Below, in pieces: positions 1 through 61,193 of a DNA stretch of 61,193 nt; position 1 is the stretch's first letter; each line of letters begins with the position of its first letter. The DNA lies in contig NZ_PVNB01000024.1 of the NCBI RefSeq assembly GCF_003001995.1, forward strand, positions 1 through 61,193, read 5' to 3'. The DNA comes from Orenia metallireducens. Lineage in GTDB: Bacteria > Bacillota > Halanaerobiia > Halobacteroidales > Halobacteroidaceae. Under the pieces are notes generated by a model. That model had not been told where the DNA came from and did not search any database. It worked only from the letters and a program-made list of their open reading frames with translations. A program made the translations under genes and the position numbers.

Positions 1-20
1 AATAGGACATTTGTCCTATT
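1..20. repeat. Perfect inverted repeat at window edge
   Basis: Arms AATAGGACA and TGTCCTATT are perfectly complementary around a 2-nt loop. No T-tract follows, so it could be an operator or the 3' hairpin of a gene outside the window. Confidence 0.5.
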
Positions 21-80
21 GTTAAATTTAAAACTATGAGTAATAAAATATAGTAAGAGTTTCAATTGTATTTTTTAACA

Positions 81-176
81 ATGCAACGATAGTGATAAAA
101 ACTTAAAAATGAGATATCATTGAAAAAAACTAAAAAAGTAAAAATGTCGTAATATCTCTATATTGTTTCATTTATA
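81..176. repeat. Degenerate member of the GACACTTT-frame intergenic repeat
   Basis: The right end (141-175) reads AATGTCGTAATATCTCTATA followed by TTGTTTCATT. This matches the right ends of the copies at 10.98, 27.63 and 38.03 kb. The left end (around 83-100, gatagtgataaaaac) is a weak match to the left frame. The core is only about 40 nt. It ends some 50 nt before the first gene. Confidence 0.45.
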
Positions 177-226
177 ATAAGATATAGTTGATTTCCATTC
201 TGGATCTTATAAGAAAGGAGGATAAT

Positions 227-1249
227 ATGTCTTTAAATCCTGATAAATATCTTAAAGTACTGTACCAAGATCATCTTCCAAAGTATACCTTTGCTTCTAA
301 GAGTAAAGAGGAGTGGTCTAATTGGAGAGAAGACTTGAAGGAAGCTCTGATTGAAGCATTAGGTGGGATTACAGTAGAAGATAATACCCCTTTAAAAGCA
401 GAGATCAGTGAAGAGGTAGAATATGATTCTTATCTACGGCAGAGAGTGGTCTTTAATATAAATGACTACTTAAAGACCTCTGCTTATCTCTTAATTCCAA
501 AGGATAAAAGAAAAGAATACCCAGCTATAGTAGCCTGCCATGGTCATGGCTATGGTAGTAAAGAGGTTGTAGGATTAACTCCAGCAGGTTTGGAGAATCA
601 AAAGCCAACTTGCCATAATAATTTTGCTCTAGACTTAGTAAAAAAGGGGTTTTTAGTGATTGCTCCTGAGATTATTGGTTTTGGAGAGAGGAGGCTAGCA
701 GAGGATAATCATAGCACTCCAACTGAAAATTCCTGTTATCAACTGGCTACTTATCTATTGATGTTTGGTAAGACTCTGGCAGGGATGCGGGTAATTGATA
801 TTAGTAGAAGTATCGACTATCTGTTAAGTAGAAATGATGTAGCCAGTCAAAGAATAGGCTGTATGGGCTTTTCAGGGGGAGGGATGGTGGCTGCTTTAGC
901 TAGTGCTCTTGATGAGAGAATAAGGGTAGCTGTAATCAGTGGTTATACCAATACCTTCAAGGATAGTATTATGTCAACAGAGCATTGTTTAGACAACTAT
1001 ATACCGGGGATATTGAAGTATGCCGAGTTAGCTGATATTATTGGGATGATTGCTCCTAGACCTCTGTTAATCCAAGCTGGACTGACAGATAATATCTTCC
1101 CTATTGATGGTGTATTAACTGCTTATCAGAGGATAAAAGAGGTATATCAATGTCTAGATATTGAAGATAAAGTAGCTAAAGATATTATCGATAAAGGGCA
1201 TGAGGTTGCTACTGATAAGCCCTGTGAATGGTTTAAAAGATGGTTATAG
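227..1249 (+). CDS. Alpha/beta hydrolase, dienelactone-hydrolase / acetyl-esterase-like
   Basis: A 340-aa alpha/beta-hydrolase fold enzyme. Visible are an oxyanion-type HGHG segment (about residues 105-108), the nucleophile elbow GFSGGG (Ser about 216), an acid in GLTDNIFP (Asp about 288) and the catalytic His in KGHEV (about 325). No signal peptide is seen, so it should act in the cytoplasm. I chose the ATG at 227 because AAAGGAGG lies 7-8 nt upstream; the in-frame TTG at 188 has no ribosome site. Placed at the head of a pectin cluster, it may deacetylate or hydrolyse imported sugar esters, but the substrate is inference. Confidence 0.8.
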   Translation: MSLNPDKYLKVLYQDHLPKYTFASKSKEEWSNWREDLKEALIEALGGITVEDNTPLKAEISEEVEYDSYLRQRVVFNINDYLKTSAYLLIPKDKRKEYPAIVACHGHGYGSKEVVGLTPAGLENQKPTCHNNFALDLVKKGFLVIAPEIIGFGERRLAEDNHSTPTENSCYQLATYLLMFGKTLAGMRVIDISRSIDYLLSRNDVASQRIGCMGFSGGGMVAALASALDERIRVAVISGYTNTFKDSIMSTEHCLDNYIPGILKYAELADIIGMIAPRPLLIQAGLTDNIFPIDGVLTAYQRIKEVYQCLDIEDKVAKDIIDKGHEVATDKPCEWFKRWL

Positions 1250-1293
1250 CTGATTGAAGAGAGTTAATGTATCTGAAAGGAGTTTCAGTCTCA

Positions 1294-2643
1294 ATGTCAG
1301 AAGAGTTCAAAAAAATTAGTTATCGTCAATTATTTTATTTCTTTTTACCCCTTGCTGTTATGCCGGCTATAATTGGAATATCCCATACTGCTGTCAATGC
1401 TACCTTGGCTCGATTGCCCTTTCCTGAATTGACCTTGGCTGTATTTGCTGTGGCCAAAAGTATAAGTAATATTATAAAATCACCTATTCATATGAGTCGC
1501 CAAGTAATTACGTCTTTAGTGAAGAGTGTTGAAGGTTATTATCTGGCAACTAAATTTATCTTATTATTAAGTGGAACTTATTTTTTCATATTATCTTTAT
1601 TGGGCTATACTCCCTTAGGTGGTTTTTTATTAAGTAAGGTAATTGGGTTGACAGAGCCTAAGCAGATTGCTTTTGGGTATGTTGCCTTGAGGATTATGTG
1701 TTTTATTCCTTTCCTTGAGGCCTTACGTAATATCTATCAGGGAATAGCTATTAGCTTAAAGAAGACCCAACTGCTTACACCTGGAGTATTGCTAAGAATA
1801 GTTGCTATTTTATTGTTCCTATGGTGGATTACATACAGTAAAGCAGTTTCAGGGGTTGTAGCAGGTAGTTTAGTTTGGGTGGTAGGTATTGGAATTGAGA
1901 CACTTTTCATTGGGGGAGCTTTAATTTATTACTATGGCTCTTTAGAGGGGGCGATAGAGGAAATCGTTATCCAAGATGATGAAAAGTTAACATTATCTAA
2001 AATCATTAAATTCTTTATACCTATAGGGCTGATGTCATTTTTAATCCAGTTTGTGCAGCCTGTTATCCAAAGTGGTATAGCTCATAGCCATACAGCAACC
2101 AATTCATTGGCAGCTTATGGTGTTGCTTGGACTTTAGTCATGGTCTTGGTGGGTGCTCTTGATATGTTGCATCAGTGTTCTTTGGTTTATTCATATCACC
2201 TTGATAATTATAATTGGAATAAGATTCGCAACTTCTGTGTAGGGTCAGGGGCAGTTGTTAGTAGTTTGATATTCATTACAGCAATTAGTCCAATTGGTTA
2301 TTGGGTATTGAATACCTTGATCTCTATTTCAGAACCAGTTACTGAAATTGCTCGACAGGTTATGATTGCTTTTTCATTATTTCCAGTGATTCGTGCCTTC
2401 AAAGAAGCCTATTGGGGTGTATTGATGCAACAGCAGAATACTTCTATAATCGGGATAGCCAAGACAATTAACTTGGTGGTTGTTGCTATATCTTTCTGGT
2501 TATTAGTATCAATTATAGATATAGAGGTTGCTGTTTTAGGAGCTATAGCTATTAGCATTGGTGAAGGGGTTGAAAGTATAGTGATCTGGTATTATGCCTT
2601 TAGTAAAGGTATCTTAGAAGAGAAAGATTATATCCTCTGTTGA
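1294..2643 (+). CDS. MATE-like multi-pass membrane transporter
   Basis: About 449 aa with roughly 12 hydrophobic segments in two halves separated by an acidic loop (EEIVIQDDEKLTLSK), as in MATE / polysaccharide-exporter folds. The ATG at 1294 follows AAAGGAG by 11 nt; an in-frame ATG at 1267 with AAGAGAG upstream is an alternative and would add nine residues. It starts 44 nt after the esterase, so the two are probably co-transcribed. The substrate cannot be told. Members of this group often sit in carbohydrate loci of Halanaerobiales (recollection, not verified here). Confidence 0.6.
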   Translation: MSEEFKKISYRQLFYFFLPLAVMPAIIGISHTAVNATLARLPFPELTLAVFAVAKSISNIIKSPIHMSRQVITSLVKSVEGYYLATKFILLLSGTYFFILSLLGYTPLGGFLLSKVIGLTEPKQIAFGYVALRIMCFIPFLEALRNIYQGIAISLKKTQLLTPGVLLRIVAILLFLWWITYSKAVSGVVAGSLVWVVGIGIETLFIGGALIYYYGSLEGAIEEIVIQDDEKLTLSKIIKFFIPIGLMSFLIQFVQPVIQSGIAHSHTATNSLAAYGVAWTLVMVLVGALDMLHQCSLVYSYHLDNYNWNKIRNFCVGSGAVVSSLIFITAISPIGYWVLNTLISISEPVTEIARQVMIAFSLFPVIRAFKEAYWGVLMQQQNTSIIGIAKTINLVVVAISFWLLVSIIDIEVAVLGAIAISIGEGVESIVIWYYAFSKGILEEKDYILC

Positions 2644-2868
2644 TAAACTAGATCAGATAGCTAATTAAAATTATAGAGGTGATCAGATGGGAGATTTTGA
2701 GATTAGGTAATATGGCAGATAAAATTTCTGATTAGGAATATATTTATATTCTTTATGATTTATTGAGAAGATAAGCTTATAAAGGTTAATTTTATAAGTT
2801 GTTTATCAAGAATAAATAAATAAATCTGATTTATTCTCTTGAAATCAGAAAAAAGTTTCAAAAAACAT

Positions 2869-2897
2869 TTGACATATGAGGAAAAACAAGGTATAAT
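2869..2897 (+). promoter_or_regulatory. Consensus sigma-A promoter upstream of the porin leader
   Basis: TTGACA (2869-2874), a 17-nt spacer and TATAAT (2892-2897) are a perfect match to consensus. The next gene on the strand starts at 3553, so the transcript would carry a roughly 650-nt leader. Confidence 0.8.
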
Positions 2898-2903
2898 TTA
2901 TAT

Positions 2904-2926
2904 AAATTATACAAAATGTATAATTT
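2904..2926. promoter_or_regulatory. Operator-like inverted repeat at the transcription start
   Basis: AAATTATAC and GTATAATTT form a perfect 9-bp inverted repeat with a 5-nt centre, starting 7 nt after the -10 box. This position is typical of a repressor operator. The regulator is unknown. Confidence 0.6.
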
Positions 2927-2968
2927 TATAAAAATATAATATAACTAATATAAGTTTACAACCCCATT

Positions 2969-3130
2969 AAAGCCTATAATGCTTAGGCTTGACACTTTTT
3001 TCATTAAGTTGCTCCACAAAGTACTATTGTTTTTCCCCAACTGCCTGTTAGGCAGACCCTGAGGGTAGTCTTCTTAAGGGAGTACCCTTGGGGTGAAACC
3101 TACTCTAAGAGATAGACATCCAACTCTATA
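2969..3130 (+). ncRNA. Structured leader segment of unknown family
   Basis: Three hairpins lie in a row. AAGCCTA/TAGGCTT is at 2970-2990 with a following T-run. CTGCCT-gtt-AGGCAG is at 3041-3055. A 12-bp stem with G-U pairs joins 3056-3067 and 3083-3094. This GC-richer block stands out in AT-rich surroundings. I do not recognise a known riboswitch. A stretch at 3111-3129 resembles the TAGTCATCCAACTTTAGA end of the dispersed repeat, so it may instead be a repeat remnant. Confidence 0.4.
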
Positions 3131-3330
3131 AGATAAAATACAAAGATAATTGGCATAGATGAAAATATAAGATGATACAATGAAGATTTTGAGATTTAAT
3201 TAATCTTTGATCCATGCTAATTTATTTCTAAAAAATGATTTTTAAATCTGATTTTAGAGTCAAGCAAGTATAAGTTAATTCAATTAAGAGAACTACTTAT
3301 AAGTACAAGTAAAGCAATAATTTAGGAGCT

Positions 3331-3346
3331 TGGAAAACGGTTCCCA
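3331..3346. promoter_or_regulatory. LacI-family-type operator candidate
   Basis: TGGAAAACGGTTCCCA is a partly symmetric 16-mer with central CG, in the style of LacI/CcpA-family sites. It lies about 200 nt upstream of the porin gene, consistent with sugar-dependent control. Only one site is visible. Confidence 0.4.
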
Positions 3347-3397
3347 AAATGAGTCAATAAGTTTATAAAATACAATATAAGTCTATAAGCCTATAAG

Positions 3398-3456
3398 CCT
3401 GTTAAAACTGATGATATCAATAATTTATGATATCAATATAAGTTTAGCAGGTTTTT
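3398..3456 (+). terminator. Hairpin with T-tract in the porin leader (attenuator or terminator)
   Basis: CCTGTTAAAACT (3398-3409) pairs with AGTTTAGCAGG (3441-3451), directly followed by TTTTT. The loop contains two copies of TGATATCAATA. It lies about 100 nt before the porin start, so it may be a conditional terminator. Confidence 0.5.
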
Positions 3457-3552
3457 AATATTAGGCGATAGATTATTAAATTAAGGAGGTGATCTAAAGA
3501 TTTTGAAGGCTTTATTTTAAACTAAAAAACTATTATTAGGGGGAAATTTAAA

Positions 3553-4488
3553 ATGAGAAGATTTTCAATTTTGTTATTAAGTGCTTTATTAATTTTTGCA
3601 TTCACTACAGTTTCTATGGCAAACCCAACTATCAAGGGAGATTTTCGTTATAACATTTACAAGGATGAAACTAAAGATGATGAAAACTATGCTCAATCTG
3701 ATTTAAGAGTTAGTATAGAAGATGACTTAAGTGATTCACTTCATGTTTTTGCTAAATTTAGAGTAAAAAATGAGACTGATAAAGATAATGGCGAGATGTA
3801 TGCAGATGAGTATTATGTAAAATATAAAGAGTCTTGGGGTTCTATAAAGGCTGGTCACTATGGATATAAATTCACTCCAAGTCGTGTTTTATTGAAATCT
3901 GCAGAATATCATGAATTTCCAAGTGTTGATATTATGGCTGCTACTACTTTTAATACTTCAGTAGATGGTTTGACTTTTGATGTATTGTACCAACCTTATG
4001 CTGATGATGAGGAAGAAGAGATTGGTGCTGGTGCGTATGGTTTGACTGCTGACTATAATGCTGGTAACTGGGGAGCTAAGATCAGTTATGCTGATTTAGC
4101 AAAACCTGCTGCAGGCAGTAGTAGCTCTAGTGATGCAGATCTTTTAGCTTTGGATGTTTATTATAAGCTTGATAATGGGATGAAGTTCTTTGTTAATGCT
4201 GTTGATTATAGTGCTAATGATAAGAAATATTCTCGTTATGGTAGTAAGGGTATTGATGGTATTGACCCTGTGTTAGGTTTTCAGTGGAAGAAGGTTGCTG
4301 GTTCCAAATTTGATGTTAGTGCAGAATATGCTATTAATCCTCGTTTTGAAGATACTGATGCTGAGTATAATGGTCTTGCTCTTGGTGCTAAATACCAAAT
4401 CACTAAAAATACTAAGCTAGAATTTGAACATTATGTTAAGAGTGATGATGAGACTAAAACTATGGGACGAATCAGATATAAGTTCTAA
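3553..4488 (+). CDS. Outer-membrane beta-barrel porin
   Basis: A 311-aa protein with a clean signal peptide (residues 1-23, cleavage after SMA). It then has alternating short amphipathic strands rich in Tyr, Gly and Asp, for example KAGHYGYKFTPSR and LEFEHYVKS. It ends in RIRYKF; a terminal Phe is the usual Bam-complex signal of Gram-negative porins. GGGGG lies 8 nt before the ATG. The gene sits between its own regulated leader and a pectate lyase, so a role in uptake of pectin oligomers across the outer membrane is likely (inference, KdgM-like in role rather than in sequence). A strong terminator follows. Confidence 0.8.
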   Translation: MRRFSILLLSALLIFAFTTVSMANPTIKGDFRYNIYKDETKDDENYAQSDLRVSIEDDLSDSLHVFAKFRVKNETDKDNGEMYADEYYVKYKESWGSIKAGHYGYKFTPSRVLLKSAEYHEFPSVDIMAATTFNTSVDGLTFDVLYQPYADDEEEEIGAGAYGLTADYNAGNWGAKISYADLAKPAAGSSSSSDADLLALDVYYKLDNGMKFFVNAVDYSANDKKYSRYGSKGIDGIDPVLGFQWKKVAGSKFDVSAEYAINPRFEDTDAEYNGLALGAKYQITKNTKLEFEHYVKSDDETKTMGRIRYKF

Positions 4489-4508
4489 GTTGACTATCTT
4501 ATCACTAT

Positions 4509-4552
4509 AAGGAATGAAGCGGGAGAATATGCGCCCGCTCTTCCTTATTTAT
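4509..4552 (+). terminator. Rho-independent terminator after the porin gene
   Basis: AAGGAA..AGCGGG pairs with CCCGCT..TTCCTT around a 10-nt loop, followed by a short T/A tract. Confidence 0.75.
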
Positions 4553-4630
4553 AAATAGTTTGTTTTAGACTTTAAAGCAATGCTTTAGATAAGAAGCAGG
4601 GAATAGATATGATAAAAAGGGGGTTGTTTA

Positions 4631-7600
4631 GTGCTGACTTTGGAAAGAGTACCAACTATTTGTCTGTTAGTTTTATCTCTATTATTGGTTTCAATAATAG
4701 TTTGTGCTGAGGATCAGATGATTAGTATTTCAAGTGATTGGCAAGGAAGTATCTTTGGTAATGTAGGTGGTCAAGATAAGATAACTACTCAAAACTTTGA
4801 AATCACTGAAAATAGTGATCGGACTGTTAAACTAAGAAGTTCTAATAATAAAGGTAAGATTGAGAGTAAATCAGAAGGAATAGCTTATTATTTTAAAGAG
4901 GTTCCTGCTGATGCTAACTTTGAATTTAGTGCAACAGCTACAGTAGAATCCTTTACTATGAATAATCAGGTATCCTTTGGTCTAATGCTTCGTGATAAGG
5001 TACTTTATAATCAGAGTAATAAAGAAGATATAGGATATACTTTGGCGTCAGGAATTTTAAATGCTAAAAAGGATATCCCTAAGGTAGGATTTTATAGGAC
5101 TGCCAAAGGGCAAAGCAAAGTAGGGGAATTAGTAAATGATGCTATCCCTAGCTCTGGTAGTGTTTATAATATAAGTATTAAGAAATCAGGAAATACCTAT
5201 GTACTAAAGTTTGGTAATGAAGAGCCTGTGATAATCAATGATTTTGATGGGTTTGAAAGTGGAAAATTATTTGCAGGTCTCTATACTGCCAGAAATACAA
5301 CGGTTACCTTTAGTAATATAAGCTTAAGCATTGAAGGTGAATTTAGTGATTGGCAAAAAAGTATCTTTGGCAATGTCGGTGGACAGGACAAAATAACTGA
5401 AGAGAACTTTGAGATTAGAGAGAAGAGTGATGGAAGTGTTAAGCTAAGAAGTTCTAATAATAAAGGTAAGATTGAGAGTAAATCAGAAGGAATAGCTTAT
5501 TATTTCAAGGAAACTAATGCCAATACTAACTTTGAAATTACAGCTAAAGCTAAGGTAGAGTCCTTTACTATAAATAATCAGGTATCCTTTGGTCTAATGG
5601 TTAGAGATAAGGTACTTTATAATCAGAGTAATAAACATGATATAGGATATGCTCTGGCTGCTGGAATTCTTAATGCTAAAAAAGATGTTCCCAAGACAGG
5701 GTTTTATAGAACTGCAAAGGGGCAGACCAAGATAGGAGAATTAGTAAATGAAGCTGTGCCTAGTGCAGGTGCTGTCTATGATTTGAGTATTAAGAAATCT
5801 GGTAATACTTATGTATTGAAGTTTGGTAATGAAGACCCTGTAGTAGTTGCTAATTTTGACGGTTTTGTAGGTAGTACCCGTTATGTTGGTCTTTATACTG
5901 CTAGAAATACAGCAGTTACCTTTAGTGATATTAAGATCAATGTAGATACTAGAAAGGTAACAGATCTCAAGGTAGATACAGCTGCAATGAAGACTGATTA
6001 TCTTTTAGAGCAAAAGTTAGACTTAACAGGATTGAAAGTAACAGCAGAATTCTCTGATGGTGCTCAAAAGGTACTTTCACAGGATGATTATATTGTAGCA
6101 GGTTTTGATAGTAGTGTAGTAGGTACTAACACAATTACAATAAATTACAATGGAGTAACTACAACTACTGACTTAAAGATAAATCCTTTAACCTGTACAG
6201 CTTTGAAGATAAAGTATTATCCAGCTAAAACCGATTATTATAAGGGAGATAGCTTTGATCCTGAAGGTTTTGCTGTGATAGCTGAATATAATAATGGCTA
6301 TAAAGTTGAAGAGCTTAGAAGTGATCAATATACCTTCTTCATTGAAGGGAAATCGGTTACCGGAAAAGAATATCTATTTAACAGCTCAGGGGAGAAGTTA
6401 GTAACTGTTAGATCAACTGAAACTCCTAGTACAGCAACTAGTTTTAAAGTAAATGTCAATAGTGCTGAAATTGCTGGATTAGAAATTAGTAAAGCACCTA
6501 AGAAGAGTTTATATTTTCTTGGTGATAAATTAGATCTTAGTGGTATGACTGTATATGCAAGATATAGTGATGACACTAAAGTAAGGCTTAGTAAAGATGA
6601 ATATTCGCTAACTCCTTTAGATACTAGAACTGCTGGGCAAAAAGAGGTTATTATTTCATATAAAGGAGAAACAGCAGAATTAAATTTAACTGTAAAGAGA
6701 AGAGAGTTAAGGGGTATTGAAGTTACAGATTATCCTAAGACTACCTTCTATCTTGGTGAGGATTTTACAAGTAGAGGCTTAGAAGTTTCTAAGGTCTATG
6801 ATAATCTTGATAGAGAAGTATTGGCTAGTTATAATTACAAAGTTAATGTATCAAACTTTGATAATAGCAAGGTTGGAGTCTATCAGATTAAGATTATTCC
6901 TGATAATAACTCAATTGCACCTATTACTTATCCAGTAACTGTAAGAAAGCAGAAGAAATATGAGTGGAAATACACCAGGTTTGGCCAATCTACAGATCAA
7001 GAAAATGATTTTGCTAATGTAAAAGCAGATGGCACAATCGAGGTTGCTTCTATCAATGGTCGTGGTAAGGTTGCAACAGACCATGATGGTATCAGTTTCT
7101 ATTACACAGTAATTGATGCTAAAAAGGATAATTTCGTATTGTCTGCTGATATTAAAGTGATTGAATATGCTAAAACTCCACATGATGGTCAAGAAGGCTT
7201 TGGTATTATGGCAAGAGATGCCATAGGGGAATTTGATGATACTGGAGTATTTGCTTCTAACATTGTTGGTGTAGGTGGATTTAGTGGAGGGACTAAAGAT
7301 CCTAATGGAACACAGCTCTTTATGAGAACTGGTGTTGAATCTCCAGATGGAGCAGGAAGTAATGGTCTCTCAAGTATGATGATTAAAGAAGAAAGACCTA
7401 CAACAAGTAATACCTATCCTTCTAAGAAATATAGATTGACTCTAGCCAAGACAAATAGTGGTTATGTAGGAAGACTTAATGATGGTAAAGAGGTAACATT
7501 ATTTAAACCTCAGTTATTGAATGTTCAAAATTCAAAGATTTATCTAGGCTTCTTCGCTGCTCGTGTTGGACATATTGAAGTAAGCAATGTAGATTTTAGA

Positions 7601-9226
7601 GTTTCAGCAGCAAAAACTGATGCACCAAAGGTAGAACCTCCTAAGAAAGCAGTGACACCTACTTTTGACTTCTTATCATTAGAAAAGACTTCTAAAATTG
7701 ATTATAAGTTACTGTTAGAATCGAACGTTAATGGCACAGTTGTTGTTAAGCAAGATCGAAAAGTTATTGCTAAAGATAAAGCACTTAAAGCTGATCAAGA
7801 ATTCTCAATAGATACAGAGATAGCTAAGAATGCTAAGACTAACTTTAGTGTTATATTCTTGCCTGATGATACACAGTATCTAACTTCTTATGATAAATTA
7901 GTCAAGAATTATACCGTTGAAATGAAGACATATAATGAAAATGGTAACATCTATGTTTCACCAACTGCTAAAGCAGATGGAACAGGTACACTAGATAATC
8001 CACTTGATTTGGATATTGCAATTAATTTTGTTCGTGCTGGTCAAAAAATTATCCTACTTGATGGTAGATATGTACGTAATTCAATACTGGATATAAAGAA
8101 ACATAATAGTGGTACTGCTAAAGCTAGAAAATATCTTGTGGCAGCACCAAATGCCAGACCAATTATAGATTTTGCTAAAAAGACTGAAGGTGTTCTTTTA
8201 AGTGGTGATTATTGGCATGTAAAAGGTATTGAATTTACCCGTTCAGCACCAAATAAGAGAGGCTTTGTTGTCGGTGGTAACCATAATATAATTGAAGAGT
8301 GTCTATTCTATGAGAATGGTGATACAGGATTACAGATCAGTCGTACAGACTATACTGAATATGATAAGTCTAAGTGGCCATCTTATAACTTAATCCTTAA
8401 TTCTACCTCCTTTGATAATGCTGACCCATCGAATAATAATGCAGATGGCTTTGCAGCTAAGCTTACCTCAGGTGTAGGTAATGTCTTTAGAGGATGTATC
8501 TCCCATAATAATATCGATGATGGCTGGGATTTATATACCAAAGTAGGTACAGGAGCTATTGGTGCTGTTCGTATTGAGAAGTCTATTGCCTACAATAATG
8601 GTACTCTAACAGATGGTACTGTCGGTGATGGTGATAAGAATGGATTTAAACTCGGTGGTGAAGGTGTTCATGTAGCACATATTATTACCCAGAGTATAGC
8701 TTTTGGAAATGGAGCAGTTGGATTTACTAGCAATAGTAATCCAGGGGTTATTGCTATCAATAATATTGGCTTTAACAATGCTGGGGCTAATATAGATTTT
8801 AGTAGCTATAAAGGAATAGAGCTTGATTTTAAAATTGATGGCTTTATTTCATTAAGCACCAAAAAGATTGAGGCAGATAGTTATCCAAAAGAGCTAGAAG
8901 CAGCCAATAACTATATGTTCAATGGATCTGTTTCAGAGAATAAATTTGGTGAAAGGATAACAGAAGAGGACTTTGTAAGTGTCAATCCAAAGTTACCTTT
9001 TAAAAGGGATGCCCAAGGTAACATTTTATTGGGAGACTTCCTTAAGCCAATTGAAAGTAAATCAGCTAATAGAGGTTATCAAATCTATCTAGTCAAGTAT
9101 GGAGATACTTTAAGTCAGATTGCTGTTGATTATGGACTATGGTGGCCAGAATTAGCTAGATTAAATCATTTAGAGAATCCAGATCTAATTTATCCAGGTG
9201 ATGAGATTAAAGTACCTATAAATTAG
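4631..9226 (+). CDS. Secreted multidomain pectate lyase (PL9-like) with Ig-like repeats and LysM
   Basis: 1531 aa with GTG start, GGGGG 7 nt upstream and an N-terminal signal peptide ending near residue 26. In order: two duplicated jelly-roll-like domains starting with SDWQxSIFGNVGG (about 35-235 and 239-435); four Ig-like group-3 repeats (from about 441, 521, 614 and 693); a third jelly-roll-like domain (about 776-1003); a linker domain; a right-handed beta-helix (about 1105-1480); and a C-terminal LysM (about 1482-1531, VKYGDTLSQIA). The helix has NADGFAAK, DDGWDLYTK and NGFKLGG, the Ca-binding Asp and catalytic Lys blocks of PL9 lyases such as PelL. It should cleave polygalacturonan or rhamnogalacturonan outside the cell while tethered to peptidoglycan. 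Confidence 0.85.
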   Translation: MLTLERVPTICLLVLSLLLVSIIVCAEDQMISISSDWQGSIFGNVGGQDKITTQNFEITENSDRTVKLRSSNNKGKIESKSEGIAYYFKEVPADANFEFSATATVESFTMNNQVSFGLMLRDKVLYNQSNKEDIGYTLASGILNAKKDIPKVGFYRTAKGQSKVGELVNDAIPSSGSVYNISIKKSGNTYVLKFGNEEPVIINDFDGFESGKLFAGLYTARNTTVTFSNISLSIEGEFSDWQKSIFGNVGGQDKITEENFEIREKSDGSVKLRSSNNKGKIESKSEGIAYYFKETNANTNFEITAKAKVESFTINNQVSFGLMVRDKVLYNQSNKHDIGYALAAGILNAKKDVPKTGFYRTAKGQTKIGELVNEAVPSAGAVYDLSIKKSGNTYVLKFGNEDPVVVANFDGFVGSTRYVGLYTARNTAVTFSDIKINVDTRKVTDLKVDTAAMKTDYLLEQKLDLTGLKVTAEFSDGAQKVLSQDDYIVAGFDSSVVGTNTITINYNGVTTTTDLKINPLTCTALKIKYYPAKTDYYKGDSFDPEGFAVIAEYNNGYKVEELRSDQYTFFIEGKSVTGKEYLFNSSGEKLVTVRSTETPSTATSFKVNVNSAEIAGLEISKAPKKSLYFLGDKLDLSGMTVYARYSDDTKVRLSKDEYSLTPLDTRTAGQKEVIISYKGETAELNLTVKRRELRGIEVTDYPKTTFYLGEDFTSRGLEVSKVYDNLDREVLASYNYKVNVSNFDNSKVGVYQIKIIPDNNSIAPITYPVTVRKQKKYEWKYTRFGQSTDQENDFANVKADGTIEVASINGRGKVATDHDGISFYYTVIDAKKDNFVLSADIKVIEYAKTPHDGQEGFGIMARDAIGEFDDTGVFASNIVGVGGFSGGTKDPNGTQLFMRTGVESPDGAGSNGLSSMMIKEERPTTSNTYPSKKYRLTLAKTNSGYVGRLNDGKEVTLFKPQLLNVQNSKIYLGFFAARVGHIEVSNVDFRVSAAKTDAPKVEPPKKAVTPTFDFLSLEKTSKIDYKLLLESNVNGTVVVKQDRKVIAKDKALKADQEFSIDTEIAKNAKTNFSVIFLPDDTQYLTSYDKLVKNYTVEMKTYNENGNIYVSPTAKADGTGTLDNPLDLDIAINFVRAGQKIILLDGRYVRNSILDIKKHNSGTAKARKYLVAAPNARPIIDFAKKTEGVLLSGDYWHVKGIEFTRSAPNKRGFVVGGNHNIIEECLFYENGDTGLQISRTDYTEYDKSKWPSYNLILNSTSFDNADPSNNNADGFAAKLTSGVGNVFRGCISHNNIDDGWDLYTKVGTGAIGAVRIEKSIAYNNGTLTDGTVGDGDKNGFKLGGEGVHVAHIITQSIAFGNGAVGFTSNSNPGVIAINNIGFNNAGANIDFSSYKGIELDFKIDGFISLSTKKIEADSYPKELEAANNYMFNGSVSENKFGERITEEDFVSVNPKLPFKRDAQGNILLGDFLKPIESKSANRGYQIYLVKYGDTLSQIAVDYGLWWPELARLNHLENPDLIYPGDEIKVPIN
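4832..4893 (+). repeat. 62-bp exact intragenic repeat, copy 1
   Basis: Identical at the DNA level to 5444-5505, 612 bp downstream and in the same frame. It marks a recent duplication of the N-terminal domain of the lyase. Confidence 0.8.
5444..5505 (+). repeat. 62-bp exact intragenic repeat, copy 2
   Basis: Second copy of the block at 4832-4893. The rest of the two domains has diverged moderately, so the exact block may be kept by gene conversion. Confidence 0.8.
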
Positions 9227-9302
9227 GTAGATATAGAATTTTTACTATATTTATCTGCTATGATAGCTGAATTGACCAATATAATAAAACCAGCAAAAGG
9301 TG

Positions 9303-9340
9303 CTATCCTATAATTAAAATTTCAAAGCTCTATAGGATAG
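9303..9340. repeat. Inverted repeat after the lyase gene
   Basis: CTATCCTATA and TATAGGATAG form a perfect 10-bp stem with an 18-nt loop. There is no T-tract; a 3' mRNA hairpin or weak terminator is likely. Confidence 0.5.
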
Positions 9341-9422
9341 TACTAGATCATACCTTAATATTTATTAAAATTCACTATATTTTTCACCTTTAAATTTTTA
9401 TTTGCATTTGAGTGTTAATTCT

Positions 9423-9446
9423 TAGCTATAAATCTAATTATAGCTA
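9423..9446. promoter_or_regulatory. Inverted repeat upstream of the first binding-protein gene
   Basis: TAGCTATAA and TTATAGCTA, perfect 9-bp arms with a 6-nt centre, lie 36 nt before the ATG. It may be an operator or an mRNA hairpin. Confidence 0.4.
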
Positions 9447-9482
9447 TGAGTAATAAGCCAATGAAAGCTAAGGGGGAAGTAT

Positions 9483-10799
9483 ATGTTTAATAAGAAAGGG
9501 TTAATGCTATTTTTGACTTTAGTATTGGTGTTCTCTTTATCAGTTACTAGTAATGCTTGGTGGATTTTTGGTGGAGATGATAAGAAGATAAAGGATGATA
9601 AGGTTACAATCCGTTTTGCCTGGTGGGGATCTCAAAGTAGGCATGAGAGAACATTAAAGGTTATAGAATTATTTGAAAAGAAATATCCAAATATTAAAGT
9701 TCAGCCAGAGTATACAGGCTGGAGTGGTTATTGGGATAAAATGAATGCCCAAGCTGCTGGAAACAACTTGCCTGATATTATTCAACATGTTCGTAAATAT
9801 ATCAACGGATATGCTGAGGGTGGTCAGTTGCTAGATTTAACTCCCTATATAGAAAATGGTACTTTAAATACTAGCAATATTGATGATGTATATCTTCAAA
9901 TGGGGCAAGTTTATGGTAAACAAATAGGGATGGCTACAGGAGTTAATGCACCAGCAGTTTATTATGATAAAGAATTATTTGATAAAGCAGGAGTAGCTTA
10001 TCCAAGTGGAGATGATACTTGGCAAGATAGAGCAGAGAAGTTTAAGAAAATCCATAATAAATTAGGTATTCTGGGGGCTTCAACTCCATTGGCCCAACAA
10101 GAAGGTATAGGATTTGTAATTTATCTCAGACAGCATGGACTAAACTTTTTCTCTGAAGATGGAGATAGCTTAGGATATGATAATGATCAATTATATGTAG
10201 ATTTTATGCAAATGGATTTAGATCTGATAAAAGCAGGAGCCGTACAAAATGCTTCTCAGAGACAAGAATCTGCACGTGCAATTGAGGAAGATTGGATTAC
10301 TAAACAAAAAACTGCAACTGCAACCTATTGGAGTAACCAACTTGCAGCTTTATCAATGGGGGCTGGTAAGATATTAACCCCTGCCCTATACCCGATAGCT
10401 AAAGGTCAAGTTCAAGAGGGAAGATACTTACAACCAGCGATGTTACTAACAGTAAGCAAGAATACAAAACATCCAAAGGAAGTAATGAAGTTTCTTAACT
10501 TCTGGTTCCATGATATTGAAGCAGGTAAAATATTAGGTACAGATCGAGGAACTCCAACTGAAAGTAAGGTGAAAGCGGCAGTAAAAGCAGAAGCAGATAA
10601 ATATGATCAAGTAGTATTTGACTTTGTTGATGAGGCTGCAGAAAATGCTGGTTCTGTTCTTCCTCCTGAGCCACCTGAGTATCAAGAAGTTATTAAAGCA
10701 TTTCAAGAGGTGTACTGGAAGGTTATTTATAAACAGATCAGTCCTAAAGAAGGATCAAAAGAGTTTAGAAGGAAAGCAAATAATATCTTAGGATATTAG
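9483..10799 (+). CDS. ABC transporter solute-binding protein, family 1, TogB-like (copy 1)
   Basis: 438 aa with signal peptide (residues 1-25, cleavage near SNA|WW) and no lipobox Cys, so it should be a free periplasmic protein, fitting a diderm cell. The mature part opens with ITxRFAWWG-type sequence (TIRFAWWGSQSRHERT) and NIKVQPEYTGWSGYWDK, as in oligogalacturonide-binding TogB proteins. The substrate assignment rests on that resemblance and on the neighbouring pectate lyase. No permease or ATPase genes are nearby. A very similar paralogue starts 290 bp downstream. Confidence 0.85.
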   Translation: MFNKKGLMLFLTLVLVFSLSVTSNAWWIFGGDDKKIKDDKVTIRFAWWGSQSRHERTLKVIELFEKKYPNIKVQPEYTGWSGYWDKMNAQAAGNNLPDIIQHVRKYINGYAEGGQLLDLTPYIENGTLNTSNIDDVYLQMGQVYGKQIGMATGVNAPAVYYDKELFDKAGVAYPSGDDTWQDRAEKFKKIHNKLGILGASTPLAQQEGIGFVIYLRQHGLNFFSEDGDSLGYDNDQLYVDFMQMDLDLIKAGAVQNASQRQESARAIEEDWITKQKTATATYWSNQLAALSMGAGKILTPALYPIAKGQVQEGRYLQPAMLLTVSKNTKHPKEVMKFLNFWFHDIEAGKILGTDRGTPTESKVKAAVKAEADKYDQVVFDFVDEAAENAGSVLPPEPPEYQEVIKAFQEVYWKVIYKQISPKEGSKEFRRKANNILGY

Positions 10800-10800
10800 T

Positions 10801-11050
10801 AAACTTACTATAAATATCAGATCTTAAAGTGGAGCTTAATGGGGATATAGTGACACTTTAGCTACTAGCTACTGGCCTCTCCTATGGGTTTGAAAATCAT
10901 AAACCCTCCGTGATAAATCTGCTATTAGCTAAGAACTTATAAAGCTAGAGGCTAGTAGCCAGTAGCTAGTGGTTATTAAAAAGTGTCGCATTATCTCTTT
11001 ATAATTTCATAATTAAACTTCTTTCTAAAGTTGGATGACTATAATATATG
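10801..11050. repeat. GACACTTT-frame intergenic repeat with a GCTAGTAG-word core
   Basis: The left frame, GATATAGTGACACTTTA, is at 10844-10860 and the right frame, AAAAGTGTCGCATTATCTC, at 10979-10997. The outer right end, TCTAAAGTTGGATGACTATA, lies at 11024-11043 and is the reverse complement of the ends at 37.89 and 54.80 kb. The core has arms made of shuffled words (ctactagctactggcctct against agaggctagtagccagtagctag). The element fills the gap between the two paralogous binding-protein genes. Confidence 0.75.
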
Positions 11051-11089
11051 ATAACAATTAGAAATAAATAAAAATTTAGGAGGGAATAT

Positions 11090-12400
11090 ATGTTTAATAA
11101 AAAATGGTTAATATTAAGTTTTACCTTAGTGTTGGTTTGTTCTTTGTCAGTTACAAGTAGTGCATGGTGGATCTTTGGTGGAGATGATAAGAGTGAAGAT
11201 GATCAAGTTACAATTCGCTTTGCTTGGTGGGGCTCTCAAAGTAGACATGAAAGAACATTAAAGGTTATAGAATTATTTGAAAAAAAGTATCCTAACATTA
11301 AAGTTCAACCAGAGTATACAGGTTGGAGTGGTTATTGGGATAAGATGAATGCTCAAGCAGCAGGAAAGAACTTACCTGATATCATTCAACATGTCCGTAA
11401 ATATATGAGTGGTTATGTTAAAAATGATCAGTTGTTAGATCTAACTCCTTATATAAAGAATGGTACTTTAGATACTGCTAATATTGGTGATGCTTATCTA
11501 GAGATGGGTAAAATTTATGGCAAGCAGATGGGTATGGCTACAGGGGTTAATGCTCCAGCAGGCTATTATGATAAAGAATTATTTGATAAAGCAGGAGTAG
11601 CTTATCCAAGTACAGATGATACTTGGCAAGATAGAGCAGAGATGTTTAAGAAGATTCATGATAAACTAGGTATTTTGGGAGCTTCAACTCCAGCAGCTCA
11701 ACAAGATTGTACAGGTTTTACAGTTTATTTAAGGCAGCATGGAGCAAGCTTCTTTGCTGAAGATGGTAAGAGCTTAGGCTATGATGATGATCAGTTGTTT
11801 GTAGACTTTATGAAGATGGATTTAGACCTGATAAATGCAGGAGCTGTACAGAATGCATCACAAAGACAAGAGACTGCTGGTGCAATTGAAGAGGATTTAG
11901 TAACTAAACAGAAAGCTGCAACTGCAACAAATTACTGGAGTAATCAGCTTGCTGCCATCTCAACAGGGGCTGGCAAAACACTATATCCTTTCTTATATCC
12001 TAGAGCTAAAGATCAAGTTCAAGAAGGTAGATACTTAAACCCAGCTATGTTGCTGACAGTAAGTAAGAATACAGAGTACCCAGAAGAGGTAATGAAATTC
12101 TTGAATTTCTGGTTCCATGATATTGAAGCAGGTAAGATATTAGGAACAGATAGAGGAACTCCAGTTGAAAGCAAGGTAAAAGCAGCAATCAAAGCAGATG
12201 CAAGTGAGTATGACAAGATAGTCTTTGATTTTGTTGATGAAGCTGCAGCTAATGCTGGTTCTGTTCTACCTGCTGAGCCACCTATAGCTCAGGAAGTAAT
12301 TAGAGCCTATGAAGAGGTCTATTGGAAGATTATTTATAAGCAAATTACTCCTGAACAAGGTGCAAAGGAATTTAGAAAGAATGCAAGTGCTATATTTTAA
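11090..12400 (+). CDS. ABC transporter solute-binding protein, family 1, TogB-like (copy 2)
   Basis: 436 aa, closely similar along its whole length to the upstream copy: same signal peptide pattern, same RFAWWGSQSRHERT opening, same C-terminal PEPP / PAEPP region and lysine-rich tail. It differs mainly in loops (for instance AGAIEEDLVTKQKAATATNYW against ARAIEEDWITKQKTATATYW), which suggests tandem duplication with adjusted ligand range. AGGAGGG lies 6 nt before the ATG. It has its own upstream gap with a repeat element, so it may be transcribed separately. Confidence 0.85.
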   Translation: MFNKKWLILSFTLVLVCSLSVTSSAWWIFGGDDKSEDDQVTIRFAWWGSQSRHERTLKVIELFEKKYPNIKVQPEYTGWSGYWDKMNAQAAGKNLPDIIQHVRKYMSGYVKNDQLLDLTPYIKNGTLDTANIGDAYLEMGKIYGKQMGMATGVNAPAGYYDKELFDKAGVAYPSTDDTWQDRAEMFKKIHDKLGILGASTPAAQQDCTGFTVYLRQHGASFFAEDGKSLGYDDDQLFVDFMKMDLDLINAGAVQNASQRQETAGAIEEDLVTKQKAATATNYWSNQLAAISTGAGKTLYPFLYPRAKDQVQEGRYLNPAMLLTVSKNTEYPEEVMKFLNFWFHDIEAGKILGTDRGTPVESKVKAAIKADASEYDKIVFDFVDEAAANAGSVLPAEPPIAQEVIRAYEEVYWKIIYKQITPEQGAKEFRKNASAIF

Positions 12401-12445
12401 GATAAAGCTTTAGAAAGAACTTAGAACTTCTCTTCTATTAATTAC

Positions 12446-12491
12446 TAATCTAATTAGGAAGGGGGAATTATCCTCCTTCCTAATTAGATTA
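12446..12491 (+). terminator. Long perfect hairpin after the second binding-protein gene
   Basis: TAATCTAATTAGGAAGG pairs with CCTTCCTAATTAGATTA (17 bp) around a 12-nt loop. No T-run follows, so it may stabilise the 3' end rather than terminate by itself. Confidence 0.6.
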
Positions 12492-12557
12492 TCAAAAGAT
12501 TTGAGTTAATGATTGACTTTATAACAATATTAATTATTTCAATAGGGAGGTTTATTT

Positions 12558-13745
12558 GTGGATAAACCCTTGGATATTTTATTAGTTGGCATCGGTGGTT
12601 ATGGCAATAAATACGTCAATGCTCTATTAGATAATAAGAAAGAGAGAAATTACAAGATAAGAGGAGTAGTCGATCCTTATCCTCAAGGGTGTCAGAGATT
12701 AGCAGAGTTAGAGAAGAGAGAAATTCAAATTTATTCTACAATGGATCAATTCTATTTAGAAGAAAAGGCTGATCTAGTCTGTATCTCTTCGCCAATTCAG
12801 TATCATCTAAAGCATATAGTAACTGCTTTAGATAATGGTAGTAATGTATTATGTGAAAAGCCATTATCTGCTACTGTTGAGTCAGGAAATCAAATAATTA
12901 ACAAGAAGAATCAAAGTGGAAAATTTGTAGCTATTGGCTATCAGTGGTCCTTTAGTGATGCAATTCAAGAGTTAAAAAGAGATATTATCAAAGGAGTACT
13001 AGGAAGAGCAGTCAGACTAAAGACTATAGTTTTATGGCCACGAAGTATTGATTATTATAATCGTAATAACTGGGCTGGCAAGATAAAGGATAATAAGGGT
13101 AATTGGGTCTTTGATAGTGTAGCCAATAATGCCACAGCTCATTTTCTGCATAATATGTATTATCTTTTAGGAAGCCAAATAAACCAGAGTGCTACTCTTA
13201 AATCTATTCAAGCAGAGACCTATAAGGTTAATGATATCGAAACCTTCGATACAGTAGCTTTAAGGACGATGGTCAATGATGGTACAGAGGTATTATTCTA
13301 TGCTACCCATGCTGTCAAAGAAAGGGTCAATCCCCGTTTTGTCTTTGAATTTGAACAAGGGGTTGTAACTTATGATGGGAGTGAAGAGGGGGCAGAGATT
13401 ATAGCAGAATTTGAAGATGGTAGTATGAAAAATTATGGTGATCCCTTTAAAGATGATACTAAGAAGATCTGGTTGGCAATTGATGCTGTAGAGAATAAAG
13501 AATCTATCTATTGTGGTCCAGAAGCTACTTTAGCTCAGGTACAAGCAATTAAAGGAATTCACCAGTCTGTGGGAGAGGCTACTAGATTTGCAGAAAAGCT
13601 AATTAGAAGTGCTTATAATAATAATGAAGAGATTAGATATGTTGAAGGTTTAGATGGAGTTTTAGAAGATTGTTATGATAAATATTTATTACCAACAGAA
13701 TTAGGTATAAGTTGGGCTAAGTCTGGTAAGTTAGTGAAATTATAA
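12558..13745 (+). CDS. Gfo/Idh/MocA-family NAD(P)-dependent oxidoreductase
   Basis: 395 aa, GTG start with AGGGAGG about 7 nt upstream. The N-terminal Rossmann fold shows GIGGYGNKY (residues about 7-15) and the family hallmark CEKPLS (about 98-103), followed by an alpha/beta substrate domain. Enzymes of this family oxidise or reduce sugars, uronates or inositols. In this cluster a galacturonate- or rhamnose-derived substrate is plausible, but nothing in the sequence fixes it. It lies 87 nt upstream of a large flavoprotein gene with which it probably forms an operon. Confidence 0.8.
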   Translation: MDKPLDILLVGIGGYGNKYVNALLDNKKERNYKIRGVVDPYPQGCQRLAELEKREIQIYSTMDQFYLEEKADLVCISSPIQYHLKHIVTALDNGSNVLCEKPLSATVESGNQIINKKNQSGKFVAIGYQWSFSDAIQELKRDIIKGVLGRAVRLKTIVLWPRSIDYYNRNNWAGKIKDNKGNWVFDSVANNATAHFLHNMYYLLGSQINQSATLKSIQAETYKVNDIETFDTVALRTMVNDGTEVLFYATHAVKERVNPRFVFEFEQGVVTYDGSEEGAEIIAEFEDGSMKNYGDPFKDDTKKIWLAIDAVENKESIYCGPEATLAQVQAIKGIHQSVGEATRFAEKLIRSAYNNNEEIRYVEGLDGVLEDCYDKYLLPTELGISWAKSGKLVKL

Positions 13746-13832
13746 AAGACAAATATTCTGCAACAAACTTAAAAATAGTTGCTTAATTATAAATTAAAAG
13801 GTGATATTAGAGTTAAATAAGGAGGCTATAAG

Positions 13833-15827
13833 ATGAAAAAGACAGAGATAGAATTTAATAATATAAGAATAGATATATATTCCTTAAATACAATAGTGGT
13901 CGGTTCAGGAGCAGCGGGATTTAATGCTGCCGATCGCCTTTATAACTTTGGACAGCAAGATATTGCTATTGTAACAGAAGGGATTAATATGGGGACTTCT
14001 AGAAACACTGGTTCTGATAAGCAGACTTATTATAAGTTGACCTTAGCAGGTGGAGAGCCTGATTCAGTCTTAGAGATGGCTAAGACCCTATATGATGGTG
14101 GAAGCATGGATGGGGATATTGCTTTAGTAGAAGCAGCCTTATCTGCCCAATCTTTTTATCATTTAGTAGATATAGGTGTTCCCTTTCCCCATAATTCTTT
14201 TGGGGAGTATGTAGGCTATAAGACAGATCATGATCCTCGCCAAAGAGCAACCTCAGCTGGTCCGTTAACCTCTAAATTTATGACTGAGAAGCTGCAAAAA
14301 CAGGTAGAGCAGAAGGGTATCGAAATCTTTGCTGGTTATCAGGTCATTGGAATCTTAACTGATCAAAATGAGGAGAAGGCTATTGGATTATTGGCTTTGA
14401 ATTTAAATCATTTAGAGGATATAAATAAGAGATATGCTCTATTTAACTGTACCAATATCATTTATGCTACTGGAGGTCCAGCAGGGATGTATGCTACTTC
14501 TGTTTATCCAGGTAGCCAGACAGGGGCATCAGGACTAGCTTTTGAAGCAGGGGTAATGGGTAAGAATCTGACAGAATCCCAATATGGAATTGCTTCGATT
14601 AAATTTAGATGGAATCTATCGGGAACCTATCAGCAGGTACTACCTAGATATATCTCTACAGATCAAGAGGGCAATGATGAGCAAGAGTTTTTAGAAGAGT
14701 ACTTTGAAGATCCAGGTACCATGCTTGATGCAGTCTTTTTAAAAGGATATCAATGGCCCTTTGATCCCAAAAAAGTAAATAATTTTGGTTCTTCTCTAAT
14801 CGATATTCTCGTTTATAATGAAACAGTGATTAAGGGGCGGAGAGTTTGGCTTGATTTTACCACTAATCCAAGTTGGGCTAGTAATGAAGAAGGTCAACTG
14901 GATTTCTCTTTGGTAAATGAAGAGACCTATCAATATTTAGAGAGCTCAAATGCCATTTTTGGAACTCCAATTGATCGGTTAGCCCAGATGAATCAGCCAG
15001 CAATAGATTTATATCTTGATAATGGAATTGATATCAACAAAGAATATCTAGAGATTGCTGTCTGTGCCCAACATAATAATGGTGGACTTGAAGGAAATCA
15101 CTGGTGGGAGAGTAACTTGCATAATTTCTTTCCAGTAGGAGAAGTCAATGGAAGCCATGGTGTCTATCGACCAGGTGGAAGTGCTTTGAATTCAGGTCAG
15201 GTAGGTAGTACTAGAGCAGCACAGTATATTGCAGCAGTTTATCAACAAGAGCCTTTAAAGATAGCTGATTTTATTCAAAGATCTACAGAACAGGTTGAAG
15301 ACAAGATAGATTTAGGAGAAAGCTTTGCCCAAAGTATTGAGAATGATAGTACAGTCTTAGATATTCGAGCAGAGATTGGGGAGAGAATGAGTAAAAATGG
15401 TGCCCATATTCGCTCTTTAGATTCTGCTAAACAAGCAGCCACAGCAGCTAAGGAGGATTTAACCTCGTTAGCCACTAGAACAAAGTTATCTTCGATTAAG
15501 GAATTACCTTTAGCTTTCCATAACTATGATATGCTAATTACTCAATATGTCTACCTCTCTGCAATCCAAAATTATATTGAAGAGGGTGGAAAGAGTAGAG
15601 GATCTTATCTAGTCTATGACCAAGCAGGCTTATTACCTATAGATAATTTTGTAGAAGAGTTCAGATTTAGCTTAGATAAGGAGAACTTTGCTGATAAGAT
15701 ACAGAGAGTAATCTATCAAGATGGTCAATGTAGCTTTAAGTGGGATCAGGTTAAAGAGATTCCAAATGATGATAATTGGTTTGAAAATGTTTGGAATAAG
15801 TATATGAAAGGTGAGATTATCAAATAA
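13833..15827 (+). CDS. FAD-dependent oxidoreductase of the succinate dehydrogenase / fumarate reductase flavoprotein type
   Basis: 664 aa, ATG with AAGGAGG upstream. A dinucleotide-binding motif, VVGSGAAGFNAA, lies at about residues 22-33, and a second FAD-binding block, FFPVGEVNGSHGVYRPGGSA, at about 432-451. The fold matches fumarate reductase / L-aspartate oxidase flavoproteins, but no iron-sulfur or membrane subunit is next to it and it has no signal peptide. It lies between a sugar oxidoreductase and a small permease in a pectin locus, so a sugar-acid oxidation or reduction is my guess. The exact reaction is unknown. Confidence 0.75.
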   Translation: MKKTEIEFNNIRIDIYSLNTIVVGSGAAGFNAADRLYNFGQQDIAIVTEGINMGTSRNTGSDKQTYYKLTLAGGEPDSVLEMAKTLYDGGSMDGDIALVEAALSAQSFYHLVDIGVPFPHNSFGEYVGYKTDHDPRQRATSAGPLTSKFMTEKLQKQVEQKGIEIFAGYQVIGILTDQNEEKAIGLLALNLNHLEDINKRYALFNCTNIIYATGGPAGMYATSVYPGSQTGASGLAFEAGVMGKNLTESQYGIASIKFRWNLSGTYQQVLPRYISTDQEGNDEQEFLEEYFEDPGTMLDAVFLKGYQWPFDPKKVNNFGSSLIDILVYNETVIKGRRVWLDFTTNPSWASNEEGQLDFSLVNEETYQYLESSNAIFGTPIDRLAQMNQPAIDLYLDNGIDINKEYLEIAVCAQHNNGGLEGNHWWESNLHNFFPVGEVNGSHGVYRPGGSALNSGQVGSTRAAQYIAAVYQQEPLKIADFIQRSTEQVEDKIDLGESFAQSIENDSTVLDIRAEIGERMSKNGAHIRSLDSAKQAATAAKEDLTSLATRTKLSSIKELPLAFHNYDMLITQYVYLSAIQNYIEEGGKSRGSYLVYDQAGLLPIDNFVEEFRFSLDKENFADKIQRVIYQDGQCSFKWDQVKEIPNDDNWFENVWNKYMKGEIIK

Positions 15828-15880
15828 ATTTCATTAGATTGATAGCAAAGAAAGATAATTTTTGATCAAGGAGGGATGTT

Positions 15881-16324
15881 ATGGAGACAGCTTTTATGTT
15901 CTTAGCTTTTTTAGGCGGAGTAGCTATAGCTTTTCAAATAGGAATCAATTCTCAATTAAAATCTTGGCTAAATCATCCACTACAAGCCTCTTTGATTTCC
16001 TTTACTGTTGGAGCTATTTCCTTATTCTTTTATAATATAGTTTTAAGATTGAAATGGCCTGAAATATCACAGTTAGCTAAAGCTCCTTGGTGGGTATGGA
16101 TAGGAGGAGTCTTGGGTTCTTTTTATGTATTTACCACAGTATACTTATCTTCCAAATTAGAAGCTACTCTCTTACTAGGGTTGATAATCTTTGGGCAGAT
16201 GCTTGTCGCTTTAATTTTAGACCATTATGGTCTATTTGGATTTACTCAGGATAGGATTAATTTCTTGAAGGTATTAGGGGTAATATTTATGGTCTTAGGA
16301 TTGGTGTTATTGAAGAAAAATTAA
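15881..16324 (+). CDS. Small DMT-family permease, YdcZ/DUF606 type
   Basis: 147 aa with four to five hydrophobic helices and the pattern ALLGGVAIAFQIGINSQL-like at the N-terminus, as in YdcZ / DUF606 proteins. These are half-size relatives of EamA transporters and act as dimers. GGAGGG lies just before the ATG. It follows the flavoprotein by 53 nt and precedes the acetylesterase by 20 nt, so all three are probably one transcript. Its cargo is unknown. Confidence 0.75.
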   Translation: METAFMFLAFLGGVAIAFQIGINSQLKSWLNHPLQASLISFTVGAISLFFYNIVLRLKWPEISQLAKAPWWVWIGGVLGSFYVFTTVYLSSKLEATLLLGLIIFGQMLVALILDHYGLFGFTQDRINFLKVLGVIFMVLGLVLLKKN

Positions 16325-16344
16325 TTAAATAGGGGGATATAATT

Positions 16345-17271
16345 ATGCTTAAGAATTTAGTTGATCAAAAAACACTGGGGTTTACGATTGTATTAATTTG
16401 TTTATTTACAGCACTATTTAATGTAGGCTACTCTAAAATAGCAAATGCATTTAGCCATGGTCCATTAAAAGAAGATAAAAAGGAGACAGTTGAACAACAA
16501 GATTATTGGGATGAAGGTAAGCAGCTGTGGAATGTAGAAGCATTTAAAAATGATGATGATAAAAGCAAAGCATCTCAAGGATTAGAGAAGGCTACAATCT
16601 TTGTTGCAGGTGATTCAACTGCAAGTATTTATGAAGCAGAGAAATATCCTAGAACAGGGTGGGCACAAGTATTCGAAGATTTCTTTTATGATAATATTAA
16701 GGTAGATGATATGGCGGTTTCAGGCAGAAGCTCAAGAAGCTTTGTTGATGAAGGATATTTTGATAAGATGGCTCAAAAGATTAAAAAAGGTGATTATTTA
16801 TTTATACAGTTTGGACATAATGATCAGAAAAATGATGAGAGATACACAGACCCTTTTACAACATATAGAGGATATTTAACAAAATATATAGATCTTGCAA
16901 GAAGTAAAGGAGCAACACCTGTACTTCTAACTTCAATTCAGCGTTTAGGTTATAGTACTTCAGGAAAAATAGTTGATACTCATGGGGATTATCTTGTAGC
17001 AGTAAGAATGCTTGGCAAGAAGTTGAATGTCCCTGTATTAGATATGGCTAAAAGGACAGAAGAACTTTATAATAAATTAGGCTTTGAAAAAGCAAAAAGG
17101 TTATACATGATTTTAGAGCCAGGAGAATATAAAAATTATCCAAATGGTCGCGATGACACAACTCATTTAACAGAGCAAGGAGCATATACAGTAAGTTATC
17201 TTGTAACAGAAGCGATAAGAGAGACTGACTTATCTTTATTAAAGAATTCATTAAAGGATATAAAAAAATAA
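16345..17271 (+). CDS. Rhamnogalacturonan acetylesterase-like SGNH hydrolase (CE12)
   Basis: 308 aa. It has an N-terminal hydrophobic segment (about 12-30, signal peptide or anchor), then SGNH blocks: GDST (Ser nucleophile, about residue 91), GRSSRSF, GHND (about 159-162) and DTTHLTEQG near the C-terminus with the catalytic Asp and His. This order is that of CE12 rhamnogalacturonan acetylesterases such as YesT/RhgT. It should remove acetyl groups from pectin outside the cytoplasm and so help the neighbouring lyase. The Lys-rich tail is unremarkable. Confidence 0.85.
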   Translation: MLKNLVDQKTLGFTIVLICLFTALFNVGYSKIANAFSHGPLKEDKKETVEQQDYWDEGKQLWNVEAFKNDDDKSKASQGLEKATIFVAGDSTASIYEAEKYPRTGWAQVFEDFFYDNIKVDDMAVSGRSSRSFVDEGYFDKMAQKIKKGDYLFIQFGHNDQKNDERYTDPFTTYRGYLTKYIDLARSKGATPVLLTSIQRLGYSTSGKIVDTHGDYLVAVRMLGKKLNVPVLDMAKRTEELYNKLGFEKAKRLYMILEPGEYKNYPNGRDDTTHLTEQGAYTVSYLVTEAIRETDLSLLKNSLKDIKK

Positions 17272-17280
17272 AAATACTCC

Positions 17281-17552
17281 TTGTGCCAGTAGAGAACTTG
17301 ATATAATAGATATTAAGGCAGTAACGGGTGATGAGTAGATAAGAAAAAATTTATTGAGAATTTTTATCTATGATTCTTTAAAAAGATAAAGACTCTTTGT
17401 GGGAGCTAAATTTCAATTGTCCTATCACAAAGGGTTAAAGAACCCGAAGAACAAATGACGATAAGGGATTTTTACTCGTTACCTGTTACTCATCACTAAA
17501 TTATCACAATGTATACATTAACTACTATTACCTATATTGAAATAAAATTAGA
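17281..17552. repeat. Divergent intergenic repeat with GTAACG-word arms
   Basis: This fills the gap of more than 300 nt between the acetylesterase and the permease. Arms cagtaacgggtgatgagta (17319-17337) and ttactcgttacctgttactcatcac (about 17471-17495) are roughly complementary. The right flank (about 17500-17550, attatcacaatgtatacattaa...) matches the right flank of the copy at 53.10-53.15 kb. The interior holds a separate hairpin, CTTTGTG/CACAAAG (17395-17431). Confidence 0.55.
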
Positions 17553-17605
17553 ACAACAGGTAAAAAATAGATAAATGAACTTTATATAAGGAGTGTAAGA
17601 TAAAC

Positions 17606-18538
17606 GTGAGTATCTTTTTATTTATATTATTAAATAATATAGCACCAATCTTTTTAATTATCTATCTAGGGTACATCCTTTCTAAGAAATTTAATTTAGA
17701 TATTGCTTCATTAAGTAAGCTTAATTTTTATATTTTTGTACCTGCTTTAAGTTTAGTTAAAATTTATCAGACTGATATAGATACTAATCTATTAAAGGTC
17801 TTATTATATGCAGTGGTTTTCTTAGGAGTATTGATGACTGTGGCTACTATAATTGCTAGGTTTAGAGGCTATTCTACTTCAATGAGAAATGCCTTTAAGA
17901 ATTCGATTATGTTTTATAATTCAGGTAACTTTGCCTTACCTTTAGTCACCCTTGTCTTTGCAGATACCCAGTATGCTGCTTATGCAGTCTCAATTCAAAT
18001 AATGGTTCTGTTAGTTCAAACTTTAACTACTAATACATTAGGGTTTTATAATGCAGGTCGTGGGCAGATGCATTATAAAGAGACTATTAAGAAGGTCTTT
18101 AGAATGCCACCAGCTTATGCAGTTATGTTAGGGATAATGTTAAAATGGATTCCCTATGATTTTACCCAAAGTTTCTTATGGCCAGCTATTAATTATATGA
18201 AGAATGGACTCGTCCCTGTGGCTTTACTGACCTTAGGAGTACAATTATCTTTGACAAAATTTAATTTTAGAAATATAGAGGTTTACTTGACAAGCTTAGT
18301 AAGATTGATTGGTGGTCCAGTTTTGGCTTATCTATTGATCTTATTTTTAAGAATTGATGGTGTTATGGCTCAGGTATTACTGATCTCTTCGTCAGTACCT
18401 TCAGCTGTTAATACAGCATTAATTGCAGTAGAATTTGATAATGAACCTGATTTTGCTTCACAGGTGGTACTGACCACGACAGTATTGAGTTTATTTACCT
18501 TAACAGGAGTAATATTTATCTCTAAATATATCTTTTAA
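17606..18538 (+). CDS. AEC-family (auxin efflux carrier-like) permease
   Basis: 310 aa, GTG start with AAGGAGTG about 9 nt upstream. It has about ten hydrophobic helices in two five-helix halves, and polar breaks such as YNSGNFALPL (about 110-119) and SSSVPSAVNTALIA (about 262-275) typical of AEC proteins. Bacterial members move dicarboxylates and similar organic acids. Here it may import or export sugar acids or fermentation products (inference from place only). Confidence 0.8.
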   Translation: MSIFLFILLNNIAPIFLIIYLGYILSKKFNLDIASLSKLNFYIFVPALSLVKIYQTDIDTNLLKVLLYAVVFLGVLMTVATIIARFRGYSTSMRNAFKNSIMFYNSGNFALPLVTLVFADTQYAAYAVSIQIMVLLVQTLTTNTLGFYNAGRGQMHYKETIKKVFRMPPAYAVMLGIMLKWIPYDFTQSFLWPAINYMKNGLVPVALLTLGVQLSLTKFNFRNIEVYLTSLVRLIGGPVLAYLLILFLRIDGVMAQVLLISSSVPSAVNTALIAVEFDNEPDFASQVVLTTTVLSLFTLTGVIFISKYIF

Positions 18539-18540
18539 AG

Positions 18541-18658
18541 TATGAGTTGTGTTTTACTTTAGCAATTGAGAATGGAAAATGGAGAATTGAGAGGCAAGTT
18601 CTTAAACTTTTAATTCTCCATTTTAAGAAAGAGTCGTAATAATCCATAAATAATATAT
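18541..18658. repeat. Intergenic repeat with GAATGGAGAATT-word hairpin
   Basis: AAAATGGAGAATT (18576-18588) pairs perfectly with AATTCTCCATTTT (18612-18624). The right flank AAGAGTCGTAATAATCCATA resembles the AAAGTGTCGCAATATCTCTATA end of the dispersed repeat family, placing it in that group with a different core. It lies between the AEC permease and rex. Confidence 0.55.
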
Positions 18659-18682
18659 AAAAGGTTGGTAGGGAGGTTAGAT

Positions 18683-19363
18683 ATGAGAGAGACCACTATT
18701 TCAAATACAGTGCTTGAGAGATTAGCTATTTATTATCGTTCTTTAAAGAGATTAGAAGAGAATAAAGTAGATTATATTTCATCAAAGGAATTGGGAGAAA
18801 TACTAGGGATTAGTTCAGATCAGATAAGACGAGATTTATATGATTTTAGGATGGATATTTCCTATTATCATGACTTTGGAGTCAGAGGCAGGGGGTATCC
18901 TGTTTCGTATTTATTAAAAATTTTAGAGAAGAGCTTAGGCTTGAATAATAACGTAGAGATAGCATTAATAGGAGCAGGAAGCTTGGGTGGAGCTTTGATA
19001 TCCTATGATGAGTTTAAGAAGATTGGCTTAAATATTAAGTATGTCTTTGATATAAATTTTAATAAAGCTATTAGAGATTTAGCTGGTATAGAGTTTTATG
19101 ATGTAGAACAAATTGATGCGATTCTTACTGAAAATCAGGTCAAAATGGCTATTATAGCTGTACCTGCTAAGGCAGCTCAGGATGTTGCTGATATAATAGT
19201 AGAGGCTGGTGTTGAATTGATTTTAAATTTTGCCCCTACTTATATAGAAGTCCCTAATAATGTTATGGTAAGAAATGAGGACCTATCTATTGGTTTAATT
19301 GGACTATCCTATTATCTATCAAACAAAGAGTCAGAATTAACTTTTGTAAAGAATTTGGGATAA
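18683..19363 (+). CDS. rex: Redox-sensing transcriptional repressor Rex (divergent)
   Basis: 226 aa from the ATG at 18683, which has GGGAGG 6 nt upstream; an in-frame TTG at 18665 lacks a site. The winged-helix DNA-binding part (LERLAIYYRSL..ISSKELGEILG..QIRRDL) is followed by the Rex hallmark FGVRGRGYPV and an NAD(H)-binding Rossmann fold with GAGSLGGAL. Rex senses the NADH/NAD+ ratio and represses fermentation genes. Compared with ordinary Rex (RRDxSYFGxxGxxGxGY), about seven extra residues lie between RRDL and the FG..GRGY block. It is followed by a strong terminator. Confidence 0.85.
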   Translation: MRETTISNTVLERLAIYYRSLKRLEENKVDYISSKELGEILGISSDQIRRDLYDFRMDISYYHDFGVRGRGYPVSYLLKILEKSLGLNNNVEIALIGAGSLGGALISYDEFKKIGLNIKYVFDINFNKAIRDLAGIEFYDVEQIDAILTENQVKMAIIAVPAKAAQDVADIIVEAGVELILNFAPTYIEVPNNVMVRNEDLSIGLIGLSYYLSNKESELTFVKNLG

Positions 19364-19434
19364 TTAAAGTAGATAGTTTAACTAAGTTCTAAAACGTTAG
19401 AGTGTTGGAGGTATAGTTGTTAATAGTTTATAGA

Positions 19435-19464
19435 AAAACCCTACTGGAAAACCAGTAGGGTTTT
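19435..19464. terminator. Bidirectional terminator between rex and the cell-wall hydrolase gene
   Basis: AAAACCCTACTGG and CCAGTAGGGTTTT form a 13-bp stem around AAAA. With A/T on both sides it can serve the converging genes. Confidence 0.85.
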
Positions 19465-19470
19465 ATAATT

Positions 19471-19941
19471 TTATTTAGCAAAGATATGCTTGCCTATTTT
19501 ACGAACTGTTCTTCTAGAGTAAATCCATCTAGAAGAAGATGTAGCTGGATTGTAGAAGTAGAGACAGCCATATGTAGGGTCCCAACCTCTGATGGCTGAA
19601 AGGGTTGCTCTAATTGAATCTTCAGTTGGTCTTTGGCTCCAGACAAGTCCATGAGCTACAGGGGTAAAGGCCCAAGGCTGATAAATTACACCTGCAATGG
19701 TATTAGGAAACTTATGGCTTCTGACACGATTCATCATTACCGCTGCTACTGCAACCTTGGCAAGATAAGGCTCACCTTTAGCTTCAGCATGGACGGTGTT
19801 AACCATTAATCTTGTAGTAGGGGATAGACTCCAAAACCATGATGGTGTTTTAGCTTCTGCTAACTTTGCATTATAGTATCCATAGAAGATAGAAACTCCA
19901 ATAAGTAATACTGCTATCAGAATTATAGTTTTTTTCTTCAT
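19471..19941 (-). CDS. SleB/CwlJ-type cell-wall hydrolase
   Basis: 156 aa with one N-terminal membrane segment (about 5-24) and then a Hydrolase_2 domain. Catalytic Glu lies in HAEAKGE (about residues 50-56), followed by VAAVMMNR and GCLYFYNP blocks. This domain is the lytic transglycosylase of spore cortex-lytic enzymes. It lacks the peptidoglycan-binding domain of its neighbour at 21.1 kb. AGGAGG lies upstream of the start on the minus strand. The role is probably germination or remodelling of peptidoglycan. Confidence 0.85.
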   Translation of the reverse strand: MKKKTIILIAVLLIGVSIFYGYYNAKLAEAKTPSWFWSLSPTTRLMVNTVHAEAKGEPYLAKVAVAAVMMNRVRSHKFPNTIAGVIYQPWAFTPVAHGLVWSQRPTEDSIRATLSAIRGWDPTYGCLYFYNPATSSSRWIYSRRTVRKIGKHIFAK

Positions 19942-20051
19942 TTTAGCCTCCTTTAGAAGATTTAAAATCTGATTTCTTTATATAGTTTGTACCACTTTTA
20001 ATATTTTTATAATCTAGTTTAGCAATTGTCTAATATCGTCTCTTAAGAATA

Positions 20052-20762
20052 TTACTCTAACCCATATTGACCATCTTCTTCCCTCTCTTCTGTTTTTAAA
20101 GAAATATAAAGATTACCTGTAGTATCCAAACCTGCATATAATACTTCTTTGTAATCAGTTACCTCTTTATGGGATAACTCTGTCATTAGCCAATCTTTAT
20201 CTAATCCTGCATCCTCTAAATTCTCATTCATGATCTTGCCATCAATTATAAGGTCTTTAGTTAGACCTTTATAGGATGTAGAGAGATTTAAATCCTGTGG
20301 GGTGAGAGCCTGTTTTTGTGATTTTGGGAGTACTGAAATCTTACCATCAAGCTCTACTAGGGCAAACTCAATATCTCCTATATCAAAAATATTCTTCTTC
20401 CTTAATTGCATCATCAATTCATTGATAGTATAACGGGTTTTTCTCATGTTTTCATAAACTATTTTCCCATTTTTAATTAAAACCACAGGCTCAGAATCTA
20501 AATATTTTCGAAATAGATGGCTTTTTAAATGAATAAAATCAGTTAGAATAGTTAATAAAGCAAAGACTGTTAAAACTATAGAAGCAGATAGACTATCAGT
20601 TTTTGTTCCGAGTGCGATATTTCCTGTAATTGTTCCTACAGTAACTCCAATTGCAAAGTCAAAGAAGGTCATTTGAGCAAGTATCTTTCTTCCTATTACT
20701 CTAGTCATAAAGAGTAACAAATAATAGGCTATAGTAGTTTTGATGATTAGAGAAAGTATCAT
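20052..20762 (-). CDS. DUF421-family membrane protein (YetF/YdfS-like)
   Basis: 236 aa with three hydrophobic helices in the first 80 residues, followed by two soluble repeats. The first shows KNGKIVYENMRKTRYTINEL, and the second IDGKIMNENLEDAGLDKDWL, the usual duplicated DUF421 unit. Members of this family (YetF, YdfS, YrbG-type) are often linked to sporulation or stress in Bacilli. It stands between two SleB-like genes, so a link to spores or the cell wall is likely but not shown. Confidence 0.8.
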   Translation of the reverse strand: MILSLIIKTTIAYYLLLFMTRVIGRKILAQMTFFDFAIGVTVGTITGNIALGTKTDSLSASIVLTVFALLTILTDFIHLKSHLFRKYLDSEPVVLIKNGKIVYENMRKTRYTINELMMQLRKKNIFDIGDIEFALVELDGKISVLPKSQKQALTPQDLNLSTSYKGLTKDLIIDGKIMNENLEDAGLDKDWLMTELSHKEVTDYKEVLYAGLDTTGNLYISLKTEEREEDGQYGLE

Positions 20763-20841
20763 ATTTAGTCTCCTTTAACAAATAATCAAATCTAGAAATT
20801 TTAAAAGTATTAACTTGTTATATAGTATTATCTTTTTGTAC

Positions 20842-20875
20842 AAACTTTATATGCAAAAATTTTCGTATAAAGTTT
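20842..20875. promoter_or_regulatory. Inverted repeat between divergent DUF421 and sleB genes
   Basis: AAACTTTATA and TATAAAGTTT, perfect 10-bp arms (12 with a G-U pair) and a 14-nt centre. It lies in the roughly 350-nt divergent gap, about 80 nt before the DUF421 start and 240 nt before sleB. It could be a shared operator or a hairpin; nothing else is clear in the gap. Confidence 0.4.
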
Positions 20876-21115
20876 AGAATAAGAAAAATCAGCTAGATGT
20901 GTTGAGCTAGTAAGAGAGGCACTATATTTATAAATAGTAAGTTGCTAACAGGATATGAGTAAGCAAGGGCTAAAAAGAGTCTTTAATCTTTAAATAGAGT
21001 TATACTTGGAGGGGGTATAATATTTCTGTGATTAATTTTACAATAAATACCTTTGAATGATAAGGACTATATCTGTATAATTAGATTCGTTGATAAAACT
21101 TTGGAGGTGAAAAAT

Positions 21116-21802
21116 ATGAAAAATAAATTTACAATTACTTTTGTGATGATACTAGCTTTGATGATTTTTATGACCTCAGTTGGGGAAGCAGCTGCTTTAG
21201 GCAATAGAATGTTATACTTCGGTACTCGAGGAAGGGATGTTAAAGCTTTACAGAACATGTTAGCAAGTAAAGGATATTTCCATGTTGAGCCTACTGGGTA
21301 TTATGGTCCTATCACCGAAAGAGCTATAATCGAATTTCAAAAGAACTATAATCTAAGAATTGATGGTTTTGCAGGCTATGAAACTATTAGAAAATTAAAG
21401 GGCAATTACAATTTAAATATTAGTAATTCAAATTACCGATTGAATGTAACTGCTGAAGAGATGGATCTATTATTAAGAACAGTTTACTCTGAAGCTAGAG
21501 GAGAGAGCTTTGAAGGACAAGTGGCTGTTGCTTCCGTTGTAATCAATAGGGTGTTAGATGATCGTTTCCCAGATACAATTAAGGGAGTTGTTTTTCAGCC
21601 GTGGGCATTTACAGCTGTCCATGATGGACAGTTCTGGTTAGATCCAGATCCAAGTATGCGTAAAGCTGTAGAAGCAGCCTTAAAAGGATGGGATCCAACT
21701 GGAGGAGCTGTATTTTACTATAATCCAGCTAAAGTAACCTCATATTGGATTTATACACGTCCAATAATCACTAGAATTGGACGTCATTTCTTTGCAGCAT
21801 AA
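21116..21802 (+). CDS. sleB: Spore cortex-lytic enzyme SleB-like
   Basis: 228 aa from the ATG at 21116, preceded by TGGAGGTG at 9 nt; the longer frame from 21053 has no ribosome site and would bury the signal peptide. A signal peptide (residues 1-26) is followed by a peptidoglycan-binding repeat (GTRGRDVKALQNMLASKGYF to IRKLKG) and a Hydrolase_2 domain with YSEARGES (catalytic Glu), VVINRVLDDRFP and YYNPAKVTSYW. This is the domain order of SleB, which breaks muramic-lactam cortex during germination. No ypeB follows. Confidence 0.85.
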   Translation: MKNKFTITFVMILALMIFMTSVGEAAALGNRMLYFGTRGRDVKALQNMLASKGYFHVEPTGYYGPITERAIIEFQKNYNLRIDGFAGYETIRKLKGNYNLNISNSNYRLNVTAEEMDLLLRTVYSEARGESFEGQVAVASVVINRVLDDRFPDTIKGVVFQPWAFTAVHDGQFWLDPDPSMRKAVEAALKGWDPTGGAVFYYNPAKVTSYWIYTRPIITRIGRHFFAA

Positions 21803-21804
21803 TT

Positions 21805-21842
21805 AAAAGAGCCTCTTACTATTAATAGTAAAAGGCTCTTTT
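21805..21842. terminator. Bidirectional terminator between sleB and the converging gene
   Basis: AAAAGAGCCT and AGGCTCTTTT form the outer stem and TTACTATTAATAGTAA the inner part. A and T tracts at either end suit both strands. Confidence 0.85.
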
Positions 21843-22193
21843 CTATTCTTGATTATTTCTATATAAGGTTACTTCAAGTCCTTCTTGGGGTTTATAAGTA
21901 ATGATTGCCTTATCTATCATTAAGCCTACTACAGATAATTCATCACAATAGTCATTTTGTCCAATTAATTCCCAATAATACTCTTCTACTTCAGGCTGCT
22001 TCTCTATATTTAACATTTCTTCTATTTCTTCAAGCTTATCTTGATTTAGATTTGGAGAATTATCTTTAAATTTAATTATTGTCTGTTCTTCGTTGACCTT
22101 GATTTTAATATCTATTTCATCTGCTTGATTATTAAGAGAGAAGGATAGGATTTCATCAAGAATCTTAATTATCTTCATCTTCTCATGCTTCAT
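21843..22193 (-). CDS. Small acidic protein, HATPase-like fold suspected
   Basis: 116 aa from the ATG at 22193, which follows AAGGAG by 9 nt (a TTG one codon upstream is possible). The opening ILDEILSFSLNNQADEIDIKIKVNEEQTIIKFKDN looks like a short histidine-kinase-type ATPase fold, but no complete N, G1 or G2 box is seen. The gene starts 7 nt after the stop of the DUF1576 gene, so the two are probably co-translated. I do not recognise the function; a regulatory or accessory role to the membrane protein is possible. Confidence 0.6.
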   Translation of the reverse strand: MKHEKMKIIKILDEILSFSLNNQADEIDIKIKVNEEQTIIKFKDNSPNLNQDKLEEIEEMLNIEKQPEVEEYYWELIGQNDYCDELSVVGLMIDKAIITYKPQEGLEVTLYRNNQE

Positions 22194-22199
22194 CAATTA

Positions 22200-23462
22200 T
22201 CACTCCTTTTTGAGAGAATCTAATATTGGAAAGAGAATTATCGCTACCAATCCTCCAGCAAAACCATTATTATATAGATTTAATCCGCCATGTAAGTATC
22301 CTATATTCATTACTACAGATAGATGTAAAAAACCTGCAAGTAATCCACTTAAACTGCCAAATACTCCTGTGATTGGGGCTAAAGTTGTAGAGAATAGTAA
22401 TGCTAAGATCAGACCTGGGTCACTAAGCCCCCAAATTTTTGTGACACTACCTAGCAATACTCCACAAATTACAGGTATTGTATTGAAGGGGTGCTTACCA
22501 AAGGCTGAAAAGCCGACAATAGTAAATAAACCACCAACTGTGGGACCATTTAAAGGGCTACCAATAAGAGTTAATATCAACATATAGAGTAAACCCATTA
22601 AGCCCATATTAAGCAGTGTTACTGCAAAGGTATCAAGGGTTACAAAATCGGTTACTATCCTACCTGATCTCTTCCATAATTTCTTTAATCTTTTAAAGGA
22701 CTCTCTATTTAATAGATATCCAATTAGAAGCATCGATAAGAAATAAAATAACAGAAGCATTCTTAGTACTTGAGAATATTGAGTTGTCCAAATTAATTGT
22801 TTATCATACTCTATCCCATAGGAGCGGAATAATGACATTAATAAGGTTCCTATTAGTCCTGCACTAAAGCCTATATTATATAGATTAAATCCTTGGTGGC
22901 TACTCAATAAATGGGAGGCAACTGGTGGGATGATAAATCCTGTAAGTATTCCAATCAGAGCCGCTAAGAATATTCCTTTGTCTGTATAGCCAAATACCAA
23001 GATACTCTGAGTAACAACAGGAGCTAAGGCTGTACTGAATAAAGCCACAATTATAAATTTACTTAAAGGTTCTTTTTGATAAATAGAATAGAGCTTTACT
23101 CCAATAATTACAGGTATTATATTTAATATGTTCTTTCCAAACATAGCAAAGCCCATTACAGTAAAGAGAGCAGCTATACTTATTCCCGTTATTCTGACCT
23201 TGTTTGATTTGAGTAATAATAATGAGAATAAGCCTAAGATACCTGAATTAAGTAAGGTTGCTCCTAACCCCCCAATACCTAAATAGTCGCTAATTAGTAG
23301 GTCGCTAGATAATATAATATTTTTAAAGCCATGATTAATCTCTGTTGGATGCTCAAAGATAAAGGCAGATAATATTAATGAGATAGGGTAGAGGAGTAAG
23401 AGTTTAAATTTTGTTTCCTCAGATATTCGCTTTTTTATGAATTTCTCCTTAATAATATTCAT
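22200..23462 (-). CDS. DUF1576-family polytopic membrane protein
   Basis: 420 aa with about ten to twelve hydrophobic helices and a visible internal duplication. VMGFAMFGKNILNIIPVIIGV recurs, with changes, as IVGFSAFGKHPFNTIPVICGV; GFNLYNIGFSAGLIG recurs as GLNLYNNGFAGGLVA. This inverted or direct repeat layout is common in channels and secondary transporters. Ends and family match DUF1576; the function is unknown. AAGGAG lies before the ATG on the minus strand. Confidence 0.75.
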   Translation of the reverse strand: MNIIKEKFIKKRISEETKFKLLLLYPISLILSAFIFEHPTEINHGFKNIILSSDLLISDYLGIGGLGATLLNSGILGLFSLLLLKSNKVRITGISIAALFTVMGFAMFGKNILNIIPVIIGVKLYSIYQKEPLSKFIIVALFSTALAPVVTQSILVFGYTDKGIFLAALIGILTGFIIPPVASHLLSSHQGFNLYNIGFSAGLIGTLLMSLFRSYGIEYDKQLIWTTQYSQVLRMLLLFYFLSMLLIGYLLNRESFKRLKKLWKRSGRIVTDFVTLDTFAVTLLNMGLMGLLYMLILTLIGSPLNGPTVGGLFTIVGFSAFGKHPFNTIPVICGVLLGSVTKIWGLSDPGLILALLFSTTLAPITGVFGSLSGLLAGFLHLSVVMNIGYLHGGLNLYNNGFAGGLVAIILFPILDSLKKE

Positions 23463-23520
23463 CTCCTTTCAATACAGAGTACTTATGCGTAGAAAACAAG
23501 ATGATTATAACATATAGGTC

Positions 23521-23683
23521 TATAAATTTAAAGTTAAACTTAATGGGAAAATTAAGACAGTAACGAGCGACAAGTGACAAGTGATGAGAAGAGCTTCTTA
23601 CTCGTTACCCGGCACTGATTACTAAAGTGTTGTAATATCTATCTATAACGTCATATTTAAATTTAACTTTAAAATGATAAATT
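23521..23683. repeat. GACACTTT-frame intergenic repeat with GTAACGAG-word core
   Basis: The left flank AAATTTAAAGTTAAACTTAA and the right flank TTTAAATTTAACTTTAAAAT are inverted copies. The inner right frame reads TAAAGTGTTGTAATATCTATC. The core has cagtaacgagcgacaagtg against ctcgttacccggcactg. With the promoter below, it makes up the 413-nt gap upstream of the NifX-type gene. Confidence 0.7.
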
Positions 23684-23793
23684 ATTCCTGATAATTATAT
23701 AGTCAATATATGTTATAGTATGCTATCCGTTTATTTATAGCTAAATATCGAAGTGTCTCTTGTGAAAAATGAACAAATTACTATAATTGGTTA

Positions 23794-23849
23794 TTGACAT
23801 ATGATTATAAGTGGGTTATAATAATCATAAACTAAATTATGAACATATG
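23794..23849 (+). promoter_or_regulatory. Consensus promoter with paired CATATG half-sites (operon 1)
   Basis: TTGACA (23794-23799), a 17-nt spacer and TATAAT (23817-23822). CATATGATTATAA overlaps the -35 box and TTATGAACATATG lies downstream of the -10 (CATATG at 23844-23849). The same arrangement occurs at 30758-30806. Confidence 0.75.
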
Positions 23850-23875
23850 CTAATAATGAAAAAGGGGGCACAGAG

Positions 23876-24241
23876 ATGAAAGTTGCAGTAACAGCTAGCA
23901 ATAATACTGATTTAAATGTAAAAATTGATCTTAAATTTGGGAGAGCACCTTATTTTGTAATAATTGATTTCGATAATGATAAAGTTAACTTTATTGATAA
24001 TTCAGCCAAAGGTGCTACTGGTGGAGCAGGGATTCAAGCTGCCCAAACTATAGTGGATCAAGGTGTTGAAGGATTAATTACTGGTAATGTTGGGCCAAAA
24101 GCCTTTAATGTTTTAAGTAAGGCTAATATTAAAGTATATTCTGCTAAGGAAGAAACAATTAAAGAAGTACTTAGTAAGTATAAAAATAATGATTTAAAAG
24201 AGGTAGCTGCTCCAACAAATAATGGTCATGCTGGAATGTAG
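23876..24241 (+). CDS. NifX/NifB-C-domain-like (MTH1175 family) metal-cofactor protein
   Basis: 121 aa of the dinitrogenase iron-molybdenum cofactor family: MKVAVTASNNTDL start, FGRAPYFVIID, GGAGIQAAQTI and GLITGNVGPKAF blocks, single alpha/beta domain of usual length. Such proteins carry metal-sulfur clusters; the orange protein ORP of sulfate reducers is one. It is the first gene of a run with two ferredoxin-type MinD ATPases, 8 nt upstream of the next gene. AAGGGGG lies before the ATG. Confidence 0.85.
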   Translation: MKVAVTASNNTDLNVKIDLKFGRAPYFVIIDFDNDKVNFIDNSAKGATGGAGIQAAQTIVDQGVEGLITGNVGPKAFNVLSKANIKVYSAKEETIKEVLSKYKNNDLKEVAAPTNNGHAGM

Positions 24242-24249
24242 GTGTTAAG

Positions 24250-25092
24250 ATGAAGATTACAGTTTTAAGTGGCAAAGGTGGTACAGGTAAGACTACTGTA
24301 GCAACTAATTTAGCTTTGTCTTTAACTAATGTTCAATTTTTGGATGCAGATGTAGAAGAACCTAATTCATATATCTTTATTAGACCTGACTTTGGAGAAG
24401 AATACCAACAAGTATTGAGAAAGGTTCCAATAATTGATCAAAATAAATGTAGGGCTTGTCGAAGCTGTGTTGATTTCTGTGAGTATAATGCTCTAGTGCT
24501 ATTAGGAGAAGAAGTACTTATCATTAAAGAGATGTGCCATAGCTGTGGAGGATGTAAGTATATTTGTCCTAAAGAGGCAATTAGAGAAGAGGATAAAGAA
24601 GTAGGTAAGATTAGAGTTGATAAATCAGTTGCAGGAATGGAGTTTTGGCAGGGAGAGCTAAATATTGGTGAAGCTTCAGCAGTACCTGTGATTGAAGCTT
24701 TAAATCAAAAGGTTTCTGAAGATAAAACTGTAATTATCGATGCTCCACCGGGAACCACCTGCCCGACAATAGCAGCAATTTCTGATGCTAACTATTGTAT
24801 TTTAGTAACAGAACCAACACCTTTTGGTCTACATGATCTAAAGATGGCAGTAGAAGTTGTTAAAGAATTGGGTAAACCTTGTGGAATTATAATCAACCGT
24901 TCAGAAGAAGATGCTGATAAATTGATTGAAGATTATGCTAGTAATGAAGGTATTAGTATCTTAACTAAGATTCCTTTTAAAAGAGAGATTGCTAGCTTAT
25001 ACTCACAAGGGACTCCCTTTGTAGAAGAGATGCCTGAATGGAAAGAGAATTTTCAAGAGGTCTTTACCAAAATAAAGCAGGTGGTTGGATGA
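24250..25092 (+). CDS. MinD-superfamily P-loop ATPase with inserted ferredoxin domain (1)
   Basis: 280 aa. The deviant Walker A GKGGTGKTT lies at about residues 8-16. A 2x[4Fe-4S] ferredoxin insert follows (CRACRSCVDFC and CHSCGGCKYIC, about 64-106), then IIDAPPGTTCP (Walker B / switch). This is the COG1149 architecture found next to MTH1175-type proteins in the orp cluster of Desulfovibrio and many anaerobes. It probably loads or moves a metal-sulfur cluster in an ATP- and redox-dependent way. The stop overlaps the next start by ATGA, so translation is coupled. Confidence 0.85.
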   Translation: MKITVLSGKGGTGKTTVATNLALSLTNVQFLDADVEEPNSYIFIRPDFGEEYQQVLRKVPIIDQNKCRACRSCVDFCEYNALVLLGEEVLIIKEMCHSCGGCKYICPKEAIREEDKEVGKIRVDKSVAGMEFWQGELNIGEASAVPVIEALNQKVSEDKTVIIDAPPGTTCPTIAAISDANYCILVTEPTPFGLHDLKMAVEVVKELGKPCGIIINRSEEDADKLIEDYASNEGISILTKIPFKREIASLYSQGTPFVEEMPEWKENFQEVFTKIKQVVG

Positions 25093-25961
25093 AGAAATTA
25101 ACAGTTATCAGTGGTAAAGGTGGTACAGGTAAGACTACAGTAACTGCCAACTTAGCAGCTTTGGCAGATAATTTAATTTTAGCAGATTGTGATGTAGATG
25201 CTCCTAATATGCATCTATTAATGAAGCCTGAGGTAATTGAAGCGGAAGTCTTCAAAGGAGCAAAAGTAGCTGTCAAAGATCAGCTTAAATGTATTGAGTG
25301 TGGTCTATGTAGAGAACTCTGTAACTTTAAAGCCATTACTTCTGATTTTAAAGTAGATGAGATCCGTTGTGAGGGCTGTGGACTATGTGTAGCCAAATGT
25401 CCTAGTGATGCACTAAAGTTAGAGTTAGAAGAGACAGGAGATCTTTACTATTCTCAGACCAAATTTGCTCCAATGGTACATGCTAAGCTAAAGATAGGAG
25501 CTGAAAACTCTGGTAAGCTAGTCAGTCAAGTCAAAGAGAAAGCAGAAAGCTTAGCCCAACAACAAGAGAAGGAGTTGCTTTTAATAGATGGTTCCCCAGG
25601 AATAGGCTGTCCTGTAATTGCTTCTATTAATGGAGTTGATAGTGTGTTAGTTGTAACAGAGCCCACTAAATCAGGATTAGCAGATTTAAAACGAGTTCTA
25701 AAGACAGTTAAGTATTTTAATCTGCCTGCTGTAGTAGCTATTAATAAGTATGATTTAAATCAAGAGATTAGCTTAGAGATAGAGAGTTTCTGTCGGCAAA
25801 TTCAAGTTAAGATAGTGGGTAAGCTTCCTTTTAGCAAAGTAATTGTAGAAGCGATGCAACAAGGGGAGTTGGTAGTAGAATCTGCTCCTGAGAGCAAAGT
25901 TGCTGCTGCTCTTAAAGAACTCTGGCAAGAGCTAAGCTATGAGTTAAGAATTAAGAGTTAA
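25089..25961 (+). CDS. MinD-superfamily P-loop ATPase with inserted ferredoxin domain (2)
   Basis: 290 aa from the ATG at 25089, which overlaps the preceding stop (ATGA); the frame open from 25038 would lie within the upstream gene. It has GKGGTGKTT, then a ferredoxin insert with CIECGLCRELC and CEGCGLCVAKC, and LIDGSPGIGCP. It is a paralogue of the upstream ATPase and the two may act as a heterodimer. The last codons (LRIKS and stop) are formed by the left arm of a 17-bp hairpin made of TTAAGA words. Confidence 0.85.
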   Translation: MKKLTVISGKGGTGKTTVTANLAALADNLILADCDVDAPNMHLLMKPEVIEAEVFKGAKVAVKDQLKCIECGLCRELCNFKAITSDFKVDEIRCEGCGLCVAKCPSDALKLELEETGDLYYSQTKFAPMVHAKLKIGAENSGKLVSQVKEKAESLAQQQEKELLLIDGSPGIGCPVIASINGVDSVLVVTEPTKSGLADLKRVLKTVKYFNLPAVVAINKYDLNQEISLEIESFCRQIQVKIVGKLPFSKVIVEAMQQGELVVESAPESKVAAALKELWQELSYELRIKS

Positions 25962-25986
25962 AAGTTAAAAACTCTTAATTCTTAAC
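25943..25986. repeat. TTAAGAGTTAA-word hairpin covering the 3' end of a CDS
   Basis: GTTAAGAATTAAGAGTT (25943-25959) pairs perfectly with AACTCTTAATTCTTAAC (25970-25986). More copies of the same word follow to 25999. The left arm codes for the last residues of the ATPase. No T-run follows. Confidence 0.75.
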
Positions 25987-26022
25987 TTTTAACTCTTAAC
26001 TAAATAATAAGGAGTGGTTAAT

Positions 26023-26382
26023 ATGAAGATAGCAATACCTAGTCAAGGAAGTACAGTAGCTGGTCATTTTGGTCATTGTCCAGAATTTACTATTGTAGAG
26101 GTTGATAATCAAGAGGTTGTCAGAGAAGAGAGGATAGCCAATCCTGGTCATAAGCCTGGTTTTTTACCTAAATTTCTTCATGGATTAGAGGTTAATGTAA
26201 TTCTTGCTGGAGGGATGGGGCAGAGAGCAGTAGATTTATTTAATCAAAATCAGATTGAAGTAGTTACAGGAGCAAGTGGACTAGTTAAAGATGTAGTTAA
26301 CTCTTATTTAGCCAATAATTTAGAGTTAAAAGATAATATCTGTAACCATGATGATACAGCAGAGCATGAGTGTAGCCATTAG
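26023..26382 (+). CDS. NifX/NifB-C-domain-like metal-cofactor protein (2)
   Basis: 119 aa from the ATG at 26023, which has AAGGAGTG 6-7 nt upstream; the GTG at 26014 lies in the ribosome site. The N-terminus MKIAIPSQGSTVAGHFGHCPEF is the typical one for this family, followed by GGMGQRAVDLF. The His/Cys-rich tail (CNHDDTAEHECSH) could bind metal. It is the second protein of this family in the cluster, as in multi-subunit ORP systems. Confidence 0.85.
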   Translation: MKIAIPSQGSTVAGHFGHCPEFTIVEVDNQEVVREERIANPGHKPGFLPKFLHGLEVNVILAGGMGQRAVDLFNQNQIEVVTGASGLVKDVVNSYLANNLELKDNICNHDDTAEHECSH

Positions 26383-26412
26383 AATTGATAATTAAAAAGT
26401 TAATAGTTAATC

Positions 26413-26470
26413 ATGAAGAATGGAGAAGCTAAGTTCTAGAAGAGTTTAATGCTCCATTCTTCATTTTTGC
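26413..26470 (+). terminator. Word hairpin with T-tract between the NifX-type gene and mrp
   Basis: ATGAAGAATGGAG (26413-26425) pairs with CTCCATTCTTCAT (26452-26464), followed by TTTTTG. It resembles the GAATGGAGAATT hairpin at 18.58 kb. It may terminate the first four genes. Confidence 0.6.
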
Positions 26471-26506
26471 CATAAATTAAGCAATAAACAAGGGAGGTAG
26501 TCGTAG

Positions 26507-27313
26507 ATGGAAAAGATGTATAGTGTGGAAGATGGTTGGTTTAAATTAGAGCATGGACTTGTTAATGAAGGATTGATTGCTATAGCTAGTGGTAAGGGTG
26601 GAGTTGGTAAATCAACTGTAACAGTCAATCTAGCTTTAGCTTTACATAAATTAGGTAGAAGGGTAGGAATTATTGATGCTGATATTCATGGCTTTAGTAT
26701 TCCTAGAATCATCGGTTTAACTGATAAGCCTAGAGCATTTAATGAGAAAGAGATTATCCCACCAGAGGTTAATGGGGTTAAGGTCATGTCGGCTGGTTCT
26801 ATGATTGCTGAAAATAAGGCTATTATCTGGCGAGCGCCGATGCTGTTGGGAGTATTGGAACAGTTTATGAAGGATGTTCACTGGGGAGAGTTAGATTATC
26901 TTCTATTTGATCTTCCTCCAGGAACTGGTGATATGCCCTTAAATATCATGCAGCAGATCTCAGATGCAGGAATCCTAATTGTAACAACTCCCCAAGTAGC
27001 TGCTACTAAGGTAGCCAGTCGAGTAGGAAGTATGGCTAAACAGCTTGATTCTGATATTTTAGGTATTATCGAGAATATGTCTTATTATCAATGTGATAAG
27101 TGTGGAGATAAAGAGTATATCTTTGGTCAAGGTGGCGGTCAAAAGATGGCTAAAGAGTTAGATAGCAAATTGTTAACTCAATTACCCTTAATGGCTACTA
27201 TTCGTCAAGGCAGTGACCAAGGTAAGCCAGTTGTAATAGCTGAACCTGAAGCTGAAGCAACTCAGAAGTTTATTGCTGTAGCTGAAAAGTTGATTGCTCA
27301 GAGAGCAAGATAG
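26507..27313 (+). CDS. Mrp/NBP35-type iron-sulfur cluster carrier ATPase
   Basis: 268 aa: GKGGVGKSTVTVNLA (about 24-38), FDLPPGTGD (Walker B region) and the cluster-binding CDKC (about 197-200, in YYQCDKCGDKE). Mrp/ApbC proteins bind a bridging [4Fe-4S] cluster and pass it to targets. In Desulfovibrio an Mrp ATPase (Mrp-ORP) is part of the orp system, so the whole 23.9-27.3 kb set matches that system in content. GGGAGG lies 9 nt before the ATG. Confidence 0.88.
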   Translation: MEKMYSVEDGWFKLEHGLVNEGLIAIASGKGGVGKSTVTVNLALALHKLGRRVGIIDADIHGFSIPRIIGLTDKPRAFNEKEIIPPEVNGVKVMSAGSMIAENKAIIWRAPMLLGVLEQFMKDVHWGELDYLLFDLPPGTGDMPLNIMQQISDAGILIVTTPQVAATKVASRVGSMAKQLDSDILGIIENMSYYQCDKCGDKEYIFGQGGGQKMAKELDSKLLTQLPLMATIRQGSDQGKPVVIAEPEAEATQKFIAVAEKLIAQRAR

Positions 27314-27317
27314 TTTT

Positions 27318-27682
27318 TAGAGTGATACTTAATGGGTGTATAGCGACACTTTTCACTTTAAAAAGTGAGTAAAATTATTAAAATATTTTTCGGGAAAGCT
27401 TATCAGCTTTTTTCCCGAGTAACTTTTGCCATTGCCGCAAAAGTCACCAAAAAGTCTAGAAAAAAATTCAACTCACTCAGCAATCAAAATAATGAGTATT
27501 ATCACTTATTAGACTTTCTAAATCAAAATTTCATGATACTCTAAATCCTAGCTCAATTTTTGCTTCGTTCAAACAGAAATTTTTTTCGGCTTAAAAACCT
27601 TAAAATCTTTTTAATTGTAAATTCAAAAGTGTCTTAATATCTCTATATAATCTCATATTTAGGTTTTACTCTTAAAATTATT
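27318..27682. repeat. GACACTTT-frame repeat carrying a ~300-bp core (copy 1)
   Basis: The left frame TATAGCGACACTTTTCACTT is at 27340-27359. The right frame reads AAAAGTGTCTTAATATCTCTA (27625-27645) with TTTTACTCTTAAAATTA outside. The core holds CGGGAAAGCT..AGCTTTTTTCCCG and AACTTTTGCC..GCAAAAGT hairpins. It is nearly identical to the reverse complement of 52.78-53.15 kb. It has no open frame and accounts for the 391-nt gap. Confidence 0.8.
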
Positions 27683-27704
27683 TATTCATGTAAGGAGGTT
27701 ACAT

Positions 27705-28112
27705 GTGAAGTATTATCAATATCAGCATCGAGTACAATATCATGAAACAGATCAGATGGGAATAGTGCATCATAGTAATTACATCAAATGGCTTGAAGAA
27801 GCAAGAAATGAATATCTACGAGAGCAGGGGATTAGTTGCCGACAATTAGAGGAGCTTGGAATTCTATTACCTGTTATAGAAGTTAATTGTTCGTATAAAC
27901 AGAGAACTTATTATGATGATATAGTAACAATTAAAGTTTTTATTAAAGAATTAAGTCGAGTGATTATCACTTTTGGCTATGAAATTAAGAAGGATGGAGA
28001 ACTGCTGCTGCTAGCTAGTACTAAACAGTCTTTTGTTAATCAAGACTTTAAACCTTTTTCTTTAGAACGGGAAAGAGCAGATATTTGGGAGGTTATCTGT
28101 GGAGAGGAGTAG
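27705..28112 (+). CDS. YbgC/FadM-type acyl-CoA thioesterase (hot-dog fold)
   Basis: 135 aa. The GTG at 27705 lies 9 nt after AAGGAGG; the ATG two bases earlier meets a stop at once. The YbgC signature YHETDQMGIVHHSNYIKWLEE, with the catalytic Asp, is at residues 12-32. It should hydrolyse small acyl-CoA or acyl-ACP thioesters in the cytoplasm. The next gene starts 3 nt after its stop, so they are co-translated. Confidence 0.85.
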   Translation: MKYYQYQHRVQYHETDQMGIVHHSNYIKWLEEARNEYLREQGISCRQLEELGILLPVIEVNCSYKQRTYYDDIVTIKVFIKELSRVIITFGYEIKKDGELLLLASTKQSFVNQDFKPFSLERERADIWEVICGEE

Positions 28113-28115
28113 ATT

Positions 28116-28955
28116 ATGGAATTAAGATTAGATGAATTATCTTGTGCCAAGGTTATGATCTTAGTAGAGAATAGGGTAGCAAAAGAGAATTTATTAGCTG
28201 AACACGGACTCTCTTTTTTAATTAGTTATCGAGAAAAGAATTATCTATTTGATACTGGTCAAGGTCTAGTGTTGATCAATAATATGAAGAATTTAGGAAT
28301 TAAAGTTTCTGATATAAATGGAGTTATATTAAGCCATGGTCATTATGATCATGGCAATGGCTTGCAAGAAATTCTAGCTTTAAATTCTGAACTTGAAGTC
28401 TTTGCTCACCCAGAGGTCTTTATCCCCAAATATTCTGATAAAAAGGTTAATTTAGTCCCTCGTGGACTTAAGGTAAAGAAAGAAGAGATACAAAATTTTA
28501 AGCCCATTAGAAAAGCTACTGAGGTTAGTGCAGGGTTATGGATGACTGGTGAGATTCCAAGAAGATATAAGTTAGAAGAAGTGTCTAATAAGTTTAAAAG
28601 AGAGGTTGCAGGGCAAATTCAACAGGATAATTTTATTGATGAGCAGGCAGTATTTATTGAGACTAAAAAGGGTTTAGTAGTCTTATTAGCTTGTACCCAT
28701 GCTGGAGTAATCAATACTTTAGAGCATATCAAGTCCCTTATCGGTAGTCAAAAGATTCATGCTATTATTGGTGGAATGCATTTAATTAATGCTAATCAAA
28801 AACGAATTAACGAGACTGTTAGTTATTTAGCTCAGCTTAATTTTGAGTTGATTGTCCCTTTACATTGTACTGGATTTAATGCCTTGCAAGCTATGTTAGC
28901 TAAGTTTAAAGATAAAGTTAAATTAAGGCAAGTTGGTGAAGAGTTTATCTTTTAA
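28116..28955 (+). CDS. MBL-fold metallo-hydrolase (COG1237-like)
   Basis: 279 aa, with the zinc motif SHGHYDHGNG (about residues 71-80), a second His in ACTHAGV and GGMHL near the C-terminus. Family members are described as metal-dependent hydrolases related to dihydropterin ribofuranosylaminobenzene phosphate synthases and often neighbour MTH1175-type proteins. It overlaps the mRNA of the thioesterase upstream and the flavin reductase downstream (18 nt). Its substrate is unknown. Confidence 0.8.
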   Translation: MELRLDELSCAKVMILVENRVAKENLLAEHGLSFLISYREKNYLFDTGQGLVLINNMKNLGIKVSDINGVILSHGHYDHGNGLQEILALNSELEVFAHPEVFIPKYSDKKVNLVPRGLKVKKEEIQNFKPIRKATEVSAGLWMTGEIPRRYKLEEVSNKFKREVAGQIQQDNFIDEQAVFIETKKGLVVLLACTHAGVINTLEHIKSLIGSQKIHAIIGGMHLINANQKRINETVSYLAQLNFELIVPLHCTGFNALQAMLAKFKDKVKLRQVGEEFIF

Positions 28956-28973
28956 TATAGAGGAGGAAGAAGA

Positions 28974-29465
28974 ATGAAAAAAGAGTTAGCACCTTTTAAA
29001 AGCTGTTTACATCCTAGACCTAATGTTATAGTCTCTTGCCGTGATCAAGAGGGGAGAGATAATGCTTTAGCAGTAGCCTATGCTACTAATTGTAGTTATG
29101 ATCCTCCAATGGTGATGGTAGGGATTGTTCCTTCACGTTATTCTTATGATATAGTTAAAGAGACAGGTGTTTTTGTGGTCAATTTAGTTCCTAAAGATTT
29201 GGAGAAAGAATATTTTTACCTAGGTAGTCATAGTGGTAGAGATGAGGATAAAATCAAAAATTTAAATTTAGAAGTAAAAGATGGAACAGTGGTTAATGCC
29301 CCACTGTTAGTTAATTTTCCAGTTAATATTGAATGTAGTGTAGTTGATTCAATTCTAACTGGTTCCCATGAAATGTTTATTGGAAAGGTAGATAAGGTAC
29401 ATATCAATGAAGAATTGGTCGCTAGTGAAGAAAAAGTTGATTTATCTAAGATTGATTTTTTATAG
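28974..29465 (+). CDS. Flavin reductase-like FMN-binding protein
   Basis: 163 aa of the flavoredoxin / flavin-reductase-like family: PRPNVIVSCRD start, MVMVGIVPSRYSYDIVKETG (FMN phosphate and isoalloxazine region), FVVNLVP and IECSV blocks. It probably carries electrons from NAD(P)H or ferredoxin by FMN. AGGAGGA lies 5-6 nt before the ATG. A terminator follows. Confidence 0.85.
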   Translation: MKKELAPFKSCLHPRPNVIVSCRDQEGRDNALAVAYATNCSYDPPMVMVGIVPSRYSYDIVKETGVFVVNLVPKDLEKEYFYLGSHSGRDEDKIKNLNLEVKDGTVVNAPLLVNFPVNIECSVVDSILTGSHEMFIGKVDKVHINEELVASEEKVDLSKIDFL

Positions 29466-29494
29466 AATATTTTAAAAATCAAATAAAAGTTACT

Positions 29495-29527
29495 AAGCTT
29501 CTCTTTAAATAGAGAGGCTTTAATTTT
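29495..29527 (+). terminator. Terminator after the flavin reductase gene
   Basis: AAGCTTCTCT pairs with AGAGAGGCTT (one G-U pair), loop TTAAAT, followed by TAATTTTAT. Confidence 0.7.
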
Positions 29528-29559
29528 ATCTAATTATATTGGTAAAGGAGATTTATTTG

Positions 29560-30739
29560 ATGAAAAACAATAAAGCTAGGAAATTTAATAGAAGTAATTA
29601 TAATTGCTATAACTCATTTATTACACGATCTATTTGGAGCTTTTTTATCACCAGTATTACCCTTATTGATAGAACGTTTTGCTTTGAGTTATTTTCAAGT
29701 TAGTTTACTAAATATCATAAGGGATCTACCTTCTTTATTCAGTTTAGCGATTGGAACATTTATTAGTAGAATTGATAGAAGATATTTAAATTATTTGATT
29801 ATAGTAGCTCCTATAACGATGATTATTTTAATGAGTTTAATAGGTACTATTCCATCATATATGATATTATTGGTCTTACTATTTATTACTGGAATTACTT
29901 CAGCAGCCTTTCATATTTCTACTCCTCCTATAATCAAAGAACTTAGTAGAGATAGAATTGGTACAGGGATCAGTCTTTATCAATTAGGAGGAGAGGCTGC
30001 TCGTTCTTTAGGACCTCTAGTAATTCTAGGTAGTATTTCGATTTGGGGATTAGAGGGAGGTTATAGATTAATTCCTGTAGGATTAATCTGTTCCTTGCTT
30101 CTTTATAGCAAGATTAAAGATATCAAGATAGATAATATATTTAATAGACAAGAGGATAAAGAGCATAAGCTACTATTATTCTCACTATTAAAAGAACAGT
30201 CAAACTTTATTTTAAAGATTGGTGCTATCAGATTTTTCTGGAGTTTAATTAAAATATCTTTAACTTTATTTTTACCAACTTATTTAACTGTTACTAAGGG
30301 TGCATCTTTATGGCTAGCAGGTGGAGCATTAACAATTGTACAATTTTCTGGGGCAATAGATACCTATCTAGGTGGTTCAATCTCTGATAGCATTGGGCGT
30401 GAGAAGATGATCTTGATATCTGTAATCTGTACTTCAATTACTATGTTAGGACTTACTTTATCATCTGGAGTTTATCTTTTGATATTACTTATTATTTTAG
30501 GATTTTTCATTTATTCAATCAACCCTGTAATACTTACATTAGTTCAAGAAGCAGATTCGAAACCAACAGTAATTATTAATGGATTTTATAAAACAATTAG
30601 CTTTATAAGTACAGCTTTAGCTACTTTAATTATTGGTCAAGGAGCTGATTTATATGGATTAACCACAGTTTATAGAACTGTTCCATTATTATTATTGTTA
30701 TCTATCCCTTTAATTTTGAATTTAGCGGATACAAATTAG
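29560..30739 (+). pseudogene. MFS transporter, frameshifted at codon 2-3 in an A-run
   Basis: A 12-helix MFS protein of the fosmidomycin-resistance-like group. AAGGAG lies 9 nt upstream of an ATG at 29560, but the reading frame after it stops within about 35 codons. The conserved first helix (VIIIAITHLLHDLFGAFLSP) is found one frame away, open from 29564. Removing one A from the AAAAA at 29563-29567 would give MKTIKLGNLIEVI... in one frame to 30739 (about 392 aa). No other lesion is seen. It may be a sequencing error, a fresh mutation or phase variation; a TTG at 29666 would lose helix 1. Confidence 0.65.
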
Positions 30740-30757
30740 AAATTATCAAACAAGTTA

Positions 30758-30806
30758 TTGACATATGATCATAATAGAGTTATAATACAATTATAATGAG
30801 CATATG
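30758..30806 (+). promoter_or_regulatory. Consensus promoter with paired CATATG half-sites (operon 2)
   Basis: TTGACA (30758-30763), a 17-nt spacer and TATAAT (30781-30786). CATATGATCATAA overlaps the -35 and TTATAATGAGCATATG lies downstream (CATATG at 30801-30806). It has the same layout as 23794-23849. Confidence 0.75.
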
Positions 30807-30834
30807 TTCAAAAACAAAGAAGGAGTTGGTTTAA

Positions 30835-31164
30835 ATGCCTAGAGGAAATGGAAGAGGTCCTGAAGGTTTAGGTACTATGACAGGTAGAGGTCTTGGTTAT
30901 TGTGCTGGTTATGATGGTCCAGGTTGTTTTGATAATAGAAGGGGCGGGAGAGGTTTTGGACGTGGTTTTGCTAGAAAAGGTCGGAAAGCTGCTTTTAGAA
31001 GAAGAGGAGCTTATGCTTTCAATACTTCAGCTTATAATCCTAATATCGAGTTAACAGTTAATGAAGAAATTGACTATCTTCAAGAGGAAGCTCAACTCTT
31101 ACAAGAGCAATTAGAAAACATTCAAAATCAAATTGCTAAATTAGAAACTGAACAAGAGGATTAA
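30835..31164 (+). CDS. DUF5320-family small protein
   Basis: 109 aa. It begins MPRGNGRGPEGLGTMTGRGL with Gly/Arg-rich sequence and two Cys (GYCAGYDGPGC), then a basic segment and a C-terminal coiled coil (about 80-107, EEIDYLQEEAQLLQEQLEN). DUF5320 proteins accompany NifX-type proteins and DUF134 in many anaerobes. It shares its promoter type with the NifX-type operon at 23.9 kb. Its function is unknown; metal handling is suspected. AAGGAG lies 9-10 nt before the ATG. Confidence 0.8.
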   Translation: MPRGNGRGPEGLGTMTGRGLGYCAGYDGPGCFDNRRGGRGFGRGFARKGRKAAFRRRGAYAFNTSAYNPNIELTVNEEIDYLQEEAQLLQEQLENIQNQIAKLETEQED

Positions 31165-31170
31165 TTTAAA

Positions 31171-31212
31171 GTTAAAGGCTTACCTCGTTTTACAGGTAAG
31201 CCTTTAACTATT
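31171..31212 (+). terminator. Terminator after the DUF5320 gene
   Basis: GTTAAAGGCTTACCT and AGGTAAGCCTTTAAC form a perfect 15-bp stem around an 8-nt loop, followed by a short T tract. Confidence 0.75.
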
Positions 31213-31254
31213 TAGCTGATTTATTAAATAATCAATTAGATTTAATATCTATCT

Positions 31255-31277
31255 TAAACTATGATATAATTAGTTTA
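31255..31277. promoter_or_regulatory. Inverted repeat over the -10 box of the DUF134 gene
   Basis: TAAACTA (31255-31261) and TAGTTTA (31271-31277) flank TATAAT (31265-31270). A bound repressor would block the promoter, so autoregulation is possible. The -35 (TTAATA) is weak. Confidence 0.5.
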
Positions 31278-31304
31278 GATTTAATCTGAAACGAGGTGTA
31301 TATT

Positions 31305-31691
31305 ATGGTTAGACCTACGAAAAAGCGTAGAGTCGAATATCTACCAGAGGTTACTTTTTTTAAACCTGCTGGAGCTCCTAAAAGAAGTTTAGAAGAAGTT
31401 AATTTAACGATAGAAGAAGTAGAGGCTATTAGATTAAAGGATAAAGAAGATTTGACCCAAGAAGAAGCAGCTGAAAGAATGGAGGTCTCAAGACCTACCT
31501 TTCAGAGAGTATTGACTACAGCTAGAAAGAAGATTGCTGAGGCTTTAATAGAGGGAAAGGCAATCCGCTTTGAAGGTGGAGATTATCGCCTGGCTAAATT
31601 TAAATGTCCTTCTTGTGGTGACAAGTTTAGCTCTAAACACAAGCATAAACATCGTAATCATCAAAGTAAGTGTCCAAAGTGTCTTGATTAG
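31305..31691 (+). CDS. DUF134-family predicted DNA-binding protein with zinc-ribbon tail
   Basis: 128 aa from the ATG at 31305 (the GTG at 31296 lies in the ribosome site). The first part is the COG1342 / DUF134 block (MVRPTKKRRVEYLPEVTFF, then EVEAIRLKDKEDLTQEEAAE and a sigma-70-region-4-like helix-turn-helix MEVSRPTFQRVLTTARKKI). The C-terminus has CPSCGDKF..CPKC, likely a zinc ribbon, with a Lys/His-rich stretch between. Family members lie beside NifX-type and DUF5320 genes, so it is the best candidate regulator of the two CATATG promoters (inference). Confidence 0.85.
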   Translation: MVRPTKKRRVEYLPEVTFFKPAGAPKRSLEEVNLTIEEVEAIRLKDKEDLTQEEAAERMEVSRPTFQRVLTTARKKIAEALIEGKAIRFEGGDYRLAKFKCPSCGDKFSSKHKHKHRNHQSKCPKCLD

Positions 31692-31723
31692 AAGAAGAAT
31701 TCGAACAAAATACTAACTATTTA

Positions 31724-31759
31724 AAATGGTGGATATCTGAATTCAGATATCCACCATTT
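31724..31759. terminator. Perfect 36-bp palindrome after the DUF134 gene
   Basis: AAATGGTGGATATCT and AGATATCCACCATTT flank GAATTC. A terminator is likely, though only a short T/A stretch follows. Confidence 0.55.
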
Positions 31760-31837
31760 GTATGTTTAGTGTTCAGCTTAGATTTCTACCTGATTAATGG
31801 CGATCTTGTGCCTTATGAATATATTATCAGAATAAAT

Positions 31838-31928
31838 CCATACTAAGTTAAGACTAACTTTAGTTTAAATCTAACTATGAGTTTAAGTTTGAGTCTAATT
31901 CTAATTCTTAAACTTAAACCTAATTCAT
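31838..31928. repeat. AGTTTAAGTTTGAG-word hairpin upstream of the HD gene
   Basis: Iterated words (AGTTTAAATCTAACTATGAG, TTTGAGTCTAATTCTAATTC) form arms such as GTTTAAGTTT against AAACTTAAAC. It is similar in wording to the hairpin between iscS and iscU. Confidence 0.5.
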
Positions 31929-31951
31929 TAGATAGAGGAGTGGATTGACTG

Positions 31952-32635
31952 ATGAGTGAGCTGACTATTGAAAGATTGATTACAGTAGAAGAGGTTAAAA
32001 AACATCCCTTAATTAAGGCCTATATTTCAAAGGCCAATGAACATCTAGCATCAATGGGCTATACTGAGCATGGATTTAGGCATGCAGGTCTAATTTCCAA
32101 GCTAGTAGGTGATATCTTAACAGAATTGGACTACTCTACAAGGATAATAGAGCTAGGTAAGATTGCTGGATATATACATGATATAGGTAATGTAGTTAAT
32201 CGCCATGACCATGACCAGCATTCAGCTATAATTGCTGAGAATTTATTAAGGGAGATGGGGATGGATTATGAGGAGATTGCAATGGTTATTGGTGCTATAG
32301 GCAATCATGATGAGAACTTTGGAGAGCCAGTCAATGTCATTTCGGCAGCATTGATTATAGCCGATAAATCTGATGTCCATTATACTAGAGTGAGAAATAA
32401 AGAATTTGCTACCTTTGATATCCATGATCGGGTCAATTATGCTGCCAAAGAGTCGATTATTAAGGTAAATAAATATGACAAAACGATTACTTTGGAGTTA
32501 GAGATTGATTTAGAGATTATTTCAGTTATAGAGTACTTTGAGATATTTCTAACAAGGATGTTAATGTCTAGGAAAGCAGCGATAACTTTAGATTGTAATT
32601 TTCATTTGATAATTAATAATACTAAGCTATTATAA
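31952..32635 (+). CDS. HD-domain phosphohydrolase
   Basis: 227 aa with the metal-binding HD pattern: HGFRHAGLIS (His about 40-44), IHDIGN (about 76-81), HDHDQHS and GNHDE. This is the layout of small single-domain HD hydrolases acting on nucleotides or phosphate esters. The start is ATG with GAGGAG about 12 nt upstream. It lies alone between the DUF134 region and secD. Its substrate is unknown. Confidence 0.75.
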   Translation: MSELTIERLITVEEVKKHPLIKAYISKANEHLASMGYTEHGFRHAGLISKLVGDILTELDYSTRIIELGKIAGYIHDIGNVVNRHDHDQHSAIIAENLLREMGMDYEEIAMVIGAIGNHDENFGEPVNVISAALIIADKSDVHYTRVRNKEFATFDIHDRVNYAAKESIIKVNKYDKTITLELEIDLEIISVIEYFEIFLTRMLMSRKAAITLDCNFHLIINNTKLL

Positions 32636-32681
32636 CGGCTTTGATTGATTGACAAGCTTTTTTTTAAAGGATATAATAGAT

Positions 32682-32840
32682 ATGTTGTCTAATATTATAT
32701 ATGGTTATTATTTTTGGTATTTGATAATACCTTTTATGCAATTATCTGATACTAAAAAGTTGATAACTAATATTATATTTATCCTAGGGTTAGTATTTAT
32801 AAGATTTTACATAAGCCTATTTAATAAGGTACTATACTGA
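32682..32840 (+). CDS. Possible small membrane protein
   Basis: About 52 aa from the ATG at 32682 (AAAGGAT upstream), with two hydrophobic stretches (SNIIYGYYFWYLIIPFM and LITNIIFILGLVFIRFYI). AT-rich DNA gives such frames by chance, so this is only a candidate. No family is recognised. Confidence 0.3.
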   Translation: MLSNIIYGYYFWYLIIPFMQLSDTKKLITNIIFILGLVFIRFYISLFNKVLY

Positions 32841-32986
32841 TGGGTAGAAGCAGAGTTTAGTGCTATCTATTACTAAACCAAGGATTTATCCTATAGATAA
32901 CATTTTTAAGATTAGCTAATTTTTGAGAAAAGAAATGTTATATTAAGGATAAGTTTTATTTTAATAAGGAGAAAGGAGACAGGATT

Positions 32987-34204
32987 ATGAACTGGAAACA
33001 GAAAAGGATGTTTAATTTTATTCTCATTGTGGCATTATTAGGACTAGCAGTATACTTCTTATATCCATTGAATGAAAGCATGGAATTAGGATTAGATTTA
33101 CAGGGAGGAACCCATGTACTGTTAGAAGCACAGGATACCCAAACAGCTAAAGTTGACAGTGATGCTATGAATCGATTAGTTAATGTTATTAATCGTAGGG
33201 TTGATGAATTAGGCTTGACTGAGCCACTTGTACAAAGGCAAGGAGACAGAAGAATTATAGTAGAATTACCAGGGATTGAAGATCCTAATCAAGCTATTGA
33301 AACTATTGGGAAAACAGCCCAATTACAGTTTAAGAATGAGGCTGGAGAGGTTGTAATGACTGGTGAAGCATTGAAGGATGCAAAAGCTGCCTATGGTGGT
33401 GAGTTTAATCAACCAGTTGTCAGCTTTGAATTGACTAAAGGTGGAAGCAAAGAGTTTGCTGAAATTACAAGAAAGAATATTGGCAAAGTAATTGCTATTT
33501 ATTTGGATAATAAGCTATTAACTGCACCAACGGTACAGAGCGTAATCAGAGAAAAAGGTCAGATCACTGGATTTAAAGATTTAGAGGATGCTCAACAGAC
33601 TGCTTTATTACTTAGAGCGGGTGCTTTACCTGTACCAGTTGAGGTAGTAGAGAATAGAACTGTAGGACCTACTTTAGGAAAGATTTCTATTGATAAGAGT
33701 ATTCAAGCAGCAATCATTGGATTGATTTTAATCGTAATCTTTATGGCTATTACTTATTGGCTATCAGGGGTAGTAGCAGCAGTAGCCTTAGCCTTTTATA
33801 GTATTATTGTTTTAGGTATCTTGGCTGGATTAAATGCTACTTTAACCTTACCAGGTATTGCAGGTTTAATCTTATCTATCGGTATGGCAGTAGATGCAAA
33901 TGTAATTATCTTTGAAAGAATTAAGTATGAGTATCGTCAAGGTAAGACAGTTAAGGCAGCAGTTAAATCTGGTTTTGACCGTGCCTTTACAACTATCTTA
34001 GACTCTAATATCACCACTTTAATTACAGCTGCTATCTTAGGTTATTTAGGAACTGGAACTGTAAGAGGTTTTGCAATTACATTAAGTATTGGTATCTTAG
34101 TAAGTATGTTCACAGCTATTGTAGTGACTAGAATGTTATTAAACCTATTATTAAGTACTGATCTAGTAAATAAACCAAAGGCTTTTGGTTGGGCAAGGAG
34201 GTAA
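32987..34204 (+). CDS. secD: Protein translocase subunit SecD
   Basis: 405 aa with six membrane segments: one N-terminal, five in the C-terminal third. Family blocks include LGLDLQGGTHVLLE (about 33-46), the P1 domain, IGKVIAIYLDNKLLTAPTVQ and LTLPGIAGLILSIGMAVDANV. With SecF it uses the proton or sodium gradient to pull proteins out of the SecYEG channel. GGAGACAGG with AAAGGAG lies before the ATG. The stop abuts secF. Confidence 0.95.
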   Translation: MNWKQKRMFNFILIVALLGLAVYFLYPLNESMELGLDLQGGTHVLLEAQDTQTAKVDSDAMNRLVNVINRRVDELGLTEPLVQRQGDRRIIVELPGIEDPNQAIETIGKTAQLQFKNEAGEVVMTGEALKDAKAAYGGEFNQPVVSFELTKGGSKEFAEITRKNIGKVIAIYLDNKLLTAPTVQSVIREKGQITGFKDLEDAQQTALLLRAGALPVPVEVVENRTVGPTLGKISIDKSIQAAIIGLILIVIFMAITYWLSGVVAAVALAFYSIIVLGILAGLNATLTLPGIAGLILSIGMAVDANVIIFERIKYEYRQGKTVKAAVKSGFDRAFTTILDSNITTLITAAILGYLGTGTVRGFAITLSIGILVSMFTAIVVTRMLLNLLLSTDLVNKPKAFGWARR

Positions 34205-34209
34205 TGATT

Positions 34210-35049
34210 GTGGATATTATCGGTAAAAGAAGATTATGGATGTCGATTTCAGCAATTGTCATCTTAGCAGGTTTAATCTCTATTTTATTTCAAGGTATGA
34301 ACTTAGGAATTGACTTTGCTGGAGGAACGATTATTGAATTTACTTTTGATAAAGCAGTTACTAATGACCAGATTAGAGGTACATTAGATGAGTTTGGATT
34401 GACTAAAGCACCTAAGATTCAACAGACTGAAAATGGTGTTTTAATTCGGATGGAAGAACTACCTGCTTCAAAGATAACTGCTATTGAGGATAAAATTGAA
34501 GCTAAGTTCTCTGGAAAGATGCAAAGAACAGAGAAGGTAGGAGGAACAATCGGAAAAGAGTTAAGAAACAAAGCTTTTTGGGCATTATTATTAGCTGCTC
34601 TTGCTATCGTGGCTTATATTAGTATGAGATTTGAATTTAGATTTGCTATTGCAGCTATTTTGGCCTTATTACATGATGTCTTAATTGTATTGGGGATCTT
34701 TTCATTATTACAAGTTGAGATTAACAGTCCCTTTGTAGCTGCTTTATTGACTATTGTTGGATATTCAATTAATGATACGATAGTTATCTTCGATAGAATC
34801 AGAGAGAAGATGAGATTGGCTAAAAAGGAAACTTTTGCTCAATTAAATAATGAAGCAATTGTAGAGACTTTACCCCGTTCTATCAATACATCACTTACTA
34901 CGTTATTACCTGTTTTAGCTATCTTATTCTTGGGTGGGACAACGATTCAAAACTTCATGTTGGCATTATTAATAGGTGTCTTATCAGGAACTTACTCTTC
35001 AATCTTTGTAGCTAGTCCTATCTTAGTAGAGTGGGATGAAAGAAGATAA
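34210..35049 (+). CDS. secF: Protein translocase subunit SecF
   Basis: About 279 aa. I favour the GTG at 34210 because AAGGAGG ends 8 nt before it; the ATG at 34204, overlapping the secD stop (TAATG), is only 2 nt from that site. Blocks: GMNLGIDFAGGTIIEFTF near residues 25-42, FALLHDVL-type ALLHDVLIVLGIFSL and GYSINDTIVIFDRIRE. Six membrane segments. It is partner of SecD and translationally coupled. A terminator follows. Confidence 0.93.
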   Translation: MDIIGKRRLWMSISAIVILAGLISILFQGMNLGIDFAGGTIIEFTFDKAVTNDQIRGTLDEFGLTKAPKIQQTENGVLIRMEELPASKITAIEDKIEAKFSGKMQRTEKVGGTIGKELRNKAFWALLLAALAIVAYISMRFEFRFAIAAILALLHDVLIVLGIFSLLQVEINSPFVAALLTIVGYSINDTIVIFDRIREKMRLAKKETFAQLNNEAIVETLPRSINTSLTTLLPVLAILFLGGTTIQNFMLALLIGVLSGTYSSIFVASPILVEWDERR

Positions 35050-35070
35050 GTTAAATAATAATTTATATTT

Positions 35071-35110
35071 AATGACCCTTGGTTTTTAGAAACTGGGGGT
35101 CGTTTTTATT
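35071..35110 (+). terminator. Terminator after secDF
   Basis: AATGACCCTTGGTTT pairs (with G-U) with AAACTGGGGGTCGTT, followed by TTTATTTT. Confidence 0.8.
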
Positions 35111-35169
35111 TTATGGTTTAGGTTATATAAATAAAAAATCTTCATATCCTAGTATTAGATTTGTAGTAT

Positions 35170-35198
35170 TTGGAAAAATATAAGAGTTGTGATATAAT
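35170..35198 (+). promoter_or_regulatory. Promoter of the phasin-like gene
   Basis: TTGGAA (35170-35175), a 17-nt spacer and TATAAT (35193-35198). Confidence 0.6.
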
Positions 35199-35225
35199 TA
35201 TTAACAACTTCTGGAGGTGATAAAT

Positions 35226-35582
35226 TTGTTAAACTTCATTAAAGAGATGATGGTTACTGGGTTAGGTGCATTGTTTTTAACCAAGGATAAAGTTGAAGAG
35301 ATGGTTCAAAAGCTTGTAGAAGAAGGTAAGGTAAGTAAAGATGAAGCAAATGAACTGATTAATAATATGACCCAAAAAGCTAAAGAGCAACAGGAGCAGA
35401 TGAGAGATAAGATTAAGACAGAGATAGAGAATACCTTTAATAAGGTAGGGATTGTGAAAAAAGAGGAAATAAAAGAGTTAAATGAGAAGGTTGCTAAATT
35501 AGAGCTACATATTAAATCTTTAGAAAGAGAGATACAGAGCTTAAAAGGTGATGGGATAGAGGTAGCTGAAGATGATAATTGA
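35226..35582 (+). CDS. Phasin-like coiled-coil protein
   Basis: 118 aa. I prefer the TTG at 35226, 6 nt after GGAGGTG; the GTG at 35217 lies inside that site. A hydrophobic N-terminus (FIKEMMVTGLGALFLTKD) is followed by KVEEMVQKLVEEGKVSKDEA, a helical hairpin seen in phasin-superfamily / PHA-granule proteins. The C-terminal coiled coil is LNEKVAKLELHIKSLEREI. Whether it binds polyhydroxyalkanoate is unknown. It overlaps the next gene by 11 nt. Confidence 0.7.
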   Translation: MLNFIKEMMVTGLGALFLTKDKVEEMVQKLVEEGKVSKDEANELINNMTQKAKEQQEQMRDKIKTEIENTFNKVGIVKKEEIKELNEKVAKLELHIKSLEREIQSLKGDGIEVAEDDN

Positions 35583-36045
35583 GATTATGGTTACAATCTT
35601 ATCAGCATTAGGGGTTTTGGGAACCTTAGTACCAGCAGTTCCTGGTACCCCTTTAATTTTATTAGGAGCATTAATTTATGGTTTTATTAGCAAATTTGCT
35701 ATTTATGGCTGGGGATTTATTGGGATATTGGTCTTATTGAGCATATTGGCTGAGGGATTGGATTATTTAGCAAGTGTCTTAGGTGCTAAGTACTTTGGCG
35801 CAAGTAAATTTGGAGTGATAGGTGCTATTTGTGGTGGGATATTAGCTACAATATTTCTAGGTCCAGTTGGTCTGGTAATAGGTCCGCTTTTAGGAGCAAT
35901 CACTGTAGAATTATTAAAAGGTAAGAAATTTGAAGAGGCTTTAAAGGTTGGAGTAGGCACAATTGTAGGAAATATTAGTGGCTCAATAATCTCTTTTCTG
36001 ATTGCAATATTAATGACTACTTTATTATTGGTAAAGATCTTCTAA
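35572..36045 (+). CDS. DUF456-family membrane protein
   Basis: 157 aa with four hydrophobic helices and the family pattern GTLVPAVPGTPLILLGALIYG (about 17-37) plus repeated small-residue blocks (GPVGLVIGPLLGAITVELL). The start overlaps the phasin-like gene, so the two are coupled; an ATG at 35587 is an alternative. The function of DUF456 is unknown. Confidence 0.8.
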   Translation: MIIEIMVTILSALGVLGTLVPAVPGTPLILLGALIYGFISKFAIYGWGFIGILVLLSILAEGLDYLASVLGAKYFGASKFGVIGAICGGILATIFLGPVGLVIGPLLGAITVELLKGKKFEEALKVGVGTIVGNISGSIISFLIAILMTTLLLVKIF

Positions 36046-36049
36046 GTTA

Positions 36050-36192
36050 TAGATAGCAAGTGGAATACTTTCTAGTTGATGGCTAACGGTTAGAGGTTGG
36101 CAGTTATAAATTTGAAATAAATTAAAAATTATCGATTTATAAAGAAGTATGAATATGTTTGAATTTAACTGTCAATTGTCAACTGTACACTA
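36050..36192. repeat. Word hairpin between DUF456 and the UbiB-like gene
   Basis: TTGGCAGTTATAAATTTGAA and TTTGAATTTAACTGTCAATT are imperfect inverted copies, with neighbouring words gatggctaacggttagaggtt and gtcaattgtcaactgtac. It is part of the iterated-word hairpin class. Confidence 0.45.
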
Positions 36193-36208
36193 AATGGTGG
36201 TGATATAT

Positions 36209-37879
36209 ATGCTCTTTAAAGATCTTGGAATGCATTATAGGAATATCAAAAGATATAGAGATATAGTAGAGGTTTTGATTAAACATGGTTTTGGCTATTT
36301 AATAGAAGTAATGGAGTTACGCCAGTTTTTGCCTTTAAGTAAGAGGATTAAGAAGTTAAAACCAAGTAAGCCACAACAAGACTCCCGAGCAATTAGACTG
36401 AGGAAGGTATTAGAGGAGTTGGGACCTACCTATATTAAGCTAGGGCAACTGCTTAGTACTCGACCTGATTTGATCTCTCGAAACTATATAGAAGAGCTTG
36501 AGAAGTTACAAGACCAGGTTCCACCTATGGATTTTGAGGATGTAATTAAACAGTTAAATAGAGAGTTAAATGGAGATTATAGTCAATATTTTAGTGAATT
36601 TTCTCCTACTCCTTTGGCAAGTGCTTCTATTGGACAAGTACATAAGGCTATCTTACAGGATGGAGAAGAGGTTGTAGTTAAAGTTCAAAGAAAGGGAATT
36701 CACTCTACTATAGAGACTGATTTAGATATTATGACTAATTTAGCGGGGCTTTTAAGGAATAGAGTCTTTAGTGATGATTTCATCGATCCGGTGGAGATAG
36801 TAAATAACTTTTCTAATATGATCAAGCAGGAGCTTGATTATAGAATAGAAGGTAGAAATACAAGGAAATTTCGCAGGAATTTTGCTGATGAAGATGATAT
36901 TATCATCCCTAAGGTCTTTTGGGATTTAACGACTAAGAGAATCTTTACTATGGAGTTTATCGATGGCTATAATATTAATAAATTAAAAGATAACTCTCAA
37001 ACTGAGACTTTAGCTAAGGCAATCAGTAAATCCTTTATGCAACAGATTATGATCGATGGACTCTTCCATGGTGATCCCCACCCTGGCAACTTTATTATCA
37101 CTAGAGATTATAAGGTGTCTTGGATTGATTTTGGATTAGTGGGTCAGCTAACTCAAGCTGATAGAGAGAGGGTAGCTAATCTATTTATAGCCTTAATTAA
37201 AAAGGATACAGATAAGGCAATTGAAGAGCTGTTAAATTTAGGGATGGTAACTAAAGAGATAGATATGAGGTCCTTAAAGAGAGATTTTGCTAGATTAATT
37301 GAGGATTATCATGGTGTAACTTTAGAAGAGGTAGAGTTATCGGTGGTTATGAATAGGCTTTTGGATTTGACCTTCAAATATAAGATAAGACTACCAATAG
37401 AGTTCATCCTATTGGTCAAAGCCTTAATTACAGTTGAAGGGGTAGTATCAAAAATAGAACCTAAATTTGATATCCTAACTGTAGCTAAACCCTTTGCTTA
37501 TGAGATTATTAAAAAGAGACTAAGTCCTAAGCGATTAATGGCAGATACTTTAGAGCGGTTACAGGAGATTAGTAATTACATAATAGATTTACCTGAAGAG
37601 TTACATAATATATTTAATCTAATGCAAGAGGATCAATTAGAGATAAAATTTCACCATGTAGGGATTAAACCCTTAATCTCTAAATTGGATATTGTAAGTA
37701 ATCGCTTATCGATCTCTTTAATCATTGCCTCTTTGATTGTTGGTTCTTCCTTAATTATGTTAGCAGATAAGGGACCAGAGTTTTTAGGTTTTCCCGTTGT
37801 AGGAATATCAGGCTATTTAATTGCTGCAGTGCTAGGAATCTGGTTGGTCATCTCTATTTTGCGATCAGGGAGATTTTGA
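36209..37879 (+). CDS. ABC1/AarF (UbiB) family atypical kinase
   Basis: About 556 aa. KLGQ (in YIKLGQLLSTRPDLI), ASIGQVHKA, GLFHGDPHPGNF and WIDFGLVGQL are the UbiB-family nucleotide and metal blocks; two hydrophobic helices close the C-terminus (about 505-553). Members support isoprenoid-lipid or quinone metabolism by ATPase activity. This cell may lack ubiquinone, so the true partner is open. Start: ATG at 36209 after GGTGGTGAT; ATG at 36194 is possible. Confidence 0.85.
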   Translation: MLFKDLGMHYRNIKRYRDIVEVLIKHGFGYLIEVMELRQFLPLSKRIKKLKPSKPQQDSRAIRLRKVLEELGPTYIKLGQLLSTRPDLISRNYIEELEKLQDQVPPMDFEDVIKQLNRELNGDYSQYFSEFSPTPLASASIGQVHKAILQDGEEVVVKVQRKGIHSTIETDLDIMTNLAGLLRNRVFSDDFIDPVEIVNNFSNMIKQELDYRIEGRNTRKFRRNFADEDDIIIPKVFWDLTTKRIFTMEFIDGYNINKLKDNSQTETLAKAISKSFMQQIMIDGLFHGDPHPGNFIITRDYKVSWIDFGLVGQLTQADRERVANLFIALIKKDTDKAIEELLNLGMVTKEIDMRSLKRDFARLIEDYHGVTLEEVELSVVMNRLLDLTFKYKIRLPIEFILLVKALITVEGVVSKIEPKFDILTVAKPFAYEIIKKRLSPKRLMADTLERLQEISNYIIDLPEELHNIFNLMQEDQLEIKFHHVGIKPLISKLDIVSNRLSISLIIASLIVGSSLIMLADKGPEFLGFPVVGISGYLIAAVLGIWLVISILRSGRF

Positions 37880-37885
37880 TATAAT

Positions 37886-38084
37886 ATATTATAGTCATCC
37901 AACTTTAGAGTGAAATTTAAATATGTCGTTATATATAGATAGTACGACACCTTTGTGTCAGTGTGAGTGTCAGTGTCAGTAGGTTGTCATTAAGGTTTTT
38001 ACTCCCACTGACAACCAACACTGACACTGAAATTAAAGTGTCGCAATTTCCCCAGTAAGTTTCACTTCAAAGTTATTTATTTAC
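37886..38084. repeat. GACACTTT-frame repeat with GTCAGTGT-word core
   Basis: Left end ATAGTCATCCAACTTTAGAG TGAAATT (from 37891) and right end AAGTTTCACTTCAAAGTTA (38058-38076) are inverted. The inner frame is TACGACACCTTTG against TTAAAGTGTCGCAAT. The core arms gtgtcagtgtgagtgtcag and ccaacactgacactga flank TTAAGGTTTTTAC. It accounts for most of the gap of about 350 nt before the recJ fusion; the rest (38085-38231) shows nothing clear. Confidence 0.8.
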
Positions 38085-38231
38085 ATAGAATATTTAGAGT
38101 TTAGAGAAATTATTAAACTATCAATAGTACTCAAAATAAAAATTACATAAATCTTTAAGAAGGAAAACAGACTTTTATGAAGAATGTATATCAGTGTTGC
38201 CGATTATAATCTGCAAAAATGGGGGAGAATC

Positions 38232-41200
38232 ATGCTAAATCAAGAAAAAAAGTGGATATTCCAAGAAATAGATCAAGGTGATGTTGATAAATTAGCTGCA
38301 AGTTTGAATATAGATCCAGTCATAGCAAGGATTTTGGCCAATAGAGGTTTAAAAACTCCTCAAGAGATCGAGGAGTTTTTAGATTTTAGCTTAGAGGATT
38401 TACATGATCCTTTTCTGATGAAGGATATGGACTTAGCTTTTAATAGAGTAGAAGAGGCTCTTAAAAATCAAGAAAAGATATTTATTTATGGAGACTATGA
38501 TGCTGATGGTATTACTAGTACATCTTTATTAATGACAGTATTAAGGAAACTTGGAGCTGATGTTGATTATTATATACCAAATCGGCTTAAAGAAGGCTAT
38601 GGGTTAAATCAAGAGGCTATTAAGATTTTAGCTAACAAAGGTGCTGAATTAATTATAACTGTAGACTGTGGGATTTCAGCAGTCAAAGAGGTTGAACTAG
38701 CCAATAAGCTAGGAATTGATGTGATTATTACTGATCATCATACAGTACCAGAAGTGATACCTGAAGCTGTAGCTATACTTAATCCCAAGCAAGAAGATTG
38801 CCAATATCCCTTTAAAAAGCTAGCTGGGGTAGGAGTAAGCTTTAAATTGGTTCATGCCCTATTGGCTAGATTAAAAAATTTAACAGATCCTAATTACTTA
38901 ATGGAGTATATTAGTATAGTAGCAGTTGGTACTATTGCTGATATTGTGCCCCTTATTGGGGAGAATAGAATAATAGTCTATTATGGTCTAAAGCGGATTA
39001 ATGGCTTTGCTGGTAGAGGAGATTTTAATTTAGGAATCTTAAAGAGTAAGGTCGGTTATAAAGAGAAGGACATTAGTGCTGGAGGAATAGGCTACTATCT
39101 AGCACCTTGTATCAATGCTACTGGACGTTTGGGACAAGCCTATTTAGGTGTGCAGATCTTTACAGAGCCTGATATAGTGGTGGCTGATGATTTGGCCTCA
39201 CATCTAAGGGAAATGAATGCTGATCGCCAGGAGATTACTACTGAAATCTTGGCACAGGCTGAGGAGTATATTGCCAAAGAGATTGATTTAAAGCAAGAGA
39301 AGGTATTGGTAATTCCTTTAACCCAAGGTCACCCTGGAGTTATTGGTAATGCAGCTTCCAAGATTCAAGAGAAGTATTATCGACCAGTGGTCTTATTGAC
39401 CTATGCTGAAGATGGTAGAGTCTTGGGTTCAGCTAGAAGTATTCGTAACTTTCATCTTTATGAAGCCTTTAAGTATTGTGAAGAGTGCTTTGAAGGCTTT
39501 GGTGGGCATAAGGAGGCAGCAGGCTGCTCTTTACAGCCAGAAGATATTCCAAAATTAAGAAGGATGATCAATGAGTATGCAGATCAGGTCTTAACAGAGG
39601 AAGATTTAATAGATCGGTTGAAAGTGGAACAAGTTATTAGTATAGAAGAGGTTTCAAAGGATTTGGTCTATCAATTAGCCAAATTAGAGCCTTATGGCTG
39701 TGCAAATCCTCGTCCTAAGTTTGCTTTAAAGGAGTTAGCTGTTGATAGCTTTCATCTTTTTGGTAAAGAAGAGAGCCATATTAAGATTAATTTTGCTCAA
39801 AGTGGTAGGAGTGTAGAGGCTATTGGCTGGAGAATGGCAGATTTAAGAAGAAATCTTCTGGTAGAAAATGAAGATATCTCTTTGGCATTTACTATGGATA
39901 TCAATGATTTTGGTGGAGAAGAGACTGTCAGCTTGACTATCAAGGATATTAAATTTCCAGAGCTATCTTTTGTAGATCAATTATTTGCCAAAAGTAAAGA
40001 GATATTAGCAGATGATTTTTATCGAGGGATTGGAGCTAGTGATTCCTTCTATACTAAAGTAGTTGGTGTTACCTTTGAAGGTCGCCAAGAGATAATCAAA
40101 GAGGAGGTCAACAAAGGTGATCTACTTACTTTAGAAAGGGAGCCAGATAATAAGTATGATTCTAATGCTATTAAGGTATTGACTGATAATAAAAAGCAGA
40201 TTGGCTTTCTTAAAGCTGAGTTGGCTAAGCATTTAGCACCTTATCTAGATAATGGGGTGGAATATAAAGCCATTGCTTCTGACATAACAGGAGGAGATGA
40301 TGGCAGAAGCCTAGGTGTCAATCTCTTTATAGAGAGGGACAGAGATTATTTAGATAAGCAAGAGGATTCTAAGCTGAGATTATATCGGGCTCAACTTGCT
40401 ACCAAATCTGAAACTGAAATTTTAGAAGAGATTAGAAAATCATTAATTGGGGAGTATAGTTTTAGAGAAAAACAAGCAGAAGCCCTTGATAGTCTATTTA
40501 AAGGAAATAATACCTTAGCTATCTTTGGAACTGGAAGGGGTAAATCAGCAGTCTTTCAGAGCTTTTCGGCTTTTCAAGCTATCAAATCTAATCTGATGAC
40601 AATAATCATCTATCCTCTAAGGGCTCTGGTTAATGATCAATATAGCTCATTACAGGAGAAGTTAGCGCCTTTAGGGCTTAGGGTCTATAAAGGGAATGGT
40701 TCATTGACTATCAAGGAAAGAGAAGAGTTAAATCAAGCTTTAAATAGTAATCAAGTTGATGTTCTACTCACTACTCCAGAATTTATTGAATATAATTTAG
40801 ATAGGTTTAGGAATATTAGAGATAGAATAGGTTTCTTTGTTGTTGATGAAAGCCATCATATCGGTTTAGCATCTAATCAGTTCAGACCCACCTATAAGAG
40901 GATACCTGAACTTTTAGCAGAATTAGAAAATCCTTTGGTTTTAGCAGTAACAGCCACTGCTAATGATCAGGTTGCTAAAGAGATAGTCAATGCTTTAAAG
41001 ATAGATAACTTGATAATTGACCCCTATATTCGTACTAATCTAAAGTTAATTGACAACAGAAATGCTGTTGATAAAGATTCTTACATTGACGATATAATTG
41101 TTAAAGGTGAGAAAGTAATTGTTTATGTCAATAGTCGAGAAAAGAGTATCGAAATAGCTAGTAGGTTAAGGGAGGCTAATCCTTTCTTAGCGCAGCAGAT

Positions 41201-41900
41201 TGTCTTTTATAATGCTGGATTGACCAATCAAGAGAGGGTTTTGGTAGAGGAGAAGTTTAGAGATGGTGAGCTACAGATTGTTATCTCTACTAGTGCCTTT
41301 GGTGAAGGGATAGATATTCCTGATATTAGGCATATTATCTTATACCATTTGAACTTCAACCGTACTGAGTTTAACCAACAGAGTGGAAGAGCTGGACGTG
41401 ATGGTAAAGAGTCATATATTCATCTTTTATATGGACAGCAGGATGCTAGAATCAATGAATTTATCTTAGATATTATGGCTCCTGACAGAGAAGTTTTGGC
41501 TCAATTATATATTGCTTTAAATAAATTGCAGACTAAAGATAGAGAGGTCTTTGCGACTAATCAAGAATTGGCAGATGAGATAAATCAGAAGATAAAGAAG
41601 TCGGTACAAGCAAGTACTGTTTCTGCAGGTTTAGGAATTTTAGAGGAATTAAAGCTTTTAACTAGAATTCAAGAGGGTGGCAGGATAATTCAGCTACATC
41701 CTAAACCAGAGGTAAAACTAGACTTAAGCAGTTCAATAAGATATAATGAAGGTATTGAGGATAAGCAGGCTTTTATGGAATTTAAAAAGTTTGCTTTAGA
41801 AGAATCACCAGATAAATTATTAAATTTAATCAATAAACCAATTTATCCAAAAAGTTTTATAAAAGTGAAAGGGGAGAAGAAAGTTGAATTTAGCAGATAA
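38232..41900 (+). CDS. recJ: RecJ exonuclease fused to HIRAN and RecQ-like helicase domains
   Basis: About 1222 aa from the ATG at 38232 (GGGGGAG upstream; the frame is open from 38184). The N-terminal ~580 residues are RecJ: IYGDYDADGITSTS, TVDCGIS, ITDHHTVPE (DHH), CINATGRLG, then the DHHA1 block HPGVIGNAASKI and GGHKEAAG. About 610-710 is a HIRAN-like domain (VVGVTFEGRQ.., EREPDNKYDSNAIKV). About 730-1100 is a superfamily 2 helicase: GTGRGKSAVF (Walker A), VVDESHH (motif II), VTATAN (III) and QSGRAGRDG (VI). The usual RecJ is 550-800 aa. Overlaps apt by 17 nt. Confidence 0.88.
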   Translation: MLNQEKKWIFQEIDQGDVDKLAASLNIDPVIARILANRGLKTPQEIEEFLDFSLEDLHDPFLMKDMDLAFNRVEEALKNQEKIFIYGDYDADGITSTSLLMTVLRKLGADVDYYIPNRLKEGYGLNQEAIKILANKGAELIITVDCGISAVKEVELANKLGIDVIITDHHTVPEVIPEAVAILNPKQEDCQYPFKKLAGVGVSFKLVHALLARLKNLTDPNYLMEYISIVAVGTIADIVPLIGENRIIVYYGLKRINGFAGRGDFNLGILKSKVGYKEKDISAGGIGYYLAPCINATGRLGQAYLGVQIFTEPDIVVADDLASHLREMNADRQEITTEILAQAEEYIAKEIDLKQEKVLVIPLTQGHPGVIGNAASKIQEKYYRPVVLLTYAEDGRVLGSARSIRNFHLYEAFKYCEECFEGFGGHKEAAGCSLQPEDIPKLRRMINEYADQVLTEEDLIDRLKVEQVISIEEVSKDLVYQLAKLEPYGCANPRPKFALKELAVDSFHLFGKEESHIKINFAQSGRSVEAIGWRMADLRRNLLVENEDISLAFTMDINDFGGEETVSLTIKDIKFPELSFVDQLFAKSKEILADDFYRGIGASDSFYTKVVGVTFEGRQEIIKEEVNKGDLLTLEREPDNKYDSNAIKVLTDNKKQIGFLKAELAKHLAPYLDNGVEYKAIASDITGGDDGRSLGVNLFIERDRDYLDKQEDSKLRLYRAQLATKSETEILEEIRKSLIGEYSFREKQAEALDSLFKGNNTLAIFGTGRGKSAVFQSFSAFQAIKSNLMTIIIYPLRALVNDQYSSLQEKLAPLGLRVYKGNGSLTIKEREELNQALNSNQVDVLLTTPEFIEYNLDRFRNIRDRIGFFVVDESHHIGLASNQFRPTYKRIPELLAELENPLVLAVTATANDQVAKEIVNALKIDNLIIDPYIRTNLKLIDNRNAVDKDSYIDDIIVKGEKVIVYVNSREKSIEIASRLREANPFLAQQIVFYNAGLTNQERVLVEEKFRDGELQIVISTSAFGEGIDIPDIRHIILYHLNFNRTEFNQQSGRAGRDGKESYIHLLYGQQDARINEFILDIMAPDREVLAQLYIALNKLQTKDREVFATNQELADEINQKIKKSVQASTVSAGLGILEELKLLTRIQEGGRIIQLHPKPEVKLDLSSSIRYNEGIEDKQAFMEFKKFALEESPDKLLNLINKPIYPKSFIKVKGEKKVEFSR

Positions 41901-42399
41901 GATAAGAACTATTCCAGATTTTCCTAAGGAGGGTATCGCTTTTAAGGATATTACTACCTTATTAAAAGATCCAGCCGCTTATAAAGAAGCTATTAATAGA
42001 ATCGCTAAGCGATATGAAGATAAAGATATTGATTTAGTCTTAGGGATAGAAGCACGAGGGTTTTTAATCGGTGCTCCTCTAGCATTAAAATTAGACAAAG
42101 GGTTTGTACCAGTTAGAAAAGAAGGTAAATTACCTGGTGATGTAGTTAAGACTGAATATGATTTAGAGTATGGAAGTAATATAATTGAGATACATAAAGA
42201 TGCTATTGAGCAAGGTGCTAAAATTTTAATCGTTGATGATTTATTAGCTACTGGTGGAACTGTCAAGGCAACTGTAGACTTAGTTGAACAGTTAGGTGGA
42301 GAAGTTGTTGAAATTGCATTTTTAATGGAATTAGGATTTTTAGATGGTAGAGAGAAGATAGGAGATTATGAGGTCTTTTCTTTAATTATTGATGAATAA
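41884..42399 (+). CDS. apt: Adenine phosphoribosyltransferase
   Basis: 171 aa, TTG start with AAAGGGGAG upstream, overlapping recJ by 17 nt. IRTIPDFPKEGIAFKDIT opening and the PRPP-binding block ILIVDDLLATGGT (about 117-129). It salvages adenine to AMP with PRPP. The gene order recJ-apt-relA-dtd is common in firmicutes and supports the call. Confidence 0.95.
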   Translation: MNLADKIRTIPDFPKEGIAFKDITTLLKDPAAYKEAINRIAKRYEDKDIDLVLGIEARGFLIGAPLALKLDKGFVPVRKEGKLPGDVVKTEYDLEYGSNIIEIHKDAIEQGAKILIVDDLLATGGTVKATVDLVEQLGGEVVEIAFLMELGFLDGREKIGDYEVFSLIIDE

Positions 42400-42438
42400 A
42401 TAGGGACATTTAATCTTTTGATAAAGGAGCAATAAGTT

Positions 42439-44595
42439 ATGGCTTTAGAGCAATTATTAGCAAAAATAAGCAGTTATACTGAAAATCCGAATATCGAGCT
42501 AGTTAAGAAGGCCTATTACTTTGCTAAAGATGCCCATGAAGGTCAATATAGAGTTTCTGGTGAACCTTTTGTTAGTCATCCTTTACAGGTAGCTAAAATA
42601 ATGGCAGAATTGGAGCTGGACGTAATTTCGATTACTGCTGCTATCTTACATGATGTAGTTGAAGACACTGAAGTAACAGCAGAAGAATTAAGAGAAGAGT
42701 TTGGTCCAGAGGTAGAGTTGCTAGTTAATGGTGTGACAAAGCTAAGTAAGATAGATTTTAAATCTCGTGAAGAGCATCAAGCTGAGAGCTTGCGCAAGAT
42801 GTTCTTGGCTATGGCTAAGGATATTAGAGTAATCTTAATTAAATTAGCTGATCGACTCCATAATATGAGAACATTAAAGTATCTACCCCAAGAGAAGCAG
42901 ATTATAAAAGCTACTGAAACCCTGGAAATTTATGCTCCTTTAGCTCATAGATTAGGAATCTCCCATGTAAAATGGGAGCTAGAAGATTTAAGCTTTAGAT
43001 ATCTAGAGCCAGATCATTATTATGAATTGGCCAAAAAAGTAGCTAAAAATAGAGCAGAGAGGGAAGCTTATATCGAAAATGTTATATCTACTTTAAATGG
43101 CAAGCTAGAAGAGGTAGATATTGAAGCCGACCTTTATGGTAGACCAAAGCATCTGTACAGTATCTATCAGAAGATGATTAAGTATGGAAAAGAGTTTAAA
43201 GAGATATATGATTTGACTGCTTTACGGGTAATAGTTACTTCTGTTAAGGAATGCTATCAGGTCTTAGGGATTATCCATGAGTTGTGGAATCCAATGCCAG
43301 GTAGAATTAAGGATTATGTAGCAATGCCAAAATCTAATATGTATCAATCCCTTCATACAACAGTAATTGGTCCTAAAGGGGAGCCTTTGGAGATCCAAAT
43401 TAGAACTTGGGAGATGCACCGTACTGCTGAATATGGTATCGCTGCCCACTGGCGTTATAAGGAAGGTAATAAGAAGGATGAAGATTTTGAAAGAAAGATC
43501 TCTTGGTTACGCCAATTATTAGAATGGCAGAAGGATTTAAATGATGCCAAAGAGTTTATGGAGAACTTGAAGATAGATCTTTTTGAAGATGAGGTCTTTG
43601 TCTTTACCCCTAAAGGTGATGTAGTTTCTCTTCCTTATGGGGCTAGTCCTGTAGATTTTGCATATAATATTCATACTGATATAGGTCATACTTGTGTTGG
43701 GGCTAAGGTTAATGGGAAGATTATTCCTCTAGAATATCGCTTGAAAAATGGTGATATTGTAGAGATATTGACCTCTAATAATAGTGGTCCTAGCCGTGAT
43801 TGGCTTAATTTTGTTAAGACCTCTCGAGCTAAAAGCAAGATTAAGCATTGGTTTAAGGAGCAACGCAAAGAAGAGGCAAGTATTAAGGGCAAAGAGATGC
43901 TAGAATCAAAATTGAAGAAAGAGAACTTTACCTTAAAAGAAGCAGAGAAGACTAAAAAGCTTGAAGAGATAGCTAAGAAGTTAGGGGTTGCTAATGTTGA
44001 AGGTCTTTATGCAGGGATTGGCTATAATAAGTTCTCAGTCTCTCAGGTGGTTAAGAGACTAATTCCACCAGAAAAGAAGGACTGTCCAGAATATGAACTT
44101 GATAAATTAAGAAAGAAGAGAATTATCAAAAGAAAGCGACAGAACAAAGGGATTAAAGTTAAAGGGATGGATGGTCTCTTAGTTAGAATCTCTAAATGCT
44201 GTAATCCAGTTCCTGGTGATGATATAGTTGGTTATATTACTCGAGGTCGTGGAGTATCGGTTCATAGAGGAGATTGCCCTAACCTTAAGAATTTAGAGGA
44301 GACTGAAGAAGAGAGAATTGTAGATGTAGAGTGGTATGTAGACCAGCAGACTTCTTATGAGGTTGAGTTGAAGATTGAAGCTTGGAATAAGCAATCACTA
44401 TTAAATGATGTAACTACTGTCATTTCAGAAGCTAAAGTGAATATAACATCAATTAATGCCCGTACTACTAAGAATCTGCTAGCCTATATTAACCTCTCTT
44501 TAGAGATAAGTAGCTTAGAGCATATGAAGGATATTATTCGTAAATTAGAAGATATTGATGGAGTATTGAATGTACAACGGGCAAATCCTGCTTGA
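42439..44595 (+). CDS. relA: Bifunctional (p)ppGpp synthetase/hydrolase RelA/SpoT
   Basis: 718 aa: HD hydrolase domain (HPLQVAKIMAEL, ILHDVVEDT at about 47-72), synthetase (LYSIYQKMIKYG to YQSLHTTVIGP, about 238-312), TGS (about 390-450, VFVFTPKGDVVSLPYGASP), a helical / zinc-finger-like region with CCNPVPGDD, and a C-terminal ACT domain. It makes and breaks the stringent-response alarmone. Both catalytic halves look intact. GGAGC lies before the ATG. Confidence 0.95.
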   Translation: MALEQLLAKISSYTENPNIELVKKAYYFAKDAHEGQYRVSGEPFVSHPLQVAKIMAELELDVISITAAILHDVVEDTEVTAEELREEFGPEVELLVNGVTKLSKIDFKSREEHQAESLRKMFLAMAKDIRVILIKLADRLHNMRTLKYLPQEKQIIKATETLEIYAPLAHRLGISHVKWELEDLSFRYLEPDHYYELAKKVAKNRAEREAYIENVISTLNGKLEEVDIEADLYGRPKHLYSIYQKMIKYGKEFKEIYDLTALRVIVTSVKECYQVLGIIHELWNPMPGRIKDYVAMPKSNMYQSLHTTVIGPKGEPLEIQIRTWEMHRTAEYGIAAHWRYKEGNKKDEDFERKISWLRQLLEWQKDLNDAKEFMENLKIDLFEDEVFVFTPKGDVVSLPYGASPVDFAYNIHTDIGHTCVGAKVNGKIIPLEYRLKNGDIVEILTSNNSGPSRDWLNFVKTSRAKSKIKHWFKEQRKEEASIKGKEMLESKLKKENFTLKEAEKTKKLEEIAKKLGVANVEGLYAGIGYNKFSVSQVVKRLIPPEKKDCPEYELDKLRKKRIIKRKRQNKGIKVKGMDGLLVRISKCCNPVPGDDIVGYITRGRGVSVHRGDCPNLKNLEETEEERIVDVEWYVDQQTSYEVELKIEAWNKQSLLNDVTTVISEAKVNITSINARTTKNLLAYINLSLEISSLEHMKDIIRKLEDIDGVLNVQRANPA

Positions 44596-44613
44596 CTATA
44601 AGGAGGATGATAA

Positions 44614-45063
44614 ATGAGAGTAATCTTACAGCGGGTAATTTCTAGTGATGTTGAGGTTGAAGCTAAGAAGGTAGGAGAGATCAAGAAAGGTTTACTTATT
44701 CTCTTGGGAATAGGAGAAGATGATGATATAGATGATATTAACTATCTAGTAGATAAGATAGTTAACTTAAGAATCTTCTCTGACCAAGATGGCAGGATGA
44801 ATCTATCTGCTTTAGATATAGGTGCAGAGCTGTTGGTTGTTTCTCAATTCACTTTATATGGTGATTGTCGTAAGGGGAGAAGACCTAGTTTTGATTTAGC
44901 GGCCTCACCAAAAGAGGCAGAGAAGCTTTATGAAGAATTCCTTTCTTATATAAAAAACTGTGGGTTGAAGGTAGAGACTGGTGAATTTAAAACCCATATG
45001 AAGGTTACTTTAATTAATGATGGTCCTGTTACTATTCTATTAGATAGTAAGAAAGATTTTTGA
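44614..45063 (+). CDS. dtd: D-aminoacyl-tRNA deacylase
   Basis: 149 aa: MRVILQRV start, catalytic SQFTLYGDCRKGRRP (about 77-91) and NDGPVTILLDS (cross-subunit Gly-Pro, near C-terminus). It removes D-amino acids from mischarged tRNA. It follows relA by 18 nt with AGGAGGA before the ATG. Confidence 0.95.
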   Translation: MRVILQRVISSDVEVEAKKVGEIKKGLLILLGIGEDDDIDDINYLVDKIVNLRIFSDQDGRMNLSALDIGAELLVVSQFTLYGDCRKGRRPSFDLAASPKEAEKLYEEFLSYIKNCGLKVETGEFKTHMKVTLINDGPVTILLDSKKDF

Positions 45064-45087
45064 TTTTAAGGAGGAACGAGTAGGGAG

Positions 45088-45711
45088 ATGTTTATTAAGA
45101 GATTATCTGTAGGAGCATTGAGTGTTAATTGTTATGTTGTTGCTGATGAAGGTAGTAAAGAAGCGGTAGTGATAGACCCTGGTTCACAAGCTCAAGATAT
45201 TTTAAAGGTGATTGATGACAATGATTTAAAGGTCAAATATGTGATCAATACCCATGGACATAATGATCATATTGCTGCTAATCCTCAATTATTGGAGGAA
45301 ACTGGTGCTGAGTTGTTGATTCATCAGGATGATGCTGAGTTTTTACAGAACTCTGAGTTGAACCTATCCTTTTTTATAGGTGAGATGGGTCAGCAGTTGG
45401 AGTGCCCTAAGGCTGATAGATTGTTAGCAGATGGTGAAGAGATAGAGTGTGGTAGTTTAGTCTTTTCGGTAATTCATACTCCAGGTCATACACCAGGTAG
45501 TATCTGTTTAAAGTTGGATGATACCTTATTTACAGGGGATACCATCTTTGCTAGAGGAGTTGGTAGAACCGACTTTCCAATGGGTTCTTACTCTGCTTTA
45601 AGAGACTCTATAGCTAAAATATTAGATTTTGAAGAAGACTTAAAGATATGCCCTGGTCATGGCCCAGAGAGTACTTTAAATCGTGCTAGAAGTGAAAACT
45701 CATATATATAG
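45088..45711 (+). CDS. MBL-fold hydrolase, glyoxalase II-like (YqgX type)
   Basis: 207 aa: zinc motif NTHGHNDHIAAN (about 54-65), HTPGHTPGSIC, LFTGDTIF and CPGHGPEST. This is the short glyoxalase-II-like form (no C-terminal domain), usually beside dtd/relA in clostridia. It hydrolyses thioesters such as S-lactoyl conjugates or has a related role. AAGGAGGA lies before the ATG. Confidence 0.85.
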   Translation: MFIKRLSVGALSVNCYVVADEGSKEAVVIDPGSQAQDILKVIDDNDLKVKYVINTHGHNDHIAANPQLLEETGAELLIHQDDAEFLQNSELNLSFFIGEMGQQLECPKADRLLADGEEIECGSLVFSVIHTPGHTPGSICLKLDDTLFTGDTIFARGVGRTDFPMGSYSALRDSIAKILDFEEDLKICPGHGPESTLNRARSENSYI

Positions 45712-45713
45712 TA

Positions 45714-45758
45714 ATAAATTGCTATTGGCTATTAGCTATCAGCTAGTAGCTAATTTAT
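45714..45758. repeat. GCTATTAGCTA-word hairpin between the MBL gene and hemZ
   Basis: ATAAATT/AATTTAT outside and TTAGCTA/TAGCTAA inside, with words GCTATTGGCTATTAGCTATC. It starts right after the stop codon. Same wording as the cores at 10.9 and 47.4 kb. Confidence 0.55.
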
Positions 45759-45777
45759 ACTAGAGAGGATTTTTACT

Positions 45778-47268
45778 ATGAAAGTAAACCTAGATATAGG
45801 ACCAAAATATTATCAATCAGTTAAAAGTACATTAGAGGTATTGTTGCCAGAAGTAGATTTTTATCATACAGAAGAAGTAGTAGAGGGAGTAACAGTTATT
45901 GGTGAATTGGATACTTCTGAGGGAATTGAGGTTAATAGCTATTTGCAAGATGGGAGCTTCTTAAAGGATAATATCAAGGATAAGGAGATTTTATCTGATA
46001 TCTATAGTGAAGAGGATTTTACCAAGAGGGTTAAAGAGCGGCTTAAATTAAGCCTTTATAGATTATTAACTAAATATTTAAAGCAGAAGATGAGCCCTTG
46101 GGGGATTTTAATCGGGGTACGCCCAACTAAGATTGGGCATTATTTATTGGATAGAGGATTTGATTACCCAACAATCGATAATTACTTGGAAGATATCTAT
46201 GGTGTTGCTAAGGAAAAAAGAAAGTTACTACTAGATGTGATTAAGCTAGAACGCAACTATCTTCCTAATCAAGAGAAGGCTAAGAATAAAGTAAATATCT
46301 ATGTAGGAATCCCCTTCTGTCCAACTAGATGTAATTATTGTTCCTTTGCTTCTTACCCTATCAAGAGTAATCAAAGGTATATGCCTGATTTTCTAAAAGC
46401 TCTCTACTATGAGATAGAAGAGGTGGGGAAAGTAGTCAATGGGCTAGGATTAGAGGTAGATACTCTTTATCTTGGAGGAGGAACTCCAACTGTCTTATCT
46501 GCTGAAGAGTTAGATAAGTTACTAAGTTTATTGAAGATATACTTTGTACACCCTAAATTAAGAGAGTTTACAGTTGAGGCAGGTAGAGCTGATACTATTA
46601 ATAGAGCTAAGCTAAAACTTTTAAAAGATTATGGGGTAGAAAGAATAAGTATCAATCCCCAAACTATGAATCAAGTAACTTTAGATGAGATTGGACGTCG
46701 CCATAGTGTTGAAGAGGTAATAGAAGCTTTTAATGAAGCTAGAGAGATTGGTTTTAAAAATATCAATATGGATATTATTATTGGGCTTCCTAATGAAGAT
46801 CTATCTGATGTTGAGCACACCTTAGATGAGATTGAGAAGCTTAAGCCTGATAGTTTCACTGTACATACCTTAGCAATTAAACGTGCTTCTCGCTTAAAAA
46901 AGAATCTAGCTGATAACGATTTATCTTCTGCTAGAGAAGTAGAGAAGATGATACAGCTAACAGAAGAGCTAGCAGAAAAATTAGGATTAATACCTTATTA
47001 TATGTATAGGCAGAAGCATATTTTAGGTAATTTAGAGAATGTGGGATATGCTAGGTCTGGAGAGGAATCTATTTATAATATTATCATGATGGAAGAGCGA
47101 GAGACGGTAATTGGACTTGGGGGAGGAGCAATAACTAAATTGGTTAATCCTAAGGACTGGTCTTTAGAGAGGTTATATAACCCTAAATTTCCTGAACAAT
47201 ATAGTAGTGAGATTGAAGAAAGAGCGATTGAAAAAATAAGTAAATTAAAGAAATTTTACACTAAGTAG
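45778..47268 (+). CDS. hemZ: Coproporphyrinogen III oxidase-like radical SAM enzyme HemZ
   Basis: 496 aa, the length of HemZ. A ~170-residue N-terminal domain precedes the radical SAM core with CPTRCNYC (CxxxCxxC, about 182-189), LYLGGGTPT (SAM) and FTVEAGRAD. It probably serves oxygen-independent heme/porphyrin synthesis, though HemZ substrates are not fully settled. The ATG follows AGAGAGG. Confidence 0.85.
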   Translation: MKVNLDIGPKYYQSVKSTLEVLLPEVDFYHTEEVVEGVTVIGELDTSEGIEVNSYLQDGSFLKDNIKDKEILSDIYSEEDFTKRVKERLKLSLYRLLTKYLKQKMSPWGILIGVRPTKIGHYLLDRGFDYPTIDNYLEDIYGVAKEKRKLLLDVIKLERNYLPNQEKAKNKVNIYVGIPFCPTRCNYCSFASYPIKSNQRYMPDFLKALYYEIEEVGKVVNGLGLEVDTLYLGGGTPTVLSAEELDKLLSLLKIYFVHPKLREFTVEAGRADTINRAKLKLLKDYGVERISINPQTMNQVTLDEIGRRHSVEEVIEAFNEAREIGFKNINMDIIIGLPNEDLSDVEHTLDEIEKLKPDSFTVHTLAIKRASRLKKNLADNDLSSAREVEKMIQLTEELAEKLGLIPYYMYRQKHILGNLENVGYARSGEESIYNIIMMEERETVIGLGGGAITKLVNPKDWSLERLYNPKFPEQYSSEIEERAIEKISKLKKFYTK

Positions 47269-47388
47269 GTGCTAGTTCTGTCTAGTTATACCACAAACAT
47301 CTTCTTAAGGTTGAATTATCTTCTTTATCAAAATAGCTGAAATTGACATCTTAACTTTGATACGTTACAATATAACTTAGTTGTCTGA

Positions 47389-47460
47389 TTTTAAGGTTTT
47401 TATTATTAGCCTATCTATAAGAATTTAAGGCTATGAGCTATAAGCTATAGGCTACAGTTT
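47389..47460. repeat. Degenerate intergenic repeat with TAGCCTAT word core
   Basis: TTTTAAGGTTTTTATT (47389-47404), the linker seen in other copies, borders arms TAGCCTAT (47407-47414) and ATAGGCTA (47447-47454) with words GAGCTATAAGCTATAGGC. The outer frame is not clear. It lies in a 347-nt gap in which I see nothing else firm. Confidence 0.45.
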
Positions 47461-47615
47461 ATCCGATACCTAGTGCCTCTAAAGTGCTCACTTCTATTAA
47501 GTAAGTTCTAAAGAGATACTGTGGTTATGGATAAGTTTCAAAGTCACTCTGAAACTAAGAACTCACCTTATGGTAAAGCTTTTAATTAAATATATAGAGG
47601 GAGGAAAATAGAATT

Positions 47616-49175
47616 ATGATGGATTTATTAAGAAAGCATACAAAAGCTATAATTTATGTAGTAGTAGTTGCCTTTGTTGCAACAGGTGCATTGGTTTATT
47701 TGAATACTCCAGGAACAAAAAGTGGGGCTCAACAAGAGGCTTATGCTCAAAGGTTCGATAAAGCTGTAGCAACTGTAAATGGTGAAGAGATACCATATCA
47801 AGAATATGCTTATCAATTACAAGGTTATTTACGCCAATACCAAAATCAGATTGCTCCAAATCAAGTTGTAGGGTTAAAGGCTAATATCTTGGACAATATA
47901 ATTAATCAAAAGTTAATTCTTCAAGAAGCTAAGAAGAATGATATTAAGCCAGAGATTACTGATGAGGATGTTCAAGCTCAATTAGATCAGGTGATCGATT
48001 ATTATGCTTCTTCTAAAGAAGAGTTTGAAGAGATTATTAAGAAGAATGGACAAACAATTGAAGATGTAAAGAATACTATTAGAGAGAATATGGCTACTCA
48101 AAAGAGAATTGAAGCAATGTTAGATTCAGTAAAGGATAATATAGAGGTAACTGATCAAGAGATTGCAAAGCAATATGAAGAGGTTACTGCAAGCCATATC
48201 TTAATTAAGACTGATGATAAAGAAGATGCAGAAGCAAAAGCTAAGGCTGAAGAAGTATTAGCAAAAGCTAAATCTGGGGAAGATTTTGCTAAATTAGCTA
48301 AAGAGTATTCAGAAGGTCCATCTTCTTCTAGAGGTGGAAATTTAGGTTCTTTCACTCGTGGTAGAATGGTTAAGCCTTTTGAAGAAGCTGCATTCTCCAT
48401 GGAAGTTGGAGAGATTAGTGATTTAGTTAAGACAGAGTTTGGTTATCATATTATTAAGGTAACTGATAAGAAAGAAGCTACTGGTAAAGAGTTTGAAGAG
48501 AAGAAAGAAGAAATAAAAGAAAAATTAGTAGCTCAAAAAGAGAAGGAAGCCGTTAATAACTGGTTAGAAGAAGTTAGAGATAATGCTAAGATTGTAATTG
48601 AAGACAAAGAGATTAAGGCCTTTGATGCAGCAAGAAATGGTAATCTTGAAACAGCAATTAATAACTATAAAGCTGCTATTGCCAATAATCAAGGAGCATA
48701 CTATCTATATCACAATTTAGCTCAAATTTACCAGATGAATGGAAATCAAGAAGAGGCAATTTCAACTTATCAAGAGGCAATTGAAAATTATCCTGAACAA
48801 GTTGATTTCTATGTGAGCTTAGCTGATTTATATACAAAGGATGAGAAATTTGATAAAGCTATTGAAGTTTATCAAACTGGATTGTCTAATAATGAAGATA
48901 ATGCTGAGTTACACTTATCATTAGGTGATGCTTATAGAAAGCAAGATAATAATGAAAAAGCACTTGAAGAGTATGAAACTTTCTCCAAGCTAGCTGGTGA
49001 TGATCTCATGGCTCAATATAGATTAGCAAATATCTATAGCCAAATGGGTCTTGAGGATAAAGCCAAAGCTCAGATGGATAAGGTAAAAGAGATTCAAAGT
49101 AAGCAGCAAGAAGCAGCAAAACAAGAAAGAGAAGAGTCAAAAAAAGAAGAAACTAAAGAAGAGAGTGCAGAGTAA
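47616..49175 (+). CDS. Membrane-anchored PpiC-type prolyl isomerase with TPR repeats
   Basis: 519 aa with an N-terminal membrane segment (about 10-28), a SurA-N-like helical chaperone region (about 45-185), a parvulin domain (about 190-290: ASHILIKTDDKEDA, YSEGPSSSRGGNLGSF, FGYHIIKV), then about four TPR units (about 335-480: AINNYKAAIAN, YYLYHNLAQIYQMNG). A charged KE-rich tail closes it. It should fold secreted or outer-membrane proteins in the periplasm; TPR fusion suggests partner binding. A terminator follows. Confidence 0.85.
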   Translation: MMDLLRKHTKAIIYVVVVAFVATGALVYLNTPGTKSGAQQEAYAQRFDKAVATVNGEEIPYQEYAYQLQGYLRQYQNQIAPNQVVGLKANILDNIINQKLILQEAKKNDIKPEITDEDVQAQLDQVIDYYASSKEEFEEIIKKNGQTIEDVKNTIRENMATQKRIEAMLDSVKDNIEVTDQEIAKQYEEVTASHILIKTDDKEDAEAKAKAEEVLAKAKSGEDFAKLAKEYSEGPSSSRGGNLGSFTRGRMVKPFEEAAFSMEVGEISDLVKTEFGYHIIKVTDKKEATGKEFEEKKEEIKEKLVAQKEKEAVNNWLEEVRDNAKIVIEDKEIKAFDAARNGNLETAINNYKAAIANNQGAYYLYHNLAQIYQMNGNQEEAISTYQEAIENYPEQVDFYVSLADLYTKDEKFDKAIEVYQTGLSNNEDNAELHLSLGDAYRKQDNNEKALEEYETFSKLAGDDLMAQYRLANIYSQMGLEDKAKAQMDKVKEIQSKQQEAAKQEREESKKEETKEESAE

Positions 49176-49181
49176 CTTTTA

Positions 49182-49211
49182 AGTAGGGGCGTAATTTATT
49201 ACGCCCCTACT
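49182..49211 (+). terminator. Terminator-like hairpin before hisS
   Basis: AGTAGGGGCGTAAT and ATTACGCCCCTACT form a perfect 14-bp stem with a 2-nt loop. GC-rich, followed by an A/T tract. Confidence 0.7.
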
Positions 49212-49254
49212 ACTAAATTTTATGTACTGTTTTCAATATTTTAGGAGGGATAGA

Positions 49255-50517
49255 ATGGGTATTACAGCCCCAAGGGGAACTAAGGATATATTCCCTGAAG
49301 ATACAGTCAAGTGGCAGTATCTAGAAAATTTAACAAAGAAGATATTCAGCAGTTATAACTATAAAGAGATTAGAACACCAATCTTTGAAGAGACTGCATT
49401 GTTTCAAAGGGGAATTGGAGAGACTACTGATATTGTAGAGAAGGAGATGTATACCTTTGAAGATAAGGGTGGTAGAAGTATCACTTTACGTCCAGAGGGA
49501 ACGGCTTCTGTAGTCAGAGCTTTTTTAGAGAATAAGATTTATGGACAAGCTCAACCAACTAAGTATTTTTACATAGGTTCAATGTTCAGATATGAAAGAC
49601 CACAAGCTGGTCGTTATAGAGAGTTTCATCAATTAGGAGCAGAGGTCTTAGGGGCAGATAATCCAGCAATAGATGCTGAAATTATCTCTTTAGGTATTCA
49701 CTTATTAGAAGAGTTAGGTTTAAAGGATTTAGAGCTACACTTAAATAGTGTTGGCTGTCCTAAGTGTCGGAAGGTATATAGAGAGAAGTTGATGGAATAC
49801 TTTAAACCATATCTTGAAGATTTATGCTCTGACTGTCAAGACCGTTATGAGAGAAATCCTTTACGTATCCTAGACTGTAAAGCAGATAGAGATAAAGAGT
49901 TTATGTCAACAGCACCTAAGATTTATGAAGAGTTATGTGAAGAGTGTGAAACACATTTTGCTAATGTTAAGAAGCATCTGGATTTATTAGGGATCGATTA
50001 TATCCTTGATGCTAATTTAGTAAGAGGGCTAGATTATTATACTAAAACAGCCTTTGAAGTAATTTATAAAGGGTTGGGTGCTCAAGATACTATCTTTGGT
50101 GGAGGTCGCTATGATGGATTAGCCCAAGAGGTTGGTGGTAAGGATATCCCAGGTATAGGATTTGCCATGGGAATGGAGAGAATCTTGCTAACTATAGAAG
50201 AGCAAGGCATTGAGCTACCAATAGATGATAGTATAGATTTATTTATTACAACTATCGGTGAGAGGGCAGAGGAGGAAGCTTTTAAGTATTTAGCTAAGCT
50301 GCGTAAAGCTGATTTAAAGGTAGAGATGGATTATTTAGGTAGAAGTGTCAAGAGTCAAATGAAGACTGCCGATAGAAATAATGCTAATTATAGTATTATC
50401 CTAGGTGAAGATGAGTTGGATAAGGGTGTAGCTACTATTAGAAATATGAAATCTGGGGAACAGGTAGAGATTAAATTAGAGAATCTAGTTGAAGAGATGA
50501 CAAAGCGTATAGACTAA
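49255..50517 (+). CDS. hisS: Histidyl-tRNA synthetase
   Basis: 420 aa from the ATG at 49255 (AGGAGGGA 6 nt upstream); the open frame from 49222 has no such site. Class II motifs: MFRYERPQAGRYREFHQ (motif 2), LVRGLDYYTKTAFEV and GGGRYDGLAQEVGG, GIGFAMGMERI (motif 3), then a C-terminal anticodon domain. It precedes aspS by 18 nt, the common firmicute pair. No T-box leader was seen. Confidence 0.95.
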   Translation: MGITAPRGTKDIFPEDTVKWQYLENLTKKIFSSYNYKEIRTPIFEETALFQRGIGETTDIVEKEMYTFEDKGGRSITLRPEGTASVVRAFLENKIYGQAQPTKYFYIGSMFRYERPQAGRYREFHQLGAEVLGADNPAIDAEIISLGIHLLEELGLKDLELHLNSVGCPKCRKVYREKLMEYFKPYLEDLCSDCQDRYERNPLRILDCKADRDKEFMSTAPKIYEELCEECETHFANVKKHLDLLGIDYILDANLVRGLDYYTKTAFEVIYKGLGAQDTIFGGGRYDGLAQEVGGKDIPGIGFAMGMERILLTIEEQGIELPIDDSIDLFITTIGERAEEEAFKYLAKLRKADLKVEMDYLGRSVKSQMKTADRNNANYSIILGEDELDKGVATIRNMKSGEQVEIKLENLVEEMTKRID

Positions 50518-50535
50518 TTGGGAGGTAATTGAAAG

Positions 50536-52317
50536 ATGAAAGGATTAAAGAGAAGCTGCTATTGTGGTGATGTGAGAAGAGAGCATGTAGGAGAAAAGAT
50601 AACTCTAATGGGGTGGGTTAACCGTAGAAGAGACCATGGAGGAGTAATCTTTATAGATTTAAGGGACAGATTTGGGTTGGTACAGGTAGTATTCAGTCCA
50701 GAAGTATCTGAAGAGATGTTTGAAATTGCTGATGAGTTGAGAAAAGAGTTTGTTATAGCTATTAAGGGAGAGGTTATTGCTAGACCTGAAGGGATGGTTA
50801 ATGAAGATTTAGCAACTGGAGCAATTGAGATTTATGCTGAAGAATTACATATCTTAGATAGAGCTCAGACTCCTCCAATTCAAGTTGAGGATGATATCAA
50901 CTCTAGTGAGGAGATGCGATTAAAGTATAGATATTTAGATTTAAGAAGAAAGCCGATGCAAGATAATATCATCTTACGCCATAAGGTCAAGCAAGCTGTT
51001 AGAAATTATTTAGATAATAAGGACTTTTTAGATATTGAGACACCAATGTTGACTAAGAGTACTCCAGAGGGTGCAAGAGACTTCTTGGTACCAAGTCGTG
51101 TCAACAAAGGTCAGTTTTTTGCTTTACCTCAATCTCCACAGCTATTTAAGCAGTTATTGATGGTATCAGGTTTAGAGAGATATTATCAGATAGTTCGCTG
51201 CTTTAGAGACGAAGATTTAAGAGCAGACCGTCAACCAGAATTTACTCAAATCGATATAGAGATGTCATTTATGAGCCAAGAAGAGATTATGGACTTAATT
51301 GAAGGTATGATTCAAGAGGTATTTAAAATTGCTGGATTTGAGGCTCCAACGGAATTTCCGCACATGAGCTACCATGAAGCTATGGATCGTTTTGGAAGTG
51401 ATAGACCAGATATCCGCTTTGGTTTAGAATTAATCGATGTATCTGATGCAGTTAAGGATGCAGAGTTTAAAGTCTTTAGTGGTACCATTGCTAAAGGTGG
51501 ACAGGTTAAAGGTATCAATGTCAAAGGTGGAGTTGATTTTTCTCGTAAGGATATCGATGAATTAACTGACTTTGCTGGAATTTATGGTGCTAAAGGTCTT
51601 GCTTGGATGAAGATCAAAGAGGATGGAGTACAATCTCCAATAGCTAAGTTTTTGGCTGAGAATGAATTGAATAGTATGCTAGATGCTATGGGGGCTGAGA
51701 CAGGGGACTTATTGTTATTTGTAGCAGATACTCCAAAGGTGGTAGCAGCTTCTTTGGGTAACTTAAGATTGAAGATTGGAAAAGATTTGGGTCTAATTGA
51801 CCAAGATGAGTTTAACTTTGTCTGGATAACTGACTTCCCATTATTAGAGTGGGATGAAGAAGCTAAGAGGTATGTTGCTTTACATCATCCATTCACTATG
51901 CCTAAAGAAGAGGATATCGACTTATTAGATAAGGACAATGCTGGTAAGGTGCTTTCTCAAGCCTACGACTTGGTATTAAATGGTATTGAGATTGGTGGAG
52001 GAAGTATCAGGATTAATAATAGTAAATTACAGTCTAAAATCTTTAATCTATTGAATATGGATGAAGAAGAGATTGAAGAGAAGTTTGGTTTCTTATTAGA
52101 GGCCTTCCAATATGGTGCTCCACCACATGGAGGAATTGCTTTTGGACTTGATAGATTGGTAATGTTACTTGGGGGATTAGAGACTATTCGTGATGTGATC
52201 CCATTCCCTAAAACTCAAAGGGCTACCTGCCTATTGACAGAAGCACCATCAATGGTAGCAGAAGCTCAATTAGAAGAGCTTGGTATAGAGGTAGAAGAAC
52301 AGATAGAGATAGACTAA
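50536..52317 (+). CDS. aspS: Aspartyl-tRNA synthetase
   Basis: 593 aa of the bacterial type: N-terminal OB-fold ([19 protein letters not shown]), YRYLDLRR, class II motif 2 ([17 protein letters not shown]), the GAD insertion (about 290-420) and motif 3 ([15 protein letters not shown]). GGGAGG lies before the ATG. It is the last gene before the 6S RNA. Confidence 0.95.
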
Positions 52318-52404
52318 GTTGTATTTATTGGAGGTTGTTCTGCTTAACTATAAGTTAACGTAAGGTTAAAAATAAATTTTCCATAAATTATCAAGCAATT
52401 TCAC

Positions 52405-52433
52405 TTGCGATAAATATTAAAGTATGTTATTAT
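52405..52433 (+). promoter_or_regulatory. Candidate promoter of the 6S RNA gene
   Basis: TTGCGA (52405-52410), a 17-nt spacer and TATTAT (52428-52433). It would start about 50 nt before the 6S closing stem, so a 5' trimmed precursor or a second, closer promoter (TAATAT near 52480) is needed. Confidence 0.5.
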
Positions 52434-52488
52434 CTTAATAGAGTTAAGGAAAGGCATAAAAGAACGACATACAAAAACTTAATATAAA

Positions 52489-52666
52489 TGTCCTGCGGTG
52501 TGCGAGATCGGATTAATATTTTGCCCAACACTATATTATAAGGGAGCCTGGACTTCATCTGGGGCGTACAAGCCTCCAACTAGAGAGGAAGTACAAAGCA
52601 GATGGGAGGGCACCCACTTTGAAGCCAAGAGCAAAATACAAAATCTAGTACGGCACTGCGGGACAA
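52489..52666 (+). ncRNA. ssrS: 6S RNA
   Basis: The ends TGTCCTGCGGTGT (52489-52501) and CACTGCGGGACA (about 52654-52665) pair over 13 bp with a few G-U pairs. Between them lie TTGCCCAACACTAT, GGAGCCTGGAC, GGGGCGTAC and AAGCCTCCAACTAGAGAGG, matching the conserved arms and bubble of firmicute 6S RNA. The length (~178 nt) fits. 6S RNA binds sigma-A RNA polymerase in stationary phase. A terminator follows at once. A 77-codon frame through it is not credible. Alternative: another structured RNA, less likely. Confidence 0.8.
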
Positions 52667-52672
52667 TTTTTT

Positions 52673-52704
52673 ATCTAGCTGAAATGCTAGATTTTTTTAT
52701 TTTT
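52673..52704 (+). terminator. Terminator of the 6S RNA
   Basis: ATCTAGC (52673-52679), loop TGAAAT, GCTAGAT (52686-52692), then a long T tract. Confidence 0.85.
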
Positions 52705-52770
52705 TGCAATAAGATAAAACTATTAAGTTGATAAAGAGTAGTTTATATATTTTTTATATAGTAGAAGCAA

Positions 52771-53156
52771 TAATGAGATAATATATAGATATTGCGACAC
52801 TTTTGCATTTACAATTAACAGTGTACAATTGATAATTAAACAGATTTTAAGGTTTTTAATTCGAAAAAAATTTCTGTTTGAACGAAGCAAAAATTGAGCT
52901 AGGATTTAGAGTATTATAAAATTTTAATTTAGAGAGTCTAATAAGTGATAATGTTCATTATTTTAATTGCTGAGTGAGTTAAATTTTTTTCTAGACCTTT
53001 TGGTGACTTTTGTGGCAATGGTAAAAGTCACTCGGGAAAAAAGCTGATAAGCTTTCCCGAAAAATGTTTTAATAATTTTACTAACTTTTTAAAGTGAAAA
53101 GTGTTGCAATATACCCATTAACCATCATCACCTATATTAAAATTTAACTATCACAA
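52771..53156. repeat. GACACTTT-frame repeat carrying a ~300-bp core (copy 2, inverted)
   Basis: Reverse complement of the element at 27318-27682, with high identity along the whole core (TTTTAAGGTTTTTAA, AAATTGAGCTAGGATTTAGA, TTTTGGTGACTTTTG, CGGGAAAAAAGCTGATAAGC). It has about 25 extra bases near the left end (cagtgtacaattgataatta), which look like a word hairpin. Frames GATATTGCGACACTTTT and AAAAGTGTTGCAATATACCC. It fills the gap between 6S RNA and the next gene. Confidence 0.8.
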
Positions 53157-53224
53157 ATTATTAATCCTTGCAATTAACTATAGTCTCCCTTATAATAAAG
53201 ACCAAAAAGTAAAGGGGATTCCAT

Positions 53225-53800
53225 ATGATAGAAGCTAAAAAAGAGCAACGCCAAGAGATGTTAAGTCTAAGAAGGAAACTTAGTCAAAAAGATATAATAG
53301 CTAAGAGCAATGAGATTAAGTCCAAATTATTTGATTCAGCTAAGTTCAAAGCTGCTCAGAGTATAATCTTTTTTGTATCTTTTAAGAATGAAGTTAGAAC
53401 TGAAGCAATGATCAAAGAGGCTCTTGATTTAGGGAAGAGAGTTATTGTTCCAATTACAAATATAAAGGAGAATAAACTTGAGTTATCAGAATTAAAGGAT
53501 TATGATCAGGAGTTGACAGAAGGTACTTATGGAATTCTAGAGCCTAAGCAGGAATATAGAAGACCAGTTAATTTCTCTAATGCTGATCTAGTTATCTGTC
53601 CAGGTCTTGCTTTTGATAGAAAGGGTAATCGTTTAGGGTATGGTGGGGGATATTATGATAGATTATTAACTCAGGATTTAACTATCAATAGAGTAGCTAT
53701 CTGTTTTGATTTTCAGATTATTAATAAGGTGGTAGTTGATGAATATGATATTAAGATGAATAAGATAATAAGTGAAAGTAGAGAGCTGATCTGTTATTAA
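53225..53800 (+). CDS. 5-Formyltetrahydrofolate cyclo-ligase
   Basis: 191 aa: basic N-terminal RRKLSQKDI, FFVSFKNEVRTEAMI, and the ATP/folate block GYGGGYYDRLL (about 138-148). It converts 5-formyl- to 5,10-methenyl-tetrahydrofolate. It is the next gene after 6S RNA, the same neighbour (ygfA/fau) as in proteobacteria, though here about 560 nt away with a repeat between. AAAGGGG lies before the ATG. Confidence 0.92.
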   Translation: MIEAKKEQRQEMLSLRRKLSQKDIIAKSNEIKSKLFDSAKFKAAQSIIFFVSFKNEVRTEAMIKEALDLGKRVIVPITNIKENKLELSELKDYDQELTEGTYGILEPKQEYRRPVNFSNADLVICPGLAFDRKGNRLGYGGGYYDRLLTQDLTINRVAICFDFQIINKVVVDEYDIKMNKIISESRELICY

Positions 53801-53924
53801 AAAAATTAAGTTTTGTAGATGATCTGGTTTAAAAGTTATTTATAAAATTATTGTTTCATAAGAGGATTTTGATCAAGGATAAAGAAGTATACAAATTGGA
53901 TATTACTAAATAAGAGGTGATAAT

Positions 53925-54713
53925 GTGAAGTATAAGTTAGTAGCTGTAGATATGGATGGAACCTTACTCAATGATGAGCATAAGGTTTCTAATAAGAATA
54001 GAGAGACTATTAAGAAGTTTGCTGATCAAGGTGTTAATTTTATTTTAGCCAGTGGTAGACCTTATCAATCTTTGTATCCTTATACTAAGGAACTAGAAGT
54101 ATATTTACCGTTAGTTACATCTAATGGCTCAATAGTTAAGTGCCCTTTAACTGATAATATTTATCATAATAAGCAGATTCAGTTGGATTTGGCTGAAGAG
54201 ATATTGGAATATGGTTATAATAATTCTCATGGAATAAGCTTATATTTTGGTGATAAGGTAATTACCAATCGAGAATCAATAGCTCAAGTACATAATGATT
54301 TAGAAGGAATAAAGGCTATTATTGAAGAAAAGCATAAGCTGAAAGAAGCACCGACAAAAATTCTATTCTCTGGTGATCCTAAGAAGATGTCAGAACTTTT
54401 TGCTTTATTGGCTGAGAGGTATGAGGATAAACTATATATTACTCAGTCTGATGAAGAGTATGTTGAGGTAATGGATTTAGAGGTTTCAAAAGGTAATGCT
54501 CTTAAATATATGATGGATAAGATGAACATCGATTCTGAAGAGGTAATTGCTATTGGAAATCAATTTAATGATGTGGCTATGTTTGAGATAGCTGGATTGT
54601 CTATAGCGATGGCTAACTCTCCTGAGGGGGTAAAGAATCAGGCGGATTTTGTTACTAAGACCAACTTGGAAGATGGAGTGGCTTATGCTTTAGAGAGATT
54701 TCTTTCTGAATAA
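53925..54713 (+). CDS. Cof-type HAD hydrolase
   Basis: 262 aa, GTG start with AAGAGGTG upstream (the ATG two bases before meets a stop). HAD motif I DMDGTLL (about 9-15), motif II SGRP, Lys in VSKGNAL and motif IV GNQFNDVAM. The C2B cap is present, as in Cof/YidA sugar-phosphate or nucleotide phosphatases. Motif IV has GNQFND where GDxxND is more usual. A terminator follows. Confidence 0.88.
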   Translation: MKYKLVAVDMDGTLLNDEHKVSNKNRETIKKFADQGVNFILASGRPYQSLYPYTKELEVYLPLVTSNGSIVKCPLTDNIYHNKQIQLDLAEEILEYGYNNSHGISLYFGDKVITNRESIAQVHNDLEGIKAIIEEKHKLKEAPTKILFSGDPKKMSELFALLAERYEDKLYITQSDEEYVEVMDLEVSKGNALKYMMDKMNIDSEEVIAIGNQFNDVAMFEIAGLSIAMANSPEGVKNQADFVTKTNLEDGVAYALERFLSE

Positions 54714-54757
54714 TAAGCAATGATTAATAAGTTGTTAACAGAAAAATAGATTATTTG

Positions 54758-54787
54758 ATAGCGTCGGAATATTCCGACGCTATTTTT
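54758..54787 (+). terminator. Terminator after the HAD gene
   Basis: A perfect 26-bp palindrome (ATAGCGTCGGAAT and ATTCCGACGCTAT) followed by TTTTT. Confidence 0.85.
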
Positions 54788-54790
54788 ATG

Positions 54791-54925
54791 ATATAATATA
54801 GTCATCCAACTTTAGAATGAAATTAAAATTATAGTAAATTTAGATGACAGTAACGAGTGATGAGTGACAAGTAAAAATCAAGAGAGTAAAAATACTATAG
54901 GTTTCACTTTAGAGTTATATATCCA
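54791..54925. repeat. GACACTTT-frame-family repeat, one core arm missing
   Basis: The left end ATAGTCATCCAACTTTAGAA (54798-54817) matches the element at 37.89 kb; the right end GGTTTCACTTTAGAGTTATA (about 54900-54919) is its inverse. The core has one GTAACGAGTGATGAGTGACA arm and no complementary partner, and the GACACTTT boxes are lost. A truncated copy. Confidence 0.65.
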
Positions 54926-54978
54926 TATAAGATTAAAACTAATTATAAGCTATAAATTTTAAAATAAAATGGGGTGTA

Positions 54979-56289
54979 ATGATGGATTTATTTAGTCAAA
55001 ACTACCAAGGTGATGGTCAAGATAAACCATTGGCAGTTAGAATGAGACCACGTAATTTAGATGAGTTTGTTGGACAAGAGGATATCATAGGTGAAGGTAA
55101 GTTATTACGAAGAGCAATTCAAGTCGACCGCTTACAATCTGCTATCTTTTATGGACCACCAGGGACAGGTAAGACCACATTGGCTCAGATTATTGCAAAT
55201 AGTACTGAGGCAGAGTTTGAGAAGTTAAATGCAGTTACTTCTGGGGTGAAGGATTTACGAGAGGTGATTAAGCGGGCTGAAGGAAGAAGAGGGATGTATA
55301 ATAAGAGAACAGTACTCTTTGTTGATGAGATACATCGCTTTAATAAGAGCCAACAGGATGCTTTATTACCAGCAGTTGAAGATGGGACTGTTATCTTAAT
55401 TGGTGCAACAACGGAGAACCCTTATTTTGAGGTCAATTCACCACTGATATCCCGTTCCAGAATATTTAAGTTGAGAGAACTAGATAAGAAGGATTTGATT
55501 AAAGTTTTAACTAGAGCACTGGCAGATAGGGAACGAGGATTAGGAGGATATGAAGTTGAAATAAGCGAAGAGGCTTTAGACCATCTAGCAATGGTTGCTA
55601 ATGGAGATGCTAGAAGAGCTTTAAATGCTTTGGAATTAGCTGTGTTGACTACTCCAGAAGATAATGGTCTTAGAAGAATAAGTTTAGAGGTGGCAGAAGA
55701 GAGTATTCAACAGAAAGCAATTAGATATGATAAGTCTGGGGATAACCATTATGATATTATTTCAGCTTTTGTTAAGAGTCTACGGGGCTCTGATCCTGAT
55801 GCTGCAATCTATTGGTTGGCACAGATGATTGAGGCAGGTGAAGATCCAAGATTTATTGTGCGGAGAATGATTGTACATGCTGCTGAAGATATTGGAAATG
55901 CTAATCCCCATGCTTTGATGGTGGCAGTTTCGGCAGCTCAGGCTTTAGAGTATGTAGGTATGCCAGAAGCTAGAATACCTTTGGCTCAGGCTGTTATATA
56001 TATAGCTAGTGCACCAAAAAGTAATGCTGCGCTTGTAGCTATTGATAAAGCTTTGGAGATAGTTAAATCTCAACCTACTTCAGGGGTACCAGCCCATTTA
56101 AAGGACGCCCATTATGATGGAGCTAAGAACTTAGGTCATGGGAAAGGTTATAAATATCCCCATTCCTATGCTAATAATTATGTAAAACAGCAGTATTTAC
56201 CTGATGAATTGCTAGGGAGTAAATTTTATCAAGCCACTACAAATGGTTATGAAAAGAAGATAAAAGAATTTTTAGAAAATTTAGATTAA
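54979..56289 (+). CDS. rarA: Replication-associated recombination ATPase RarA/MgsA
   Basis: 436 aa AAA+ protein: VGQEDIIGEGKLLRRA, Walker A GPPGTGKTTLA (about 53-63), Walker B VLFVDEIHRFNK (about 109-120), sensor GATTENP, then the C-terminal RarA domain (HLKDAHYDGAKNLGHGKGYKYPH). It acts at stalled replication forks. GGGGTG precedes two adjacent ATGs (54979 and 54982); either may be used. Confidence 0.93.
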   Translation: MMDLFSQNYQGDGQDKPLAVRMRPRNLDEFVGQEDIIGEGKLLRRAIQVDRLQSAIFYGPPGTGKTTLAQIIANSTEAEFEKLNAVTSGVKDLREVIKRAEGRRGMYNKRTVLFVDEIHRFNKSQQDALLPAVEDGTVILIGATTENPYFEVNSPLISRSRIFKLRELDKKDLIKVLTRALADRERGLGGYEVEISEEALDHLAMVANGDARRALNALELAVLTTPEDNGLRRISLEVAEESIQQKAIRYDKSGDNHYDIISAFVKSLRGSDPDAAIYWLAQMIEAGEDPRFIVRRMIVHAAEDIGNANPHALMVAVSAAQALEYVGMPEARIPLAQAVIYIASAPKSNAALVAIDKALEIVKSQPTSGVPAHLKDAHYDGAKNLGHGKGYKYPHSYANNYVKQQYLPDELLGSKFYQATTNGYEKKIKEFLENLD

Positions 56290-56358
56290 CCAATAACTCT
56301 TGTTACTAAAAATTAAAATAGATATAATATTTAAAAGAGCTTGAAAGGAAGCGGTAAT

Positions 56359-56985
56359 ATGTCAGATAGTTACAAGACTATTAAGAGAAATCTTAGGGTA
56401 GAAGCTAAAATAAAGAAATGTAAGTTTATTACCTCAGTTAAGAATGTTAATACTGTCAAAGAAGCCGAAGAGTTTATTGAAGAGATTAATGAAGAGTTTG
56501 CTGATGCTAGGCATAATGTTTATGCTTTTAAAGTTGGGATAGGAGATAGAGCGAGCAAAAGGTGTAGTGATGATGGAGAGCCTGCAGGTTCTTCTGGACC
56601 CCCTGCTTTACAAGCGATTGAAGGGGAAGAGGTGACCAATGTTGCACTAGTGGTTACCCGTTATTTTGGGGGAGTAAAGCATGGAGTAGGAGGATTGATT
56701 AGAGCCTATGGTGGTTCAGCCAGAGAGGCTATTAGAGAGGCTGGTATTGTAGAGAAGATAAGGTATGTAGAGCTGGCGATTTCAATCTCTTATGATAGGA
56801 TGGGAGAAGTTATTAATGATTTAGAAGGGCATGAAGGTGAGGTTCAAACTATCAATTATATGAATGATGGAGTGGAAGTGATAGCAGTTATGAAACCAAG
56901 TTATATTGCTGCTTTTAAGAAGAGAATAACAGATGCAACTAGGGGAGAAGCTAGCTTTGAAGAAAAGGGAGAGAAATTTAGATAA
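56359..56985 (+). CDS. YigZ/IMPACT-family protein
   Basis: 208 aa from the ATG at 56359 (GAAAGGAAG upstream; the frame is open from 56341). The family block DDGEPAGSSGPPALQAIEG lies at about 72-90, with VTRYFGGVKHGVGGLIRAYG after it, and a C-terminal DUF1949-type domain. The function is unsettled; the eukaryotic relative IMPACT acts on translation control. The stop TAA shares its last base with the next ATG. Confidence 0.9.
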   Translation: MSDSYKTIKRNLRVEAKIKKCKFITSVKNVNTVKEAEEFIEEINEEFADARHNVYAFKVGIGDRASKRCSDDGEPAGSSGPPALQAIEGEEVTNVALVVTRYFGGVKHGVGGLIRAYGGSAREAIREAGIVEKIRYVELAISISYDRMGEVINDLEGHEGEVQTINYMNDGVEVIAVMKPSYIAAFKKRITDATRGEASFEEKGEKFR

Positions 56986-57593
56986 TGAAATCAATACATG
57001 ATTGGCTACAATTTGTGCTAGGTTTAATTATTGTAAGTGTCGGTATAGTCTTCACCATTAAGGCTGACTTAGGGGTGTCACCGTGGAATGTATTTCATAT
57101 CGGTTTGACTAATTATTTTAATATAACTGTAGGTTGGGCAAGTCAAATAACTGGTTTTGTAATTATAATACTCAGTTTCCTGATGGCTAGAATTAAGCCA
57201 ACTTGGGGAACAGTGATTAATATAGTCTTAGTTGGTTTCGTAATAGATGGGATAATGTTATTATTACCTGATCCTGCTAGTTTAATCTTTAGATATATCT
57301 ACTTATTCTTAGGGTTAATAGTATTTGGTTTTGGAGTGGGGGTTTATATCTCTGCAGAATGTGGAACTGGTCCTAGAGATAGTTTGATGGTAGCATTGGA
57401 TAAAAAATTAAAGGTCGATATCAGTTGGATTAGAACTAGCATTGAAATCTTTATTTTAATTATTGGATATATATTAGGAGGTCCAGTAGGTATTGGAACT
57501 GTTTTGAGTGCTTTGGCTATAGGTCCTATTATGGGGTTTTCCTTAAAATTAATGAACCTATCTTCTAGAAAGAGGGGTAAAATTAATGCTTAA
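56985..57593 (+). CDS. YczE/YitT-like membrane protein
   Basis: 202 aa with five to six hydrophobic helices. Blocks KADLGVSPWNVFHIGL (about 25-40) and SAECGTGPRDSLMVAL (about 123-138) are the two repeated signatures of YczE/YyaS/YitT-type proteins. It is coupled to the upstream gene by a 1-nt overlap. The function is unknown; some relatives are tied to lipopeptide production. Confidence 0.8.
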   Translation: MKSIHDWLQFVLGLIIVSVGIVFTIKADLGVSPWNVFHIGLTNYFNITVGWASQITGFVIIILSFLMARIKPTWGTVINIVLVGFVIDGIMLLLPDPASLIFRYIYLFLGLIVFGFGVGVYISAECGTGPRDSLMVALDKKLKVDISWIRTSIEIFILIIGYILGGPVGIGTVLSALAIGPIMGFSLKLMNLSSRKRGKINA

Positions 57594-57701
57594 TTTAATG
57601 TAGATAAATTTTATATAATTGATAAATATGATACTGATTTAATCTATAAAACACATATTAATACTAGGGAATGCTAATAATGATAAATGGAGCAGACGAG
57701 A

Positions 57702-57758
57702 TTTTTGTCAATTATTTTTGTATGTTAAATTGACAAAAACCAAGTTGTGTGGTATGAT
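57702..57758 (+). promoter_or_regulatory. Promoter and 12-bp inverted-repeat operator of the Rrf2 gene
   Basis: TTTTTGTCAATT (57702-57713) and AATTGACAAAAA (57728-57739) are perfect inverted copies. The right arm contains the -35 TTGACA (57730-57735); with 17 nt to TATGAT (57753-57758) this is a strong promoter. A repressor on it would block transcription, fitting autoregulation by the IscR-like product. Confidence 0.75.
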
Positions 57759-57806
57759 TAATTTACAATACCAAGAAGAAAACTCGGGATTAAGGGAGGC
57801 TCTTAT

Positions 57807-58265
57807 ATGAAACTGTCTACAAAAGGGCGTTATGGAGTAAGAGCAATGTTTGATTTGGTCTTACATCAAGGTGATGGTCCTATTCCTTTAAGAAGTATTG
57901 CAGAAAGGCAGGATATATCTGAACATTATTTAGAACAGTTGATTGCTGTTTTAAGAAAAGCAGGCATAGTAAATAGTGTTCGTGGAGCACATGGAGGCTA
58001 TTTATTGGCTAAAGATCCTCAAGAGATAACTATTGGTGATATTATTAGATCTTTAGAAGGTCCAATTGCTCCTGCTGACTGTGTTTCTGATGAACTAAAG
58101 GATGAATGTGGAAATAGCCCTGACTGTGTTGTAAAGATGATATGGAAGAAGGTAAAGGATAGTATTGATGAAGTGCTTGATTCAATTACTTTAGAAGATT
58201 TGAGACAAGAAGCAATTAATGCTCAGCAAAAAGGTAATAGGCATGGTTACATGTATCATATATAA
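57807..58265 (+). CDS. iscR: Rrf2-family regulator, IscR-like
   Basis: 152 aa: MKLSTKGRYGVRAMFDL start and winged helix ISEHYLEQLIAVLRKAGIVNS. Three Cys in the C-terminal half (DCVSDELKDECGNSPDC, about 92-108) could bind a [2Fe-2S] cluster as in IscR; spacing (C-x8-C-x5-C) is slightly longer than in E. coli. It lies directly upstream of iscS and iscU, so it should adjust cluster assembly to demand. GGGAGG lies before the ATG. Confidence 0.88.
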   Translation: MKLSTKGRYGVRAMFDLVLHQGDGPIPLRSIAERQDISEHYLEQLIAVLRKAGIVNSVRGAHGGYLLAKDPQEITIGDIIRSLEGPIAPADCVSDELKDECGNSPDCVVKMIWKKVKDSIDEVLDSITLEDLRQEAINAQQKGNRHGYMYHI

Positions 58266-58346
58266 TAGTCGAACTTTGGCTGTACTTAATAAATGATCTA
58301 ACAGATATATTTTAATAACTTATAATGACAAAGGAGGAAGAAAAAA

Positions 58347-59513
58347 GTGAAGAGAGTATATATGGATAATGGAGCAACAACTCCAACTGCTCCTGAGGTT
58401 TTAGAAGTAATGAAACCTTATTTTACTGATGTATTTGGAAATGCATCTAGTTTTCATTCTTTTGGAAGGGAAGCTAGAAATGCTATTACTGAAGCTAGGG
58501 ATAGTGTAGCTAAGTTAATTGGTGCTGATGATTCTAGAGAGATTGTTTTCACCAGTGGAGGAACAGAAGCTGATAATTATGCAATTAAAGGAGTAGCCGA
58601 AGCTTTAGAAAAGAAAGGGAAACATATTATTACATCTTCTATAGAACATCATGCAGTTTTACATACTTGTCAGTACTTAGAGAAGAAAAAGGGATTTGAA
58701 GTAACTTATTTGCCAGTAGATGAAGATGGAATGGTCAATCCTGCAGATGTAAAGGATGCTATTAAGGAAGATACAATCTTAATTACTATTATGATGGCAA
58801 ATAATGAGGTAGGAACAATTCAACCAATTGTAAAGATTGGTGAAATTGCTAAAGAAGCTGGAGTAACCTTCCATACAGATGCGGTACAAGCAGTTGGAAG
58901 TATTCCAGTTGATGTTAATCAATTAAATGTAGATCTTTTATCACTATCAGGGCATAAATTTAATGCTCCTAAAGGGATAGGGGCTTTATATATTCGAAAA
59001 GGAACTAAAGTTGCTAAGTACTTACATGGTGGTGCTCAAGAGAGAAATCGTAGAGCCACTACTGAGAATGTTCCAGGAATAGTTGGTTTAGGTAAGGCCT
59101 GTGAAATAGCTCTAAATGCTATGGATGAAAAGTCTGCTAAACTAATAGCTTTAAGAGATAGATTGATTTCAGGTATTGAAGAGCAGGTTGACTATGTAAA
59201 ATTAAATGGACATAGAACTGAAAGACTACCAGGTAATGTGAATTTCAGTATTCGCTATATTGAAGGTGAATCAATTCTAATGAAGTTAGATTTAGAAGGG
59301 ATTGCAGCTTCTAGTGGTTCAGCTTGTACTTCAGGTTCATTAGATCCCTCTCATGTATTATTAGCAATGGGATTAACTCATGAAGTAGCTCATGGTTCAT
59401 TAAGGTTGACTTTAGGAAATTATAATACTGAAGAAGATGTGGATAGAATTTTAGATGTGTTACCAAAGGTAGTAACTGATTTAAGAGCGATGTCGCCTAT
59501 TTATAATGGATAA
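58347..59513 (+). CDS. iscS: Cysteine desulfurase (IscS/NifS)
   Basis: 388 aa, GTG start with AAGGAGGA upstream. YMDNGATTPT start, EHHAVLHT (PLP region), LLSLSGHKFNAPKGIG (Lys-bound PLP, about 201-216) and SGSACTSGSLDPSHVL with the active Cys (about 326). It takes sulfur from cysteine for the scaffold encoded next. The 85-nt gap to iscU holds a word hairpin. Confidence 0.95.
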   Translation: MKRVYMDNGATTPTAPEVLEVMKPYFTDVFGNASSFHSFGREARNAITEARDSVAKLIGADDSREIVFTSGGTEADNYAIKGVAEALEKKGKHIITSSIEHHAVLHTCQYLEKKKGFEVTYLPVDEDGMVNPADVKDAIKEDTILITIMMANNEVGTIQPIVKIGEIAKEAGVTFHTDAVQAVGSIPVDVNQLNVDLLSLSGHKFNAPKGIGALYIRKGTKVAKYLHGGAQERNRRATTENVPGIVGLGKACEIALNAMDEKSAKLIALRDRLISGIEEQVDYVKLNGHRTERLPGNVNFSIRYIEGESILMKLDLEGIAASSGSACTSGSLDPSHVLLAMGLTHEVAHGSLRLTLGNYNTEEDVDRILDVLPKVVTDLRAMSPIYNG

Positions 59514-59519
59514 TATCAA

Positions 59520-59567
59520 GTTTGAGTTTAAACACAAGCTTTATTAAAGCCCTTTTTAAACTCAAAC
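59520..59567. repeat. GTTTGAGTTTAAA-word hairpin between iscS and iscU
   Basis: GTTTGAGTTTAAA (59520-59532) pairs perfectly with TTTAAACTCAAAC (59555-59567), with more copies of the word to 59580. It could lower read-through or protect the upstream mRNA. No T-run follows. Confidence 0.65.
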
Positions 59568-59598
59568 TCAAATTTAAACTTAAAAAGGGGTGTTATAG

Positions 59599-60015
<417 letters not shown>

Positions 60016-60039
60016 ATTGAATAATATTTTAAGAAGAGG

Positions 60040-60075
60040 GCGATGGTCAGGGATAATATAGACCATCGCTTTAAT
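60040..60075 (+). terminator. Terminator after iscU
   Basis: GCGATGGTC (60040-60048) and GACCATCGC (60061-60069) form a 9-bp stem, followed by TTTAATAT. The rest of the gap to 60218 shows nothing clear. Confidence 0.7.
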
Positions 60076-60218
60076 ATATTTTACAAAGTAGCCTTACTGT
60101 GTTTAATAAATGAATTTAAATGATTGTTTGAATAATTTAAAAAATAAGAGTTCTTCTGACTTTTATTTCTTTTTTGGGGGATAATAATTGATAAATTATT
60201 ATTTAAAGGAGAATTCTA

Positions 60219-60731
60219 ATGATGTCTCAACCATGTAAAAGCATAGTTAATTTGGTCCCGTTTTTCAAAAACAATCAAGTTCTAAAGGTTCTTGATTATG
60301 GAGCTGGGAAGTTGAGAAATACCATTTATCTACTCAAAAAAGGTTTTGAAGTCTATGCTTGTGATACAGCAAAGCAGATCAAAAAGGTTAATTCTTTAAT
60401 AGGTGCTGATAAACTGCCATATATAATTGATGAAAGTCGATTGATATCTCATAGACTGAATGTTGATTTAGTTGTATCCAATTATGTCTTGAATATAATT
60501 AAAGAAGATAGTGATAAGTTGAAATATATTAAAAATGTGTATGATATTTTAAAGCAGAGGGGTTATTTTTTATTGGAAGTAAGAAGAAAAACTGAAAGGA
60601 CACCCACAGATTGTGCTAAAGCCTTTACTAAAGAGGAATTGAATTGTCTTATATCAAGCTATGATTTTAAAAAGATAAAGGACTATTCTTCTAAGATAAG
60701 TATAATCTTTTTATATCAAAAGATTAGTTGA
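60219..60731 (+). CDS. Small SAM-dependent methyltransferase-like protein
   Basis: 170 aa class I methyltransferase core: motif I VLDYGAGKLRNTIYLL (about 23-38), acidic end of strand 2 ACDTA, and DLVVSNYVLNII (motif IV region, about 86-97). The family is usually longer, but the core seems complete, with the last strand IIFLYQKIS. AAAGGAG lies 8 nt before the ATG. Substrate unknown. It is the last gene before the rRNA promoters. Confidence 0.7.
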   Translation: MMSQPCKSIVNLVPFFKNNQVLKVLDYGAGKLRNTIYLLKKGFEVYACDTAKQIKKVNSLIGADKLPYIIDESRLISHRLNVDLVVSNYVLNIIKEDSDKLKYIKNVYDILKQRGYFLLEVRRKTERTPTDCAKAFTKEELNCLISSYDFKKIKDYSSKISIIFLYQKIS

Positions 60732-60762
60732 TAAAAGGTTTGAATTATTATAGAATAAATTC

Positions 60763-60791
60763 TTGACAGCTGAAAGCACAAGTGTTATCAT
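60763..60791 (+). promoter_or_regulatory. rrn promoter P1
   Basis: TTGACA (60763-60768), 17-nt spacer, TATCAT (60786-60791). First of five tandem promoters. Confidence 0.8.
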
Positions 60792-60833
60792 ATTATTTGT
60801 TGTTTGCAAGAAAAAGGTGAGTTTAATCTTTTC

Positions 60834-60862
60834 TTGACAATTATAATCAAAGATGATAGATT
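60834..60862 (+). promoter_or_regulatory. rrn promoter P2
   Basis: TTGACA (60834-60839), 17-nt spacer, TAGATT (60857-60862). Confidence 0.7.
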
Positions 60863-60903
60863 ATTACTTGTACTATTAAATGTTTTTTTATTTTAATTTT
60901 TTC

Positions 60904-60932
60904 TTGACGAGACTTAGTGCTTTTGATATACT
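60904..60932 (+). promoter_or_regulatory. rrn promoter P3
   Basis: TTGACG (60904-60909), 17-nt spacer, TATACT (60927-60932). TGTCGCT follows at 60939. Confidence 0.8.
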
Positions 60933-60978
60933 ATATCTTGTCGCTTGTTAAGAAGTCTTTTGTCTTATAAAAAACTTC

Positions 60979-61007
60979 TTGACAGAGATTTTTTAGAATG
61001 GTATGAT
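60979..61007 (+). promoter_or_regulatory. rrn promoter P4
   Basis: TTGACA (60979-60984), 17-nt spacer, TATGAT (61002-61007). TGTCGCT follows within about 10 nt. Confidence 0.85.
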
Positions 61008-61043
61008 TAATGACGTTGTCGCTAAAAAACTTTTAAAAAGTTA

Positions 61044-61072
61044 TTGACAACTGAAATGAGATTTGATAAGAT
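61044..61072 (+). promoter_or_regulatory. rrn promoter P5
   Basis: TTGACA (61044-61049), 17-nt spacer, TAAGAT (61067-61072). TGTCGCT follows at 61079. Confidence 0.85.
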
Positions 61073-61105
61073 ATTAAATGTCGCTACTAAAGGCGGCGCT
61101 AAATT

Positions 61106-61193
61106 TGGTCTTTGAAAACTAAACAATGCAAGTTTTGACCAAGCGTAATATAGAGCTAATCAAACTTTTGTTATTAAATGTGTATTCACATTT
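61106..61193 (+). other. rRNA operon leader with boxA-like site (16S lies beyond the window)
   Basis: TGGTCTTTGAAAACT (61106-61120) matches the boxA antitermination element found before firmicute 16S genes, followed by AAACAATGCAA as in such leaders. No 16S sequence begins before 61193, so the rRNA gene itself is not in the window. Confidence 0.75.

Follow-up and report, generated by a model that had tools for sequence, protein, structure and literature searches.

The stretch of DNA analysed here, 61,193 nucleotides of Orenia metallireducens (hereafter the window), carries two operons on its forward strand that share one type of control region. The first starts with a NifX/MTH1175-type protein (PF02579; 23876..24241), followed by a MinD/Mrp-type ATPase with an inserted 2x[4Fe-4S] ferredoxin domain (24250..25092), a second MinD/Mrp-type ATPase with a ferredoxin domain (25083..25961), a second NifX/MTH1175-type protein (PF02579; 26014..26382), which resembles the C-terminal domain of MrpORP, and an Mrp/NBP35 Fe-S carrier ATPase (26507..27313). 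The second operon encodes a Gly-rich DUF5320 protein (PF17253; 30835..31164) and a DUF134/UPF0251 protein (PF02001; 31296..31691) with a helix-turn-helix (HTH) and a C-terminal CxxC...CxxC module, the proposed repressor of this study. An MFS transporter gene (29666-30739, + strand) ends 15 bp 5' of the first operator of the second operon, so that the control region of this operon consists almost entirely of operator and promoter. Elsewhere in the window, the only Rfam match is a 6S RNA gene (52487-52668, + strand; 100.8 bits), and two neighbouring genes on opposite strands (19471-19941, -; 21053-21802, +) encode paralogous proteins with a similar C-terminal region that by eye looks like a SleB-type hydrolase.

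The gene content of the first operon is comparable to that of the orp operons of Desulfovibrio vulgaris (DVU2103-2109, MrpORP; PMC6345978, PMC3897727), with which it has in common the paired ferredoxin-containing MinD/Mrp-type P-loop ATPases, the NifX/MTH1175-type proteins and Mrp. However, separate genes encode Mrp and the NifX domain in this case, and the MrpORP profile NF041136 (cut-off 450) is matched in two separate proteins with 283.9 and 115 bits. The control differs as well, as the D. vulgaris operons depend on sigma54, the enhancer-binding protein DVU2106 and IHF (PMC3897727), whereas here consensus TTGACA-17-TATAAT promoters of the sigma70 type occur together with overlapping operators and DUF134. 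The PF02579 domain of the target proteins is also that of IssA, which binds thioferrate (PMC5524996); in the literature compared on the IssA/MTH1175/NifX family, no regulator of PF02579-family operons is described.

The original prediction had placed a perfect promoter before the NifX-type gene and another before the DUF5320 gene, and direct reading shows both, at 23794..23822 (+; TTGACA 23794-23799, TATAAT 23817-23822) and at 30758..30786 (+; TTGACA 30758-30763, TATAAT 30781-30786). It had also described CATATG-type elements overlapping the -35 and inverted copies after the -10, and these are found where they were said to be: the 13-bp elements over the -35 read CATATGATTATAA (23798-23810) and CATATGATCATAA (30762-30774), with the shared form CATATGAT(T/C)ATAA, and the inverted copies 3' of the -10 lie at 23837-23849 and, with one mismatch, at 30794-30806. 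The elements had been taken for half-sites, but each of them belongs to a complete 20-bp dyad, TTATnnnCATATGnnnATAA, as CATATG is palindromic by itself and the symmetry extends into the flanks. Two such dyads flank each of the two promoters. Before the NifX/ATPase/Mrp operon, the exact 20-bp palindrome TTATTGACATATGATTATAA (operator 1a, 23791..23810, unstranded like the other operators, read directly) overlaps the -35, and TTATGAACATATGCTAATAA (operator 1b, 23837..23856), also exact, lies just 3' of the -10. Before DUF5320-DUF134, TTATTGACATATGATCATAA (operator 2a, 30755..30774) is exact and overlaps the -35, and TAATGAGCATATGTTCAAAA (operator 2b, 30794..30813) matches 12 of the 14 fixed positions. 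The slight asymmetry of the dyads that overlap the -35 arises because one arm is the TTGACA hexamer itself. The distance between the CATATG centres, and hence between the dyad centres, is 46 bp for 1a and 1b and 39 bp for 2a and 2b, as claimed.

The 13-bp half-motif, at up to two mismatches, occurs 29 times in the window against 29.2 expected, which is not significant, and its other exact copies in the genome (CATATGnTYATAA; C2, C5, C9 and C28) are without the palindrome and were left out of the count; the full dyad is therefore the informative unit. The exact palindrome is found three times in the 4,104,971-bp genome (95 contigs), in each case in these two gaps, and the four copies with one mismatch elsewhere have no supporting context. 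A third composite promoter in the window, TTGACATATG-13-TATAAT at 2869-2897, was not counted, as the second operator arm is missing and a long leader separates it from the surface-protein-like ORF at 3553. As no further exact operator exists in the genome, the regulon here appears to consist of the two operons, whose promoters are about 7 kb apart, which supports the small regulon for metal-cluster genes originally proposed. That the similarity of the two gaps reflects only the shared promoter consensus and coincidence, as the chance-level counts of the half-motif at two mismatches might suggest, is practically negligible as an explanation, given that all three exact palindromes of a 4.1-Mb genome lie here and that conservation at orthologous positions refutes it.

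This conservation is evident within the order, where the exact palindrome occurs in 8 of 13 genomes with 19 copies (reversed control: 0), and nearly all eight have copies ahead of the NifX operon and of the DUF5320 gene; the motif search suggested beforehand thus found the motif neither absent from orthologous promoters nor frequent elsewhere. All eight genomes of the order with DUF134 have the palindrome, versus none of the five without (exact probability 1/1287). DUF5320 and above-cut-off NifX-type proteins are, within the order, confined to the same eight genomes, and because DUF134 and its targets co-occur all-or-none, co-occurrence at this level cannot separate the regulator from its targets. 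Among 299 sampled genomes of the phylum, 193 of which have DUF134 above the cut-off, the composite TTGACATATG-(12-14)-TATAAT is found in 87 of 193 genomes with DUF134 versus 9 of 106 without (Fisher p ~1e-11, uncorrected for phylogeny, though the matches span many families), and its reversed control in 4 of 299. Most of the nine exceptions lack the second operator arm. Two draft genomes with sites and no DUF134 (G020, G041) are not counter-examples, because their contigs end where relatives carry DUF134, at the ATPase or Mrp gene that adjoins it there.

Outside the order, 86 nonredundant DUF134 neighbourhoods contain 17 CATATG palindromes (at most one outer mismatch), versus a mean of 0.33 and a maximum of 3 in local dinucleotide shuffles of the same neighbourhoods, and none of the other palindromic hexamers that have one G/C in each half occurs more than once. 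A recognised CATATG site within 8 kb is present at 32 of 92 nonredundant DUF134 loci. About two thirds are thus without one, so that specificities may have diverged within the family or its targets may lie far away; in one large DUF134 lineage (family f3), neither a CATATG site nor, by eye, an alternative palindrome was found upstream of DUF134. In two loci (L098:7744-7974, L099:7712-7888), truncated or stop-broken DUF5320 copies have kept a perfect operator and promoter. A perfect palindrome without a TTGACA arm, TTATAACCATATGGTTATAA (L091:4990-5009), lies 5' of an ORF for a small CxxC protein (5226-5444), and may be due to chance or mark a further member of the regulon.

In distant lineages the operator is found beside DUF134 itself. 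In Chlorobaculum, Bacteroidetes, Riflebacteria, Methylomirabilis and Desulfobacteraceae, it directly precedes DUF134 as the first gene, reading TTATTGGCATATGCTAATAA in the Chlorobaculum genomes of 58% G+C, TTGGCATTTGCTAA paired with TTGGCAAATGCCAA around the promoter in Riflebacteria and TTATGGGTATATGCCCATAA in Desulfobacteraceae. The gene behind the operator in locus L103 is a DUF134-NifX fusion according to Pfam, and a second fusion exists in L246. The operators of Patescibacteria and DPANN archaea retain the arms around a TATATA core (TTATGGGTATATACTCATAA, TTATGAATATATATTCATAA/TTA) and directly precede a DUF5320-like gene followed by DUF134, at about one per genome. A degenerate motif, whose variants were partly defined from examples already seen, with shuffles scored by the identical pattern, gave 13 sites in 24 whole Patescibacteria/DPANN genomes and none in the reversed control; 12 of the 13 fetched loci hold DUF134, DUF5320 or NifX genes, and the remaining one is within a coding region of a Lokiarchaeia genome. 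At one of the 12, in an Aenigmatarchaeota genome, an exact CATATG operator, with a TATA-like stretch rich in A+T immediately 5', precedes a DUF5320-like/NifX operon, in trans from DUF134. This position before DUF134 across distant phyla is the strongest pointer to DUF134 as the regulator.

The DUF134 protein of the window matches its Pfam family with 98.8 bits (cut-off 27), HTH included, and its AlphaFold model has a mean pLDDT of 89.6. The fold matches are to a short and common HTH. The top Foldseek match is the DNA-binding domain of DeoR in complex with its operator (rmsd 0.7 and 40% identity over 40 columns, though at an E of only 0.04), a profile search matches the same domain (E 1.6e-6, 38 residues), and VIA-align returns sigma region 4 and similar HTHs with Z up to 7, a value that small helical domains often reach. 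DUF134 is thus predicted to carry an HTH of the sigma-region-4/DeoR type. It is not a sigma-70 factor, as region 2 and the full-length architecture are missing and region-4 matches are sub-threshold, nor a complete SorC/DeoR protein, as it has the DeoR-type N-terminal HTH, though with 127 amino acids from the likely ATG it lacks the C-terminal sugar-phosphate effector domain and scores 24.1 bits with the NCBIfam DeoR equivalog (cut-off 420).

DeoR of Bacillus subtilis (SorC family) nevertheless offers the nearest solved HTH (7bhy/8r7y), and both proteins have an SRPTxxR recognition segment. R34 and R39 of DeoR are reported to contact bases (PMC11229326), and the two arginines of the DUF134 segment would correspond to them in the numbering mapped here. 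The DeoR half-operator, ATTGAACAAAATTTCAAT (PMC11229326), superposes on operator 1b with TGAACA at equal distance from the dyad, and its TTGAA-N6-TTCAA has the same dyad spacing as the operators of the DUF134 type; moreover, DeoR is a repressor whose operator lies over a sigma-A promoter (PMC11229326), a layout like the present one. Unlike DeoR, DUF134 proteins (92-200 aa) have a CxxC module or a fused NifX domain in place of the sugar-binding effector domain, their targets are metal-cluster genes, and their sites have CATATG or TATATA cores. The C-terminus of DUF134 contains CPSC...CPKC and a His-rich loop, which many homologues have, though not all of them. In open-access full text, no relevant description was found of DUF134/UPF0251, COG1342, MTH1175 or DUF5320 as regulators; a UPF0251 gene was mutated in an adapted rex strain of T. 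saccharolyticum (PMC5886521).

I propose, with a probability of roughly 0.8, that DUF134 is a repressor which binds as a dimer, as a rule controls its own gene, and acts through these palindromes on metal-cluster genes of the NifX/MTH1175 type. The original prediction had hinted at the DUF134 protein as the binder, and this is supported by the linkage across genomes, the autoregulatory sites and the DeoR-like HTH. A dimer of DUF134, in its apo or holo form, would recognise each of the 20-bp dyads through the DeoR/sigma-4-like HTH, and the bound dimers, one over the -35 and the other past the -10, would keep out sigma region 4 of the sigma-A RNA polymerase and prevent the open complex, so that the NifX-ATPase-ATPase-NifX-Mrp operon would be repressed and DUF5320-DUF134 autoregulated. 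Release would follow when the C-terminal Cys/His module, or in some lineages the fused NifX-type domain, senses a signal, probably a metal, an Fe-S species or a related cluster. A consensus promoter embedded in an operator, and a further operator about the start site, are features expected of a repressor; over the sites collected, 55 of 95 contain the -35 hexamer in one arm, and nearly all of these are followed by a -10 (5-6 of 6 positions) at 16-18 bp. The operator of Patescibacteria lies over the -10, and that of archaea between the TATA box and the start. The idea that one protein contacts both sites astride the polymerase is not supported, as the dyads are complete, the spacing of paired sites varies from 22 to 77 bp (34 being the commonest) with no helical phase, which makes strict phasing or a single bridging protein unlikely, and many promoters show a single recognisable site. 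Two dimers, each bound on its own and each obstructing the promoter, fit the data better.

The similarity of the HTH to sigma region 4, together with an operator that overlaps the -35, would also suit a DUF134 that binds the palindromes and, through contact with RNA polymerase, activates transcription, either solely or in addition to repressing it. I consider this unlikely, as promoters of full consensus need no activator, and the positions are occluding ones, with the second operator past the -10 near the start and the sites of Patescibacteria and archaea on the -10 and between TATA box and start, respectively. Still less probable is that the palindromes serve some unlinked regulator and DUF134 acts elsewhere, for instance as an RNA-binding or scaffold protein; even though many DUF134 loci have no site nearby, the sites lie directly before DUF134 in distant phyla and number about one per Patescibacteria/DPANN genome, at the DUF134/DUF5320 operon, and the DeoR-like HTH comes with a matching operator register.

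The palindrome could instead be bound by a Fur-family metalloregulator, with DUF134 merely a target. In relatives, the NifX operon often begins with a Fur-family gene, right behind the operator (L092:15565-16011, L094:5327-5668, L097:271-738, L100:10761-11222, L195:5368-5799), the TTAT...ATAA arms resemble Fur/PerR boxes, and the metal-linked genes and the palindromic operator over the promoter are likewise reminiscent of this type of regulation. However, the linked Fur orthologue (47-100% identity to the query in G002, G003, G005, G009 and G011) is missing from the genome of the window (G000) and from G001 and G007, all of which bear the operator and whose best Fur matches are general paralogues of about 40% that also occur in motif-less genomes. 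A Fur-like ORF is present in only 6 of 37 stretches with DUF134 and a site, and the DUF134 operons behind a site in Chlorobi, Patescibacteria and DPANN archaea have no Fur gene linked to them. The Fur box is a 7-1-7 arrangement, unlike the even-centred 20-bp dyad with its CATATG core. Regulation by Fur is thus very improbable, a little less so than an unlinked regulator, and the Fur-family genes behind operators of the DUF134 type suggest a regulatory cascade. Further genes behind such operators elsewhere encode a pyridine-nucleotide oxidoreductase and ARMT1-like (DUF89) metal-dependent phosphatases, the latter behind a perfect or near-perfect operator in two genomes (L187:1348-2229, L191:4475-5329).

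With DUF134 taken as the repressor, the widespread and so far uncharacterised family gains a concrete operator, a regulon and a testable mechanism. This also gives access to what NifX/MTH1175, DUF5320 and MrpORP-type proteins do, as the inducing signal should name their physiological cargo. It is conceivable, though I hold it for somewhat less than an even chance, that DUF134 and the 20-bp operator form one circuit across Bacteria, Patescibacteria and DPANN Archaea, which works on sigma-A and archaeal TATA promoters alike, senses a metal or Fe-S cluster via the Cys module or a fused NifX-type domain, and controls its own cluster-carrier genes. It would be unusual for an operator to stay recognisably similar next to its regulator in Bacteria as well as Archaea.
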